Shown here one piece after another: positions 1-52,725 of a stretch of 52,725 nt of DNA. Positions within the stretch are counted from its first letter, which is position 1, and each line of letters starts with the position of its first letter. The notes under the pieces were generated by a model. It was not told the origin of the DNA. It saw only the letters and a program-made list of their open reading frames with translations, and did not search any database. The position numbers were made by a program, and so were the translations under genes. Origin of the DNA: an uncultured Selenomonadales bacterium (GTDB lineage Bacteria; Bacillota; Negativicutes; Selenomonadales; Selenomonadaceae). The stretch lies in assembly GCA_900314765.1 (NCBI GenBank), contig OMWN01000019.1, forward strand, positions 1 through 52,725, given 5' to 3'.

Positions 1-34
1 AGAGGAAACTGCTCAAAACCACGCAGTTTCCTCT
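1..34 (-). terminator. Stem-loop at left edge, probable terminator
   Basis: Two perfect 12-base arms (AGAGGAAACTGC at 1-12 and its complement at 23-34) enclose a 10-base loop. It lies just downstream of the leftward thioesterase operon, so it probably ends that transcript. The T-tract needed on the minus strand would fall outside the window, so the orientation is inferred. Confidence 0.5.
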
Positions 35-120
35 GAATACGATTTTTATTATTTCATTTGTCCACTTGACGGGATGCACACCACTTTTCATTTGTCAGCG
101 CGAGCTTTTGTTTTGCGTTT

Positions 121-576
121 TTACCATTTGTATGGAATTTTGTCATCGTCGCCTGTCACGTACATCGTCGCAAGCGTATTTGTGAGAAGATTGCGCTCAT
201 CGTCGTATATTTTCGCGATGAGCACGATGGTCTTGTGGCCGTGGTGCCTGACCTCGGCCTCGGCGTATGCCGTGTGACCCGCCGTGAGGTTTGCGATGAA
301 GTCCGTCGTGATGTTGAGCGTCACGGTGTGGACGCCGACCGTGCAGCACGCGACGCCGACCGCCGTATTCGCAAGCGTCGAGAGCGCGCCGCCGTGCGCG
401 AATCCGCGCGGGTTCACATGGATGTCCGCCTCCAGCGGCATGTGAAGCTTCGCCTTGCCGCACGACACTTCGTCTATGACGATGTGGCACGTCTTGACGA
501 ACATGTTGTGACTGAATATCTCACGAATGATTGCGAGGCACGTCTCCTTGTCCATCTGTTTTTCCTCATTTGCCAT
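121..576 (-). CDS. PaaI-type hotdog-fold thioesterase (copy 1)
   Basis: A 151-residue single-domain hotdog protein of the PaaI/YdiI acyl-CoA thioesterase family, expected to be cytosolic and to hydrolyse an acyl- or aroyl-CoA. The family hallmark is visible at about residues 56-70: NPRGFAHGGALSTLANT, where the HGG turn and following helix form the active site. The start at 576 is preceded by GGAGG nine bases upstream, inside the end of the preceding gene. It overlaps the related upstream gene by 11 bases, so the two are translationally coupled. The substrate cannot be told from sequence. The family call is strong; any specific pathway would be a guess. Confidence 0.9.
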   Translation of the reverse strand: MANEEKQMDKETCLAIIREIFSHNMFVKTCHIVIDEVSCGKAKLHMPLEADIHVNPRGFAHGGALSTLANTAVGVACCTVGVHTVTLNITTDFIANLTAGHTAYAEAEVRHHGHKTIVLIAKIYDDERNLLTNTLATMYVTGDDDKIPYKW

Positions 577-1027
577 TCATCGTCGCCTCCTCGTCATCCC
601 AGAGATGCGCGAATCTCTCGTCGTGGCCGACGACGAACATCGTGGCTATCGTCTCACAGAGCGTCGTGCCGTCGGACGTCGTTGCCGTGACCTCCATGAC
701 GTCCGTCGTGCGCCCGCGGTGAAGCATCCGCGCGCGCGCATACGCCGTATCGCCGACAGGGATGTTGTGCATGAGATTCGTCGTGATGCTCTGCGTCACG
801 ACGATGTCGCCCATCGTGCGGCCACAGACGCCGCAGGCATTGTCGACGAGCGAAATGAGCACGCCGCCATGCATGCGCCCGTCCATATTGATGAGGTCAT
901 CACGCACGACGAGATGATTTTTCACCGTGCCTTGCCCGACTTCGTCTATCGTGATGCCCAGAAGGTGCACGAAGGGATTTGTATCGTAGAGTGCCTGAAA
1001 TTTCTGAGCGTACAGGGATTTATCCAA
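566..1027 (-). CDS. PaaI-type hotdog-fold thioesterase (copy 2)
   Basis: A second hotdog thioesterase, about 153 residues, similar in layout to its downstream neighbour: the motif NMDGRMHGGVLISLVDNACG corresponds to the HGG-helix signature of the PaaI family. GAGG lies eight bases before a TTG at 1027, which is preferred here; a GTG at 1036 would overlap the ribosome-binding site. It probably arose by duplication with the next gene, and the two could form a heteromeric hotdog assembly, but this is inference. It lies 47 bases downstream of tadA in the same leftward operon. Confidence 0.87.
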   Translation of the reverse strand: MDKSLYAQKFQALYDTNPFVHLLGITIDEVGQGTVKNHLVVRDDLINMDGRMHGGVLISLVDNACGVCGRTMGDIVVTQSITTNLMHNIPVGDTAYARARMLHRGRTTDVMEVTATTSDGTTLCETIATMFVVGHDERFAHLWDDEEATMNGK

Positions 1028-1074
1028 ATATCTCACCTCAAAAAATTTATGATGAATCGCGTAGCTTCATTCTA

Positions 1075-1536
1075 TCATAAATCACGGCGCCTATCACAAA
1101 AAAATTTCTGCAGCACCGCGCGGCATTCATCCTCCATGACGCCGCCCGCGACCTCGATGCCCGCCGCAAAAAGCGCAGGCTCCGCGAACATCGCCATGAC
1201 GGACTCCACCGCGCCCGCCCGCGAATCCGGCGCGCCATAGACGAGACGCCGGAGCCGCGACGCGGCGATGGCACCCGCGCACATGGGGCACGGCTCGAGC
1301 GTCACGTAGAGCGTCGCGCCCGTGAGACGGAAGTCGCCGAGTCGCCGCCCGCCCTCGCGTATCGCGATGATCTCAGCGTGAGCCGTTGCGTCGTGCTCCG
1401 TCTCTCTGAGATTGTGCCCTGACGCAATGATGCCGCCCTCGCTCGACACGAGGACGGCACCCACTGGTATCTCGCCCTCCGCCGCGGCTTTCTCCGCCTC
1501 GACGAGAGCGAGCCTCATATAGTCTCTGTCCTTCAT
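1075..1536 (-). CDS. tadA: tRNA-specific adenosine deaminase TadA
   Basis: A 153-residue zinc deaminase that converts the wobble adenosine of tRNA-Arg(ACG) to inosine. The catalytic HAE motif (His53, Glu55) and the PCPMC zinc ligands (Cys83, Cys86) are intact, and the length fits TadA. Its ATG directly follows the TAA of the upstream small gene (TAAATG), so translation is coupled. It is distinguished from cytidine or guanine deaminases by the EPCPMCAGAI context and the A-rich N-terminal helix typical of TadA. The call is firm. Confidence 0.95.
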   Translation of the reverse strand: MKDRDYMRLALVEAEKAAAEGEIPVGAVLVSSEGGIIASGHNLRETEHDATAHAEIIAIREGGRRLGDFRLTGATLYVTLEPCPMCAGAIAASRLRRLVYGAPDSRAGAVESVMAMFAEPALFAAGIEVAGGVMEDECRAVLQKFFCDRRRDL

Positions 1537-1827
1537 TTACTCAATCAGCCTCAGCTTGCTGAGGAGCGACGCATCTTGATAGAAAAGAGACTGTGTCGCC
1601 CGCGTCACATCGACTTCGTACGGCGCCGACACCGTCATGCCGCGCGGCTCCTCCGTCTCCGTTGTGCGCCTCATCTTCCGCTTCTTTTTCATCGCGCTGT
1701 CAAGCTGGTGCTGGAAGGCCTCCCCGTCAGCCAGCCCCGCGCCGCCGCGCCGCTCCGTGTACTGCCGCCCGATGTCATACGCCACAGGCGTGACACGCGA
1801 GATTTTCTCCACTTTCCTAAAAGCCAT
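1537..1827 (-). CDS. Small conserved-looking protein of unknown function
   Basis: A 96-residue protein starting at the ATG at 1827, which has a strong GAGGAGGG ribosome-binding site; a longer frame upstream lacks one. It is very basic in the middle (a KKKRKMRR run around residues 46-53) and has a hydrophobic-leaning C-terminus ending SLLSKLRLIE. No signal peptide, membrane segment or enzyme motif is visible. The stop touches the tadA start, so it is the first gene of the tadA-thioesterase operon. The early 'GRQYTERRGG' segment recalls small flagellar-associated or hypothetical proteins, but I do not recognise it with confidence. Confidence 0.7.
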   Translation of the reverse strand: MAFRKVEKISRVTPVAYDIGRQYTERRGGAGLADGEAFQHQLDSAMKKKRKMRRTTETEEPRGMTVSAPYEVDVTRATQSLFYQDASLLSKLRLIE

Positions 1828-1944
1828 ATCGCATCCCTCCTCGTGTAATGGTTTCATAATTTTGCGTCAAGGCAAATAATTTTGCCTCTCACTATATATA
1901 TCGTAATAAATCGAAAAAACTTAAGCGAAATTTTTAAAATATAA

Positions 1945-1991
1945 GAAAAAACCTGATTCCAACTGTCAAAAGATTTGGAATCAGGTTTTTA
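1945..1991. terminator. Bidirectional rho-independent terminator
   Basis: Arms AAACCTGATTCCAA and TTGGAATCAGGTTT are perfectly complementary around a 12-base loop, flanked by A-runs on one side and T-runs on the other. It ends the pyrR operon on the minus strand and isolates the tadA operon promoter region at about 1830-1940. Confidence 0.88.
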
Positions 1992-2016
1992 TACGAACTC
2001 GAATTTTCTTTCTCTT

Positions 2017-3529
<1,513 letters not shown>

Positions 3530-3533
<4 letters not shown>

Positions 3534-4012
3534 TGCTTCGCTGCCCTCACGTCTTCTGCCGCGCTCTCGTCATTTTTCTCGTCGTCGCTCGTCATCACGG
3601 CATAGATGAGGCAGCCGACACCGACGCATATTCCGATGTCGGCGATGTTGAACACAGGCCACACACGGAAATCGAAAAAGTCAATGACGTAGCCATACAA
3701 TATGCGGTCGATGAGATTGCCAATCGTGCCGCCCACGAGCATCGCGACCGCCGCGCGCACGAGAAGCGGCTCACGCGCTATCCTCTCTCTCAAATAAATA
3801 ATCACCGCGATGATGACGACTGCCGCGAGCACGAAAATCCATCTGCTGCCCTCAAACAGCCCAAACGCCGCGCCCCTGTTCCTCACGTACGTGAAATGAA
3901 ATATGCCCTCTATCACGGGGACGGACGAGCCAAGCGGCATGAGCGATGAGACGGCGAGCTTTGCAATCTGGTCTATGATGATGACTGCTATGCTCAAAGC
4001 GGCAAATATCAT
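3530..4012 (-). CDS. lspA: Lipoprotein signal peptidase LspA
   Basis: A 160-residue inner-membrane aspartyl protease that removes the signal peptide from diacylated prolipoproteins. There are four predicted membrane helices. The conserved blocks NRGAAFGLF, GNLIDRILYGYVIDFFDF and FNIADIGI carry the two catalytic Asp residues. Its substrates in this window would include the zinc-type and iron-type binding lipoproteins and the HtrA lipoprotein. It overlaps divIVA upstream and the pseudouridine synthase downstream by four bases each. The charged C-terminal tail after the last helix is ordinary. Confidence 0.95.
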
Positions 4013-4800
4013 TTCTTATCGCCCTGCTTCGTCTCCTCGCGCCGCTTCTCAGCGAGCACGCGCGCGTCACGCTCGACGATGCCATTCGCGCCGCGCATCT
4101 CCTGCGGCCCTCTCTGCCACGGCAGGACGACAGGCTTCGTCTCCGCCGTCGCCACGTCGCCTCTCTTCGGTATCTTGAGATTGGGCACGGCGACCTTTGG
4201 CACCGCCTTGCTCTCCTTTTCCTTCGCCTTGTCGGGCGCAAGCTCACGCAGTGCCTCCGCCTCGGCCGCCGCCATATCTTCGGCCTCGTCTGGGTCGTCT
4301 GGCCCGAGCGCGCCCACCGTCTGCTGCACGCCCTCCTCCTCGAGAAGCTCAAGCTCCGTGCGCAGCAGTGCCTTTATCTTTATGAGGAACTGGCGCTGAC
4401 GATGCAGCATGTTGTCGTACTGGTCCTCCTTGTGGCGGACCTGATCCTCGATGTTCTCGAGCTTTTGGCGCACCTCAATCTCCGCCTGCTTCTTCATGTT
4501 CGCGCATTCTTTTTCGGCGGCAACACGCATCTCCTCCGAACGCGCTTTTGCATTTCCCATCACGTCGTCTGCCGTCTTCTGCGCGACGAGCAACGTGTCA
4601 CGGATATTCTTCTCCATGTCGCGGAACTGGTCAAGCTTCTTCTCCGAAAGCTTCAGCTCCTCTTTCAGCTGATTATTTTCACGAAAAAGAGCCTCGTAGT
4701 CGTTGATGATTTGATCGAGAAAATCATCGACCTCCTCCTCGTCGTACCCGCGAAATCCCTTTTTGAAAACCTTGTTATGTATGTCGGCTGGTGAAATCAT
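4009..4800 (-). CDS. divIVA: DivIVA septum/pole scaffold protein
   Basis: A 263-residue coiled-coil protein. The N-terminal lipid-binding domain (MISPADIHNKVFKKGFRGYD, then EEEVDDFLDQI) is typical of DivIVA; a long coiled coil follows to about residue 155. The C-terminal 100 residues are a low-complexity, Glu/Ala/Lys-rich tail of variable type. It senses negative membrane curvature at septa and poles and recruits partners. It sits in the conserved division block between ylmH and lspA. The usual ileS gene between divIVA and lspA is absent here. Confidence 0.94.
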   Translation of the reverse strand: MISPADIHNKVFKKGFRGYDEEEVDDFLDQIINDYEALFRENNQLKEELKLSEKKLDQFRDMEKNIRDTLLVAQKTADDVMGNAKARSEEMRVAAEKECANMKKQAEIEVRQKLENIEDQVRHKEDQYDNMLHRQRQFLIKIKALLRTELELLEEEGVQQTVGALGPDDPDEAEDMAAAEAEALRELAPDKAKEKESKAVPKVAVPNLKIPKRGDVATAETKPVVLPWQRGPQEMRGANGIVERDARVLAEKRREETKQGDKK

Positions 4801-4818
4801 TGTCAGCGCACACCCCCA

Positions 4819-5613
4819 TTAAATATATCGCTTCAGGCTGATGCCAATGCGTCCTTTTTTCGTCTTGCCGCGTATCTCGGCCACCTCGACCCTGCCGCGC
4901 CCGCGCATCGAGAGCACGTCGCCCTGCTTCACCGTCTGCGACGCGTTCTTCACGGACTGCCAGTTCAGCTTCAGCTTGTCGGCCTCGATGTCGGACGCCG
5001 CGCGGCTCCTCGACATGCCAAACCCCGCCGCCGCTATTGAGTCCACGCGCAGCGATGCGACCGTCGCGCTGATGTCCTTCACGCGCTCCTCGCGCGGGGC
5101 GATGTCGGCGAGTTCCCCCAGTTCGCACTCGACGTGCGCCGCGCCTATGTCCGTGAGATTTTGCAGGAGAAATTCTGCCATTTTCTTGTCAACGAGAATG
5201 CGCGCCATCCTCGCCGTCACGAGTATGTCGCCAATCTTCTCGCGCTTTATGCCCTGCCCCATCAGCGCGCCAAGCACATCACGGTGCGTGAGGCGGGCAA
5301 ATTCGTCATGCCACGTCGCATTGAGGCAGGCGATATCAAACGACGGCGTGCCGCCGAAATCGCGGTGCATGAATATCGCGCGCTGACGCTCCGCGCCCTC
5401 GTAGCCACCGCCAAAATCCACGCTGAGCCCGTCGAGCGTCGCGGCAATCGTCTCCGCGATCTCCATCTCGTATGGATTGAGAAATCCCGTCAGACGGAAT
5501 TTCTGCGTGCGCGACGCCTCGCCCGCGAGGTCCGCGAGACGAATGGCCGTCTCCTCGCCCTCCGTGCCCTTGTAGTATCGTATGATTTTTTCTCGAGCTG
5601 AGTTGTTCGCCAT
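4819..5613 (-). CDS. ylmH: YlmH-type S4 RNA-binding protein
   Basis: A 264-residue protein of the YlmH family, with an N-terminal YlmH domain and a C-terminal S4 domain around residues 180-245 (SMSRSRAASDIEADKLKLNW, then a MRGRGR segment). In Bacillus and related bacteria YlmH binds the ribosome and helps rescue stalled nascent chains; that role is family knowledge. The start overlaps the proC stop by one base (TAATG). Its place between proC and divIVA matches the sepF-ylmG-ylmH-divIVA block of Firmicutes, although ylmG is missing here. Confidence 0.9.
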   Translation of the reverse strand: MANNSAREKIIRYYKGTEGEETAIRLADLAGEASRTQKFRLTGFLNPYEMEIAETIAATLDGLSVDFGGGYEGAERQRAIFMHRDFGGTPSFDIACLNATWHDEFARLTHRDVLGALMGQGIKREKIGDILVTARMARILVDKKMAEFLLQNLTDIGAAHVECELGELADIAPREERVKDISATVASLRVDSIAAAGFGMSRSRAASDIEADKLKLNWQSVKNASQTVKQGDVLSMRGRGRVEVAEIRGKTKKGRIGISLKRYI

Positions 5614-6425
5614 TATTTGCTCCCGAGCTCCCTCGAGCGATCAGCTGCGGCCATCACGGCATCCATGAGTGCGCCGCGCACGCCCTTTTCCTCCATGACG
5701 CGCACACCCGCTATCGTCGTGCCCGCCGGCGACGTCACGCCGTCACGCAGCACATCGGGATGCTCGCCCGTCTTGAGCACCATCTCCGCCGCACCGAGCA
5801 TCGTCTGCGCCGCGAGGAGACGCGCCGTCGCCCTCGGTAGCCCTGCCATCACGCCACCGTCAGAGAGCGCGTCGATGACGAGGAATCCATACGCAGGCCC
5901 CGAGCCCGACAGCCCCGTCACGGCGTCCATCATGCTCTCCTTCACCTCGACGGCCTCGCCGCCCGCCGCGAACAGTCCCGCGACAAACGACACTCCGTCC
6001 GCGTCCGCGCCGTCGCTCACGGCATAAGCCGACATGCCCGCACCGACTGCGAGCGGCGTGTTCGGCATCACGCGCACCACATCATGAGGTGCGAGCTTCT
6101 CTTTCAGCGCCGCTATCGTGACGCCCGCGACGATGGAGACAACCATCGCGTACGGCTTCATATTGCCCGCGATTTCCGCGACGGCCTTCTCCACGACCTG
6201 CGGCTTCACGGCAAGCACCACGACATCGACGGCGCCTATGAAGCTTTCCGAGCCGACTACCGCATTGACATGATACGTGTCGGCTAAATATTTCGCGCGC
6301 GCCGCCTTGTGGTCTGAGACATATATATTCTCGGGCTTCACGACGCCGCGGCTCGTCACGCCCTTTATGATGGCCTCCGCCATCATGCCGCCGCCGATGA
6401 AGCCTATCTTTTTACTCTCAGGCAT
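5613..6425 (-). CDS. proC: Pyrroline-5-carboxylate reductase
   Basis: A 270-residue NAD(P)H enzyme for the last step of proline synthesis. It has the Rossmann start IGFIGGGMMAEAIIKG at residues 6-23 and the ProC signature near the C-terminal third (GLSGSGPAYGFLVIDALSDGGV, then a VTSPAGTTIAG segment). Length and motifs fit ProC fully. It lies between sepF and ylmH, as seen in several Firmicutes where a ylmE/ylmG region is replaced or interrupted. The spacing to sepF is 15 bases. Confidence 0.95.
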   Translation of the reverse strand: MPESKKIGFIGGGMMAEAIIKGVTSRGVVKPENIYVSDHKAARAKYLADTYHVNAVVGSESFIGAVDVVVLAVKPQVVEKAVAEIAGNMKPYAMVVSIVAGVTIAALKEKLAPHDVVRVMPNTPLAVGAGMSAYAVSDGADADGVSFVAGLFAAGGEAVEVKESMMDAVTGLSGSGPAYGFLVIDALSDGGVMAGLPRATARLLAAQTMLGAAEMVLKTGEHPDVLRDGVTSPAGTTIAGVRVMEEKGVRGALMDAVMAAADRSRELGSK

Positions 6426-6440
6426 ATACCTTCGCCTCTC

Positions 6441-6929
6441 CTATTTTCTTATCCACGAAAAATCCATGCTGCCCGTCGCTTTGTCCTTCGTGTACGTCAC
6501 ATTGACATTGCTCGGCGCGCAGAGATACACGTTGTGCCCGACCTTTTTGATGTCGCCCGCGAGCGCGTACGTCGTGCCCGAGAGGAAATCGACGATGCGC
6601 CGCGCGACGTCGCCCTCCGTGCGCTCGAAATTGATGACGACGGGCTTCTTCTCCTTTATCGAGTCCGCTATCTGCTTCACATCATCGAAAGCCTGCGGCT
6701 CCACGACGAGCACCTTGACGCTCCTGTTGTGCGCCTGCTCCGCCGCGCGGAAATCTATCACATTGTCGGCACGCGGCGCGCTGTTTCGCTTCGGGAACTC
6801 CCTCACATTGTCACGCGGCGGCCTATCCTCCGGCTCGTCCTTTGGCTCATTTTCCTCCGGCTCATCCGGCGGCAAATCGTCCCCGCTGTTTCCCATCAAT
6901 CCGTTTTTGAACTTATCTATGATGCTCAT
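6441..6929 (-). CDS. sepF: SepF cell-division protein
   Basis: A 162-residue FtsZ-binding membrane anchor. It has an N-terminal amphipathic start (MSIIDKFKNGLMG), a disordered Pro/Glu/Asp-rich linker at about residues 18-50, and a C-terminal DUF552/SepF fold at about 70-155, including KPVVINFERTEGDVARRIVDFLSG. The start has GAAAGGAGAG upstream. It heads the operon that runs through pyrR. A short palindrome (TGTCATATTGACA, 6967-6979) lies about 40 bases upstream and might be a regulatory site, but nothing supports a specific factor. Confidence 0.94.
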   Translation of the reverse strand: MSIIDKFKNGLMGNSGDDLPPDEPEENEPKDEPEDRPPRDNVREFPKRNSAPRADNVIDFRAAEQAHNRSVKVLVVEPQAFDDVKQIADSIKEKKPVVINFERTEGDVARRIVDFLSGTTYALAGDIKKVGHNVYLCAPSNVNVTYTKDKATGSMDFSWIRK

Positions 6930-7044
6930 TCTAGCTCTCCTTTCGGGCGCATGTCAGCGAATTATTGTCATATTGACATACTGGCATTCTTCATTAAATC
7001 GTAGCAAAAAAGCCACTGAAAAGCAAGGGAAATGTGGGTAAAAT

Positions 7045-7090
7045 AAAAATCCGACAAATCAGAGAATGACCTTTGGTTTGTCGGATTTTA
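7045..7090 (-). terminator. Terminator of ilvE
   Basis: Arms AAAATCCGACAAA and TTTGTCGGATTTT pair perfectly around an 18-base loop, and the minus strand continues into a T-rich stretch. It sits 34 bases after the ilvE stop and separates it from the sepF promoter region. Confidence 0.85.
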
Positions 7091-7123
7091 TCGTTTTATG
7101 AATTTATATTGAAAATCTTGCGA

Positions 7124-8149
7124 TTACTTTATCTTTCTGATCCAGCCCTTTGGCGGCTCAATCGTGCCGAGCTGTATGCCCGTCAGCGTGTCGTAGAGCT
7201 TCTGCGTGATTGGGCCCATCTTCTCCATGCCGCTTGGCAGGTCTATGACCTCGCCGTGGTTGACAATCCTGCCGACTGGCGAAATGACCGCCGCCGTGCC
7301 GCAGAGGCCGCACTCAGCGAAGTCCTTGACCTCATCGAAGCGGATAGGACGCTGCGTGACCGTGAGGCCGAGGTAGTTCTCAGCGAGATACACGAGCGAG
7401 CGGCGCGTGATGGACGGCAATATCGATGCAGACGCAGGCGTCACGACCTCGCCCTCTTTTGTGACGAAGAGGAAGTTTGCGCCGCCCGTCTCCTCGACAT
7501 ACGTGCGCGTCTGCGGGTCGAGGAACATGTTCTCATCAAAGCCATTCGCATGAGCGACGACGCCCGCATGAAGGCTCATCGCGTAGTTGAGGCCGCCCTT
7601 GATGTGGCCCGTGCCGCGCGGCGCAGCGCGATCGAAGTCGGAAACACAGATCGTGACAGGCTTCGCGCCGCCCTTGAAATACGGGCCGACCGGCGTGCCG
7701 AAAAGACGGAACTGATACTCATCAGACGGCTTGACGCCGATGACAGGACCCGACGCGAACATATAAGGACGCAGATACAGCGACGCGCCCGTGCCATACG
7801 GCGGCACCCAGTCCGCATTCGCCGACACAACCTCATCGACAGCCTCGAGGAACTTCTCCTCCGGGAAAGGCGGCATCTCGAGCCTCTTTGCCGAGTTAAT
7901 CATGCGCTTCGCGTTCATGTCCGGGCGGAACGTCACAATGTCGCCATTCTTCTGCGTGTACGCCTTGAGACCCTCAAAGCACTCCTGGCAATACTGCAGC
8001 ACGCCCGCGCACTCATTCATCGTGACATTCGCGTCATCCGTGAGGCCGCCCTCGTCCCACTTGCCATCCTTATAATTTGCCACATAGCGCTTTGAAATCA
8101 CCCTATACGAAAACCCAATCGATGACCAATCAACATTAACCTTTCCCAT
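7124..8149 (-). CDS. ilvE: Branched-chain amino acid aminotransferase (class IV PLP)
   Basis: A 341-residue transaminase that interconverts Leu/Ile/Val with their 2-oxo acids. The long type with an N-terminal extension (YVANYKDGKWDEGGL near residue 25) is the BCAT group 2 form. The PLP Lys is in the KGGLNYAMSLHA segment, and EETGGANFLFV is the class IV signature. The start at 8149 is chosen because AAAGGGG precedes it; the frame extends upstream only to a TTG without such a site. It is a single-gene transcript with a clear promoter and terminator. No T-box leader is visible in the short 5' region. Confidence 0.94.
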   Translation of the reverse strand: MGKVNVDWSSIGFSYRVISKRYVANYKDGKWDEGGLTDDANVTMNECAGVLQYCQECFEGLKAYTQKNGDIVTFRPDMNAKRMINSAKRLEMPPFPEEKFLEAVDEVVSANADWVPPYGTGASLYLRPYMFASGPVIGVKPSDEYQFRLFGTPVGPYFKGGAKPVTICVSDFDRAAPRGTGHIKGGLNYAMSLHAGVVAHANGFDENMFLDPQTRTYVEETGGANFLFVTKEGEVVTPASASILPSITRRSLVYLAENYLGLTVTQRPIRFDEVKDFAECGLCGTAAVISPVGRIVNHGEVIDLPSGMEKMGPITQKLYDTLTGIQLGTIEPPKGWIRKIK

Positions 8150-8208
8150 CTGAAAATCCCCTTTCAATATTTTGAGAAGAAAACTCTCCTCATGTGTTAC
8201 ACCTTTAC

Positions 8209-8237
8209 ATTATAACGCAATCGACACCAACATTCAA
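8209..8237 (-). promoter_or_regulatory. Sigma-A promoter of ilvE
   Basis: On the minus strand TTGAAT (8232-8237) and TATAAT (8209-8214) are separated by exactly 17 bases, about 60 bases before the ilvE start. Confidence 0.75.
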
Positions 8238-8283
8238 CAGAAAAGTGTATGCAAAAAGCAAAACTGTCCGCATAAAAAGGCGC

Positions 8284-8553
8284 TCATTTGTCGCCATAGT
8301 GACCACGACACGAAATAATATCTACAGTTTCGTCGATAATCCTAAACAACAATCTATCCTTCTGATTCACACGGACACTCCATAGCCCAGCCAAGTCACC
8401 TACCAAAGGCTCAGGTTTTCCTAATTGACACTCAAGCCCATTCCTACGTATATCTTTTATGAGTTGATTGATTTTGCGTAAAAAACGTTTATCCTCATTT
8501 TGGATTTCCACATATTCATCCCATGCCTTATCAATCCATTTCAAATCTAGCAT
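8284..8553 (-). CDS. YoeB/Txe-type toxin
   Basis: An 89-residue RelE-superfamily mRNA interferase, expected to cut mRNA at the ribosome. Family features are GIGKPEPL-like spacing (here LGKPEPLVGDLAGLWSVRV) and the C-terminal ISCRGHYGDK, whose His and Tyr belong to the YoeB active site. The gene starts one base after its antitoxin stop. It is probably inert in complex with the antitoxin. The call as a Txe/YoeB toxin is strong; activity in this strain is not shown. Confidence 0.88.
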   Translation of the reverse strand: MLDLKWIDKAWDEYVEIQNEDKRFLRKINQLIKDIRRNGLECQLGKPEPLVGDLAGLWSVRVNQKDRLLFRIIDETVDIISCRGHYGDK

Positions 8554-8554
8554 T

Positions 8555-8824
8555 TTACGCCTCTATTAGTTCGTGACTCTCCACTTCTCCTGCTTTAGCC
8601 TTTTCAAGGCGACGACGAAACTCTCTTGCCTCGGCAGGTGTAAAGCCATTCTCATCCAGTAATGAAAAATGCATGCTTTGCGAACGCACAGTTTGTTTTA
8701 CCAGCGCATTAAGCGCGGCTGACATAGATATGCCAATAGCATCGCAAAGCCTGCTGAATTCGTCTCTTGTGTCAATGTCCATCTTAAACGTAAAATTCGC
8801 TTTCTTTAATGATACAGTACTCAT
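8555..8824 (-). CDS. RelB/DinJ-type antitoxin
   Basis: An 89-residue antitoxin with an N-terminal ribbon-helix-helix (residues 9-52: KANFTFKMDIDTRDEFSRLC, then a helix ISMSAALNALV), followed by a toxin-wrapping tail (FTPAEAREFRRRLEKA). It represses its own operon and neutralises the adjacent YoeB-type toxin. The promoter just upstream is a near-perfect sigma-A site that contains ACATAT repeats, a likely operator for autorepression. It lies between ilvE and the flagellin island. Confidence 0.88.
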   Translation of the reverse strand: MSTVSLKKANFTFKMDIDTRDEFSRLCDAIGISMSAALNALVKQTVRSQSMHFSLLDENGFTPAEAREFRRRLEKAKAGEVESHELIEA

Positions 8825-8844
8825 TTAAATCACCCCTTAATTCC

Positions 8845-8873
8845 ATTATATTTATATGTTCAAAATATGTCAA
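8845..8873 (-). promoter_or_regulatory. Consensus promoter of the toxin-antitoxin operon
   Basis: Minus-strand TTGACA (8868-8873) and TATAAT (8845-8850) are 17 bases apart, a full sigma-A consensus. Direct ACATAT repeats in the spacer, plus the palindromic stretch at about 8880-8895, are plausible antitoxin-binding sites. Confidence 0.85.
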
Positions 8874-8913
8874 TATCATGTACATATAATGTGCAAATAA
8901 GAACATCACAAAC

Positions 8914-8937
8914 AAAAAAAGCCCACAACCGTGAGCG
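8914..8937 (-). terminator. Terminator of the flagellin operon
   Basis: On the minus strand GCTCAC and GTGGGC pair (one G-T) around GGTT and run into seven Ts. It lies about 90 bases after the flagellinolysin stop. Confidence 0.75.
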
Positions 8938-9025
8938 CAAAAAAAGAAGTCCCCCGCAAAAGAGGAGACCACCTTTCAATAGTGAATGCCACATCTTTCC
9001 AACACTTCACACAACAATTTTCTGC

Positions 9026-10876
9026 TTACTGCAACAAGCTCAGCACGCTTGACGAGTTCTGATTTGCCTGCGCGAGTATTGACTGCGCCGTACTAAGGAG
9101 CACGTTGTTTTTCGTGTACTCAGTCATCTCTTTCGCCATGTCCGCGTCGCGGATTGTTGACTCGGAGCTCTGCACATTTTCGCTCGCGGTAGTGAGGTTT
9201 GTCGCCGTGTACTCGAGCCGGCTCTCCATGGCGCCTATCGTCGTCTGCGTGTCGAGAGCCTTTTCCACGGCCTTGTCAATGAGGTCTATGCTTTGCATCG
9301 CCTTGTCGCGCGTCGCAACCGATATATTCTCTCCCGTCGACGAACGCAGGCCAAGCGATTTCGCCCTCATATCAAAGGTGAATACCCTTATCGCTTGATT
9401 TGACTTCGTGCCAACTTGCAGCAAGAGGAAATTATTGAGCCGTTTCCGCCCGTTTTTCGAGAGCCCTACGAAATCCTCAGGCCACTCAATCTCAAGATCG
9501 TCTATCACGGTGAGCTTGCCATCGGGAGACGTCCATACGGACGGATCAGTCGTCTCAGGGACTACACTCTCCGCCGTTTTTGTTTGGCCACTCCCCGCGT
9601 CTGAGCCAGTTATCGATCCCGTGTCAGCGTTCGTGAGAATTATATTGCAACTGTTTAGAAGAAAATCATCAAGGCTTGAACTGTTTCCCAAGTCGTTTAT
9701 AAGCGAATTAATTGCAGCATCCATCGTAGCGAATTTGCCACCTGTCGCCGCATTTATCGCCTCATTTACCACGGCATTTCCATCATTGCTCGTAGATGTC
9801 CTGAGCACATCCATAAACGTTTTCATGTTCGTCGCCGCATCTGATGAAGCTCCATTTTTGGCAACATAACGCCACAGCACGTATCCCGCAGCATACGCAG
9901 TATCTGTGAGTTTTATGTTATCTTTGCTCATAATAGGCTTTGCATCAAGCGCATCCTTAAAATTATCTTTTGTAAGCGACCGTATGGTATATCCGCGAAA
10001 ATCATCAATACCATGAACGAGCTCTGCCATTCCTTCCACTAGATAATCAGGCAAACTGCGAAACGTTTTCACATTTGCCGCCATTATGGCATGGGTCATC
10101 TCGTGCGTAATGACTCTGTCAAGATATCCCGCCTCTGGACGCAGCGAGTTACCGTTTGGGTCTGTCGTGCTCATGTTTTTAAAATAATCCATATTCACAT
10201 GAAGCTCCAGCTTGGCGACATCTCCACTGGGAACACTGTAAAAGCTTCGTACAAAGGCAAGCGCATTTGAAAGATTTGCTGGCTCCGTCTCATCCATATA
10301 AACCGTAATGCGATTGATTTTTGTCGTGGGCTGGCCAAACGTTGTCGCATACGACTGCTGGATGAGGTCCAGCGAGTCCTTCAGCCACTCGCTGTTAAGG
10401 CCCCGAATAAGGAAGTCCGACACTGACTCGATAGGACCGACGCCACTCGCATTGCCAGGAATATTCAGCAAGTATTTCCCATTGAACGTAACTTGTGAAT
10501 TATCGTCCACTTGGTCGATTGCCTGGTCGATCTCCTTCTGTATCGTCGCACGGTCAATGTCGGTATTCGTGTCATTCGCCGCATCGAGTGCTTTCTCCTT
10601 CAGCGTCTTCAGTATGTCAACAGTCGATGACACTGCCCCTTCAGCGGTGCGAAGCATGCTTATGCCGTTCTGCGTGTTCCTGACATCTTGGTCGAGGCCA
10701 CGCACCTCCACTCGCATGCGCTCCGATATTGAGTACCCCGACGCGTCGTCGCCCGCGCTGTTTATGCGCATGCCCGACGACACTTTTGCAAGCGACTTCG
10801 CGAGCGCTGTCTTATTTTTTTTCAACGTGTTCAGCGCATTCGTAGCCGATTTGTTATTTTTGATGACGAGTCCCAC
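9026..10876 (-). CDS. Flagellin with HExxH metallopeptidase domain (flagellinolysin type)
   Basis: A 616-residue protein with intact flagellin ends and a protease in the middle. Residues 1-135 are the D0/D1 N-terminus (VSSGMRINSAGDDASGYSIS), and about 500-616 are the C-terminal D1/D0 ending QNSSSVLSLLQ. The exposed central region holds THEMTHAIMA, a zinc-binding HExxH (His258, Glu259, His262). The third-ligand helix VEGMAEL lies 19 residues later (Glu281 or Glu285), a gluzincin arrangement. Flagellinolysins, known in diverse bacteria, assemble into filaments that digest protein; this is family knowledge. The start is a GTG at 10876 because GGAG lies eight bases upstream. The second flagellin is 102 bases upstream. 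Substrate specificity is unknown. Confidence 0.92.
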   Translation of the reverse strand: MGLVIKNNKSATNALNTLKKNKTALAKSLAKVSSGMRINSAGDDASGYSISERMRVEVRGLDQDVRNTQNGISMLRTAEGAVSSTVDILKTLKEKALDAANDTNTDIDRATIQKEIDQAIDQVDDNSQVTFNGKYLLNIPGNASGVGPIESVSDFLIRGLNSEWLKDSLDLIQQSYATTFGQPTTKINRITVYMDETEPANLSNALAFVRSFYSVPSGDVAKLELHVNMDYFKNMSTTDPNGNSLRPEAGYLDRVITHEMTHAIMAANVKTFRSLPDYLVEGMAELVHGIDDFRGYTIRSLTKDNFKDALDAKPIMSKDNIKLTDTAYAAGYVLWRYVAKNGASSDAATNMKTFMDVLRTSTSNDGNAVVNEAINAATGGKFATMDAAINSLINDLGNSSSLDDFLLNSCNIILTNADTGSITGSDAGSGQTKTAESVVPETTDPSVWTSPDGKLTVIDDLEIEWPEDFVGLSKNGRKRLNNFLLLQVGTKSNQAIRVFTFDMRAKSLGLRSSTGENISVATRDKAMQSIDLIDKAVEKALDTQTTIGAMESRLEYTATNLTTASENVQSSESTIRDADMAKEMTEYTKNNVLLSTAQSILAQANQNSSSVLSLLQ

Positions 10877-10935
10877 AGTCCTCACTCCGCTTTACTTCGA
10901 TAAAAAGCAATACCCTAAAGATACCATTTGCCTTT

Positions 10936-10961
10936 ATATCGTAAGATTGGATGAAACTTAA
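10936..10961 (-). promoter_or_regulatory. Possible sigma-28 promoter of the flagellinolysin gene
   Basis: Minus-strand TTAA (10958-10961), 15 bases, then ACGATAT (10936-10942) resembles the flagellar sigma-D/28 pattern TAAA-N15-CCGATAT. It is about 60 bases before the GTG start. The match is partial. Confidence 0.45.
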
Positions 10962-10978
10962 GTGTTTTTAGGGAAAAC

Positions 10979-13900
10979 TCACTGCAGCAAACTCAGTACA
11001 CTGCCAGCGCTCTGGTTTGCCTGCGCGAGCATGGTCTGCGAGGCTTGCGCGAGGACGTTTGCCTTTGTGTAGTCCATCATTTCCTTTGCCATGTCAGAAT
11101 CGCGAATCGTGCTCTCCGATGCCTGCGTATTTTCTTTCTGCGTGACGATATTCGCGTCCGCAATTTCCATACGCTTTATCTGCGCGCCGACGAGCGTATT
11201 GGTATCCGTCAGATAGTCAATCGCTTTGTCAAGGACGCCTGGGTGCTTTGGCGGAGTGCCAAGTAAGCGTGTGCGCATGTCCTTGTCCGTCACTTTGTAA
11301 TCATAGGCAGTCTCATCGCCCGGAATGAACGCAAAAATCTGATCCATCGTCGTGCGTGGGATGAAGAGCTTGATGTTTCTGTTTGCCTTGTCCGTATGCT
11401 GAATAATCAGCTCATCGCAAAGAATATCACGCTTTTTGAGCATGACATTGTCAATGACGCCATCCGCAATCTTTGCGCCTTCTTCCTGATAATCGTAGTA
11501 ATAAGGGTCATTGACAGCCCAATGCCTACGGTCAAACATCGTGACCACGCCATCCTCCGCAATGCGCAGGCGCATGTAGTGATCAAAATGCTCTTCTCCT
11601 TCTACCTTTCCCTCCAGATACGGCTGTGCTTGGTCGTAGAATGCCTGTGCCAGCCCTTTTGCGTCCTTAACGCCGGCAGTGTTGATGACGATGCTCTTGA
11701 TCGTATCCTCATCCGTGCCGCTTTCTGGACGTTCGCCCTCGACTTCTCCGTTGACAAATATGAAATTCCACCATTCGCGCGCATCCGTCGCGCAATAAAC
11801 ACGAAAACCCTTGCAGTCAAGCTGTTCCATCAGCTTACCGAAATCGGCATAATCCTTATTCGCTTTAGCCGCTTCATCCGCCCATTTGGCAAAATCAATG
11901 TCATACATGCGAAGCGACGCCCTCTTGACATCAAGCGTTGCCCCGCCCGCAGGACTATCCCACGGGCATGTGATTGTCACGCCATTTGCATCCGACGTCA
12001 CGGTATCAAGCGTCTCTTCTTTATATTCCTGCTTGTCCTTGTCCCATGCACCATGCTTGATATACGTGCTTGGGTCGGCCTCCTTCATCAGCTGAGCAAA
12101 AGCCTCATTGAGAGTTTTGCCTTCATTCACAGCCTGACGCATCATGTCGACGTCTATGGCGCTGCCTGTCGAGGCGCGCGGCTCCGCGTAAATGCCGCCC
12201 TTCGAATCAATGAACTCAATTTGGCCACCAAAATACGTGATGGATTTGCCACGCAAGTCCTTGATGAAGTCCTCCACATCCGTACCGTCCGGCGGATACG
12301 AGATGGTGATCGAGGCATGCTCGCCATCCTCGCCATGCTTTGTGATGGTAAAGCCGTTCTTGTAGTCAATAGCTGGCTCGCTGTCAAACTCTTTCACAGC
12401 GTCATAGGACGTAGTCTGCGTCACGTCAGGAACAGCAGGCTGTGCAGGCGTAGGCGGGACAACGATGGGCGACGTAGCAGCAACATGGATGCTGTCCGTC
12501 AGATAGTAGCCATTATAGTACGTTCCCTCATCTGGAGCAGTCAACGTCATTGTGCCATTCGCCATGGTGAGCGTCATGCCGTTGAAATCATATGTGCCAT
12601 TTGCGGCCTTGCCTATGGAAAAGCAATTTGATTTTTCCTCTTCCAAACCGCTTGTTCCGCCGATGAATTTCAGCATGCCGACGATTCCGCCATATTTACT
12701 GTGCACCGTGATGCCCGACCCATCTGGCGCATTGGAAACCGATAACTCGACAAACGCTTTTTCCCCCGGTATGTGTGGATGCCTAATACGATCAACATCA
12801 TCAGGATCAGGTGGCAAATAGTCAGAAATCACACCGCTGGCATCCTCGCCATGATCAAAATATTTTTCCTTCCCTTGAATCAACCCAGTAGACGAATAAT
12901 TATACCCCGGCTTTCCCGGAATTGTGTACCCATTAGTGGCGGGGATCGCAGGATGTCCTTTTGTTATGACCTTCGTATTAGTATGAGCTTCGCACTCCAC
13001 ACCGTCAAAATTGATGTGAGCGGATGCCGCACCCGTTGAATATGTTGTGTATATGACATTGGAGCCGTTGACGGTCGCACCCACATCATCGCCTTTGGCA
13101 TTGACGGCACTTGCAATGGCATTCGCAATCTGCGCGTACGTGGTCATGCCGGAAATATCTATATTAGTGGCAAACTCATTGAGATGATTCGTTTGATAGT
13201 TTTTGTCTCGAAATGACTGGCTCGCATCGGTCGTCAGCACATACCAATTATAATTGATGCGAAAGCCGACATTGTCGAGCAATGACACGTTGTCCTGTCC
13301 GTTTGTCTGCCCATACCCTGCAAGAGTCATCTTGTATTCGGATTGCGTTCCTGCCGTGCCGCCAGTGAACGGATTCGACGATGCCAGATTGAGAGATGGG
13401 ATAGTCGAAGCCGTTTCCTCATACTCGTGAAAAATATCAAACGGCCCCTCAACGCCGTCAAGCGTCGGATGATATCTGTGATCAACTTTGCCGAGCTCCG
13501 TATACTCCCATGATTCGTCAGGTATGATACCATCATCACTGTCCGGCTGCATCTGCACTTTGCCGGGTTTCCCCCAATGACGTACAGTCTTCAGAATCGT
13601 ATCGCCGAACAATACTCGCCTGCCATTATAGGAAGTCGATACCGCGATGTCGTCTATCTGGTCGTAGCTCTGGTTGATTTCCTTCTGAATTGTTGCACGG
13701 TCGATTTCCGTGTTCGTGTCGTTGCTCGCGTCAATGACTTTCTGCTTGACTGTCCGAATGATGTCAATCTGATTTTGGATGCCGCCCTCGGCCACACGCA
13801 GGAGCTTTGCACCATTCTGCACGTTCTGCGTGTCCTGATTCAGTGCTCGCAAACGCACACGCATACGCTCAGAGATTGAGTACTCCGACGCGCCGTCGCC

Positions 13901-14023
13901 TGCGCCATTGATTCTCATGCCGCTTGCGACTTTCTTGAGTGACTTGCTGAGCGTCGTGTCGTTCTTCTTCAGCTGGCCAAGAGCCAACATCGCGCTCCCG
14001 TTGTTCATAACGGTCATTGTCAT
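10979..14023 (-). CDS. Giant flagellin with very large central insertion
   Basis: A flagellin of about 1014 residues, where typical ones have 270-550. The N-terminus (VASGMRINGAGDGASEYSIS) and C-terminus (ending QSAGSVLSLLQ) are canonical D0/D1, and the NDTNTEIDRATIQKEI block is shared with the adjacent flagellin. Between about residues 135 and 920 is an insertion exposed on the filament surface, rich in Gly, Asp, Tyr and Pro, with a Pro-rich linker (VVPPTPAQPAVPDV) dividing it into at least two parts. No HExxH or other known catalytic motif is visible. The start at 14023 follows CGGGGGAA; a longer frame is not supported. It has its own sigma-A-like promoter next to the XRE palindrome. The function of the insertion is unknown. 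Confidence 0.92.
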   Translation of the reverse strand: MTMTVMNNGSAMLALGQLKKNDTTLSKSLKKVASGMRINGAGDGASEYSISERMRVRLRALNQDTQNVQNGAKLLRVAEGGIQNQIDIIRTVKQKVIDASNDTNTEIDRATIQKEINQSYDQIDDIAVSTSYNGRRVLFGDTILKTVRHWGKPGKVQMQPDSDDGIIPDESWEYTELGKVDHRYHPTLDGVEGPFDIFHEYEETASTIPSLNLASSNPFTGGTAGTQSEYKMTLAGYGQTNGQDNVSLLDNVGFRINYNWYVLTTDASQSFRDKNYQTNHLNEFATNIDISGMTTYAQIANAIASAVNAKGDDVGATVNGSNVIYTTYSTGAASAHINFDGVECEAHTNTKVITKGHPAIPATNGYTIPGKPGYNYSSTGLIQGKEKYFDHGEDASGVISDYLPPDPDDVDRIRHPHIPGEKAFVELSVSNAPDGSGITVHSKYGGIVGMLKFIGGTSGLEEEKSNCFSIGKAANGTYDFNGMTLTMANGTMTLTAPDEGTYYNGYYLTDSIHVAATSPIVVPPTPAQPAVPDVTQTTSYDAVKEFDSEPAIDYKNGFTITKHGEDGEHASITISYPPDGTDVEDFIKDLRGKSITYFGGQIEFIDSKGGIYAEPRASTGSAIDVDMMRQAVNEGKTLNEAFAQLMKEADPSTYIKHGAWDKDKQEYKEETLDTVTSDANGVTITCPWDSPAGGATLDVKRASLRMYDIDFAKWADEAAKANKDYADFGKLMEQLDCKGFRVYCATDAREWWNFIFVNGEVEGERPESGTDEDTIKSIVINTAGVKDAKGLAQAFYDQAQPYLEGKVEGEEHFDHYMRLRIAEDGVVTMFDRRHWAVNDPYYYDYQEEGAKIADGVIDNVMLKKRDILCDELIIQHTDKANRNIKLFIPRTTMDQIFAFIPGDETAYDYKVTDKDMRTRLLGTPPKHPGVLDKAIDYLTDTNTLVGAQIKRMEIADANIVTQKENTQASESTIRDSDMAKEMMDYTKANVLAQASQTMLAQANQSAGSVLSLLQ

Positions 14024-14097
14024 CGTAAATTCCCCCGTTCGTCCATGAACTTTGCATCTTGCAATTTCTTGCAATTTTCCTTATTAACCTAAATCCT

Positions 14098-14126
14098 ATT
14101 TTACGACGTTTTGTGGTAAACGTCAA
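14098..14126 (-). promoter_or_regulatory. Sigma-A-like promoter of the giant flagellin
   Basis: Minus-strand TTGACG (14121-14126), 17 bases, TAAAAT (14098-14103). The spacer contains an inverted repeat GACGTTT/AAACGTC (14105-14124), and the 18-bp palindrome begins directly beyond the -35. This looks like a sigma-A promoter, not a flagellar sigma-28 one. Confidence 0.7.
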
Positions 14127-14144
14127 TATCACAAATTTGTGATA
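14127..14144. promoter_or_regulatory. Perfect 18-bp palindrome, probable XRE operator
   Basis: TATCACAAATTTGTGATA is fully self-complementary. It abuts the -35 of the giant flagellin promoter on one side and lies two bases from a TATAAT (14147-14152) that would serve the rightward XRE gene on the other. A dimeric XRE protein is the natural candidate to bind it. Confidence 0.7.
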
Positions 14145-14172
14145 AATATAATCATCTTGAAAAGGTGATTGT

Positions 14173-14412
14173 ATGAGAAATGAGACAAAATACAGACGTC
14201 TGCGCGATTTGCGCGTTGACCATGATTTCAACCAAACGCAAATTGCAAAGGTTTTAGGCTGCACGCAGACTTGCTACTCAAATTATGAGATTGGTTTGCG
14301 AGACATTCCGACTGACACGCTGATAAAGCTGGCAACATTTTACAACACGAGCATCGATTATCTGCTCGGGCTCACGGATGAGCCTAGTCCGTACCCAAGG
14401 AAAAAGAAGTGA
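14173..14412 (+). CDS. XRE-family helix-turn-helix regulator
   Basis: A 79-residue single-domain Cro/CI-type regulator. The HTH occupies about residues 8-62 (NQTQIAKVLGCTQTCYSNYE is the recognition unit, then the ASIDYLLGL-like segment TSIDYLLGL). It has no sensor domain. AAAGGTGA lies just upstream of the ATG. The gene is divergent from the giant flagellin and shares with it a promoter region containing a perfect palindrome, so it probably regulates itself and that flagellin. This pairing is inference from position. It might instead be a leftover from a mobile element, but no other such genes flank it. Confidence 0.9.
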   Translation: MRNETKYRRLRDLRVDHDFNQTQIAKVLGCTQTCYSNYEIGLRDIPTDTLIKLATFYNTSIDYLLGLTDEPSPYPRKKK

Positions 14413-14456
14413 TAAAGGCTACGCTTTTACATTCAGCCGCAAGCGATGGGAATGGC

Positions 14457-14509
14457 AGACCCTCTCCGCCTCGCATTCGCTCGGCACCTCCCCCAGAGTG
14501 GGAGGCTTA
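14457..14509. repeat. Solo arm of the 255-bp MITE-like repeat
   Basis: This copy carries only the GACCCTCTCCGCCTCGCATT arm and continues through CACCTCCCCCAGAGTGGGAG. It is the reverse complement of the right terminal inverted repeat of the copies at 21168, 24821 and 34938. Confidence 0.8.
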
Positions 14510-14539
14510 TAGAGCATTTCCATGCTCATATATCCACAC

Positions 14540-14578
14540 AAAAAAGCACTCGACTTCCGTCATCGAGTGCTATTTTGA
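14540..14578. terminator. Terminator between XRE gene and zinc-type lipoprotein gene
   Basis: Arms AGCACTCGA and TCGAGTGCT surround a short loop, with a T6 run on the minus strand and TTTT on the plus strand. It can end both converging transcripts. Confidence 0.85.
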
Positions 14579-14650
14579 TTCGCGCTATTCTATTGTCGTC
14601 ATCGCATGACTGTTGCCTTTCTTGCTAATCTTTCAATCAATCTTCTTTCC

Positions 14651-15547
14651 TTATTTCAGCGCTTCTTTGAGTGTCTCCATGTTTGCCCTCATGCGATTGA
14701 TGTAGTCGTCAGCGGCTGTTTCTTTTGCCTCGCCCGTGACTATGGGGTCGAGTGTGTAGATTGTCGCGCCTGTCGCGCTCGCTATGGTCTCAGCGGCTTT
14801 GGGTGAGTGCTGCGGCTCGGTGAAGAGCGCTTTCGTGCACGACGCGTTTACCTGCTCTATCGTTTTCTCAAGCTCGGCGGGTGTCGGCTCGGTGCCGGGC
14901 TCGCGCTCTATGACGGAGACGATGTTGAGCTTGAATTCTTTCGCGAAGTACGGGAATGCCTCGTGGAATGTCACGATGTCTTTGTTCGGCAAGTCGTCGA
15001 GCGCGTCGTGCATCTCGTGACGAAGGTCTGTGAGACGATTGACGTACGTGAGCGCATTTTTCCTGTACGCGTCGGCGTGCGCGGGGTCAGCCGCGCAGAG
15101 TTCGCGCACGATTTCTTTGACCTGCATCATCGAGTACGTGACGCTCATCCAGACGTGCGGATTTGGCTCGCCGTCCTGCTCGATGAACTTTATTTCGTCC
15201 CATTTCGACGCGTCGATGACTTTGAGATTTTTGTGGCTCTCTATGACTTTGCCCATGAAACTCTCCATGCCCGCGCCATTGACGACGAATATGTCGGCGC
15301 TCTCGAGCGTCTTCATGTCCTTCGTCGTGAGCTGGTAGTCGTGAAGGCAGCCTGTCTGCGGCTCCGTCATGTTCGAGACCTCGACGCCTTCGACGCCCTT
15401 CGTGATGTTTATGACGTCGATGTACATCGGGTAGAACGACGTGACGATGTGCACTTTGCCGTCGCCTGCGGCCTTTTTCTCGCCGCCACAGCCCGCGAGC
15501 ATCGCGCACATGATGACGCACGCGATGAGCCATACGATTTTTTTCAA
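14651..15547 (-). CDS. ZnuA/AdcA-type metal-binding lipoprotein
   Basis: A 298-residue cluster 9 (TroA-fold) substrate-binding lipoprotein for Zn(II) or Mn(II). It has a lipobox LAGC near residue 19-22 and metal-ligand candidates His in CLHDYQLTTKD, His in NPHVWMS, His in TFHEAFPYFAKEF, and the EPQHSP loop. There is no His-rich loop of classic ZnuA. The start is a TTG at 15547, eight bases after GAGG; the frame opens nine bases earlier at a GTG overlapping that site. No permease or ATPase gene is adjacent, so it is an orphan binding protein. Which metal it binds is not decidable here. Confidence 0.9.
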   Translation of the reverse strand: MKKIVWLIACVIMCAMLAGCGGEKKAAGDGKVHIVTSFYPMYIDVINITKGVEGVEVSNMTEPQTGCLHDYQLTTKDMKTLESADIFVVNGAGMESFMGKVIESHKNLKVIDASKWDEIKFIEQDGEPNPHVWMSVTYSMMQVKEIVRELCAADPAHADAYRKNALTYVNRLTDLRHEMHDALDDLPNKDIVTFHEAFPYFAKEFKLNIVSVIEREPGTEPTPAELEKTIEQVNASCTKALFTEPQHSPKAAETIASATGATIYTLDPIVTGEAKETAADDYINRMRANMETLKEALK

Positions 15548-15588
15548 TCCATTCACCTCATATTCATACGAAAATTTTCACATATTTC

Positions 15589-15619
15589 ATTATATCGTTA
15601 ATTCTATCAAATTTGTCAA
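15589..15619 (-). promoter_or_regulatory. Candidate promoter of the metal-binding lipoprotein gene
   Basis: Minus-strand TTGACA (15614-15619) is followed after 19 bases by TATAAT (15589-15594), or after 17 by GATATA. No clear Zur or MntR palindrome was seen next to it. The rest of 15548-15899 contains this promoter and the opposing fbp-type promoter only. Confidence 0.6.
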
Positions 15620-15721
15620 GGCGCAAAATTATTTCGTGCTCATCGCCATCGCACTTAAAAATTTTACCCGTCCACTTTGATTTTAGTTCATTTTTTGCGA
15701 CAATAAAGCGATTTTTTTGGA

Positions 15722-15750
15722 TTGTTTTATGAAAAAATGATGGGTATAAT
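15722..15750 (+). promoter_or_regulatory. Promoter of the iron-type ABC operon
   Basis: TTGTTT (15722-15727), 17 bases, TATAAT (15745-15750). This leaves an untranslated leader of about 140 bases before the ATG at 15900. The leader includes the complementary words TTTCGCGGTC and GACCGCGACT (15793-15836), a possible stem whose role is unknown. Confidence 0.75.
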
Positions 15751-15899
15751 CTACATAAAATATGGAATTGTCAGAAATAGAAAGCATTTGCTTTCGCGGT
15801 CTATTAACTTCAGTGGATTGCTTTTAAGACCGCGACTGCAAATTTTCCTGTTTTGGCGTTCCGTGTCGAAAAACTTATATTTTTTAAGGAGTGAAGAGT

Positions 15900-16961
15900 A
15901 TGCGGAAAAAAGGTATCATGCTGATCGTGGCCGCTGTCATGGCTCTCATGACGGCAGTGCTCGCAGGCTGCGGCGGCGGACCGAAGCAGCAGTCGTCGGG
16001 CTCAGGCTCGGGCGGCGCGGCAAAGAGCGGCAACAAGCTCGTCATCTACACGTCGATGAAGGAGTCACTCATCGGCGGCATCGTGAAAGGGTTCAAAGCG
16101 AAGTACCCCGACATCGAGGTCGATTATCAGTCAGCCGGCGCCGGCAAGCTCATGGCGAAAATCGCTGCTGAGCGTCAGAGCGGCAAAATCCTCGCTGATG
16201 TCATCTGGACGAGTGAGGTCCCAGACTTCTACAGCATGAAGAGCGAGAACATCCTCGAGCCATACACGCCGAGCAACATCAAAGAGCTCCTCAACCCATT
16301 CGATGACTACGATGGGTCATTCACGGCGGCTCGTCTCGGCACGCTCGGCGTCATCATCAACACGGACAAAATCAAAGAGGCTCCTACGACTTGGTCTGAC
16401 ATCTACACGAAGCCTGAGTACAAGAATGCGTTCGGCATCGCCGACCCAGCGCTTTCGGGCACGTCGTACATGAGCGTCGCGCTCCTCGAGCAGAAGTACG
16501 GCTGGGATTATTTCCAGAAGCTCCATGAGGCTGGCGCCCGCATCGGCAAAGGCTCTGGTCAGGTCATCGATGATACGTCTGTCGGTGAGCTCTCCGCTTG
16601 CCTCGGCGTTGACTACATCACGAACAGCAAAATCGCCAAAGGCGCACACCTCAAGATGTGCTACATGAACGAGCCAAACGCTCTCCTCATGGTCCCAAGC
16701 CCAGTCGCTATTTTCAAGGGCTCGCAGCACATGGACGCCGCAAAGAAATTCGTCGACTACCTGCTCTCCGCTGAGGCACAGCAGATGGTCGCTGATGCCG
16801 GCACCGTCCCAGTCCGCTCCGATGTCAAGCAGGATCCAAAGCATGGCCTGCCGACACCTGAGGACGCTCTGAAGAACGGCATCAAGGTAAAGTACACGGA
16901 AATCCTTCCGGAGAAGGAAAACACCATAAAGAAGTTCACTGAAATCATCGGCAAGAAATAA
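15900..16961 (+). CDS. Iron-type ABC transporter substrate-binding lipoprotein
   Basis: A 353-residue lipoprotein with signal peptide and lipobox VLAGC at about residues 18-22, then a Ser/Gly linker and a periplasmic-binding fold of the FbpA/FutA (cluster D) type: NKLVIYTSMKESLI, DVIWTSEVPDFYSM, and the Tyr-rich tail expected of Fe(III) or similar ligands. The ATG at 15900 has AAGGAG eight bases upstream; a GTG at 15891 overlaps that site and is rejected. It is first in the operon and is followed by a hairpin that would raise its level over the pump genes. The ligand could also be a phosphonate or other anion. Confidence 0.9.
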   Translation: MRKKGIMLIVAAVMALMTAVLAGCGGGPKQQSSGSGSGGAAKSGNKLVIYTSMKESLIGGIVKGFKAKYPDIEVDYQSAGAGKLMAKIAAERQSGKILADVIWTSEVPDFYSMKSENILEPYTPSNIKELLNPFDDYDGSFTAARLGTLGVIINTDKIKEAPTTWSDIYTKPEYKNAFGIADPALSGTSYMSVALLEQKYGWDYFQKLHEAGARIGKGSGQVIDDTSVGELSACLGVDYITNSKIAKGAHLKMCYMNEPNALLMVPSPVAIFKGSQHMDAAKKFVDYLLSAEAQQMVADAGTVPVRSDVKQDPKHGLPTPEDALKNGIKVKYTEILPEKENTIKKFTEIIGKK

Positions 16962-16980
16962 TCGTCGCCTTTGATGGATA

Positions 16981-17014
16981 AAATAGCGGGGCGAGCTCTC
17001 GTCCCGCTATTTTT
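16981..17014 (+). terminator. Intra-operon terminator/attenuator
   Basis: Arms AAATAGCGGG and CCCGCTATTT with an inner CGAG/CTCG pairing, followed by TTTTAA. It lies between the binding-protein gene and the ATPase gene and probably gives partial termination, so more binding protein than transporter. Confidence 0.82.
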
Positions 17015-17115
17015 AACGAAAAAATCCATTCCTTCCGCATCGTGTTTCTTCCCAATCATTTATCACGGTTATCACAGTTATCCATCATATCCACATTTTC
17101 AAAGGAGGTTTCCAA

Positions 17116-18210
17116 ATGGATATTATCCGCATGGAGGGCATCTCAAAGGGATACCCCGACCATCCGGTGCTCACGGACCTCAATCTCTCGATAAAGAAAG
17201 GTGAGTGCTTCACGCTGCTCGGCCCATCGGGCTGCGGCAAGACGGTGCTCCTCCGCCTCATCGCGGGATTTGAGACGCCGGAGGCAGGACGCATCTTCAT
17301 AGACGACGAGCCCGTCACGGACCTCGCGAACGGCATAGACGTGCCGACGGAGAACCGCGGCCTCGGCGTCGTGTTCCAAGACTACGCGGTCTGGCCGCAC
17401 ATGACTGTTTTCGACAACATCGCGTACCCGCTCAAGATAGCCGATGTGCCGAAGGCCGAGCGCAAGGAACGCGTGATGAAGATGATAGACATCGTCGGCA
17501 TGACGGGCCTCGAGAAGCGCTACCCGTCGGAGCTCTCGGGCGGCCAGCAACAGCGCGTCGCCCTCGCCCGCGCGCTCGTCGGCAATCCGTCGCTCATGCT
17601 GCTCGACGAGCCGCTCTCAAACCTCGACGCCAATCTGCGCGAGGAAATGCGCTTCGAGATAAAGGAGCTGCAGCGTAAGCTCGGCGTCACCGTCCTCTAC
17701 GTCACGCACGATCAGGAGATTGGCCTCGCCATATCTGACCGCGTCGCCATCATGGACAGGAAAGGCGCCATTCAGCAGATTGGCACGCCGTGGGAAATTT
17801 TTGAAAAGCCCGCAAATCCGTTCGTCTTTAATTTCATGGGCATCGCAAATTTCCTCGACGTGCGCCGCGAAAACGGCCAGTTCCTTGTCGGCACGGGCAA
17901 TCAGCCGATACCGTGGCCAAATCTGCCGCAGGGCGACACGGACAAATGGGTCGCGGGCTTTCGCCCGTCCGACGTCACGCTCTCACGCGAAGGCGCAGGG
18001 CTACGTGGCGTCATACGCCGCGCGAATTTCCTCGGCGCCACGATGGACTACCTCGTCGAGATCGACGGCTCGCATCTGCGCACCGCCATCGAGACGCACA
18101 AAGCCATCGCAAGCGACCTCATACTGAAAGTCGGCGCGCCGTGCGTCATTTCGTTCAACGCGCTTCACTGGTTCGAGGCCGACAAGCTCAAGGAGGTGCT
18201 TTCTGAATGA
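17116..18210 (+). CDS. Iron-type ABC transporter ATPase (first of two)
   Basis: A 364-residue ATPase of the FbpC/PotA group. Walker A GPSGCGKT is at residues 36-43, the signature LSGGQQQR is canonical, Walker B MLLDEPLSNLD and the switch THDQE are present, and a C-terminal TOBE-like regulatory domain follows about residue 240. After THDQE it reads IGLAISDR where most family members have EALALSDR. AAAGGAGG precedes the ATG at 17116. It overlaps the permease start by four bases. A second, different ATPase follows the permease, so the two probably form a heterodimer. Confidence 0.92.
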   Translation: MDIIRMEGISKGYPDHPVLTDLNLSIKKGECFTLLGPSGCGKTVLLRLIAGFETPEAGRIFIDDEPVTDLANGIDVPTENRGLGVVFQDYAVWPHMTVFDNIAYPLKIADVPKAERKERVMKMIDIVGMTGLEKRYPSELSGGQQQRVALARALVGNPSLMLLDEPLSNLDANLREEMRFEIKELQRKLGVTVLYVTHDQEIGLAISDRVAIMDRKGAIQQIGTPWEIFEKPANPFVFNFMGIANFLDVRRENGQFLVGTGNQPIPWPNLPQGDTDKWVAGFRPSDVTLSREGAGLRGVIRRANFLGATMDYLVEIDGSHLRTAIETHKAIASDLILKVGAPCVISFNALHWFEADKLKEVLSE

Positions 18211-19901
18211 GCTCACCCGCAAACAAAAAAGGCTCGTTTGGCGTGGCGCAGGTCATCCTGTTCCTCTCCATCGCCATTCTCGTCATCGTCGTCGCGTTCC
18301 CAGTCCTCTTGATACTGTTCAATGCGTTCTGGGTCGAGGACCACTTCGATCTCGCGAACACGATTTCCATACTCAAGCAGCCAATGACATACGAGGCGCT
18401 CACGAATTCTCTCATCATCGCCTCGATGTCCACGATTGGCTCGACAATCGTCGGCACGTTTTTCGCTTGGCTCGTCACGAGGACCGACATCCCGTATCAT
18501 AACTTCATGAAGAGCATGTTCCTCGTCCCGTTCATGCTGCCGAGCTTCATCGGCGCCATCGCGTGGAAGATGCTGCTCTCGCCGAACGCGGGACTCATCA
18601 ACCGCTTCTTCATGGATCACCTCGGCTTTGACGGCCCGATATTCAACATCTACAGCTACTACGGCATCAGCGCCGTCGAGGTCATGTACCTCTTCCCGTT
18701 CGTCTTCATTCAGGTCTGCGGCGCACTCGAGCGCATGGACCCGACGCTCGAGGAGTCGGCGCGCATCTCAGGCGCTGGCCTGCTCACGATTACGCGCAAA
18801 ATCACGATACCGCTCGTCATGCCATCCATACTCTCGGGCGCGCTCCTCATCATGCTCTACTCGATGGCGCATTTCGGCACGGTTGCTGTCCTCGGCATCG
18901 AGCGCGGCATCTACAACATCCCCGTGCTCATATACGAGCGCATACACCAGTCGGGCGGCTCATTTGAGTCCATCCGAATGGGCGCCATCCTCGCAACGGT
19001 GCTCGTCATATCGGCGGCCATCATCATCTGGGCGCAGAGGAAAATCCTATCGACTGGCCACTATCAAATCATCGGCGGCAAGAGCTTCCGCCCGACACAG
19101 CTGAAGCTCCGCGGTCTCCGTATTCCTCTGATGCTTTTCTGCTTCGCCTACATCGGCTTCACCATCGTATTGCCAACGGTGATCATCTTCCTCGTCGGCG
19201 GTCTCTCGACGTACGGTCTGCCGTTCACGCCAGAAAATCTCTCGCTTGCCAACTACAAATTCATCCTGTTTGACTTCGACGTGACGCGCGACGCCATATT
19301 CAACAGCGTGACGCTCGGCTTCACGGCGGCTGTCATCACGATGTTCGCGGGCGTCATGATTTCCTACGTCATCGTCAAGATGAAAGTCCGCGGCAAGGGC
19401 ATCCTCGAGTTCCTCGGCATGCTCCCGTTCTCCGTCCCGGGCTCCGTCATCGCGCTCGGCGTCATACTCGCGTGGAGCGGCCAGTTCGGCATCAATCTCT
19501 ACAACACCGTCTGGATCATCCTCGTCGCGTACATCGCGCGCTACATGGCGTTCTCGCTTAAAGCGAACAGCGCCGCGCTCGAGCAGATACACGACTCGCT
19601 CATCGAGGCGGCGCGCGCATGCGGCGCAACGATGTGGCAGTCACTCAAAGACATCGTGCTCCCGCTCGCAAAGCCGGGCATGCTCGCCGCGTTCTTCCTG
19701 ATATTCCTGCCGTCGCTGCGTGAGCTCACCGTCTCCATCATGCTCTACGCCCCGACGACGCGCACCATCGGCGTCGCGATTTACACGCTGAACGAGGACG
19801 GCGAGACCGTCATATCGTGCGCACTCGCTGGCATCGCGCTCATCATCATCGTGCTTGGCCAGTTCATCATCAATCATTTCAATAAAAAGGCAGGTGTCTG
19901 A
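18207..19901 (+). CDS. Iron-type ABC transporter permease, fused two-domain
   Basis: A 564-residue inner-membrane permease with about 12 helices, made of two fused BPD-transport domains as in FbpB/SfuB. Each half carries an ATPase-contact EAA loop: EESARISGAGLLTITRKITI in the first half and EAARACGATMWQSLKDIVLP in the second. The first 12 residues are hydrophilic. It is cotranscribed with ATPases on both sides: a four-base overlap with the upstream one and a two-base gap to the downstream one. Two different coupling loops fit two different ATPases. Confidence 0.93.
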   Translation: MSSPANKKGSFGVAQVILFLSIAILVIVVAFPVLLILFNAFWVEDHFDLANTISILKQPMTYEALTNSLIIASMSTIGSTIVGTFFAWLVTRTDIPYHNFMKSMFLVPFMLPSFIGAIAWKMLLSPNAGLINRFFMDHLGFDGPIFNIYSYYGISAVEVMYLFPFVFIQVCGALERMDPTLEESARISGAGLLTITRKITIPLVMPSILSGALLIMLYSMAHFGTVAVLGIERGIYNIPVLIYERIHQSGGSFESIRMGAILATVLVISAAIIIWAQRKILSTGHYQIIGGKSFRPTQLKLRGLRIPLMLFCFAYIGFTIVLPTVIIFLVGGLSTYGLPFTPENLSLANYKFILFDFDVTRDAIFNSVTLGFTAAVITMFAGVMISYVIVKMKVRGKGILEFLGMLPFSVPGSVIALGVILAWSGQFGINLYNTVWIILVAYIARYMAFSLKANSAALEQIHDSLIEAARACGATMWQSLKDIVLPLAKPGMLAAFFLIFLPSLRELTVSIMLYAPTTRTIGVAIYTLNEDGETVISCALAGIALIIIVLGQFIINHFNKKAGV

Positions 19902-19903
19902 CG

Positions 19904-21004
19904 ATGTCATACGTGAGACTCATAAATGTGACGAAACGATTTGGCGACGTCACCGCCGTAAACAATCTGAACTATGAAATCGGCAAGGGCGAATGCTTCT
20001 CGATGCTCGGCCCATCGGGCTGCGGCAAGACAACGACGCTCCGCATGGTCGCGGGCTTCGAGGACCTCACAGAGGGCGAGGTCTGGGTCGGCGACAGGCT
20101 CCTCTCCTCGCCGAAAAAAAGGCTCTACGTCCCGCCCGAGAACCGCAACTTTGGCATGGTGTTCCAGGCGTTCGCCGTCTGGCCGCACCTCTCCGTCTAT
20201 GAAAACGTCGCGTTCCCGCTCCGCATCAGAAAGCTCGATGCCAAGGAAATCGACGACCGCACGATGGACGCCCTGCGCGCGACGAACCTCGTCGACGCGA
20301 AGGACGAGAGCCCAGACTTCCTCTCGGGCGGCGGCAAGCAGCGCGTCGCACTCGCCCGCGCGCTCGCCATCAATCCGGACGTCATGCTGCTCGACGAGCC
20401 GCTCTCGTCGCTCGACCCGCATCTGCGTGAGGAAATGAGATTTGAGATAAAGGACCTCCAGCAGAAATACGGATTTTCCATCATCTACGTCACGCACGAC
20501 CAGAGCGAGGCAATGGCGCTCTCCGACCGCATCCTCGTCATGCGTCTCGGCGTCGTGCAGCAGATTGATACACCGCTCAACATCTACAATCATCCAGCGA
20601 ACAAATTCGTGTTCAGCTTCATCGGCCTCTCGAATTTCCTGCACGTCGACAATGTCGGCGGCAGCCCCGTGCTCCCCGAGCATCAAGGCAACCTGCCGCA
20701 CAGCCTCAAAATCCCCGGCCATCTTGCGGGCGAGACAGCGCTGTCGCTGGCGAGCCGCCCGAGCGAGACCGACTTCGTCGCGATGGACGACCCCGACGGG
20801 CTGCACGGCCTCGTCACGCGCAAAGCGTTCCTCGGCGAGATTGTCGACTACCAGATAAAGATTGGCAGCCAATTCATCCGCGTGCAGAAAGGACGCCGCG
20901 AGGCAGGCCCCGAGCAAGGCGAAAACTGCTCCGTCAAATTCCTGCGTCCATTCTGGTACGCCGACGACTACGACGAAACACAAGCCGTCGCCGAATCAGA
21001 TTGA
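19904..21004 (+). CDS. Iron-type ABC transporter ATPase (second), altered signature
   Basis: A 366-residue FbpC/PotA-like ATPase with Walker A GPSGCGKT, Walker B MLLDEPLSSLD, switch THDQSEAMALSDR and a C-terminal TOBE-like domain. Its signature motif reads LSGGGKQR instead of LSGGQQQR: the conserved Gln is replaced and the Lys is new. The hydrolytic residues are intact. Only a few percent of residues distinguish it from an ordinary family member by eye, so it is not a pseudogene. Together with the first ATPase it suggests an asymmetric nucleotide-binding dimer. It is the last gene before the operon terminator. Confidence 0.92.
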   Translation: MSYVRLINVTKRFGDVTAVNNLNYEIGKGECFSMLGPSGCGKTTTLRMVAGFEDLTEGEVWVGDRLLSSPKKRLYVPPENRNFGMVFQAFAVWPHLSVYENVAFPLRIRKLDAKEIDDRTMDALRATNLVDAKDESPDFLSGGGKQRVALARALAINPDVMLLDEPLSSLDPHLREEMRFEIKDLQQKYGFSIIYVTHDQSEAMALSDRILVMRLGVVQQIDTPLNIYNHPANKFVFSFIGLSNFLHVDNVGGSPVLPEHQGNLPHSLKIPGHLAGETALSLASRPSETDFVAMDDPDGLHGLVTRKAFLGEIVDYQIKIGSQFIRVQKGRREAGPEQGENCSVKFLRPFWYADDYDETQAVAESD

Positions 21005-21041
21005 TGGGTTAGGAAAACGTAAAATGAAATATTGAGAATCA

Positions 21042-21087
21042 AAACGACCTCACGAACGATGCAAAATCGTTTGTGAGGTCTATTTTA
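21042..21087 (+). terminator. Terminator of the iron-type ABC operon
   Basis: Arms GACCTCACGAACGAT and ATCGTTTGTGAGGTC (one mismatch pair) around GCAAA, then TATTTTA. Its 5' part is duplicated at 21461-21492. Confidence 0.88.
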
Positions 21088-21167
21088 TGAAATTTTCTAA
21101 TAACAAATAATTTTAACGACGTGAACGTGACAATCCTCATGCGCCGCGCAATTTTGAAAAATTAGAC

Positions 21168-21426
21168 GACCCTCTCCGCCCCCTGCGGGGGCACCTCCCC
21201 CAGAGTGGGAGGCATAGCGAAAGCGATGCTTAACGATATGACTGAAAGTGAATGATAGTTCTTTAATTTAAGCGGCAAGCAAGCTACATGACTTCAAATT
21301 CAATGAAAATGTGAAATTGCAGCTTCACAAGTTAATCGCTTTGGCAAGAGTAAATAATCTCAACATCTGTAACGCCAGCCTCCCACTCTGGGGGAGGTGC
21401 CGAGCGAATGCGAGGCGGAGAGGGTT
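21168..21426. repeat. MITE-like element, full copy
   Basis: About 259 bp bounded by the inverted arms GACCCTCTCCGCCCCCTGCG and, at the right, GAGCGAATGCGAGGCGGAGA. Inner TIR parts are GCACCTCCCCCAGAGTGGGA and TCCCACTCTGGGGGAGGTGC. The interior shares TAAATAATCTCA and ACGCCAGCCTCCC with other copies and has no ORF of note. It sits exactly between two copies of a terminator. The region 21005-21550 contains only this element and those terminators. Confidence 0.85.
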
Positions 21427-21474
21427 TGCATTTGTGCCGATTGCAGATACGAAACGAAACATTGAGAATCAAAA

Positions 21475-21520
21475 CGACCTCACGAACGATGCTAAAGTCA
21501 TTCGTGAGGTCATTTTTTGT
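21475..21520. terminator. Second, duplicated terminator
   Basis: GACCTCACGAA and TTCGTGAGGTC form the stem, followed on the plus strand by ATTTTTTG and on the minus strand by GTTTTGATT. Its first 32 bases (21461-21492) are identical to 21031-21062. It would end the leftward oxidoreductase operon and also back up the rightward ABC operon. Confidence 0.82.
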
Positions 21521-21550
21521 TCTGCTTATTTTATTGTGCGCCCCATTACA

Positions 21551-21922
21551 TCACACAGCTGCCATGTCGCGGCTTGCCACGATGTCAACGCCGAGGCCGA
21601 GAATGTTCGGCACGATGACGTCGCCGACGTGGACAGGCGCCTTCGCCACGACGCCGCGCAGCTCCTCCGCGCAGTCGAGTATCATGCCCTTTGGCAGCGT
21701 CGTCTTCGACACCACAGGCAGGAGGTGCAACGCGCCGCCATCGATGCGCACCGTCGACGTCAGCATCCTCATCGGATGCGTGAGTTCGTCCTTCGCATAC
21801 TTTGCGCCGCGCGGGCACGTGTTGCCCACGACGCTCGTGACAGTGCCATCCTCTATCGTCGCCGTGAGCTCACAGCCCATCGGGCACATAATGCAGTTCA
21901 TGACTTTTTTCTCTATTGCCAT
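21551..21922 (-). CDS. DUF1667 Cys-rich protein
   Basis: A 123-residue protein of the DUF1667 family. The N-terminus has CIMCPMGCEL and then NTCPRGAKYA, a four-Cys arrangement that may bind an iron-sulfur cluster or zinc. The C-terminal half is a small beta domain without catalytic motifs. It starts one base after the upstream oxidoreductase stop and is the third member of a widespread three-gene operon with two FAD enzymes. It may play the electron-transfer role that GlpC plays in GlpABC; this is inference. It is far shorter than GlpC. Confidence 0.88.
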   Translation of the reverse strand: MAIEKKVMNCIMCPMGCELTATIEDGTVTSVVGNTCPRGAKYAKDELTHPMRMLTSTVRIDGGALHLLPVVSKTTLPKGMILDCAEELRGVVAKAPVHVGDVIVPNILGLGVDIVASRDMAAV

Positions 21923-21923
21923 C

Positions 21924-23207
21924 TCATTTGCCCCCTTCTATCGATACCGTGACGTCGCCCGCGAGCGCTTTGACTTTCGCCGCAGGAATATCGACGGCAA
22001 TCATCTCGCTCGGCTTCACGATGGGCAGTGGCTTTTTCATGACGTCGCCATTCGCGTCTGTGATATGGAGCGTGACTTTGCGCTCCGGCGAGCGAGCGCG
22101 CATGAAAAGTCTCACGCTTTCGTCGGCGCCGTCCGCGAGCCGTATGTGCTGCGGCACGCACGTATTGACGCCGTCGCCCGGGTTCACCGCTATATCCTTC
22201 TTCGCGGGCTGCGCCTCGCCATTTGCCTTTATCGCGGCGAATTTTCCCGCAATCTCCGCCTCATCCGACACGAAATCGACGAGGTCATGCACGTGCACGA
22301 CGTTGCCCGCCGCGAATACGCCGTCCATGCTCGTCTCACGGTGCTGGTCGACGACGGGGCCATTCGTGCGCGGGTGAATAGCGACGCCGAGTTCGCGCGA
22401 CAGTTCATTTTCTGGGATGAGACCGACGGAGAGCAGTATCGTGTCGCAGTCGATGTCAAACTCCGTGCCCGCTATTGGGCGCATCTTGTCATCGACCTTC
22501 GACACCGTCACGCCCTCGACGCGGTCTTTGCCCTTTATGCCCGTGATTGTGTGCGACAAATAAAGCGGAATATCGTAGTCGTTCAGGCACTGCACGATGT
22601 TTCTCGTGAGGCCGTTGGAGAATGGGCAAATCTCGAGCACGGCCTCGACTTTGCAGCCCTCGAGCGACATGCGGCGCGCCATGATGAGGCCAATGTCGCC
22701 CGAGCCGAGTATGACGATTTTGTGGCCGGGAAGATAGCCTTCCATGTTGACCATGCGCTGAGCCGCGCCCGCCGTGTACACGCCCGCTGGACGATAGCCC
22801 GGGATGCGTATGGCGCCGCGCGTGCGTTCGCGGCAACCCATCGTGAGGATGACGGTCTTGCCCTCGACATTCATGAGGCCGTTTTTCGGGTTGACAGCCG
22901 TCACGACTTTCGTGCCCTCGCTCTCTCTGATGTGGAGCACCATCGTGTCCGTCATGATTTCGACCTCGAGCCTGTCCTTCACGAGATCGTAGCATTTCTG
23001 CGCGTAGCCGGGGCCCGTGAGTTCCTCTTTGAAGTGGTGCAGGCCGAAGCCATTGTGCACGCACTGCTGCAGTATGCCGCCGACCTCGCGGTCACGCTCG
23101 AGCACGAGGATGCTCTTCGCGCCGTTCTCCGCCGCGCTCTTCGCCGCTGAGAGGCCGCCCGGGCCGCCTCCGATGATGACGATGTCATATATTTTCTTTT
23201 CCGTCAT
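21924..23207 (-). CDS. NAD(P)/FAD-dependent oxidoreductase (pyridine-nucleotide disulfide type)
   Basis: A 427-residue flavoprotein. FAD-binding GGGPGGLSAAKSAAENGA is near residues 13-30, and a second Rossmann motif GSGDIGLIMARRMSLEG near residue 165 is for NAD(P). EHGILQQCVHNGFGL-like sequence (GGILQQCVHNGFGLHHF) is typical of enzymes paired with a GlpA-like dehydrogenase and DUF1667. A C-terminal extension of about 100 residues follows the second FAD segment. It overlaps the upstream gene by four bases. The substrate is not known; it probably passes electrons from the GlpA-like partner to NAD(P) or the reverse. Confidence 0.9.
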   Translation of the reverse strand: MTEKKIYDIVIIGGGPGGLSAAKSAAENGAKSILVLERDREVGGILQQCVHNGFGLHHFKEELTGPGYAQKCYDLVKDRLEVEIMTDTMVLHIRESEGTKVVTAVNPKNGLMNVEGKTVILTMGCRERTRGAIRIPGYRPAGVYTAGAAQRMVNMEGYLPGHKIVILGSGDIGLIMARRMSLEGCKVEAVLEICPFSNGLTRNIVQCLNDYDIPLYLSHTITGIKGKDRVEGVTVSKVDDKMRPIAGTEFDIDCDTILLSVGLIPENELSRELGVAIHPRTNGPVVDQHRETSMDGVFAAGNVVHVHDLVDFVSDEAEIAGKFAAIKANGEAQPAKKDIAVNPGDGVNTCVPQHIRLADGADESVRLFMRARSPERKVTLHITDANGDVMKKPLPIVKPSEMIAVDIPAAKVKALAGDVTVSIEGGK

Positions 23208-24664
23208 TTCGCATCGCCTCCATCATAGCTTTTATCGTAATACATATATGATTTGACGCCGTCTTTCCGTATCTCTGGAACACGCTTCCCGAGCTCGCGC
23301 GAGAGTATCTCTATGACGCGCGGCCCGCAGAATCCGCCTTGGCAGCGTCCCATGCCCGCGCGCGTGCGGCGCTTCACGCCGTCGACCGTCGTCGCGCCGC
23401 AGAGACCGTGTATCGCCTCGACGATCTCGCCCTCCGTGATGGTCTCACAGCGGCAAATCACGCGGCCATAGCGCGCGTCCTTCGCGATGAGCGCGGCCTT
23501 CTCCTCGTCGCTCGCCTCGCGGAACACCGGCGCCGCCTTGTGCCCCTTCACGTAGTTCGTGCGCTCCTTCGCGCCCGTCTTCTTCACAATGATGTCTGTC
23601 AAATACTCGGCAATCGCGGGCGCCGACGTGAGACCAGGCGATTGGATGCCCGCCGCGAGCAGGAGACCATCCGCCGCGTCCGACTCGCCGAGGATGAAGT
23701 CGCCCGTCGACGACACGGCGCGCAGTCCCGCGAATTCCGTTATCGACGCGCCCATCGGGATATTCGGCACGAGGCGCTTTGCCCCCGCGATGATTTCGTC
23801 CATGCCCGCAGGCGTCACAGAGACGTCCTCGCGCCCGCAGTCGTCCTGCGCGTTCGGCCCGATGAACACGTTGCCGTGCGTCGTCGCGCAGACGAGTATG
23901 CCCTTCGACGTCTTCGTCGGCACGGGGAACACGACAGACGAGACAAGGCTGTCTTTCGCCGTCTTGTCGAAGAGGATATATTCGCCCTTGCGTGGGTTTA
24001 TCGTGAAGCTCTTGTCGCCCGCCATCGCCGCGACCGCATCTGCGTACACACCCGCCGCATCGACGACGAAGCGCGTCTCGATGTCGCCCTGCGTCGTCTC
24101 AACCGCTGTGACCTTGCCGTCCTCCACGCGTATGCCCGTCGCCTCGCACTCGCGCACGACCTCGGCACCATTCGCGATGGCGTTCTCCGCGAATGCGATA
24201 GCCATGCCGAATGGCCAGCAAATGCCCGCCGTCGGCGCCCACAGCGCCGCCTTGATGTCCTTCGAGAGATTTGGCTCCTTATCGCGCACCTTGTCACCCG
24301 CTATGATTTCGAGGCCCTTCACGCCGTTCGCCTCGCCGCGCGCCTTGAGCTCCTCGAGCGTCTTCACGCCCTCGTCGTCGCTCGCGCAGACATACGAGCC
24401 CGTCCACTTGATGTCGAGGCCAAACTCATCGGCCAACTCATGATACATCTCATTGCCGCGCGCATTCATCTTCGCCTTCATCGACCCCGTCGGCGCGTCA
24501 AACCCCGCATGAAGCACCGCGCTGTTCGCCTTCGTCGTGCCCATCGATATGTCGGGCTCGCGCTCCACGAGCACGCACTCCAGATCATAGCGTGCCAGCG
24601 CCGCCAGCACCGCCGTCCCCGTGATGCCGCCACCTATGACGACAACATCTGCTTTCTTCTTCAT
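23204..24664 (-). CDS. GlpA-like FAD-dependent oxidoreductase with BFD [2Fe-2S] domain
   Basis: A 486-residue protein with a DAO/GlpD-type FAD domain (IGGGITGTAVLAALARYDLE at residues 10-29) and a C-terminal BFD-like domain with four Cys: CRCETITEGE and RCQGGFCG. This is the architecture of anaerobic GlpA and of related 2-hydroxyacid or glycerol-3-phosphate oxidising enzymes. ATCTCCTTTG upstream gives the ribosome-binding AAAGGAG. It is first in the three-gene operon. Glycerol-3-phosphate is the conventional guess, but no glpF, glpK or full-length glpC is present in the window. Confidence 0.88.
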   Translation of the reverse strand: MKKKADVVVIGGGITGTAVLAALARYDLECVLVEREPDISMGTTKANSAVLHAGFDAPTGSMKAKMNARGNEMYHELADEFGLDIKWTGSYVCASDDEGVKTLEELKARGEANGVKGLEIIAGDKVRDKEPNLSKDIKAALWAPTAGICWPFGMAIAFAENAIANGAEVVRECEATGIRVEDGKVTAVETTQGDIETRFVVDAAGVYADAVAAMAGDKSFTINPRKGEYILFDKTAKDSLVSSVVFPVPTKTSKGILVCATTHGNVFIGPNAQDDCGREDVSVTPAGMDEIIAGAKRLVPNIPMGASITEFAGLRAVSSTGDFILGESDAADGLLLAAGIQSPGLTSAPAIAEYLTDIIVKKTGAKERTNYVKGHKAAPVFREASDEEKAALIAKDARYGRVICRCETITEGEIVEAIHGLCGATTVDGVKRRTRAGMGRCQGGFCGPRVIEILSRELGKRVPEIRKDGVKSYMYYDKSYDGGDAK

Positions 24665-24681
24665 GATGCATCTCCTTTGAA

Positions 24682-24730
24682 AGAAACGCCGATTATTTCC
24701 CCTTCAACCAATCGCCAATCAGCGCTTCAT
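24682..24730. repeat. Short palindromic repeat, degenerate copy
   Basis: GAAACGCCGATTATTTC at the left and CAATCAGCGCTTC at the right match the ends of the elements at 31777-31930 and 37579-37617. It lies just upstream of the GlpA-like gene start. Confidence 0.55.
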
Positions 24731-24820
24731 TATTCACTGCTTTTATTATAATTGTCATCATCAACCATAGTCAACAGATATATAGGTTAAGATAAGAAGA
24801 AAATTATAGAATTCTTTCAA

Positions 24821-25080
24821 GACCCTCTCCGCCCCCTGCGGGGGCACCTCCCCCAGAGTGGGAGGCATAGCGAAATCTGTGCTCCGCGATATGATAAAGA
24901 GTGAACGGCAGTCTTTGACTATACAAGCAAAGCAAGCTGTTAAAAATTTCACTTATTGTTGAGATGTGTAATCACGTTTTTTCCAGTGAACCGATTCAGC
25001 TAGTGTAAATAATCTCAGAATCTGTGACGCCAGCCTCCCCAATGGGGGAGGTGCCGAGCGAATGCGAGGCGGAGAGGGTC
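24821..25080. repeat. MITE-like element, full copy
   Basis: About 260 bp, with left arm GACCCTCTCCGCCCCCTGCG and right arm ending GAATGCGAGGCGGAGAGGGT. The interior shares GTGTAAATAATCTCAG and GACGCCAGCCTCCCC with its relatives. No coding frame is seen. It shares the region 24665-25277 with a partial copy and the pbp terminator. Confidence 0.85.
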
Positions 25081-25087
25081 TTCCTAG

Positions 25088-25201
25088 CGAATCGTTTCAG
25101 CTAATGTAAATAATCACAGCGTCTGTAGCGCCAGTCTCCCACTCTGGGGGGCAAACATGCCAGTGGCATGTTTGCGCGAGCGAATGCGAGGCGGAGAGGG
25201 T
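25088..25201. repeat. MITE-like element, right-half copy with nested palindrome
   Basis: This 114-bp copy begins inside the element (CAGCTAATGTAAATAATCAC) and contains only the right arm, directly abutting the full copy. The arm is interrupted by a 25-bp palindrome at 25151-25175. Confidence 0.8.
25151..25175. repeat. 25-bp palindrome nested in the MITE arm
   Basis: Perfect 12-base arms (GCAAACATGCCA and its complement) around one G. An identical copy occupies the equivalent position at 35204-35228, replacing part of the TIR. Confidence 0.85.
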
Positions 25202-25218
25202 TACCCCCACCCTCACAC

Positions 25219-25258
25219 AAAAAAATCCTGCCGCATCCATTCCCACGGCAGGATTTTC
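25219..25258 (-). terminator. Terminator of the class B PBP gene
   Basis: Arms AAAATCCTGCCG and CGGCAGGATTTT pair perfectly, followed on the minus strand by a T-run. It lies 20 bases after the PBP stop. Confidence 0.87.
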
Positions 25259-25277
25259 CCTTGCGTCTATTCTTTTT

Positions 25278-27302
25278 TCATCCACCATTTCCCGTGCTCG
25301 CACTCGGCGCCTCGGGCGCAAATCTCACGGCGACAACGGTGCCGCGCGGCACCACGACATTCGGCGATATGCTCTGGCTCACGGCGCGCCCTTGGCCTTC
25401 GGACTCCATCACGAGCCCCACGGCCTCGAGCTGCCTACGCGCATCCACTGCGTCGAGCCCGATGACCTCGGGCACAATGACCTGCACGCTCTCCATCTTC
25501 GTGCTGTTCTCATTGATGGTCGGCTTCGTCGTGCGCTCGCTCGCCGCGAATGGGTCGCTCGACGGCTCGACCTTCAGATACCTGAGCAGCGATTTGAAAA
25601 TGCGGCTCGCGACTGGCGCCGCGACTTGACCGCCGTAGTATATGCCCGACGGATCATCGACGATGACGAGCACCGTGATCTGCGGGTCCTCCACGGGCGC
25701 GAATCCGCAGAACGACGCGATGTAGTGGCCGTCCATGTAGCCCGCGCCGTCTGGTTTTATCTTCTGCGCCGTGCCCGTCTTGCCCGCGATGCGGTAGCCC
25801 TTCACGGCCGCCTTCTTGCCGCCGCCGTGCGTCACGACGCCCTCGAGGAGCCCTATGAGCGTCTTGTCCGTCACACTCGTTATGACGCGGCGCACCTCCT
25901 CGGGGTGCGTCTCGTAGTATATGCTGCCGTCCGCATTCCGTATCGCCTTCACGATGTGCGGCTTCATGAGGATGCCGTCGTTCGCAATGGCCGACATCGC
26001 CCTCACGAGCTGCAGCGGCGTGACCGCGATGCTCTGCCCTATCGCCATCGTGGCAATATCCGAGTCGCGCATCTCGTCTGGGTCAAACAGTATGCCCGCT
26101 TCCTCCGCAGGCAGCTCAATGCCCGTCTGCTCACCGAAGCCAAACTTCTTCGCATACGACGTGAGCCTATCCGCGCCAAGGTCTAGGCCAATGAGCGCAA
26201 ATCCCGTGTTTATCGAATGCGCGACGATGTCCGCAAACGTCACAGAGCCGAACCGCTCGCCGTCCGCATTCTGGATGCGCCGCTCCGACACCTCGACGAC
26301 GCCGGGGTCAAGAAACCAATCATTCGGCGCCACGACGCCCTCCTCGAGCGCCGCAGCCGCGACGATGGACTTGAACGTCGAGCCCGGCTCATATATGCGC
26401 GAAACCGCCCTGTTCTGCCAATTCTCCATCGGATAATCATCAAAATGATTCGGGTCATACGACGGGCGCGACGCCATTGCGAGCACATCGCCGTTCTTCG
26501 GATTCATGACGACCGCCGTCACCGCGACAGGATTATTGTCCACCATCGCATCGTCGAGCGCCTCCTCGACCATGAACTGCATCGTCGCGTCGATTGTGAG
26601 CTCTATCGTCTTGCACTGGTTGCCCTTGTAGCTGCCGCGCGTGAAAATCGAGTCGAGTATGCGGTCGCCGCTCGCGTTGTCCATTTTGATGAACGTCTCG
26701 CGCTTGTCGCCCTTCATCATGTCGTCGTACGCCTGCTCTATGCCGTCGAGTCCGATGTCGTCCGTGCCGACAAATCCCAGCACATTCGCCGCGAGCATGC
26801 CATTCGGATAGTACCTGTTCGGCTCATCCTGGAACCCTAGGCAATTATACTCCTCCGTCTGATTGAGGTGCTTCACGGCATCCACCTCGTCCGTCGAAAG
26901 ATAATGCTTCACCCAGACAAAGCCACCGCCCTGCGCGATGTCATCGAGTATCTCATCCTCCGTCATCCCGATGAGCGGCGCGAGCTTCGACGCGACATCA
27001 TACGGGTCGCGCACATTGTTCGGGTCGATGAAAAGCGACTTCATCATTAGGCTCGTCGCGAGCTCATGGCCCGTGCGGTCGAGTATCTGACCGCGCGTCG
27101 ACTGTATCACGCGCCCCTCGCCCGTCGTGACCCTCACGCGCTCCGCGAGCCTGTCGCCCTCGACGAGCTGCAGATAGCCGTACCGCCCGACGAGCACCAA
27201 TATGAGCAGCCACACGAACGCGACGCCCCACGTCATATTGCCCGCTATTTTGTTTTGCTCTTGACGCGCGCGCTTCTTGCGCGTCTTCGGGTCCATCTGC
27301 AC
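25278..27302 (-). CDS. Class B penicillin-binding protein (SpoVD/FtsI type) with PASTA domain
   Basis: About 674 residues. A single N-terminal membrane helix (WGVAFVWLLILVLVGRYGYL) is followed by the PBP dimerisation domain and the transpeptidase domain with SxxK in EPGSTFKSIV, SxN in AHSINTGF and KTG in GKTGTAQKI. One PASTA domain closes the protein (VIVPEVIGLDAVDARRQLEA). It cross-links septal or cortex peptidoglycan. The GTG at 27302 is preferred because AAAGGA is nine bases upstream; the frame continues further back without such a site. It is monocistronic here, away from any mur genes, and divergent from the Lrp gene. Confidence 0.92.
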   Translation of the reverse strand: MQMDPKTRKKRARQEQNKIAGNMTWGVAFVWLLILVLVGRYGYLQLVEGDRLAERVRVTTGEGRVIQSTRGQILDRTGHELATSLMMKSLFIDPNNVRDPYDVASKLAPLIGMTEDEILDDIAQGGGFVWVKHYLSTDEVDAVKHLNQTEEYNCLGFQDEPNRYYPNGMLAANVLGFVGTDDIGLDGIEQAYDDMMKGDKRETFIKMDNASGDRILDSIFTRGSYKGNQCKTIELTIDATMQFMVEEALDDAMVDNNPVAVTAVVMNPKNGDVLAMASRPSYDPNHFDDYPMENWQNRAVSRIYEPGSTFKSIVAAAALEEGVVAPNDWFLDPGVVEVSERRIQNADGERFGSVTFADIVAHSINTGFALIGLDLGADRLTSYAKKFGFGEQTGIELPAEEAGILFDPDEMRDSDIATMAIGQSIAVTPLQLVRAMSAIANDGILMKPHIVKAIRNADGSIYYETHPEEVRRVITSVTDKTLIGLLEGVVTHGGGKKAAVKGYRIAGKTGTAQKIKPDGAGYMDGHYIASFCGFAPVEDPQITVLVIVDDPSGIYYGGQVAAPVASRIFKSLLRYLKVEPSSDPFAASERTTKPTINENSTKMESVQVIVPEVIGLDAVDARRQLEAVGLVMESEGQGRAVSQSISPNVVVPRGTVVAVRFAPEAPSASTGNGG

Positions 27303-27440
27303 TGTGAGCTGTCCTTTCACGAGAAATTTACGAAATCGATAATCAAAAATTGCCGCAAACTTTGCCATTCGCCAAAAACAAATCGCAATCGCTGCGCTCA
27401 ATTTGAAACATCGAAAAGGCGAAACATCATGCGTTTTCTG

Positions 27441-27469
27441 ATGACTTTCTCCGATTAATTTTGTATAAT
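27441..27469 (+). promoter_or_regulatory. Promoter of the Lrp-family gene
   Basis: ATGACT (27441-27446), 17 bases, TATAAT (27464-27469), about 48 bases before the ATG. Confidence 0.6.
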
Positions 27470-27516
27470 GAGCCTATAGCTTATCTATTATATCATAAAA
27501 AGAGGGGAATGCCATA

Positions 27517-27960
27517 ATGGACGACATAGACAAAAAAATCCTCACGAAGCTCACCGAGAATGCGCGCATCACACTCTCCGAACTCTCCGACGACATCGCG
27601 CTCTCGCTGCCGGCCATCTCCGAGCGCATGAAAAAGCTCGAGTCATCGGGCGTCATCAAAAGCTACTCAGCCATACTCGACCCCACACACCTCGGCAAGC
27701 ACCTCATGGCGCTCATGTTCCTCAGATTTGACAGCCCGAAAAACGGCGACAAATTCTCCGAGCGCGTCAAAAACGAGCCCGAGATAAAAGAATGCTACTA
27801 CATCACGGGCGACTTCGACTACTCGCTCAAAATACTCACCGAGAACACCGCCACGCTCGAGAAACTCCTCACGCGCATCAAAAACGCCGACGGCGTCGTC
27901 AAGACACAGACCATCGTCATCCTCTCCACTATCACCGACAGCCCGACCGTCATGCCGTGA
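27517..27960 (+). CDS. Lrp/AsnC-family transcriptional regulator
   Basis: A 147-residue protein with an N-terminal winged HTH (residues 2-60: DDIDKKILTKLTENARITLS, recognition helix SLPAISERMKKLESSGVI) and a C-terminal RAM/AsnC effector domain (ITGDFDYSLKILTENTATLE). GAGGGG precedes the ATG at 27517. It usually forms octamers and senses an amino acid. It is monocistronic and divergent from the PBP gene. No target gene is obvious next to it. Confidence 0.93.
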   Translation: MDDIDKKILTKLTENARITLSELSDDIALSLPAISERMKKLESSGVIKSYSAILDPTHLGKHLMALMFLRFDSPKNGDKFSERVKNEPEIKECYYITGDFDYSLKILTENTATLEKLLTRIKNADGVVKTQTIVILSTITDSPTVMP

Positions 27961-27981
27961 AAATATAATATTTGCCCATAC

Positions 27982-28024
27982 AAAAACGCTGCGAGAACGT
28001 CTCCGTCCCGCAGCGTTTTATTTT
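27982..28024 (+). terminator. Terminator of the Lrp-family gene
   Basis: AAAACGCTGCG and CGCAGCGTTTT form a perfect stem, followed by TATTTTG. It is 22 bases after the stop codon. Confidence 0.87.
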
Positions 28025-28109
28025 GCGTAGCTCAGCACTATTGTTCATCTATGATAGCGTCCGCAAATGCTGACATATGACATACTCCATTCCTTCTCGG
28101 TATCCTGAT

Positions 28110-28138
28110 GTAGCGCTCGTTTTTCGCGCTACTTTTTT
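28110..28138 (+). terminator. Orphan rightward terminator
   Basis: GTAGCGC (28110-28116) and GCGCTAC (28126-28132) pair and are followed by TTTTTT on the plus strand. The Lrp gene already has its own terminator 90 bases earlier, so this one is unassigned and might end a small RNA from 28025-28138. Confidence 0.7.
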
Positions 28139-28154
28139 CTGGCACCAATTCCTT

Positions 28155-28634
28155 TCACCAATGATACTTCTCATGATGAATGATTTTGAATGAGCGATAT
28201 ATCTGCTCTGTGAGGAGGAGTCGTATCATCTGATGAGTAAATGTCATGCGTGAAAATGAGATGCGCTCGTCGGCGGCTTTTCTGACTTCATCTGAGAGGC
28301 CGAAGGCGCCGCCTATGATGAATGTGATGCTGCTGACGCCCGCCGTCATGAGGCCGTCAATCTTCTCGGCCATTTCCTCGGATGATATGGGCTTGCCGAT
28401 GACGTCGAGCACGATGAGGTAGCTCCCCTTGGGCACATGTGCCAAAAGGCGCTCGCCTTCTTTGGCGAGCGTCTTCTCTTTCGAGGCGGCGGACGGATTT
28501 TCTTCCATGCGCTCCTCGGCTATCTCTATTGTCTCGACTCGCGTGAACGGCGTGAGTCTCTTCGTGAATTCGGCGATGCCGTCACGCAGATATTTTTCTT
28601 TTATCTTGCCAACTGCGACAATCGATATTTTCAT
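28155..28634 (-). CDS. rlmH: 23S rRNA pseudouridine-1915 N3-methyltransferase RlmH
   Basis: A 159-residue SPOUT methyltransferase that modifies the pseudouridine at position 1915 in helix 69 of 23S rRNA using SAM. The knotted SAM site is in FIIGGAFGLSDEVRKAADE, and the C-terminus reads LLLTEQIYRSFKIIHHEKYHW, nearly invariant in the family. It starts five bases after the HtrA stop. The order YycJ-HtrA-RlmH matches the tail of the WalRK locus in Firmicutes, though walRK itself is not in this window. Confidence 0.96.
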   Translation of the reverse strand: MKISIVAVGKIKEKYLRDGIAEFTKRLTPFTRVETIEIAEERMEENPSAASKEKTLAKEGERLLAHVPKGSYLIVLDVIGKPISSEEMAEKIDGLMTAGVSSITFIIGGAFGLSDEVRKAADERISFSRMTFTHQMIRLLLTEQIYRSFKIIHHEKYHW

Positions 28635-28639
28635 AATCG

Positions 28640-29752
28640 TCAGTTCTCTGGCACGGCCTCGAGCACGACATCTGCCGTCGATGTGTCGCCTTGGCGCAGG
28701 AACTTGACTTCGACCGTCTCACCGACTTGATGGTTGTTGACGGCGGCTCTGAGCTCTGCGATGGTGTCGGTCTTCTCGCCCGCGACTTCGAGGATGACAT
28801 CGCCGCGCCTGAGTCCCGCTTTGCCGGCAGGGCCATCGAGGCGGACGTTCTGCACGTAGACACCGTGGTCGACGTTGAGCTGATAGCCCGCACGCGCGGC
28901 CGTCTGCTTGTCAAACACGCCAACGCCGAGGTACGGGCGAATGACGCGGCCATTTTCCATGATCTGTGACACGATTTCACGAACGGTATTTATTGGAATG
29001 GAAAATCCCATGCCCTCGACGCCGTCCGCCGCAATCTTGGCGCTGTTGATGCCGATGACGAGGCCGTCCGCATTGACGAGCGCGCCGCCCGAGTTGCCCG
29101 GGCTAATGGCCGCATCCGTCTGCAAGAGCTTTACCCTGCGCTCCTGTATGTCAAGCGTGCGGTTGAGCGCGCTGATGACGCCCGCCGTGACGCTGCCCTG
29201 AAATTCGAGGCCCATAGGGTTGCCGATGGCGATGGCCGGCTCACCGACGACGATGTCGTCAGAGTCGCCGAACGGCGCAACAGGAAGATTGTCCGCATCG
29301 ACCTTCACGACGGCGAGGTCCGTGAGCTCATCGGCGCCGACGAGCTTGCCTTTGAGCGTATTGCCATCGGAGAGCGAGACGAGTATCTCACGCGCACCGT
29401 CTATGACGTGGTTGTTCGTGACGATGTAGCCGTCCGAGCGGAATATGACACCCGAGCCGACGCCTTCCTGCTCGACGATGTTGTTGAACCAATCGCGGGC
29501 GACGGCCTTGTTCGTGATGCCGACGACCGCAGGGCCGACCGTCTCTGCCGCGCGCACAACGGGCGTATTGCGCGCCTCGGAGAGCGTGCCGTGCGCCTTA
29601 GCCGCCGTCGTCTCCGGTATGCCGCTGCCGCTTGATTTCGTCTCATTCGCAGCTGAGGACGTGCACCCCGTCACGAGCACGGCACCAAACACGAAAAGCG
29701 CCATGACCATGCCAAGGAGTTTGCCCCAGTGTTTTTCGGTAAATTTTTTCAT
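28640..29752 (-). CDS. HtrA/DegP-type serine protease, predicted lipoprotein
   Basis: A 370-residue envelope protease. The N-terminus is a signal peptide with a lipobox-like LVTGC at about residues 26-30, so it is probably lipid-anchored outside the inner membrane. The trypsin-like triad is His in TNNHVID, Asp in LTDLAVVKV and Ser in SPGNSGGAL. One PDZ domain occupies about residues 270-365 (GPAGKAGLRRGDVILEVAGE). It degrades or refolds misfolded envelope proteins. GAGGTGAA precedes the ATG. It belongs to the yycJ-htrA-rlmH group. Confidence 0.94.
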   Translation of the reverse strand: MKKFTEKHWGKLLGMVMALFVFGAVLVTGCTSSAANETKSSGSGIPETTAAKAHGTLSEARNTPVVRAAETVGPAVVGITNKAVARDWFNNIVEQEGVGSGVIFRSDGYIVTNNHVIDGAREILVSLSDGNTLKGKLVGADELTDLAVVKVDADNLPVAPFGDSDDIVVGEPAIAIGNPMGLEFQGSVTAGVISALNRTLDIQERRVKLLQTDAAISPGNSGGALVNADGLVIGINSAKIAADGVEGMGFSIPINTVREIVSQIMENGRVIRPYLGVGVFDKQTAARAGYQLNVDHGVYVQNVRLDGPAGKAGLRRGDVILEVAGEKTDTIAELRAAVNNHQVGETVEVKFLRQGDTSTADVVLEAVPEN

Positions 29753-29815
29753 TTCATATTCACCTCATAAATATAAATTCCAAATACAATTTCACATATA
29801 ATCTAACATACAATT

Positions 29816-30577
29816 TCACATCGTTACCATTGCGTCCTGCGCACCGAGCGATATGTCCATGTCCGAGAGTGGCGCGCCCTGCTGCGTGAGTATCGCGCGC
29901 ACGGTATCCTCGGCGATGTCGGGCGTGTTGTTCTGCTCAGAAAGATGCGCGAGGAATATTTTCGCGGGCTTTTTCTTCATGCGCGCGAGCGTCCATGCCG
30001 TGTCCGAATTCGCGAGATGGCCACGATTGCCGAGTATGCGCGTCTTGAGTGGCCACGGGTACGGGCCTTTTTTCAGCATTTCCCTGTCGTGGTTTGCCTC
30101 GAGCACGAGCACATCGGAGCCCTCGATGGCCTTCTGCACCGTGTCCGTGACAAATCCGAGGTCCGTCGCGACGGTCAGCTTTCGACTGCCGAGGAGGCTG
30201 TACCCGACGGGCTCCGCCGCGTCGTGAAGGATGTTGAACGTGGCGATTTTCAGCGAGCCAATCTCCATTTTATCATCTATGACGCGGAGCCGCTCATGCG
30301 GCAGCTCCGACACGTGCGGCAATGCCCTGAGCGTCCCGCGCCGCGCATACACGGGCGCATCGCATGCCCTCATGAGCGCCTTGAGCCCTTTTATGTGGTC
30401 GTTGTGCTCATGCGTCAAGAGTATCGCGTCGAGCGACGCGACATCCTCGCCGAGCTCGCCGAGCTCATGCTTTATTCGGCGTATGCCTATGCCGGCGTCG
30501 ATGAGCACGCGGACGCCGTCCATCTCTATGAAGGCGGCGTTGCCCTTGCTGCCGCTCGCCAAAAGTGCTACGCGCAT
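29816..30577 (-). CDS. YycJ/WalJ-type metallo-beta-lactamase-fold hydrolase
   Basis: A 253-residue cytosolic protein with the MBL motif THEHNDHIKGL at about residues 56-66 and later metal ligands (the LEANHD and HLSEQN segments). The opening RVALLASGSKGNAAFIE is typical of YycJ. It starts at the ATG at 30577, preceded by GGGAGTGAG; a longer frame is not used. In Bacillus YycJ acts in DNA repair coordination and sits in the WalRK operon. Here it precedes htrA and rlmH with a 63-base gap, so a separate promoter for htrA is possible. Confidence 0.92.
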   Translation of the reverse strand: MRVALLASGSKGNAAFIEMDGVRVLIDAGIGIRRIKHELGELGEDVASLDAILLTHEHNDHIKGLKALMRACDAPVYARRGTLRALPHVSELPHERLRVIDDKMEIGSLKIATFNILHDAAEPVGYSLLGSRKLTVATDLGFVTDTVQKAIEGSDVLVLEANHDREMLKKGPYPWPLKTRILGNRGHLANSDTAWTLARMKKKPAKIFLAHLSEQNNTPDIAEDTVRAILTQQGAPLSDMDISLGAQDAMVTM

Positions 30578-30635
30578 CTGCTCACTCCCATCACCGCGTA
30601 GATTTATATTAAGGAAAAACACTGTAATTCATGTG

Positions 30636-30659
30636 AAAAAGGGCGCATCGCTGCGCCCT
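30636..30659 (-). terminator. Terminator of the secreted unknown gene
   Basis: GGGCGCA and TGCGCCC pair around CGAT-type loop bases, and the minus strand continues in TTTTT. It separates the upstream secreted-protein gene from yycJ. Confidence 0.8.
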
Positions 30660-30666
30660 CGATATT

Positions 30667-31071
30667 TTATGGTTCGGGATGAAAAATGTAGTTCACGACG
30701 TTTTCCATGGGCGATGACGGCGCGTATGATTGCTCCTTCATCGGCACACTCGACCCGCCGACCTTTTCCTTCGACGCGTACTCCGCGACGGTCGAGTCCA
30801 TGATTTGATATGATTTCTTCGCCCTGTTGAAATGTATCATGTAGAGATACAGGCGGTCAATGTCGGCCCGCACCATCTCGACGCGCGCCGTCACTTCGTT
30901 GTCGTCCTTGAAATCGAACGAATTCATATCGACGTAGTAGCCTGTCTCACCGCGCGCATCGACGAACGCGAAGTCCATGCCGTCGAAATCCACTTTTTCA
31001 GCGCTGCACACAGACGAGACGACGAGCATCATCGCGGCGCACAGCACCATCAGCATTGGCCTAAATTTCAT
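30667..31071 (-). CDS. Secreted protein of unknown function
   Basis: A 134-residue protein with a clear signal peptide (LMVLCAAMMLVVSSVCSA, cleaved after about residue 23). The mature part of about 110 residues, with repeated acidic and aromatic residues, contains a YYVDMNSFDFKD segment and a MDSTVAEYASKEK segment. Similar small exported proteins with a surface-adhesin-E-like fold are common in Negativicutes; I recognise the type but no function. No lipobox or membrane anchor is seen. It is monocistronic with its own terminator. Confidence 0.82.
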   Translation of the reverse strand: MKFRPMLMVLCAAMMLVVSSVCSAEKVDFDGMDFAFVDARGETGYYVDMNSFDFKDDNEVTARVEMVRADIDRLYLYMIHFNRAKKSYQIMDSTVAEYASKEKVGGSSVPMKEQSYAPSSPMENVVNYIFHPEP

Positions 31072-31175
31072 TGCCCTTCATTTCCTTTTCCTAGGATTAC
31101 AATTATTCATTATATCAAATCATAGGGCTTTGCGCAAAGGATTTAATGGAATCAATTTTGATGGAATTAATTTCA

Positions 31176-31760
31176 TCAAGTGAAGCTCGAGACGAGAATC
31201 TCGATGCCAATGCCAATCAGAATGATACCGCCCAATATCTGCGCGCGCGAGGAAAGCAGCATACCGAACCGCTTGCCGAGCACGAGGCCCGCCACGCATA
31301 TAAGAAACGTGACGACGGCGATGATGAGCGAGCAAAGAAAAGCCGTCATCGTGTCGTACTCCGCGATCGTGAAGCCAACGGAGAGCGCGTCGATGGACGT
31401 CGCGACGCCCTGCATGAAAAGCATCGCGTAGCTGAGGCGCCCCGTCTCCTCGTCCTCGCCCGACGAGCGCGCGTCACGTATCATGCCGCCGCCGATGTAG
31501 AGGAGCAGGACGAGCGCAATCCACGGCACGAACGGCTCAAACGATTTGAAGTACTCTATCATCGTGTGAACGCAGAACCAGCCAATCATCGGCATTGCGA
31601 ACTGGAAAAAGCCATACGTGCCCGCGATGATTGTCATGCGCGGCAGTCCCATGCGCGGCTCAGCAAGGCCGTTTGCGAGCGAAACAGAAAAGGCGTCCAT
31701 CGCAAGACCGACGCCCAATAATATGCTGTTGATGATGAAAACTATATCTATGCTTGTCAT
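31176..31760 (-). CDS. mntP: MntP-type manganese efflux pump
   Basis: A 194-residue inner-membrane protein with six helices, the size and pattern of MntP (DUF204). The paired acidic motifs typical of the family are present in helix 1 (GLAMDAFSVSLANG) and helix 4 (ATSIDALSVGFTIAEYD). It exports Mn(II). A yybP-ykoY (Mn) riboswitch would be expected upstream in many bacteria, but the 200 bases before the start are filled by a palindromic repeat instead, and no such RNA was recognised. The start at 31760 is the first ATG of the frame. Confidence 0.93.
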   Translation of the reverse strand: MTSIDIVFIINSILLGVGLAMDAFSVSLANGLAEPRMGLPRMTIIAGTYGFFQFAMPMIGWFCVHTMIEYFKSFEPFVPWIALVLLLYIGGGMIRDARSSGEDEETGRLSYAMLFMQGVATSIDALSVGFTIAEYDTMTAFLCSLIIAVVTFLICVAGLVLGKRFGMLLSSRAQILGGIILIGIGIEILVSSFT

Positions 31761-31776
31761 TTGCTGTCCGACCTAT

Positions 31777-31930
31777 GGAAACACCGATTATTTCAACAGT
31801 CACCTCGACGGATATTTTCCCGCCTGGCGGCGTCATGCCTCATCAGCGTAGCCCAACTGCGGTTCTTCGTCTCTCCGTGCTATGCAAAAAAATCTTGTCA
31901 ATATTTCCACTTCAATAAATCAGCGTTTCC
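31777..31930. repeat. Palindromic repeat with internal insert, upstream of mntP
   Basis: The left end GGAAACACCGATTATTTC and right end CACTTCAATAAATCAGCGTTTCC match the halves of the compact element at 37579-37617, but here about 110 bases separate them. The filler is GC-mixed with no ORF. Confidence 0.6.
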
Positions 31931-31964
31931 TTAAATTTTTTTATTAAACACGCGCGTCAAATTG

Positions 31965-32687
31965 CTATTGCAATGATAGCGCCCACGTTATGCCCTTTGC
32001 CTCTCGGAGTGTCGTCTGCTTGAAATGATTGCCCTTGTTCAGCTCAAATATGGATGGCACGCCGCGCTTTTTGAGCTCATCCGCGATGGTGCGCGTCGCG
32101 TCCTCCACTTTTCTCATCGTCTCATTCGATGTGCGGCTCTCCCTGTCGCCGAGCGACAAATAAACGCACTCAGGCAGCCGCTCAAATTCGTGCGTCAGCG
32201 CGTAGTCAACGAACCTCGGATACCAGAGCGAGCCCGACGCCGAGACGAAGCGATGAAATGGCGTCGCTTGATACGACGCGTACAGCGCAAAAAGACCCGC
32301 CATCGAGTAGCCCGACAGCACACGGCATACGTCGCGATTGTCGCCATCGCCCGATATGCCGAGTTCGCCCTCGGCACACGGCAGGACTTCATCGATGACA
32401 TAGCGCAGGAAGTCGTCGGCCTGTCCCTTGAAATCATCCTCATCCGACAAAACTTTCTCCGACGGCCACGGCGACATGGAGGCATCCCAATCAATCTGCG
32501 ACACCGTCACGAGATGAAACGGCGGCGCCGCGAGCTTTTCACATTCGCTTATCAGCGCTGCGCCGACTTCCTCATACTCCATGCTGTATACGATGGGCAC
32601 ATGCGCATCACTATCAGCGCGGTAGACTTCGACAGCGCACATATCGAATTGTTTCTCTATGATATTTTTGATACTCATATCACTCAT
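31965..32687 (-). CDS. IroE/Fes-like alpha/beta hydrolase (esterase)
   Basis: A 240-residue alpha/beta hydrolase of the esterase D/IroE group. The nucleophile elbow is LSGYSMAGLFALY (Ser in GYSMAG) at about residues 132-144, and the His candidate lies near the C-terminus in NKGNHFKQTTLRE. An acidic residue in YLSLGDRESRT is the probable triad Asp. There is no signal peptide. The family includes enterobactin and other ester hydrolases; the real substrate is not known. It follows the XpaC-like gene by 35 bases and probably shares its transcript. Confidence 0.85.
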   Translation of the reverse strand: MSDMSIKNIIEKQFDMCAVEVYRADSDAHVPIVYSMEYEEVGAALISECEKLAAPPFHLVTVSQIDWDASMSPWPSEKVLSDEDDFKGQADDFLRYVIDEVLPCAEGELGISGDGDNRDVCRVLSGYSMAGLFALYASYQATPFHRFVSASGSLWYPRFVDYALTHEFERLPECVYLSLGDRESRTSNETMRKVEDATRTIADELKKRGVPSIFELNKGNHFKQTTLREAKGITWALSLQ

Positions 32688-32722
32688 GGCACTCCTCAGC
32701 TTGCCTGCCCGGTACAGTTTCT

Positions 32723-33859
32723 TTACTTTTTGTCGTAATACTGGACGTAGTAATCATCGAGCGGCATCGCGAGGTATCGTATGCCCTCGATGAAGCCAAT
32801 CCAGCCCGGCAGCGACGTCCAGCACAGCGCCGCGTAAAGCAAGCCGAGCCCTGTCTGGCCGTGGTAGAACTTATGCGCACCAAACGAGCCAAAAAACATC
32901 GCAAGCAGTGCCGAAATCATTTTCTGTCTGCGCACGTCCGATACGACATACGGCGGCAATGTACCCATGACAGGATACGGCTCGCGCCCCGTCGTCGGCA
33001 GAAAATGATAAAGCGTGGCGACGGCCTTGTCCTTCCAGTAGTCGAGCCACGCACCAAACGTGAAATGAGACTGTGCCGTCACTGGACGCGGCGCCTCATG
33101 ATGCTCAACCTCGACCTTCGGCCGCCTCGGCGTCTCGCTGTAGTACAGCCCCTCTTTTTGCCCGACCGCCGCAGAGTAGTCTGGCAGCCCCTCTCGCTCC
33201 GTCTTTTCAATGCCGTCCGAGTTCATCATCTGCTCGGCGACCTTCAGCTCCGCGTCGAGGTCAACGATTTGATCTGACAGGAGCTTCGAGAACTGGTCGT
33301 CATACGCATAGCGAAAGCTCGCGAGTCCGCCACGAATGCGGTCAATGGCCGCCCTCACGTCGGGCGTGTCGAGCCCTGTTGCCTCGAAATCGTGATATTT
33401 CCTCACGAGGCCAACGGTGCGGTCTTGATAGTAGTCAATGAAGCGTCTCGCGAGCGGCAACTTCTCTGGGTGCTTCTCGAGATACGTCAGCATGTTGCGC
33501 GACGTGTGCTGAAGCGATGTGAGCTGCTTCTTGATTTCCTCGTCCTTTATGTTCGGCAGCTCCGTCTGGATGACATTGAAATCATCCATCGCCTTCTCGA
33601 ATGCCTCGGGCAAAAATCCCTGTGGCACATCATCGGGCATGCTGAGGTGCAGCTTGCCATCCGTGCGCTTTTTCCACAGTTCACGGGCTCCAAGCGCGCC
33701 GAATGCCGCTGTCAAGAGCCACGACCCTATCGAGATCACTGGCGTCACGATGGATTGCCCGATAAACTGAAGCGCTTCCAATGACGGTGCTATGAACCAA
33801 TTCGCGGCGCCGACAGCGAAAAAAATGACAGCAACGATGAAAAATATGATTTCACTCAT
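32723..33859 (-). CDS. XpaC-type membrane protein with C-terminal TM2 domain
   Basis: A 378-residue membrane protein. Two N-terminal helices (SEIIFFIVAVIFFAVGAANW and a second near residue 45) are followed by a helical cytosolic XpaC-like region (about residues 75-220) and, at the end, a TM2 domain (MFFGSFGAHKFYHGQTGLG). The ATG at 33859 follows GGAGTGAG; a longer frame overlaps the upstream gene. XpaC is annotated as 5-bromo-4-chloroindolyl phosphate hydrolysis protein, and its real role is unclear. It lies five bases after the acyltransferase stop. The TM2 addition is unusual for plain XpaC. Confidence 0.82.
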   Translation of the reverse strand: MSEIIFFIVAVIFFAVGAANWFIAPSLEALQFIGQSIVTPVISIGSWLLTAAFGALGARELWKKRTDGKLHLSMPDDVPQGFLPEAFEKAMDDFNVIQTELPNIKDEEIKKQLTSLQHTSRNMLTYLEKHPEKLPLARRFIDYYQDRTVGLVRKYHDFEATGLDTPDVRAAIDRIRGGLASFRYAYDDQFSKLLSDQIVDLDAELKVAEQMMNSDGIEKTEREGLPDYSAAVGQKEGLYYSETPRRPKVEVEHHEAPRPVTAQSHFTFGAWLDYWKDKAVATLYHFLPTTGREPYPVMGTLPPYVVSDVRRQKMISALLAMFFGSFGAHKFYHGQTGLGLLYAALCWTSLPGWIGFIEGIRYLAMPLDDYYVQYYDKK

Positions 33860-33864
33860 AAGGC

Positions 33865-34773
33865 TCACTCCATACCGCGACGATCCTCGGGATTTCGATT
33901 GCGCATCGATTTCCAGCGGTCGTGCATCCAGAACCATTCCTCAGGATATTGACGAATATGCTTTTCGAGCACGACGGAGACCTTCTCCATCGCCTCGCGA
34001 ATATCTTTGTGCTTGTCGTTTGTTTTCTGAACAAATATGGGCGGGTAAATGATGATTTGATGGTTGCCGTTTGGCAGGCGATGAATGTAGCCAGGGAAAA
34101 GCGGGGCGCCGCGATACCTCGCGAACGCACCTGGCCCCTGCACGAAGTTCGTCGGCCTGCCGAACCAATCGAAGACGATGCCATCACGAATGCTGATGTC
34201 CTGATCCATCAAGAGGCCGATGATCCATCCCTTTTTGAGCATGTCGTACATCTCGCGCACATCACCCTTGTACGTGATGTGCATGCCGACCATGCGGCGA
34301 TACTCGTTGATGAAGCGGTCGAAGTCCGCTTCCTTCTGCTTCTGTGCCACGCCGACGATGGGGAATCCCATCGCCGAGAGAGCGCCGCCCATGAGCTCCC
34401 AGTTGCCGCTGTGCGCTGTCGCGATGATGGCGCCTTTGCCGAGCGCGAGGCCATCGTGAAGGAGCTTCGCGCCGTCGCCGACGATTTCGACTCTCTCCGT
34501 GAGATTTTTCACCATTTTCGGAAATCTGAGCACTTCCATCAGCATGGGGCCAAATCGCACCCACGACGCTTTCGCTATACTCTCGGCCTCTTTTTCATCG
34601 ACACCCAGGCACATCATGATGTTGTCTTTCGCCATCTTTTTGCGCCAGCCCGGCACGACGCACCACGTGAGACCGCCAAGAAAATTGCCAATCGCCTCGG
34701 CCATGCCCTCCGGCAAATTGCAAGCTATCCAGCTCACGAGCCGAGCCAAATAATACATCATAAAAATATTCAC
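33865..34773 (-). CDS. LpxL/HtrB-family lipid A-type acyltransferase
   Basis: A 302-residue lysophospholipid/lipid A acyltransferase. It has an N-terminal membrane anchor, the catalytic H-x4-D/E motif in AHSGNWELMGG, and later DQDISIRDGIVFDWFG and YPPIFVQKTNDKH blocks as in LpxL/LpxM. It adds a secondary acyl chain to lipid A at the inner membrane. Its presence argues for an outer membrane with LPS, as in Negativicutes. It heads a probable operon with the XpaC-like and esterase genes. No ribosome-binding sequence stronger than GGTGTG is seen upstream. Confidence 0.92.
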   Translation of the reverse strand: MNIFMMYYLARLVSWIACNLPEGMAEAIGNFLGGLTWCVVPGWRKKMAKDNIMMCLGVDEKEAESIAKASWVRFGPMLMEVLRFPKMVKNLTERVEIVGDGAKLLHDGLALGKGAIIATAHSGNWELMGGALSAMGFPIVGVAQKQKEADFDRFINEYRRMVGMHITYKGDVREMYDMLKKGWIIGLLMDQDISIRDGIVFDWFGRPTNFVQGPGAFARYRGAPLFPGYIHRLPNGNHQIIIYPPIFVQKTNDKHKDIREAMEKVSVVLEKHIRQYPEEWFWMHDRWKSMRNRNPEDRRGME

Positions 34774-34937
34774 ACCCCAGCCATATTATTGCTTTCGTTT
34801 ATTATCATCCAATTTTATCAAATAAAGCCGAATAAGAAAAGATTTTTGTTGCGTGCGCGCAAAATAAATCAAGCTGTGTTTTCATGCTGCGAAGCAAATG
34901 TGATTGCGCTCATGAAATTCCACGATCGCATTCACAT

Positions 34938-35256
34938 GAACCCTCTCCGCCCCCTACGGGGGCACCTCCCCCATAAGCAGACTCTTAGCGCTTTAGCGCT
35001 TAGAGGTCGCTTATACCGCTTGCGGTTGAGTGGGAGGCATAATGAGTGAGTCTCAAATCATAAAATTTTACGAATGAATAAAATGCTTTACACTTTCATT
35101 AATCGTTTGTTTAGCTAAAGTAAAAAGCTTCAAACTTTCATGTGTAGATTCTTAGCTGGTGTAAATAATCTCAGCGTCTTTAACGCCAGCCTCCCCCATG
35201 GGGGCAAACATGCCAGTGGCATGTTTGCGCGAGCGAATGCGAGGCGGAGAGAGTTT
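34938..35256. repeat. MITE-like element, expanded copy with nested palindromes
   Basis: Arms as in the other copies (left GAACCCTCTCCGCCCCC, right GAGCGAATGCGAGGCGGAGA) but both are enlarged. In the left arm about 55 bases with internal repeats (AGCGCTTTAGCGCT and CCGCTTGCGG) are inserted after CACCTCCCCC. In the right arm the 25-bp GCAAACATGCCA palindrome is inserted. The interior is AT-rich and keeps TAAATAATCTCAGCGTC. The region 34774-35376 holds only this element, AT-rich spacer and the mmd terminator. Confidence 0.82.
35204..35228. repeat. Second copy of the nested 25-bp palindrome
   Basis: Identical to 25151-25175 and in the same place in the right arm of the MITE-like element. Confidence 0.85.
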
Positions 35257-35329
35257 CACTTTAGTGACATGAATGTCGCCTATGCCGCTTACGGCTGAGG
35301 GTAAATTCCCTCACATGGATTTTTCCCAC

Positions 35330-35361
35330 AAAAAAAGCACTCCCAAAGGAGTGCTTTTTTG
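35330..35361. terminator. Terminator of the mmd operon
   Basis: AAAAAAGCACTCC and GGAGTGCTTTTTT pair perfectly around CAAA, 16 bases after the biotin-carrier stop. The symmetric A/T runs make it usable in both directions. Confidence 0.92.
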
Positions 35362-35376
35362 TTTGATAGCTCAGAA

Positions 35377-35793
35377 TTAGCCGAGGATTGCGAGGCTCTC
35401 GCCGACTTTGACGTTCTGGCCTTCGCTGACGTTGATAGCCTTGACAGTGCCAGCAGCATCTGCAAGGATCTCGTTCTGCATCTTCATAGCCTCGAGCATC
35501 ATGAGGTTCTGGCCTGCATCGACAGCATCGCCAACGCTGACGTTGATCTTGAGGATCTTGCCAGGCATTGGAGCATCGATGGAGTGCTCGCCAGCGCCTG
35601 CAGCGACAGCAGCCTTAGCCGGAGCTGGTGCTGGAGCCGGAGCTGGTGCAGCAGCTGGAGCTGGTGCTGGAGCCGGAGCAGCAGCACGTGGTGCAGGAGC
35701 AGCAGCAGCAGCGCCGCCGACTTCCTCAACCTCGACAGCATAGGTACTTCCGTTTACCGTGATGTTGAACTTTTTCACTTGATATACCTCCAT
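35377..35793 (-). CDS. Biotin carrier subunit of a methylmalonyl-CoA decarboxylase-type enzyme
   Basis: A 138-residue biotin carrier. The N-terminal 26 residues lead into a long Ala/Pro linker (residues 27-62), then a biotinyl domain with the lysine in EAMKMQNEI at about residue 104. This is the layout of MmdC or of the 1.3S transcarboxylase subunit. It carries the carboxyl group from the MmdA-like subunit to the membrane pump (or to a keto acid). It is 106 bases downstream of mmdA. The decarboxylase beta (pump) and delta subunits are not next to it. Confidence 0.92.
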   Translation of the reverse strand: MEVYQVKKFNITVNGSTYAVEVEEVGGAAAAAPAPRAAAPAPAPAPAAAPAPAPAPAPAKAAVAAGAGEHSIDAPMPGKILKINVSVGDAVDAGQNLMMLEAMKMQNEILADAAGTVKAINVSEGQNVKVGESLAILG

Positions 35794-35829
35794 ATTAATT
35801 CATTTTTTATCTGAACGTCCCCCGCGTCA

Positions 35830-35853
35830 GCATGCCACCCGAGAGCGGCATGC
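35830..35853 (-). other. Hairpin between mmdA and the biotin-carrier gene
   Basis: GCATGCC and GGCATGC pair around ACCCGAGAGC. It is the main feature of the 106-base intercistronic gap and may stabilise the mRNA or partly terminate it, which would set the subunit ratio. No T-run follows. Confidence 0.5.
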
Positions 35854-35899
35854 GAGCAGGAAATCATCGTTCACAGGTACATAGGAGCCCAAGAAGTTA

Positions 35900-37429
35900 T
35901 TACAATGGGATATTGTCGTGCTTCTTAGCTGGGCCAACCTCGCGCTTCGTAGCGAGCATGTTGAGGGACTGGATGATACGTGGACGAGTCTCTTTTGGCT
36001 CGATGACGTAGTCAACATAGCCGCGCTCAGCAGCCTTGTACGGAGTTGCGAACTCCTCGACGTACTCAGCCGTCTTCTTGTCCTTGTCCGGATCCTTCTT
36101 GAAGATGATGTTAGCAGCACCAGCTGGGCCCATAACAGCAATCTCAGAGGATGGCCATGCGAGAACCTGATCAGCGCCGACCTCTTTCGAGCACATAGCG
36201 ATGTAGGAGCCGCCATAGGATTTACGGAGAATAACCGTAATCTTTGGAACAGTAGCTTCGCTGTATGCGAAGAGCATCTTTGCGCCGTGGCGAATGATGC
36301 CGTTGTACTCCTGGTTGACGCCTGGGAGGAAGCCCGGGACATCGACGAGGTTGACAAGAGGAATGTTGAATGCATCGCAGAAGCGGATGAAGCGAGCTGA
36401 CTTATCGGATGCGTTGACATCGAGGCAGCCTGCCATCTGGTTTGGCTCGTTGGCGATGATGCCGACCGTGCGGCCATCGAAACGTGCGAAGCAAGTGATG
36501 ATGTTCGTTGCGAAGTACTTGTGGACTTCGTAGAACTCGCCGTTATCGACGATCATCTTGATAACGTCCTTCATGTCGTATGGAGCATTGGAGTTATCTG
36601 GGATGACGGTGTTGAGAGCCTCGTCCATGCGAGTTGCAGGATCAGTGCACTCAACAAGCGGAGTCTCCTCCATGTTGTTGCTTGGGAGGAACGTGAGGAG
36701 ATAACGAATCTGCTTGATGCAGTCCTCATCGTTCTCAGCAGCGAAATGAGCGTTACCAGAAACGCTGTTGTGGGTCATAGCACCGCCGAGCTTCTCAGCA
36801 GTGACTTCCTCACCGGTGACCGACTTGATGACAGCCGGGCCAGTGATGAACATCTGGCTGGTGTTCTTGACCATGTAAATGAAGTCCGTGATGGCTGGGG
36901 AATAAACAGCGCCGCCAGCGGATGGGCCCATGATAGCCGAAATCTGTGGGACAACGCCTGATGCAGCCGTGTTACGGAAGAAGATGCCGCCGTAACCAGA
37001 AAGTGCATCGACAGCCTCCTGAATACGAGCTCCGCCTGAATCGTTGAGACCAACGCAAGGAGCACCCATCTTCATGGAGAGGTCCTGGACCTTCCAAATC
37101 TTGTGTGCGTGCTTCTCACCGAGTGAACCACCCTCAACCGTGAAGTCCTGCGCGAACGCATAGACCAGACGGCCATCAACGAGGCCGTAGCCAGTGACAA
37201 CGCCCTCGCCTGGGAGCTCTTTCTTCTCCTGGCCGAAGTTCGTGCAACGATGATGAACCAGAGCATCCAGCTCAACAAACGTGCCCTCATCAAAGAGGAG
37301 ATTGAGGCGCTCACGAGCAGTCAGCTTGCCTTTTGCGTGCTGCTTCTCGATGCGCTTCGGACCGCCACCCTGCATAACGTGGTCGATCTTTTCATGCATC
37401 AACTTAATTTTTTCCTGAACAGTAGCCAT
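35900..37429 (-). CDS. mmdA: Methylmalonyl-CoA decarboxylase alpha-type carboxyltransferase
   Basis: A 509-residue acyl-CoA carboxyltransferase, the length and sequence of MmdA and of the 12S transcarboxylase subunit. Landmarks are AKGKLTARERLNLLFDEGTF near the start, GGGVYSPA-type loop (GPSAGGAVYSPAITDFIYMV) and SGFLPGVNQEYNGIIRHGAK-like segment VDVPGFLPGVNQEYNGII. It transfers CO2 from (S)-methylmalonyl-CoA to biotin, making propionyl-CoA. AGGAGG precedes the ATG. It has its own promoter, separate from the mutase operon. Acceptor (Na+ pump or pyruvate) cannot be decided from this gene alone. Confidence 0.94.
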   Translation of the reverse strand: MATVQEKIKLMHEKIDHVMQGGGPKRIEKQHAKGKLTARERLNLLFDEGTFVELDALVHHRCTNFGQEKKELPGEGVVTGYGLVDGRLVYAFAQDFTVEGGSLGEKHAHKIWKVQDLSMKMGAPCVGLNDSGGARIQEAVDALSGYGGIFFRNTAASGVVPQISAIMGPSAGGAVYSPAITDFIYMVKNTSQMFITGPAVIKSVTGEEVTAEKLGGAMTHNSVSGNAHFAAENDEDCIKQIRYLLTFLPSNNMEETPLVECTDPATRMDEALNTVIPDNSNAPYDMKDVIKMIVDNGEFYEVHKYFATNIITCFARFDGRTVGIIANEPNQMAGCLDVNASDKSARFIRFCDAFNIPLVNLVDVPGFLPGVNQEYNGIIRHGAKMLFAYSEATVPKITVILRKSYGGSYIAMCSKEVGADQVLAWPSSEIAVMGPAGAANIIFKKDPDKDKKTAEYVEEFATPYKAAERGYVDYVIEPKETRPRIIQSLNMLATKREVGPAKKHDNIPL

Positions 37430-37491
37430 GCTCTACCTCCTAAATCTAATTGGTTTTTCGTGTCACAATTTTCATATTGCAACATACTCCT

Positions 37492-37520
37492 ATTGTGCAC
37501 GAAAAACAAAAATTTTGCAA
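37492..37520 (-). promoter_or_regulatory. Candidate promoter of mmdA
   Basis: Minus-strand TTGCAA (37515-37520), 17 bases, CACAAT (37492-37497), about 60 bases before the mmdA ATG. Confidence 0.55.
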
Positions 37521-37578
37521 GTACTTTTTTTGAAAATTAGAAGATATTTCATAAAAAAATCATGATATTTTGATTTAC

Positions 37579-37617
37579 GGAACCACTGATTATTTCACTT
37601 CAATTAATCAGCGTTCC
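37579..37617. repeat. Compact palindromic repeat upstream of mmdA
   Basis: GGAAC-CAC-TGATTA and TAATCA-GC-GTTCC form a stem with a 12-base loop. It is the shortest and clearest member of the family also seen at 24682 and 31777. Confidence 0.7.
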
Positions 37618-37727
37618 CTTCATAATTGACTTTGCTCAAATTCGAATTATGAAATCATAAACATGAAATCTGAAGCCGTGTATTCGTGAAAAAATGAATA
37701 TCATTGATATTGAATGAGTATCATATA

Positions 37728-37740
37728 TGACATCAATCAA
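37728..37740. promoter_or_regulatory. FNR/CRP-like half-palindrome motif upstream of mmdA
   Basis: TGACATCAATCAA is identical to 13 bases of the motif at 47552-47564 upstream of the hydrogenase operon. It is close to TTGAT-N4-ATCAA, the FNR consensus. It lies about 210 bases before the candidate mmdA promoter, so it is too far for direct class II activation. Confidence 0.35.
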
Positions 37741-37756
37741 TCAAAAATATTTATCC

Positions 37757-37812
37757 GTTTCGGCAACAATCGCCCACGACCCCATAAAAGGGCATGAGCG
37801 ATTGTCCGAAAC
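37757..37812 (-). other. Long hairpin after the epimerase gene
   Basis: GTTTCGG...ACAATCGC and GCGATTGT...CCGAAAC pair over about 16 bases with one bulge and a loop of 24 bases. It begins 30 bases after the epimerase stop, so it may end the mutase operon, although only a weak T-rich stretch follows. The rest of 37430-37841 holds the mmdA promoter, a repeat and AT-rich DNA. Confidence 0.6.
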
Positions 37813-37841
37813 AGATTATTCTCTTTTGTTTTGCTTAAAGA

Positions 37842-38267
37842 TTAAGCATCGCAGAGCTCGCAGAGCTCGAGAAGGATGCCGCCCGTGGATTTTGGATGCA
37901 GGAAAGCGATGTTCGCTCCGCCAGCGCCACGACGAGGAGCTTTATCAATGAGAGCAACGCCGTTTGCAGCGAGCTCATCAAGAGCAGCCTGCAGGTTGTC
38001 AACGCGAAGCGCGACGTGCTGTATTCCGCCTTTGCCGTTGTTCTTTGCCATCCACTTTGCGATTGGGCTCTCGTCGTCCGTCGGGACAAGGAGCTCAGCC
38101 TGGCTGCCGTTCCACATTGGATGGAAAACAGTCGTGACCTTCTGGCTGGCGACAGTCTCTTCGCCCGTCTTCTTCACGCCGAGTTTGCCTTCCCAGAAAG
38201 CACTGCCCTCTTCCAAACTCTTGCAAGCGATACCGAGATGATCAACACCAAGAACTCTGAATTTCAT
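37842..38267 (-). CDS. mce: Methylmalonyl-CoA epimerase
   Basis: A 141-residue vicinal-oxygen-chelate enzyme that interconverts (R)- and (S)-methylmalonyl-CoA, joining the mutase to the decarboxylase. Metal ligands are seen in VDHLGIA (His10), GIQHVALRV and GILLELCE. The length fits the family. AGGAGG lies upstream of the ATG. It is last in the mutase operon, 35 bases after meaB. The call is firm. Confidence 0.95.
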   Translation of the reverse strand: MKFRVLGVDHLGIACKSLEEGSAFWEGKLGVKKTGEETVASQKVTTVFHPMWNGSQAELLVPTDDESPIAKWMAKNNGKGGIQHVALRVDNLQAALDELAANGVALIDKAPRRGAGGANIAFLHPKSTGGILLELCELCDA

Positions 38268-38302
38268 GGAAAAAACCTCCTCAATAAAATAAGTAAAGCT
38301 AA

Positions 38303-39244
38303 TTATTTAAGCAAATCGTGCACGATCTTGTTGGCCTCTGTGTACGGATCAGTCTCATGAGCCTTGATGACGGCGACGAGCTCATCGAGCTTTCCGGTGT
38401 CGACGACCTTGCTCCTGATATATTGTCCGATGCGGCTGTCCAAAAGATCAAGCATTTCATTTTTAGTGCGCTCTGTGCGCCTTACAGTCAGTTGCCCATT
38501 TTCCTCGATATGCTTATGGTGCTTGCCAAATGTCTCAACGACTTCCTTGATACCAATGTTCTGGTTCGCGATCGTCTTCATGATTGGTGGACGCCAATCT
38601 TTGATGACACCGTCGAGGTCAAGCATCATGTTGAGCTCCGTTGCGAGCTTGTCAGCGCCGTCGTGGTCAGCCTTGTTGATGGTGAATATATCGCCAATCT
38701 CAAGTATGCCGGCCTTGATAGCCTGTATATCGTCGCCCATGCCAGGAATGAGGACAACCATCGTCGTGTCGGCTGCCTTGACGATATCGACCTCTGACTG
38801 GCCAACACCGACAGTCTCAACGAAGATGACATCCATTCCGAACGCGTCCATCACCTTTACAGCATCAGCCGTCTTGTGCGACAAGCCGCCGAGGCTGCCG
38901 CGCGTGCCCATGCTGCGGATGAATACTCCTGGGTCAAGCGTCAAGCTGTTCATGCGAATGCGGTCGCCAAGTATAGCGCCGCCTGAGAACGGGCTTGATG
39001 GGTCAATTGCTATGATGCCGACAGTCTTGCCCTGCCGACGATATTCTTTAGCCAGCTTGTCTGTCAAAGTGCTCTTCCCGGCGCCCGGAGGACCAGTTAC
39101 GCCAAGAACATAAGCATGGCCAGTATGCGGATAGAGTTTCTGCATGATCTCCGTCGCATTGTCGTATTCGTTCTCTATGGCCGTGATGGCCTTCGCCAAT
39201 GCCAGACGGTTACCCTTCAAAACTTCTTCTGCTATGTTCTCCAT
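38303..39244 (-). CDS. meaB: MeaB/ArgK-type G-protein chaperone of methylmalonyl-CoA mutase
   Basis: A 313-residue SIMIBI-class GTPase that gates adenosylcobalamin loading and protects the mutase from inactivation. Walker A is GVTGPPGAGKST at about residues 49-60; FVETVGVGQSEVDI is the switch region, and the base-recognition NKAD follows at about residue 193. It was formerly called ArgK (LAO kinase). It is separated from the mutase small subunit by a 117-base gap with a strong hairpin, so it may be expressed at a lower level. Confidence 0.95.
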   Translation of the reverse strand: MENIAEEVLKGNRLALAKAITAIENEYDNATEIMQKLYPHTGHAYVLGVTGPPGAGKSTLTDKLAKEYRRQGKTVGIIAIDPSSPFSGGAILGDRIRMNSLTLDPGVFIRSMGTRGSLGGLSHKTADAVKVMDAFGMDVIFVETVGVGQSEVDIVKAADTTMVVLIPGMGDDIQAIKAGILEIGDIFTINKADHDGADKLATELNMMLDLDGVIKDWRPPIMKTIANQNIGIKEVVETFGKHHKHIEENGQLTVRRTERTKNEMLDLLDSRIGQYIRSKVVDTGKLDELVAVIKAHETDPYTEANKIVHDLLK

Positions 39245-39305
39245 AAATGCACCACCTTTGGCAGTTACATGTCAATCAGCTAAAAATCAAGCTGACATTT
39301 ATTAT

Positions 39306-39345
39306 AAAGTTTGCCCTCCCTGAATGTATCAAAGAGGGCAACTTT
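39306..39345 (-). terminator. Hairpin between mutase genes and meaB
   Basis: AAAGTTTGCCCTC and GAGGGCAACTTT form a 12-pair stem (one extra T) directly after the small-subunit stop. A second small hairpin follows at 39276-39295. Probably an attenuator lowering meaB and mce expression; the trailing T-tract is weak. Confidence 0.6.
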
Positions 39346-39361
39346 ACATTACTTGATTGTA

Positions 39362-39754
39362 TTACTTTTTAACGTGTGCTTTGATGAAGTCAACGACTTT
39401 GCCAGTCGGGGTGCCCGGCGTGAAGACCTCAGCGATGCCAGCCTCTTTCAGAGCTGGGATATCGCTCTCAGGGATGACGCCGCCGCCGATGATGAGGGCA
39501 TCTTTGAGGCCCTTCTCACGGACGAGGTTGACAACAGCTGGGAAGAGATGTGGATGAGCACCGGAAAGAATGCTCATTGCGACAACATCAACGTCTTCCT
39601 GGACAGCAGCCTCAGCTATCTGCTCCGGAGTCTGACGAAGACCGGTGTAGACAACCTCAAAGCCTGCATCGCGAAGTGCACGTGCGACGACTTTAGCGCC
39701 GCGATCATGGCCATCAAGACCTGGTTTTGCAACTAATACTTTTATCTTGTCCAT
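39362..39754 (-). CDS. Methylmalonyl-CoA mutase, cobalamin-binding subunit
   Basis: A 130-residue B12-binding subunit. The cobalt-ligand motif DxHxxG is in [15 protein letters not shown] (His16 ligates cobalt), with SxL (MSILSGAH) and GG ([11 protein letters not shown]) completing the site. Usually this domain is the C-terminus of the mutase large chain; here it is a separate gene 25 bases after the catalytic gene, as in archaea and some anaerobes. It works only together with the catalytic subunit. Confidence 0.95.
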
Positions 39755-39779
39755 TATTAAATTCCCTCCAACTCAGAAA

Positions 39780-41432
39780 TTAAAGGCTGACATGTGCTTC
39801 GTACTCGCCGAAGACGTCACGCAGAGTGTTGCAGATCTCGCCGAGCGTTGCATAAGTCTTGACAGCAGCGAGGATATGTGGAACGAGGTTCTCGTTCTCG
39901 TCCTCAGCAGCCTTCTTGAGGTCAGCAAGAGCAGCCTTGACTGCATCGTTGTCGCGCTTTGCCTTCATCTCATGGAGCTTCTTGACCTGCTTCTCACCGA
40001 CGGAAGCATCGATCTTGAGAAGGCCCTTAGGTGGCTCTTCCTCGATCTGATACTTGTTGACGCCGACGATGACGCGGCGGCCAGACTCAACATCCATCTG
40101 CCACTTGTAAGCGGAGTCCTGAATCTCCTTCTGAATGTAGCCCTTCTCGATAGCGACAACAGCGCCGCCCATGTCGTCAATCTTCTGGATGTACTCAAGA
40201 GCCTCTTTCTCGATGCGGTTCGTCATAGCCTCTACATAGTAGGAGCCTGCGAGCGGATCGATGACATCAGCAAGGCCGCTCTCGTTAGCGACAATCTGCT
40301 GAGTCTTCAGAGCGATACGGACAGACGACTCGGATGGAAGCGCAAGAGCCTCATCACGGGAGTTCGTGTGGAGGGACTGAGTGCCGCCCATGACAGCCGC
40401 AGCCGTCTGGAGAGCAACACGGACGATATTGTTATCAGGCTGCTGAGCAGTAAGCATTGAGCCAGCGGTCTGAGTGTGGAAGCGGAGCTTCATGCTCTTC
40501 TCATTCTTTGCATGGAAACGGTCACGCATGATGCGAGCCCAGATGCGGCGGGAAGCACGGAACTTAGCAACTTCCTCGAGGACGTTGTTGTGTGCATTCC
40601 AGAAGAAGGAGAGACGGCCAGCGAACTTATCAACATCCATGCCAGCCTTGATAGCAGCCTCGACATACGCGATGCCATCAGCAATCGTGAATGCGATTTC
40701 CTGTGCAGCAGTCGAACCAGCCTCACGGATATGATAGCCGGAGATGGAGATCGTGTTCCACAGTGGAACATTCTTGGAGCAATACTCGAAGATGTTCGTG
40801 ATGAGGCGCATCGATGGACGTGGTGGGAAAATGTAAGTGCCGCGAGCAGCATACTCTTTCAGAATATCGTTCTGAATCGTGCCACGGAGCTTATCCTGAG
40901 GTACGCCCTGCTTCTCAGCAACAGCGATGTACATGCAGAGAAGAACAGATGCAGGAGCATTGATCGTCATGGAAGTCGAAACTTTGCCAAGGTCGATGCC
41001 CTCGAAAAGTTTCTCCATGTCAGCGAGAGAGTCGATAGCAACACCGACTTTACCAACTTCGCCCTCGGAGATCGGATCATCGGAGTCATAGCCGATCTGA
41101 GTCGGGAGGTCGAATGCGCAGGACAGGCCAGTTGCGCCGCCAGCGATCAGCTGACGATAGCGGTTGTTGGACTCCTCAGCGGTCGAGAAGCCAGCATACA
41201 TACGCATCGTCCAGAAACGGCCACGATACATGGTCGGCTGAACGCCGCGGGTGAATGGGAATACGCCTGGGAAGCTCAGGTCTTCCGCATAGTCAAGGTC
41301 TTTGACATCGAGCGGAGTGTAGAGGCCCTTCTCAGGGACGTTGTCGCGAAGAGGGAACTTTGCCGTTGCCTTCTCTACGCTAGCATTGTACTTGTCCAGC
41401 TCAGCTTGGATTTTCTCGTGTTCATTGCTCAT
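39780..41432 (-). CDS. Methylmalonyl-CoA mutase, catalytic subunit
   Basis: A 550-residue TIM-barrel subunit that isomerises succinyl-CoA to (R)-methylmalonyl-CoA. Family blocks are [51 protein letters not shown] and [20 protein letters not shown]. It lacks the C-terminal cobalamin domain, which the next gene supplies. AGGAGG-like GAGGGT precedes the ATG. It is second in the operon after the CoA-transferase. Its codons are clearly more A/T-ending than those of the surrounding genes, suggesting high expression. Confidence 0.96.
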
Positions 41433-41456
41433 AATTTAAGAAACCCTCCTATAAAA

Positions 41457-42965
41457 TTAAAGTTTCATGGTGCCTTTTTCCATAGCATTTACATGCCAGG
41501 AAAGAGCCTCTTTGAGGAGATGCGGCGTGTCCGCATTCTTCGTTGCCTCGCAAGCACGCTTGAAGTAATCATTCAGCTGCTCCTTGTAGTCAGGATGCAC
41601 GCACTTGTCAATGATTACGCGAGCACGCTCTTTGGCGGAGAGGCCACGGAGATCAGCAAGTCCCTGCTCCGTGCAAATTACATCAACATCCTGTGGGATG
41701 TGATCGACATGTGAGACCATCGGGACGATGGACGAAAGTGCGCCGTCCTTCGCAGTCGAGACTGTGAAGAAGACCGACATGAAGCCGCCGCGAGCGAAGT
41801 CGCCCGAGCCGCCGATGCCGTTCATGAGGCGCGAACCATTGATGCGAGTCGAGTTGACGTTGCCATAGATATCGGCCTCGATAGCCGTGTTCATGGCGAT
41901 GACGCCAATGCGGCGTGCAACCTCTGGGCTGTTCGAGATTTCCTCTGGACGAAGGATAATCTTCGGAACGTATTTCTCTACGTCGCCATAGAAGCGCTTC
42001 TGGCCATCTGGTGAGAGTGTCAGCGACGTGCCGGATGCGAAGTCGAGTTTGCCAGCATCGAAGAGGTCGAACATGCCGTCCTGGATGACCTCTGTGTAGA
42101 CTGTCATGTGCTCGAAGTCAGAGTTTGCGAGACCGCTGATGACCGCGTTTGCAACGTTGCCGACGCCGGACTGCAGTGGAAGCAGGTTCTTTGGCATACG
42201 GCCTTCCTTGACCTCGTTCTTGAGGAATTCAACGAAGTGCGATGACATCGCTCTCGCGTTGTCATCGCTTGCTGCAAGCGGACGAGCGTTATCAGGTATA
42301 TCGCAAGGAACGACGTACTTGATCTTGGATGGTGGGCACTCGATGTACGGCTTGCCGATACGAGTGTCAGGTGCCACGACGTTGAGTGGCATACGATACG
42401 GTGGATCATCCGGGACATACACATCATGCATGCCATAGAGATCGAGTGGCTGCGTCGTGTTGACTTCGACGATGACCACATCAGCCGTCTTTACATAGGA
42501 AGCTGCGTTGCCCAGCGAGGTCGTCGGCACAATGTAGCCCTCTTTGGTGATCATGCAGGCCTCGACGATAGCGACGTCGATCTTGTTGCCCTTCATGAAG
42601 CCATAGCGAGCCATCTGTGCTGATTCGCTGAGGTGGAGGTCGCAGTAGTTAATCTTGCCGGCGTTGATGGACTTACGGATGTCTTTGTTTGTCTGATACG
42701 GCATGCGGAATTTTATGCCGTCAACAGCGGCCAGTGCTCCGTCAAGCTCTGGTCCAACCGAAGCGCCCGTCCACAGATTAATCTGGAACGGATCCTTCTT
42801 CATACGCTCTGCAAGTGCAAGTGGAACCGCCTTCGGGTAGCCTGACGGCGTGAATCCACTGGTACCGATGCTCATGCCCGGCTTAATGAAAGCAGCAGCC
42901 TCTTCAGCCGTCACAATCTTTGACCGGAGTTCTTTGCATAGTACACGATCGGTAATGTCAACCAT
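41457..42965 (-). CDS. Succinate/propionate/acetate CoA-transferase
   Basis: A 502-residue class I CoA-transferase of the acetyl-CoA hydrolase/Cat1 family. It has the catalytic-Glu region in INGSRLMNGIGGSGDFARGG and the N-terminal fold GMSIGTSGFTPSGYPKAVPL. It probably moves CoA from propionyl-CoA (or acetyl-CoA) to succinate, closing the propionate cycle. The ATG has AAAGGAGG upstream. It is the first gene of the operon CoA-transferase - mutase large - mutase small - meaB - mce. The exact acid preference is inferred from context. Confidence 0.92.
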   Translation of the reverse strand: MVDITDRVLCKELRSKIVTAEEAAAFIKPGMSIGTSGFTPSGYPKAVPLALAERMKKDPFQINLWTGASVGPELDGALAAVDGIKFRMPYQTNKDIRKSINAGKINYCDLHLSESAQMARYGFMKGNKIDVAIVEACMITKEGYIVPTTSLGNAASYVKTADVVIVEVNTTQPLDLYGMHDVYVPDDPPYRMPLNVVAPDTRIGKPYIECPPSKIKYVVPCDIPDNARPLAASDDNARAMSSHFVEFLKNEVKEGRMPKNLLPLQSGVGNVANAVISGLANSDFEHMTVYTEVIQDGMFDLFDAGKLDFASGTSLTLSPDGQKRFYGDVEKYVPKIILRPEEISNSPEVARRIGVIAMNTAIEADIYGNVNSTRINGSRLMNGIGGSGDFARGGFMSVFFTVSTAKDGALSSIVPMVSHVDHIPQDVDVICTEQGLADLRGLSAKERARVIIDKCVHPDYKEQLNDYFKRACEATKNADTPHLLKEALSWHVNAMEKGTMKL

Positions 42966-43107
42966 TAAAAAACCTCCTTTAAATTAGACCATGTCAGGTC
43001 TTATTTTGATACCCGCCGATGAGCAATTCACTTTTTTGTCAGCCGACTCGCATCATCCAGACTGTCCAAAACAGGCCTGCCGCATCAAACTGTATCAATC
43101 TTTCCCA
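42966..43107 (-). other. Long untranslated leader of the propionate operon
   Basis: About 140 bases between the promoter and the CoA-transferase ATG. On the minus strand it contains several possible stems (CAGGCCTG; CTGT/ACAG; AGACC/GGTCT next to the ribosome-binding site). I see no B12-box or other named riboswitch. The remaining DNA to 43380 is AT-rich with no gene. Confidence 0.4.
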
Positions 43108-43113
43108 CGTATT

Positions 43114-43142
43114 AGGATAGCACTATCTCCAATTTCAGTCAA
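43114..43142 (-). promoter_or_regulatory. Promoter of the propionate (mutase) operon
   Basis: Minus-strand TTGACT (43137-43142), 17 bases, TATCCT (43114-43119). Confidence 0.7.
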
Positions 43143-43380
43143 GCGAATTATGATTATTCTTCACTTTTTTTGACAATTTTCAAAAGGAACTTTTCGGCTT
43201 TCATTTCATTTCAAAAAATGCCCTGCAAAGTGTATATTTCCTGCATTTTCATCTATCACGAATACTAAATTGTTCATTCATGAAACACATAAAAATTTGC
43301 TATGGTTACTATATCCTTCGATTTCATTCACTTTTTTCGTGCTCATTTTCCATAGGACTCAATAACTATTAGTCAAAAAG

Positions 43381-43416
43381 TAAATCCCACCGTTCCTTTG
43401 AACAGTGGGATTTTGA
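43381..43416 (-). terminator. Terminator of the hydrogenase operon
   Basis: AAATCCCAC and GTGGGATTT with an inner GTTC/GAAC pairing, about 30 bases after the HMA-like gene. Confidence 0.85.
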
Positions 43417-43444
43417 TTTGCCCTATTTCCTTTCGACGAAGGCT

Positions 43445-43687
43445 TTAGATGTCGGCCTCGACGCCGTTGTCGTCGAGCACTTTCATTATTTCCTTCATCT
43501 TCGTCTTTTTCGGGTCGTAGTCAATCCACGTCTCGCCCTCGTGGGCATGGATGTGAACGAACATGATGCCTGGGAGACCGAGCAGTGTCTTCTCTACTTT
43601 TTTCGCGTTTTCTTCATTATATCCTTTTGCCGTGAACTGAAGGCGCGTGTTGCCGTTCGCCTCACCGCAGCCACATTCTTTGCACAT
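43445..43687 (-). CDS. Small Cys-rich HMA-like protein in the hydrogenase operon
   Basis: An 80-residue protein starting with MCKECGCGEANG, four cysteines in eight residues counting Cys2, Cys5 and Cys7, then a ferredoxin-like HMA fold (TRLQFTAKGYNEENAKKVEK, LLGLPGIMFVHIHAHEGETW, KMKEIMKVLDDNGVEADI). The usual CxxC of copper chaperones is displaced to the N-terminus. AAGGAG lies upstream. It follows hyaC by 32 bases and shares its terminator. It may handle nickel or another metal for the hydrogenase, but that is inference. I do not know a named family for it. Confidence 0.82.
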   Translation of the reverse strand: MCKECGCGEANGNTRLQFTAKGYNEENAKKVEKTLLGLPGIMFVHIHAHEGETWIDYDPKKTKMKEIMKVLDDNGVEADI

Positions 43688-43719
43688 CGGATGATCTTCT
43701 CCTTATATATATGTTATTT

Positions 43720-44403
43720 TCATTCCAATTCTTTTGCGTCAAGCGGGTCGTGCGCGAGTATCTTGCTGCCGGAGAACATGCTCGAAACTTCGGACTCGCC
43801 TTCCATGAACTCAGCCCTCGTGACCATGTAGAGATGGCCTGACGCGAACAGCACGATTGCCCATGCCGTAAAGTGGTGGACGATGTGCGTCATCATTTCG
43901 CCGCCGAGCACCGTGTTCACCCAGCCAAACATGAGGCCGCCGATGGCGTTCGGCTCCGACATATTGTACATGGCAAAACCCGTGAGCACCTCGATGAGCA
44001 CGAGCACGTAGAGGCCGAAATACGACATGCGCGCCAGCGGATTTCTCAGGTACGATTTGTGCGCTTTCCTCAGAAACATGTAGTGAAGCGCGACGTCCAC
44101 GGTCTCCGAGTAGAAATGGCCTTCCCAGAAACGTGGGAAAAGGCGATCGCCTTTGTTTATGATGAAGCCATAGACACGGAAAACGAACGACGCGCAGAAA
44201 CCAAATGCCGCGAGGAAATGAATCTGGCGGATGATGTTGACGAGGAGCATGGACTGTGCCGGCTCGAGCGCGTTTATCTCAGGCGGCTTCGCGATGAGTA
44301 TGCCCGTGACGAACATGACGATGATCGCGTCAACCATGATCCAGTGGAAAATTCTGAGGAATGGGCTGAATAGATAGAACATCTTTCGTTGAACTGCCTT
44401 CAT
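43720..44403 (-). CDS. hyaC: Cytochrome b subunit of uptake [NiFe] hydrogenase
   Basis: A 227-residue integral di-heme cytochrome b of the HyaC/HupC type with four to five helices. Heme-ligand His candidates are in FLRIFHWIMV, NIIRQIHFLAAFGF and MTHIVHHFTAWAIVL. It takes electrons from the small subunit and passes them to menaquinone in the inner membrane. It lies 15 bases after the large-subunit stop. The length and helix pattern fit the family well. Confidence 0.93.
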   Translation of the reverse strand: MKAVQRKMFYLFSPFLRIFHWIMVDAIIVMFVTGILIAKPPEINALEPAQSMLLVNIIRQIHFLAAFGFCASFVFRVYGFIINKGDRLFPRFWEGHFYSETVDVALHYMFLRKAHKSYLRNPLARMSYFGLYVLVLIEVLTGFAMYNMSEPNAIGGLMFGWVNTVLGGEMMTHIVHHFTAWAIVLFASGHLYMVTRAEFMEGESEVSSMFSGSKILAHDPLDAKELE

Positions 44404-44418
44404 TGTCCTTCCCCCCTC

Positions 44419-46341
44419 TTATGCTTCCACGGTCTGACCGCCGCTATAAGGGTCGGTCGTGACGATGCGTATCGTCTCACCCTTCGTATTGTAGAGGTGC
44501 GTCGCGCAAGCCATGCACGGGTCAAACGAGCGAATGACCTTTACAAGTTCCAAAGGCTTTTCGGGGATTTTGACCTGCGTGTCTATCATGGCTTTCTCGT
44601 ACGCGCCATGACCCGCCTTGTCGTCGCGTGGGCAGGCGTTCCACGTGGTCGGGACAATGCACTGATAGTTCGACACTCTGCCGCCCTCTATGTTGACCCA
44701 GTGGCTGAGAGCGCCGCGCGGTGCCTCGTAGAGGCCGACGCCCTTTGCTTTCTTCGGCCACGTCGATGGCTCCCATTTGTCCATGTTTGCAACCTGCATG
44801 TCGCCTGTCTTGAGATTATTGATGAGCTTTTCGAAGAAGAACCTCTCGATTTCAGCATTGAGCTGGCAATCGAGCGCGCGCGCAGCCGTGCGGCCAAGCA
44901 TCGTCGGCAGCCAAACATGAGGCGGAATATTGAGCACACGCGAGACCGCATCGACCTGATCCACCATCATCTTCTCCGCCCATGTCATATCCGGCAGGAG
45001 ATTTTGCTTTGCGCGCGTATAAATGATTATGTAGCGCGCAAGCGGGCCGACTTCGCACATCTTGCCGTGCCACAGCGGCGTCTTGAGCCATGAGTATTTT
45101 CCCTTTTCGTCGAGCTCCTTCCAGTCTGTAGGCGTGCCGACCTTCGGACCCGTGTACTTCGGCTTCGTCTGGCCATCATACGGATGTATGGCCTTGTCGT
45201 CGCCATCCCTCGACTCATACTCATACCAAGCATGGCCAACGCTCTCGCCGAATACGTCTGGATTTGCGAGGTCCTCGCCCTTGAGCTCCGTGAATTTCGC
45301 TTTGTCCGCGCCAGCCGCGAAGTTTTCGACAACGCCGTTGCAGCGAATGAGCAGCGAGCTGAAGAACGAGCCGTCCGACGTCGTATTGTACGTGTCGAGC
45401 GGATACTGGCCAAATCCGAGCACACGCTCTTTCGCGAGTCCGCCGCCGTCGACTCTGCCCGCCTTCGCGTAGATGCCGCCGATGGCGAGCAAATCCGGCA
45501 GATAGTACTGATTGACGAGCGTGCGGCCGAGGTTGATGGCCCTGTCGACGATGGCGAGACGCGCCGTGTTGACCGGCGAATTGCCATCATCCTGCGAAAT
45601 GGAGCACGGCATGCCGCCGACGAGATAATGCGGATGTGGATTTTTGCCGCCAAAAACGACATGCGGCGTGACGAGCTCGCGCTGCTTGTCGAGCATTTCG
45701 ACATAGTGCGCCACCGCCATGAGGTGCACCTCCGGCGGCAGGAGATTGTAGTCCGGGTGATCCCACCACTGAGCCGCGAAAATGCCGAGTTGCCCGCTGT
45801 CGACGATTTTCTTTACCCTGTCCTGTATGCCCTTGAAATACGAAGGCGTAGCACGAGGCAGCTCCTTCGCGAATGCCTCAGTCTCAAGCGCCACAGGCCC
45901 CCTCAAAGGCACCTGATACGTCGCGAGCACTTGATTCTGCAGTGCCGCCGTGGCCTCGGGATTAGCCGAAAGCGCGGCGACTGGGCTCACCCAGTCAAGC
46001 GCATGCAGATGATAGAAATGGACGATATGGTCCTGCACAGTAAGCGATGCGGCCATGATGTTTCTGATATAATTCGCATTTTTTGGAATCTTGATGCCAA
46101 GAGCATCCTCCACCGCGCGTACAGAAGCCAGCGCATGCGCCGTCGTGCAGACGCCGCAGATACGCTGTATATACGCCCACGCATCGCGCGGGTCACGATC
46201 GTTCATGATGAGCTCGAGGCCGCGCCACGCCGTGCCGCTCGAAAGGGAGTCCTGCACCTTGCCAGAGCCCTCGTCGATGCTGGCCTCGACACGCAGATGG
46301 CCTTCTATTCTTGTTACCGGATCAACGACTATATGCTTCAT
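44419..46341 (-). CDS. hyaB: [NiFe] hydrogenase large subunit
   Basis: A 640-residue large subunit of a group 1 membrane-bound hydrogenase. The Ni ligands are in the L2-type motif RICGVCTTAHA near residue 65 and the C-terminal DPCMACATH; the N-terminal block is DPVTRIEGHLRVE. About 28 residues follow the DPCxxCxxH motif; the part after its His is probably removed by an endopeptidase on maturation. No maturation genes (hyaD, hyp) are in the window. The start overlaps the small-subunit stop by four bases. Confidence 0.96.
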   Translation of the reverse strand: MKHIVVDPVTRIEGHLRVEASIDEGSGKVQDSLSSGTAWRGLELIMNDRDPRDAWAYIQRICGVCTTAHALASVRAVEDALGIKIPKNANYIRNIMAASLTVQDHIVHFYHLHALDWVSPVAALSANPEATAALQNQVLATYQVPLRGPVALETEAFAKELPRATPSYFKGIQDRVKKIVDSGQLGIFAAQWWDHPDYNLLPPEVHLMAVAHYVEMLDKQRELVTPHVVFGGKNPHPHYLVGGMPCSISQDDGNSPVNTARLAIVDRAINLGRTLVNQYYLPDLLAIGGIYAKAGRVDGGGLAKERVLGFGQYPLDTYNTTSDGSFFSSLLIRCNGVVENFAAGADKAKFTELKGEDLANPDVFGESVGHAWYEYESRDGDDKAIHPYDGQTKPKYTGPKVGTPTDWKELDEKGKYSWLKTPLWHGKMCEVGPLARYIIIYTRAKQNLLPDMTWAEKMMVDQVDAVSRVLNIPPHVWLPTMLGRTAARALDCQLNAEIERFFFEKLINNLKTGDMQVANMDKWEPSTWPKKAKGVGLYEAPRGALSHWVNIEGGRVSNYQCIVPTTWNACPRDDKAGHGAYEKAMIDTQVKIPEKPLELVKVIRSFDPCMACATHLYNTKGETIRIVTTDPYSGGQTVEA

Positions 46342-47444
46342 TTGCCTGCCACCTGCTCTTTCCCTTCATTTTCCTTTGCCTCCGCCTTGTCGCGCTCATG
46401 CCTCTGCACGACGCTCAAAGCGCCATGCGCAGCGACGCCGACGACCGACGCGGCCGCAAGACCCGCACCGATGATATCGACATCAGGCAGCGGACCATAC
46501 TTCGGCAGCCTCTCCGAGAAGCACGCGCCCGAGTCCCAGAAATTGGCATTGGCGCAACCGATGCACGGCGCACCCGACTGAATCGGGTAGCTCATGCCCT
46601 GCCACCAACGTAAGTTGCCGCACGAATTGTACGTCTCTGGCCCACGGCAGCCGAGCTTGTACAGGCACCAGCCCGCCTTCGCGCCCGCATCATCGAAGTG
46701 ATCGGCGAACATGCCCGCATCGAAGAATGGGCGACGATAGCATGTGTCGTGAATGCGATTGCCGTAGAACTGGCGCGGACGTCCATCGGAGTCGAGCGTC
46801 GGCAGCTTGCCGAACAGCGCGACGTGCATGACGACGCCCGTCATGACCTCTGGGATTGGAGGGCAGCCAGGGACATTGATGACCTGCTTTGTCCCCACAT
46901 AATGTGAAATGCCCGCCGAGCCCGTCGGATTTGGCTTTGCGGCCTGGATGCCGCCATAAGCCGCGCAGCTGCCATACGCTATGATGGCCGCGGCACCCTT
47001 GGCTACGTGCTGCAGATTGTCGACGAACGGCTTGCCGCCCGACATGCAGTACGTGCCGTTGTTCGTCGTCGAGACAGCGCCCTCAACCGCGAGGATATAC
47101 TGGCCATAATACTTCTTCACGGTCTCCTCGAGATGCTGCTCGAAAGGCTCACCGCATGCGGCGCTCAGGAGATGATCATACTCGAGAGCGATGTTCGTCA
47201 GAACGAGGTCGGACGCCAGCGGCGATGCCGAGCGAATGAAGGACTCGTCGCAGCCCGTGCACTCATGCCCGTGCATCCAGATGACAACAGGAAGAGGCTT
47301 CGTCTCAGCCGCTTCGACCACCTTGTCAAGCATGTCTGTAGAGAGTCCCATAAGCGACGTGAGCGCTACGCACCCCTTGAGGAATGTGCGGCGACTAAAT
47401 CCACGGCGCAAGTATGCCTCCCACATTGTCTCCCGCTTTTCCAC
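46338..47444 (-). CDS. hyaA: [NiFe] hydrogenase small subunit with Tat signal
   Basis: A 368-residue iron-sulfur subunit. A twin-arginine signal (SRRTFLKG) is at about residues 17-24, and a C-terminal membrane anchor (IIGAGLAAASVVGVAAHGAL) precedes a charged tail. The proximal cluster site reads HECTGCDES, without the extra cysteine of O2-tolerant hydrogenases, so it is probably O2-sensitive. Further Cys are in the middle and in CIGCANANFWDSGACF-type motif. The GTG at 47444 follows GGGGGT; the frame begins further upstream without a better site. It faces the periplasm and feeds electrons to hyaC. Confidence 0.94.
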   Translation of the reverse strand: MEKRETMWEAYLRRGFSRRTFLKGCVALTSLMGLSTDMLDKVVEAAETKPLPVVIWMHGHECTGCDESFIRSASPLASDLVLTNIALEYDHLLSAACGEPFEQHLEETVKKYYGQYILAVEGAVSTTNNGTYCMSGGKPFVDNLQHVAKGAAAIIAYGSCAAYGGIQAAKPNPTGSAGISHYVGTKQVINVPGCPPIPEVMTGVVMHVALFGKLPTLDSDGRPRQFYGNRIHDTCYRRPFFDAGMFADHFDDAGAKAGWCLYKLGCRGPETYNSCGNLRWWQGMSYPIQSGAPCIGCANANFWDSGACFSERLPKYGPLPDVDIIGAGLAAASVVGVAAHGALSVVQRHERDKAEAKENEGKEQVAGK

Positions 47445-47473
47445 ATTTTTACCCCCTTTGATAGTGACAAAAG

Positions 47474-47492
47474 AAATGAACATTGTTCATTT
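47474..47492. promoter_or_regulatory. Palindrome just upstream of the hydrogenase operon
   Basis: AAATGAAC and GTTCATTT flank ATT, giving a perfect 19-bp dyad about 30 bases before the GTG start. It may be an operator or an mRNA hairpin. Confidence 0.45.
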
Positions 47493-47550
47493 TTCCCTAA
47501 AAAATAATTAACCAACGTATAGCCATCTATAACTATACATTATTAATAAT

Positions 47551-47564
47551 TTGACATCAATCAA
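47551..47564. promoter_or_regulatory. FNR/CRP-like site upstream of the hydrogenase operon
   Basis: TTGACATCAATCAA matches the FNR consensus TTGAT-N4-ATCAA in nine of ten conserved positions. It lies about 107 bases before the GTG, with TATAGA-type -10 candidates about 26-30 bases downstream of its centre on the minus strand, a plausible activator geometry. Confidence 0.5.
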
Positions 47565-47620
47565 AAAATTCCTGCTACAAAAAATAAAATTTTATAATAA
47601 ATTTTTGTTTATCTTTTCGC

Positions 47621-47649
47621 TTGCATTTTTGAGCTCGATTTGCTATAAT
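47621..47649 (+). promoter_or_regulatory. Promoter of tRNA-Ala
   Basis: TTGCAT (47621-47626), 17 bases, TATAAT (47644-47649), 21 bases before the tRNA. Confidence 0.75.
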
Positions 47650-47670
47650 AATTTTCGTTGCAAATGAATT

Positions 47671-47746
47671 GGGGACGTAGCTCAGCTGGGAGAGCGTTCG
47701 GTTCGCATCCGAGAGGTCGAGAGTTCAATCCTCTTCGTCTCCACCA
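47671..47746 (+). tRNA. tRNA-Ala (anticodon CGC)
   Basis: A 76-base tRNA including encoded CCA. Acceptor arms GGGGACG and CGTCTCC include the G3-U70 pair that specifies alanine. The D arm is GCTC/GAGC, the anticodon stem TTCGG/CCGAG encloses TTCGCAT, giving CGC, and the T arm is GAGAG/CTCTT with TTCAATC. Discriminator base A73. Directly downstream lies the putative integrative element. Confidence 0.95.
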
Positions 47747-47757
47747 ACAGTAACCAC

Positions 47758-47790
47758 AAGCACTTTGCATATTCGCAAAGCGCTTTTTAT
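47758..47790 (+). terminator. Terminator after tRNA-Ala
   Basis: AAGCACTTTGC and GCAAAGCGCTT (one mismatch pair), followed by TTTATTTTT. Confidence 0.82.
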
Positions 47791-47878
47791 TTTTATGCAT
47801 AACTGGAACCATGTTATGGCCATATCTGCCAGTTAATTTTATTATTTTTGCATAAAATTAAATTCAGATTTTTCAGTT

Positions 47879-49573
47879 TTATTTTACTTTTCGCTTTTCC
47901 CTGCTAAAGGATTTGCTGTTGTCAGTTTCCTTGTACTTTAGCTTTCCATCCAAGTTCATCTTTCTTAAGTCATCTCTATTTGTCACCTCTATCTCTTGGG
48001 CAAATTTTTTCTTGTACATAGCAGGAACGAGGTTCAGGATAACCTGAACCTCGTCCTCATAGACAACAACCTTCTCAACGCATAGGTCAATCAGTTGCTT
48101 CATTTCATTCAATTTTTTCTCTCTGAACAGGCTTCGAGCTTTTACCATGTATCTTTGCAACTCTTCACGAGTTGGTATCTCCAGCTCGATAGCATTTTGT
48201 TCAGCTCCTAACTTTATTTGTAGACTCTTTTTTTCTTCTGAAATATCATCAAGTTTACCTAGGATAACTTTCCTTTGGTTCAAATCAACCCCTTCTGCTA
48301 GGACATTCGTCAAATTATCTTCCTTCTTTTCACAGCCAGCAATCATATGTTCAATATGAGCAATCTTCTCATTGTGCTCACGCTTAAGACTACGCATTTT
48401 ATCACGATACCTCTCAAGCACAGCCGAAATTGTCTTCTTATTGAAGATGCTGTCTTCTATCTTTTTTATGACGAAGTTCTCTATATAGTCACGGTTGATT
48501 TCCCTATTATGACAAGCACTTGTTGTCTTGCGGCCTCTGTTGTTACAGCGATATGTTATATTTGGCTTGCGATTGCCTGTTGAATTCTTACGATTGCCAA
48601 CATAGGCGCAACCACATTCACCACAAAAGATTTTCCCTGAAAGGAGATAGACCTCCTTATTTTTTTTAGAGTGATAGCTTTTATAACGCCTTTTCTCTAA
48701 AAGCGTCTGTACGCCATCGAATTCTTCTTCCGATACAATAGCGGGCACACCTCCTCGTACAATAATCATATCTTCCAGAGCATTGTAACGATGAGAATTT
48801 CTCTTCTTAGTATACGGATCACGACTATCAACTCTATTGTATACATACCATCCTTTGTATTTAGGATTATGGAGAATTTCATACAGAGAATTCTTGCCAA
48901 AGTCTTTATTGGCCTTAGTCTTGTACCCCAACCCACGCAATTCTTCAAGTATGTCATTGTAGCCATGTCCTTTAAGGGTCATGTGAAAAATCAGTCTCAC
49001 AGCTCGAGCCTCGTCCTCATTTATAACTAGTTTTCTAGTTATCTTGTCCACATCATATCCCAGAGGCGGCTTCCCGCCTGTATGCTGGCACTTAAGCGCA
49101 TTTTCCTTCAAACCTTTCCTGACCTCACGTGAAAGGTTTTTGCTATAAAACTCTGCCATTCCTTCAAGGACTGATTCCAATATTATTGATTCTGGACTAT
49201 CACTATCCAGCGGCTCTAACACGCTGAGCAATGAGACTTTATTCTTCCTCAACTTCATGCGATATGCCATGCTATCATTTCTATTGCGAGCAAAGCGATC
49301 CAATTTATGAACAATCACTAACTGGAACTTCCCTTCGCCTGACTCTTTTATCATACGTTGGAATTCTGGTCTGTCATCTGTTGTGGCAGATTTAGCTCTA
49401 TCCACGTACTCCTCGACTATGATAATATCATTGCTTCTAGCAAACTCCTGTATTGCACGAATCTGGGCATCTATTGACTCATCCCGCTGATTGTTGCTCG
49501 AAAAACGAGCATACAACGCCGCATAAAGCGGCTTGCCTCTAGATTCTTTTTTCAGACGCTCAATCAAACTCAT
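47879..49573 (-). CDS. Large serine recombinase (integrase)
   Basis: A 564-residue site-specific recombinase. The N-terminal catalytic domain has YARFSSNNQRDES with the nucleophile Ser and later HKLDRFARN. A recombinase domain (about residues 165-270) follows, then a zinc ribbon with CGECGCAYVG and further Cys pairs, and a long coiled coil from about residue 380. It presumably integrates and excises the element with an accessory protein. The ATG at 49573 follows GGAG by nine bases and overlaps the stop of the upstream gene by one base (TGATG). Complete and apparently functional. Confidence 0.95.
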   Translation of the reverse strand: MSLIERLKKESRGKPLYAALYARFSSNNQRDESIDAQIRAIQEFARSNDIIIVEEYVDRAKSATTDDRPEFQRMIKESGEGKFQLVIVHKLDRFARNRNDSMAYRMKLRKNKVSLLSVLEPLDSDSPESIILESVLEGMAEFYSKNLSREVRKGLKENALKCQHTGGKPPLGYDVDKITRKLVINEDEARAVRLIFHMTLKGHGYNDILEELRGLGYKTKANKDFGKNSLYEILHNPKYKGWYVYNRVDSRDPYTKKRNSHRYNALEDMIIVRGGVPAIVSEEEFDGVQTLLEKRRYKSYHSKKNKEVYLLSGKIFCGECGCAYVGNRKNSTGNRKPNITYRCNNRGRKTTSACHNREINRDYIENFVIKKIEDSIFNKKTISAVLERYRDKMRSLKREHNEKIAHIEHMIAGCEKKEDNLTNVLAEGVDLNQRKVILGKLDDISEEKKSLQIKLGAEQNAIELEIPTREELQRYMVKARSLFREKKLNEMKQLIDLCVEKVVVYEDEVQVILNLVPAMYKKKFAQEIEVTNRDDLRKMNLDGKLKYKETDNSKSFSREKRKVK

Positions 49574-49749
49574 CACGCAACACTCCTTTCACGCTCCGCT
49601 TCCTCACCATACTTAATGAGTTCCATAATTGCATCAAGCAATACCTCTTCAACAGCTATATCCTTTGTGCCACCGATTTTCTCATATCGCTCAACACACT
49701 CATCGTGATATGAATGCGGTATTGAGATACACACTTTATTTGCAATCAT
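49573..49749 (-). CDS. Small unknown protein upstream of the integrase
   Basis: A 58-residue protein starting at the ATG at 49749, eleven bases after GGAGG. It has a mostly helical C-terminal half (TKDIAVEEVLLDAIMELIKY) after an N-terminal strand-like NKVCISIPHSYHDECV. It might be a recombination directionality factor or a small RHH-like regulator, because it is translationally coupled to the serine recombinase. Neither is demonstrated by a motif. Confidence 0.65.
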   Translation of the reverse strand: MIANKVCISIPHSYHDECVERYEKIGGTKDIAVEEVLLDAIMELIKYGEEAERERSVA

Positions 49750-50026
49750 AGCTGCCGTCACCTCCCTTCAAAGCCGCCATATCATTAATGGTTCTCATTT
49801 TTGCTCCTGCATCAATGCCAGCCATTTCCACCTCGCCTAATGCGCGAATACATTCAGCGACATCAAAGACGACATGATAAACGATATTCTGTGGTGGCGT
49901 TCCAGGCGGAACTAACTCCCCGATGAAATCATTTCCATTATTAATCACATCGCCTTTGCTGTATGCTGACTTTCTGGTGAGTGCTTTTGAATTGTTTCCC
50001 ATAAAACTGTTAAAATAGTTCTTCAT
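49736..50026 (-). CDS. Unknown protein of the mobile element
   Basis: A 96-residue protein of no recognised family. The first 35 residues are polar (FMGNNSKALTRKSAYSKGDV), and the middle contains a Gly/Pro turn (GELVPPGTPPQN). There are no membrane helices or clear DNA-binding motif. AATGGAGG lies upstream. It overlaps the relaxase stop by four bases and the next small gene by 14, so it belongs to the relaxase-integrase transcript. Confidence 0.7.
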   Translation of the reverse strand: MKNYFNSFMGNNSKALTRKSAYSKGDVINNGNDFIGELVPPGTPPQNIVYHVVFDVAECIRALGEVEMAGIDAGAKMRTINDMAALKGGDGSYDCK

Positions 50027-50865
50027 TGTTGTTTTCCTCCATTTTTATTATTCATCATGAATCCTACGGCGAAACACCGCGAGAATTCATCATTAACCAC
50101 GGCAGATAATGTATCAATCATATTGCCAATCTGCATCATTGTCCCACCATAGGGAGACGGAGAAGCTGACCGATATGGAACAGCAGGCTGGCACACTTGC
50201 TGACCAACTGACTGATACGAAACAGGCTGAAGCATTTGCTGAGCAATCTGCTGCTGATAGTTCCACGCGCTTTGTGCAGAGGCCCGCATAATCAACTCAG
50301 CTGTTTTATCACAAATCGGCGAATATGACGCTTCGTGCTCATCTTCTACATCTTCAGTGCTTTGCGACATCTCAATGCTTTTGCTGTCACCAAAGAGCGG
50401 AAGTCCATATTCCTTAGCAACTTCATCATATTTGTTTCGAATCATCTTAATATCTGCTAGACTTTGGCTCAATTTTTTCCCCGTGTGCACATTGATCGTG
50501 CCGAGCAGAAAATGTGCATGAAGTCTTTTAGGTTTGTTAAGATGAACCGCCATAATCCAAGGATATTCATCAAAAAACCGAAGCGTATCCTTCGCAACAT
50601 TCAACGCTGTATCAACAGCTATATCAGGAACACCGAATGCTAAAATTCCCTGTTTGTAAAGCCGCTGGCCATTCGGATGAAAGCGATTATATATGACCTC
50701 GAGGCCTCTTTTGGCGTCACCGATGGTCAAATAATTTGAAGCCGTTAGTTTCTTCTCCGTTTTTCCCAAGGCAGAAATATACGCTTCGAGCCTTTTCGCT
50801 TTAGCCGGCGATGTTTGCTTGTAATTAACAAATTTTATGATGGGTTTCAATTCAGGCATTGCCAT
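50023..50865 (-). CDS. Relaxase/mobilization nuclease (MobP/VirD2-like)
   Basis: A 280-residue relaxase. The metal-binding His motif is in RLHAHFLLGTINVHTGKKL (residues 111-129 region), the conserved HxH followed by Asn and a TGK, and the N-terminal third has the usual YNRFHPNGQRLYKQG-like nicking context; the exact catalytic Tyr is not certain. The C-terminal 100 residues are Gln/Ser-rich and variable. It nicks the element's oriT and pilots the strand. It is shorter than typical MobP relaxases, so helicase or primase functions must come from the D5-like protein or the helper element. Confidence 0.82.
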   Translation of the reverse strand: MAMPELKPIIKFVNYKQTSPAKAKRLEAYISALGKTEKKLTASNYLTIGDAKRGLEVIYNRFHPNGQRLYKQGILAFGVPDIAVDTALNVAKDTLRFFDEYPWIMAVHLNKPKRLHAHFLLGTINVHTGKKLSQSLADIKMIRNKYDEVAKEYGLPLFGDSKSIEMSQSTEDVEDEHEASYSPICDKTAELIMRASAQSAWNYQQQIAQQMLQPVSYQSVGQQVCQPAVPYRSASPSPYGGTMMQIGNMIDTLSAVVNDEFSRCFAVGFMMNNKNGGKQQ

Positions 50866-51122
50866 AGTTCCAAAACCTCCTTTTCAACAAATGACCAATC
50901 CCTTTCGGCATTGCCATTCAACATAATCTGTACTATAAATGCCAGCCGATTCTTAAATTCCTGCGGTATATTTTCGCGCTGCGTATCCTTCTCGCCCAAA
51001 AACGCATCGAGCGCAGCAATAGCAACTTTTGACTTATTGCCGCCATATGATTTCCCAGCTTCATCAACAACGCGCTCATTCAAAGCCTTCGGCAACCTGA
51101 CATTAAGTGATGTCATCTCCAT
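50847..51122 (-). CDS. MobC/RHH-type relaxosome accessory protein
   Basis: A 91-residue protein with an N-terminal ribbon-helix-helix-like start (TSLNVRLPKALNERVVDEAG, then a NKSKVAIAALDAFLG helix) and a helical tail. The ATG at 51122 follows GGAGG at seven bases; a GTG at 51128 overlaps that site. It overlaps the relaxase start by 19 bases, typical of mobC-mobA pairs. It probably binds oriT DNA. The oriT itself has not been located. Confidence 0.78.
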   Translation of the reverse strand: MEMTSLNVRLPKALNERVVDEAGKSYGGNKSKVAIAALDAFLGEKDTQRENIPQEFKNRLAFIVQIMLNGNAERDWSFVEKEVLELWQCLN

Positions 51123-51134
51123 TTTCACACCTCC

Positions 51135-52493
51135 TCAAGTCTCAATGGGCTTTATGCCAACGACACAAGACACATTCCTGTCATCCACCGTGCGTGCCTT
51201 CTTGAGGACAAAATCATTTGCGAGAAGACGCTGCCTAAAGGTCGACAAATTAACTGCTGCGAGAGCATTCTCGCTGACGTACGTCTCATAGAAGCTGTAC
51301 AATTCCAAGATTGGGATTCTCGCCTTTTTATCAGGAGTATCTTCAGCGTGAGCATAATTATCATTAATAAAAGACTCCACAGTCGCGTTTCGATTTTTAT
51401 AATCAGATAAAATTTGCGTGCCTTCTTCATCCATTGTAAATGAAAGATTTTGAGCAAATTTAGTCGAATGTTTAACTGCCAGTGACATGATGACATCGCG
51501 CTCCTTAAAGAGCTTATCCACAAGTTCAGTGTCCCAATCATCACGAGGAACTGAATTTGGGAAATTTAAAATCACCAGGCGATCAGCAAATGCATGGCCT
51601 GAATCATATTCATCCAAGTCAGGCAGTTGGTTCGCACCAAATATCATTTTAACCATTGGCTTAATGTTCTCAGGGGCAGCGCCCTTCGCCTCAACTATCA
51701 TCGGCTCACCACTAACAACTTTTTTTATAGTATCTAGCCCTTTTAGTGCTCCACCTGTCAGTTCATCATTTATGACGAGGCACTTCCCCTTCAAGAGCGA
51801 CGAACGGAAGCGCGTGATAAGGTCGTCCAGCGAAAGCGGCACAGTGTTCTCTTGCCCAACGACACGACGAATGAATTCCAAAAGGACGCTCTTGCCGCTG
51901 TTAGTCGGGCCCAAAAGCAAAATCATCTTTTTCGCTCCGAACAAACCGCTGACGGCATATGTCAGCATCTGCTCGACAAGCTCCAACTTCTTCTCATTAG
52001 AAGTTTCGCGAATTCCGCCTGGTGTCCTAACATCAATGCCGAGCGATGTTTTCAGAAATTTCTCCCAATTAGGAGCAACGTCGTATGAATTGGTGTGCGC
52101 ACAAAACTCAAAGTCGCATTCGCGTGTAAAGATTTCATCAGCATCGTTTTCGACGAAATGTCCATCAAGAAGGTTGATGATGCCGTTCTTGGTAAGAATA
52201 AGAGACGTCGATTTCTTTTCTATTGTCCCAAACAAGTCCTTGCTTACGAGGATCTCGTTATACGCCGCTGAAGACAATGCATACGACGCAGGCTCACCCT
52301 TAAAGTAAGTGCTTGCCAGCCACCTCTTGGCGCTCCTCTTGTCAAGAGGTGTCCACAGGCAGTTTTTTCCTTTTTCTTCCTTTACGTAGAGGGTTGAGCC
52401 GTCATAGAAGCAAGCCTTCTCGCCAACAAGCTTATTGATAACCATTTTAACCTTCTCATCTTTAGACATTTTTCTAGGTTTTGCAGTATCCAT
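51135..52493 (-). CDS. D5-type (P4/SF3) phage/plasmid primase-helicase
   Basis: A 452-residue superfamily 3 helicase with the D5_N-like region and ATPase core: Walker A GPTNSGKS at about residue 195, Walker B CLVINDELTGG, then a DEYDSGHAFADRLVILNFPN sensor region and a C-terminal wHTH-type DNA-binding tail. An archaeo-eukaryotic primase domain is not visible, so it is a helicase without primase. GGAGGT precedes the ATG. It may replicate the excised element. The upstream 52494-52640 holds its promoter and the IS end. Confidence 0.88.
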   Translation of the reverse strand: MDTAKPRKMSKDEKVKMVINKLVGEKACFYDGSTLYVKEEKGKNCLWTPLDKRSAKRWLASTYFKGEPASYALSSAAYNEILVSKDLFGTIEKKSTSLILTKNGIINLLDGHFVENDADEIFTRECDFEFCAHTNSYDVAPNWEKFLKTSLGIDVRTPGGIRETSNEKKLELVEQMLTYAVSGLFGAKKMILLLGPTNSGKSVLLEFIRRVVGQENTVPLSLDDLITRFRSSLLKGKCLVINDELTGGALKGLDTIKKVVSGEPMIVEAKGAAPENIKPMVKMIFGANQLPDLDEYDSGHAFADRLVILNFPNSVPRDDWDTELVDKLFKERDVIMSLAVKHSTKFAQNLSFTMDEEGTQILSDYKNRNATVESFINDNYAHAEDTPDKKARIPILELYSFYETYVSENALAAVNLSTFRQRLLANDFVLKKARTVDDRNVSCVVGIKPIET

Positions 52494-52533
52494 TTTTTTA
52501 CCTCCGTAGTATTAACATAATTTAAATTACACT

Positions 52534-52725
52534 TGAATATTTCACGACTTGGAAACCACCAATTCACGCTTGGAAACCGCGTCTCTTTTCTGTAAACTGA
52601 GGTTGGGACTTAACCCGACTGTCCGCAGAAAGGAGACATTTTTATGCCAAGGAAAATCAGAGCCAAGCTCATCCTGCAACTGGCTTCGCAGGGCTTGTCG
52701 CAGAACGCCATCTCTCGCGGCCACC
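52534..52725 (+). mobile_element. Left end of an IS21-family element (incomplete)
   Basis: Two tandem sites, TTCACGACTTGGAAACCAC (52541-52559) and TTCACGCTTGGAAACCGCG (52563-52581), are spaced 22 bases apart, the multiple terminal repeats known for IS21 elements. An istA-like gene begins just after them. The exact terminus (perhaps TG at 52534) is a guess, and the right end is outside the window. Confidence 0.7.
52644..52725 (+). CDS. istA: IstA-type IS21 transposase, N-terminal fragment
   Basis: Only the first 27 codons lie in the window: MPRKIRAKLILQLASQGLS followed by QNAISRGH. This is the helix-turn-helix start of IS21-family IstA transposases of Firmicutes. AAAGGAGA lies eight bases before the ATG. 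The frame is open to the edge, so integrity of the full gene cannot be judged. Confidence 0.75.
   Translation, partial: MPRKIRAKLILQLASQGLSQNAISRGH

What the first reader, a model, noticed from the sequence alone, without database searches (positions are those of the whole stretch)
9026..10876. Flagellin carrying a zinc metallopeptidase: filament as a protease
Intact D0/D1 ends surround a gluzincin-type active site (HEMTH plus EGMAE 19 residues later). Such flagellinolysins are known from a limited number of bacteria. Every filament subunit would bring an active site to the surface, so the flagellum could digest host or feed protein in an amino-acid-consuming anaerobe. Both the ligands and the third Glu are present, so loss of activity is unlikely.
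Basis: partly seen in the sequence, partly recalled or inferred. Interest (0 to 1): 0.8.

Follow-up and report, generated by a model that had tools for sequence, protein, structure and literature searches.

The report
Protease flagellin with circularly permuted sisters
The window encodes a genuine flagellin with a built-in zinc protease, a kind already known, but in the same bacterial family the same protease domain is often wired into flagellins, and into secreted RTX proteins, in circularly permuted order, a variant I could not find described.

Summary
Window 9026-10876, minus strand, encodes a 616-aa flagellinolysin: flagellin D0/D1 at both ends around a HEMTH...E peptidase. It scores 260 bits against NCBIfam NF033876 (cut-off 205). 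By itself it is a new member of a known kind (Eckhard et al. 2017). It has its own sigma-28-like promoter and sits behind a giant peptidase-free flagellin. The genome holds five flagellin genes and only this one carries the peptidase, so not every subunit would bear an active site.

The surprise is in the relatives. The genome belongs to Selenomonadaceae, where 136 of 189 searched genomes carry this peptidase. The window has the canonical order: HExxH half (A), then C-terminal helical half (B). Many intact, conserved flagellins have B before A. In 28 of 28 such flagellins and 21 of 21 RTX-type proteins, rotating the sequence at the B|A boundary restores the canonical match, gaining 78 bits or more. 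All 30 canonical flagellins are best unrotated. AlphaFold models show the same elements in rotated order. At least 11 genomes carry both topologies, including Anaerovibrio lipolyticus and Selenomonas ruminantium strains. I found no description of this permutation in the papers searched. Activity of either form remains inferred.

The parts
9026..10876 (-). flagellinolysin CDS (616 aa, GTG start), order flagellin N - A - B - flagellin C
   Evidence: NF033876 260 bits over cut-off 205; block HMMs; start by RBS and flagellin alignment
10463..10864 (-). N-terminal flagellin D0/D1 (residues 5-138)
   Evidence: PF00669 6.3e-36; AlphaFold model matches solved flagellins, best Z about 20
9857..10411 (-). 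peptidase block A (residues 156-340), holding the HExxH helix and third Glu
   Evidence: block HMM; model helix-strand pattern
10091..10105 (-). HEMTH zinc motif, residues 258-262, catalytic Glu259
   Evidence: sequence; HExxH present in all 87 copies compared
10034..10036 (-). Glu281, predicted third zinc ligand (E of EGMAE)
   Evidence: sequence; invariant in the alignment of 25 A-B flagellins
9479..9823 (-). peptidase block B (residues 352-466), C-terminal helical half; precedes A in permuted relatives
   Evidence: block HMM; rotation tests
9029..9427 (-). C-terminal flagellin D1/D0 (residues 484-616)
   Evidence: block HMM; PF00700 3.3e-22 over residues 530-615
10937..10960 (-). sigma-28-like promoter TAAGTTTCATCCAATCTTACGATA, 84 nt before the start
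   Evidence: pattern scan; the same motif lies before another flagellin gene of this genome and several of relatives; about 0.015 expected per 260 bp
10979..14023 (-). neighbouring giant flagellin without peptidase (ORF opens at 14074, likely ATG at 14023), directly upstream
   Evidence: PF00669 and PF00700; backbone clade of 12 giant flagellins, SH-aLRT 99

Best explanation
The window gene is a flagellinolysin. It is predicted to be exported and polymerised like any flagellin through its D0/D1 ends (inferred), as one of five flagellins of this cell, so a fraction of filament subunits would carry a surface zinc endopeptidase: Glu259 as base, His258, His262 and Glu281 as zinc ligands. It is probably transcribed from its own sigma-28-type promoter, together with or beside the giant flagellin upstream. 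The inserted domain is a self-contained module whose two ends lie close together. For that reason it also exists in Selenomonadaceae as a circular permutant: block B first, then a linker of about 9 residues, then block A, inserted at the same place between D1N and D1C, and also at the N-terminus of RTX proteins. The permuted form would hold the same active site but be tethered to the filament from a different face. Shown by computation: architecture, motif, conservation, permutation, coexistence of both forms. Inferred: assembly, proteolysis, orientation, nutritional role.
For: Family: NF033876 260.3 bits, cut-off 205. Flagellin ends by Pfam and by structure: VIA Z about 20 to solved flagellins for both models. 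Permutation: domain order N-B-A-C in 28 flagellins against N-A-B-C in 30. Scoring every third rotation against a canonical-order HMM, all 28 permuted flagellins and all 21 permuted RTX-type proteins peak at the B|A boundary (gain 78 bits or more), and all 30 canonical flagellins at zero. AlphaFold secondary-structure order is a rotation between the window protein and the A. lipolyticus permutant. Permuted flagellins match Peptidase_M9 in 20 of 24 members. Purifying selection on both forms. Family counts.
Against: No activity or filament data. The window protein itself has no Pfam peptidase hit below 0.1, and the fold searches listed only flagellins, so its gluzincin fold is not independently confirmed. 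Model confidence is moderate (mean pLDDT 76.5 and 79.4). One permuted copy, in S. ruminantium ATCC 12561, lacks the third Glu (Ala instead), and one, in Selenomonas sp. AE3005, has an in-frame TAA, so some permuted copies may be inactive.
Confidence: 0.85

Rival explanations
1. The insert keeps the peptidase fold but serves as a binding or structural domain; proteolysis is lost or incidental.
For: Some relatives have degraded sites: E->A in S. ruminantium ATCC 12561, an in-frame stop in Selenomonas sp. AE3005.
Against: Both the HExxH motif and the third Glu are retained across nearly all other copies at about 40-50% identity. Family members from C. haemolyticum (PMC5595980) and Hylemonella gracilis (PMC7643111) were characterised as proteases.
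Confidence: 0.12
2. The B-A order is not a circular permutation but an artefact: mis-assembly, or two unrelated helical segments that happen to match.
For: Many loci are from metagenome-assembled genomes.
Against: Found in isolate genomes (A. lipolyticus DSM 3074 and LB2005, Schwartzia succinivorans DSM 10502, S. ruminantium ATCC 12561). Intact frames under purifying selection. The rotation optimum falls at the block boundary in every case. The models show the same elements in rotated order.
Confidence: 0.03
3. The permuted and canonical flagellins differ only by neutral drift; the topology has no functional meaning.
For: The same catalytic motif is kept in both; circular permutants usually keep their fold (general knowledge).
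Against: Both forms are kept side by side in at least 11 genomes and differ in setting: canonical genes mostly sit within 100 bp of another flagellin gene (about 18 of 25), permuted ones mostly do not (about 5 of 26; counted by hand).
Confidence: 0.45

Closest known systems
Flagellinolysin (FlaMP), C. haemolyticum FliA(H); NCBIfam NF033876; PMC5595980
   Same: Flagellin D0/D1 around a gluzincin insert with HExxH and a downstream Glu; A-B order; co-occurs with peptidase-free flagellins
   Different: 18 residues between HExxH and the third Glu here, against 24 by the residue numbers given for FliA(H); selenomonad branch separate from the other Bacillota members in the tree; many selenomonad relatives are permuted or RTX-fused
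Hylemonella gracilis flagellinolysin (PMC7643111)
   Same: Same architecture, experimentally characterised proteolytic flagellin
   Different: Not a selenomonad; the paper does not mention permutation
Peptidase family M9 (bacterial collagenases)
   Same: Gluzincin motif; most permuted relatives show weak Pfam M9 matches
   Different: The window protein has no M9 hit and no Gly-Gly after the third Glu (EGMAE); not a member
RTX proteins (PF00353)
   Same: Selenomonad RTX proteins carry the same peptidase module, mostly in B-A order
   Different: No flagellin ends; probably type I secreted (inferred from RTX repeats and lack of an evident signal peptide)

Membership tests
Flagellinolysin (NF033876) | Score over the curated family cut-off | tested here: met
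   260.3 bits against 205
Flagellinolysin (NF033876) | Flagellin N and C D0/D1 regions at both ends | tested here: met
   PF00669, PF00700; VIA Z about 20 to solved flagellins
Flagellinolysin (NF033876) | HExxH plus downstream Glu in the hypervariable region | tested here: met
   HEMTH 258-262, Glu281; conservation
Flagellinolysin (NF033876) | Canonical block order A-B | tested here: met
   Window protein N-A-B-C; the 28 permuted relatives have N-B-A-C
Flagellinolysin (NF033876) | Metal-dependent proteolysis, incorporation into filaments | not testable with these tools
   Needs protein and filament assays
Peptidase M9 collagenase | Sequence match to the M9 profile | tested here: not met
   Window protein: no M9 match at E 0.1; 20 of 24 permuted relatives match, best 3.2e-5
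Peptidase M9 collagenase | Gly-Gly motif of clostridial collagenases | tested here: not met
   EGMAE has a single Gly; Eckhard et al. report the motif absent from flagellinolysins
Gluzincin clan MA(E) fold | Fold of the insert | tested here: inconclusive
   Fold searches were filled by flagellin hits

The most novel reading that the evidence does not exclude
Selenomonadaceae use one zinc-protease module in two circularly permuted topologies, both kept by selection and often in the same genome, displayed on flagellar filaments from different tether points and shared with RTX proteins. The module moves between filament display and probable type I secretion.
Probability: 0.7. Interest if true: 0.7.

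Novelty: new variant of a known kind. Interest (0 to 1): 0.58.

Why it matters
Natural circular permutation of an enzyme inserted into a self-assembling filament protein, with both topologies kept in one genome, makes it possible to ask how tether geometry affects an enzyme displayed on flagella. The RTX relatives bear on an open question of the 2017 paper, which left the ancestral protease of flagellinolysins undetermined. Permuted copies can pass the NCBIfam flagellinolysin cut-off (220.8 bits in A. lipolyticus LB2005), so annotation names them without revealing the rotation.

Tried and rejected
Fold search of the two full-length models (Foldseek and VIA) returned only flagellins in the rows shown, so the peptidase fold was not tested separately. 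A profile of block A against PDB sequences gave no hit. A single A-B/B-A split of the domain tree is not rejected (p-AU 0.092) although the best tree needs four changes of order, so the number and direction of permutation events stay open. No adjacent A-B-A or B-A-B duplication intermediate was seen in the loci examined; proteins with several B-A units exist (L110), but the units are separated by long stretches. Paper searches on permuted flagellins or flagellinolysin found nothing relevant; the held library misses most subscription papers.

Full report
What the window holds. On the minus strand at 9026-10876 lies a 616-aa flagellin with an inserted zinc-peptidase domain. The second GTG (10876) is the better start: it gives (M)GLVIKNN like other flagellins and has GGAG 8 nt upstream. 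HEMTH is residues 258-262 and Glu281, 18 residues after His262, is the expected third ligand. Pfam sees Flagellin_N and Flagellin_C. NCBIfam NF033876 'flagellinolysin' matches across the whole insert at 260 bits, cut-off 205. The gene is therefore an ordinary-looking member of the family described by Eckhard et al. 2017 (PMC5595980) and later for Hylemonella gracilis (PMC7643111).

Setting. Directly upstream on the same strand is a giant flagellin of about 1,010-1,030 aa without a peptidase. It belongs to a clade of giant flagellins (backbone tree, 12 rows, SH-aLRT 99). A sigma-28-like promoter, TAAG-N15-CGATA, lies 84 nt before the flagellinolysin; the same motif precedes another flagellin gene of this genome and several flagellin genes of relatives, with about 0.015 hits expected per 260 bp. 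The whole genome has seven Flagellin_N hits, five in flagellin-type genes, and only one flagellinolysin. 'Every subunit carries an active site' is therefore not what the genome predicts.

Taxon. Its family code f1 includes G029, whose contig of 39,910 bases matches in length Selenomonas ruminantium ATCC 12561 NZ_AUJE01000035.1 and whose proteins are identical to those of L075 over the compared domains, so the family is Selenomonadaceae. In that family 136 of 189 genomes carry the peptidase block. In a spread of 398 genomes of the phylum only 10 do, six of them in this family and two of the others with weak partial matches.

The permutation. I split the insert into block A (HExxH half) and block B (C-terminal helical half) and scanned all loci. 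Thirty flagellins read N-A-B-C, as the window does. Twenty-eight read N-B-A-C; one of these has an in-frame TAA. Twenty-six domain copies in proteins without flagellin ends read B-A and two read A-B; those examined mostly carry RTX repeats. As a control I rotated each A/B segment in steps of three residues and scored it against an HMM of canonical inserts. All 28 permuted flagellins and all 21 single-copy permuted RTX-type proteins peak at the B|A boundary with gains of 78 bits or more; all 30 canonical flagellins peak at zero rotation (first version). The HMM was built from the canonical inserts themselves, so the canonical result is partly by construction; the permuted result is not. AlphaFold models of the window protein (pLDDT 76.5) and of the permuted protein of A. 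lipolyticus LB2005 (79.4) show the same elements rotated. Window: helix 152-176, strands 189-228, HExxH helix 252-268, helices 277-340, helices 347-410, hairpin 455-464. Permutant: helices 149-209, hairpin 252-261, helix 269-294, strands 307-341, HExxH helix 366-382, helices to 453. Median linkers fit: about 9 residues between B and A in permutants, about 12 between A and B in canonical forms.

Reality and spread. The permutants occur in isolate genomes (A. lipolyticus DSM 3074 and LB2005, Schwartzia succinivorans DSM 10502, Anaerovibrio sp. JC8 and RM50, S. ruminantium ATCC 12561). Peptidase inserts of both orders are under purifying selection (dN/dS about 0.05-0.17; synonymous sites are near saturation in several pairs, so the ratios are rough). 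Twenty of 24 permuted flagellins show Peptidase_M9 matches at E up to 0.1, linking the domain to gluzincins. Counting by hand in the family searches, 51 genomes hold a full-length A-B match, 34 hold a B-A match over 380 bits, and 11 hold both. One genus reaches 18 matches per genome, in open frames up to 4,524 aa. Two permuted copies look impaired: S. ruminantium ATCC 12561 (third Glu is Ala) and Selenomonas sp. AE3005 (in-frame TAA).

History. Other Bacillota flagellinolysins (G194, G484) are A-B, and the NF033876 model is A-B, so A-B looks ancestral for the family. Within selenomonads the best tree needs four changes of order, but a single split is not rejected (p-AU 0.092). The window protein is a long branch with no firm neighbour.

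How it probably works. By analogy with C. haemolyticum, where the proteolytic flagellin is up to about 10% of the filament and purified filaments cleave peptides (PMC5595980), the window protein is expected to co-polymerise with other flagellins and act as a surface protease. Because the ends of the domain lie together, the module can be opened elsewhere; the permutant would be held by the face between the A and B halves. I infer a different orientation of the active site; no coordinates were available to measure it.

Novelty. The window gene alone is a new member of a known kind. The permuted sister flagellins and RTX relatives are a new variant; I found no description of them in the held papers.

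Noticed in passing
L092:7485-10877; L167:8693-10828: Flagellinolysin fused in frame to a second flagellin (N-A-B-C-N-C, 1,130 aa in L092; N-A-B-C-N, cut by the contig end, in L167, a genome of the window's own genus): a double flagellin.
   Followed up: partly
L110:4608-10490; L168; L169: Very large RTX-type proteins with the permuted peptidase, three B-A units in L110 and open frames up to 4,524 aa (G359) in one genus; probably type I secreted.
   Followed up: partly
window 14651-15556 (-): ZnuA-type zinc-uptake binding protein gene upstream of the two flagellins, same strand; a link to the zinc protease is only a guess.
   Followed up: no
window 8284-8824 (-): YoeB-like toxin gene with a likely antitoxin gene beside it, just downstream of the flagellinolysin.
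   Followed up: no
L042:7049-8944 / L075:5634-7529: S. ruminantium ATCC 12561 permuted flagellin has Ala in place of the third zinc-ligand Glu (TAGAAE) although the intact canonical copy lies next to it: a possible pseudo-enzyme pair.
   Followed up: partly
window 10979-14074 (-): Giant flagellin with roughly 790 residues between its flagellin ends and no informative Pfam domain; related giant flagellins recur beside A-B flagellinolysin genes in relatives.
   Followed up: partly
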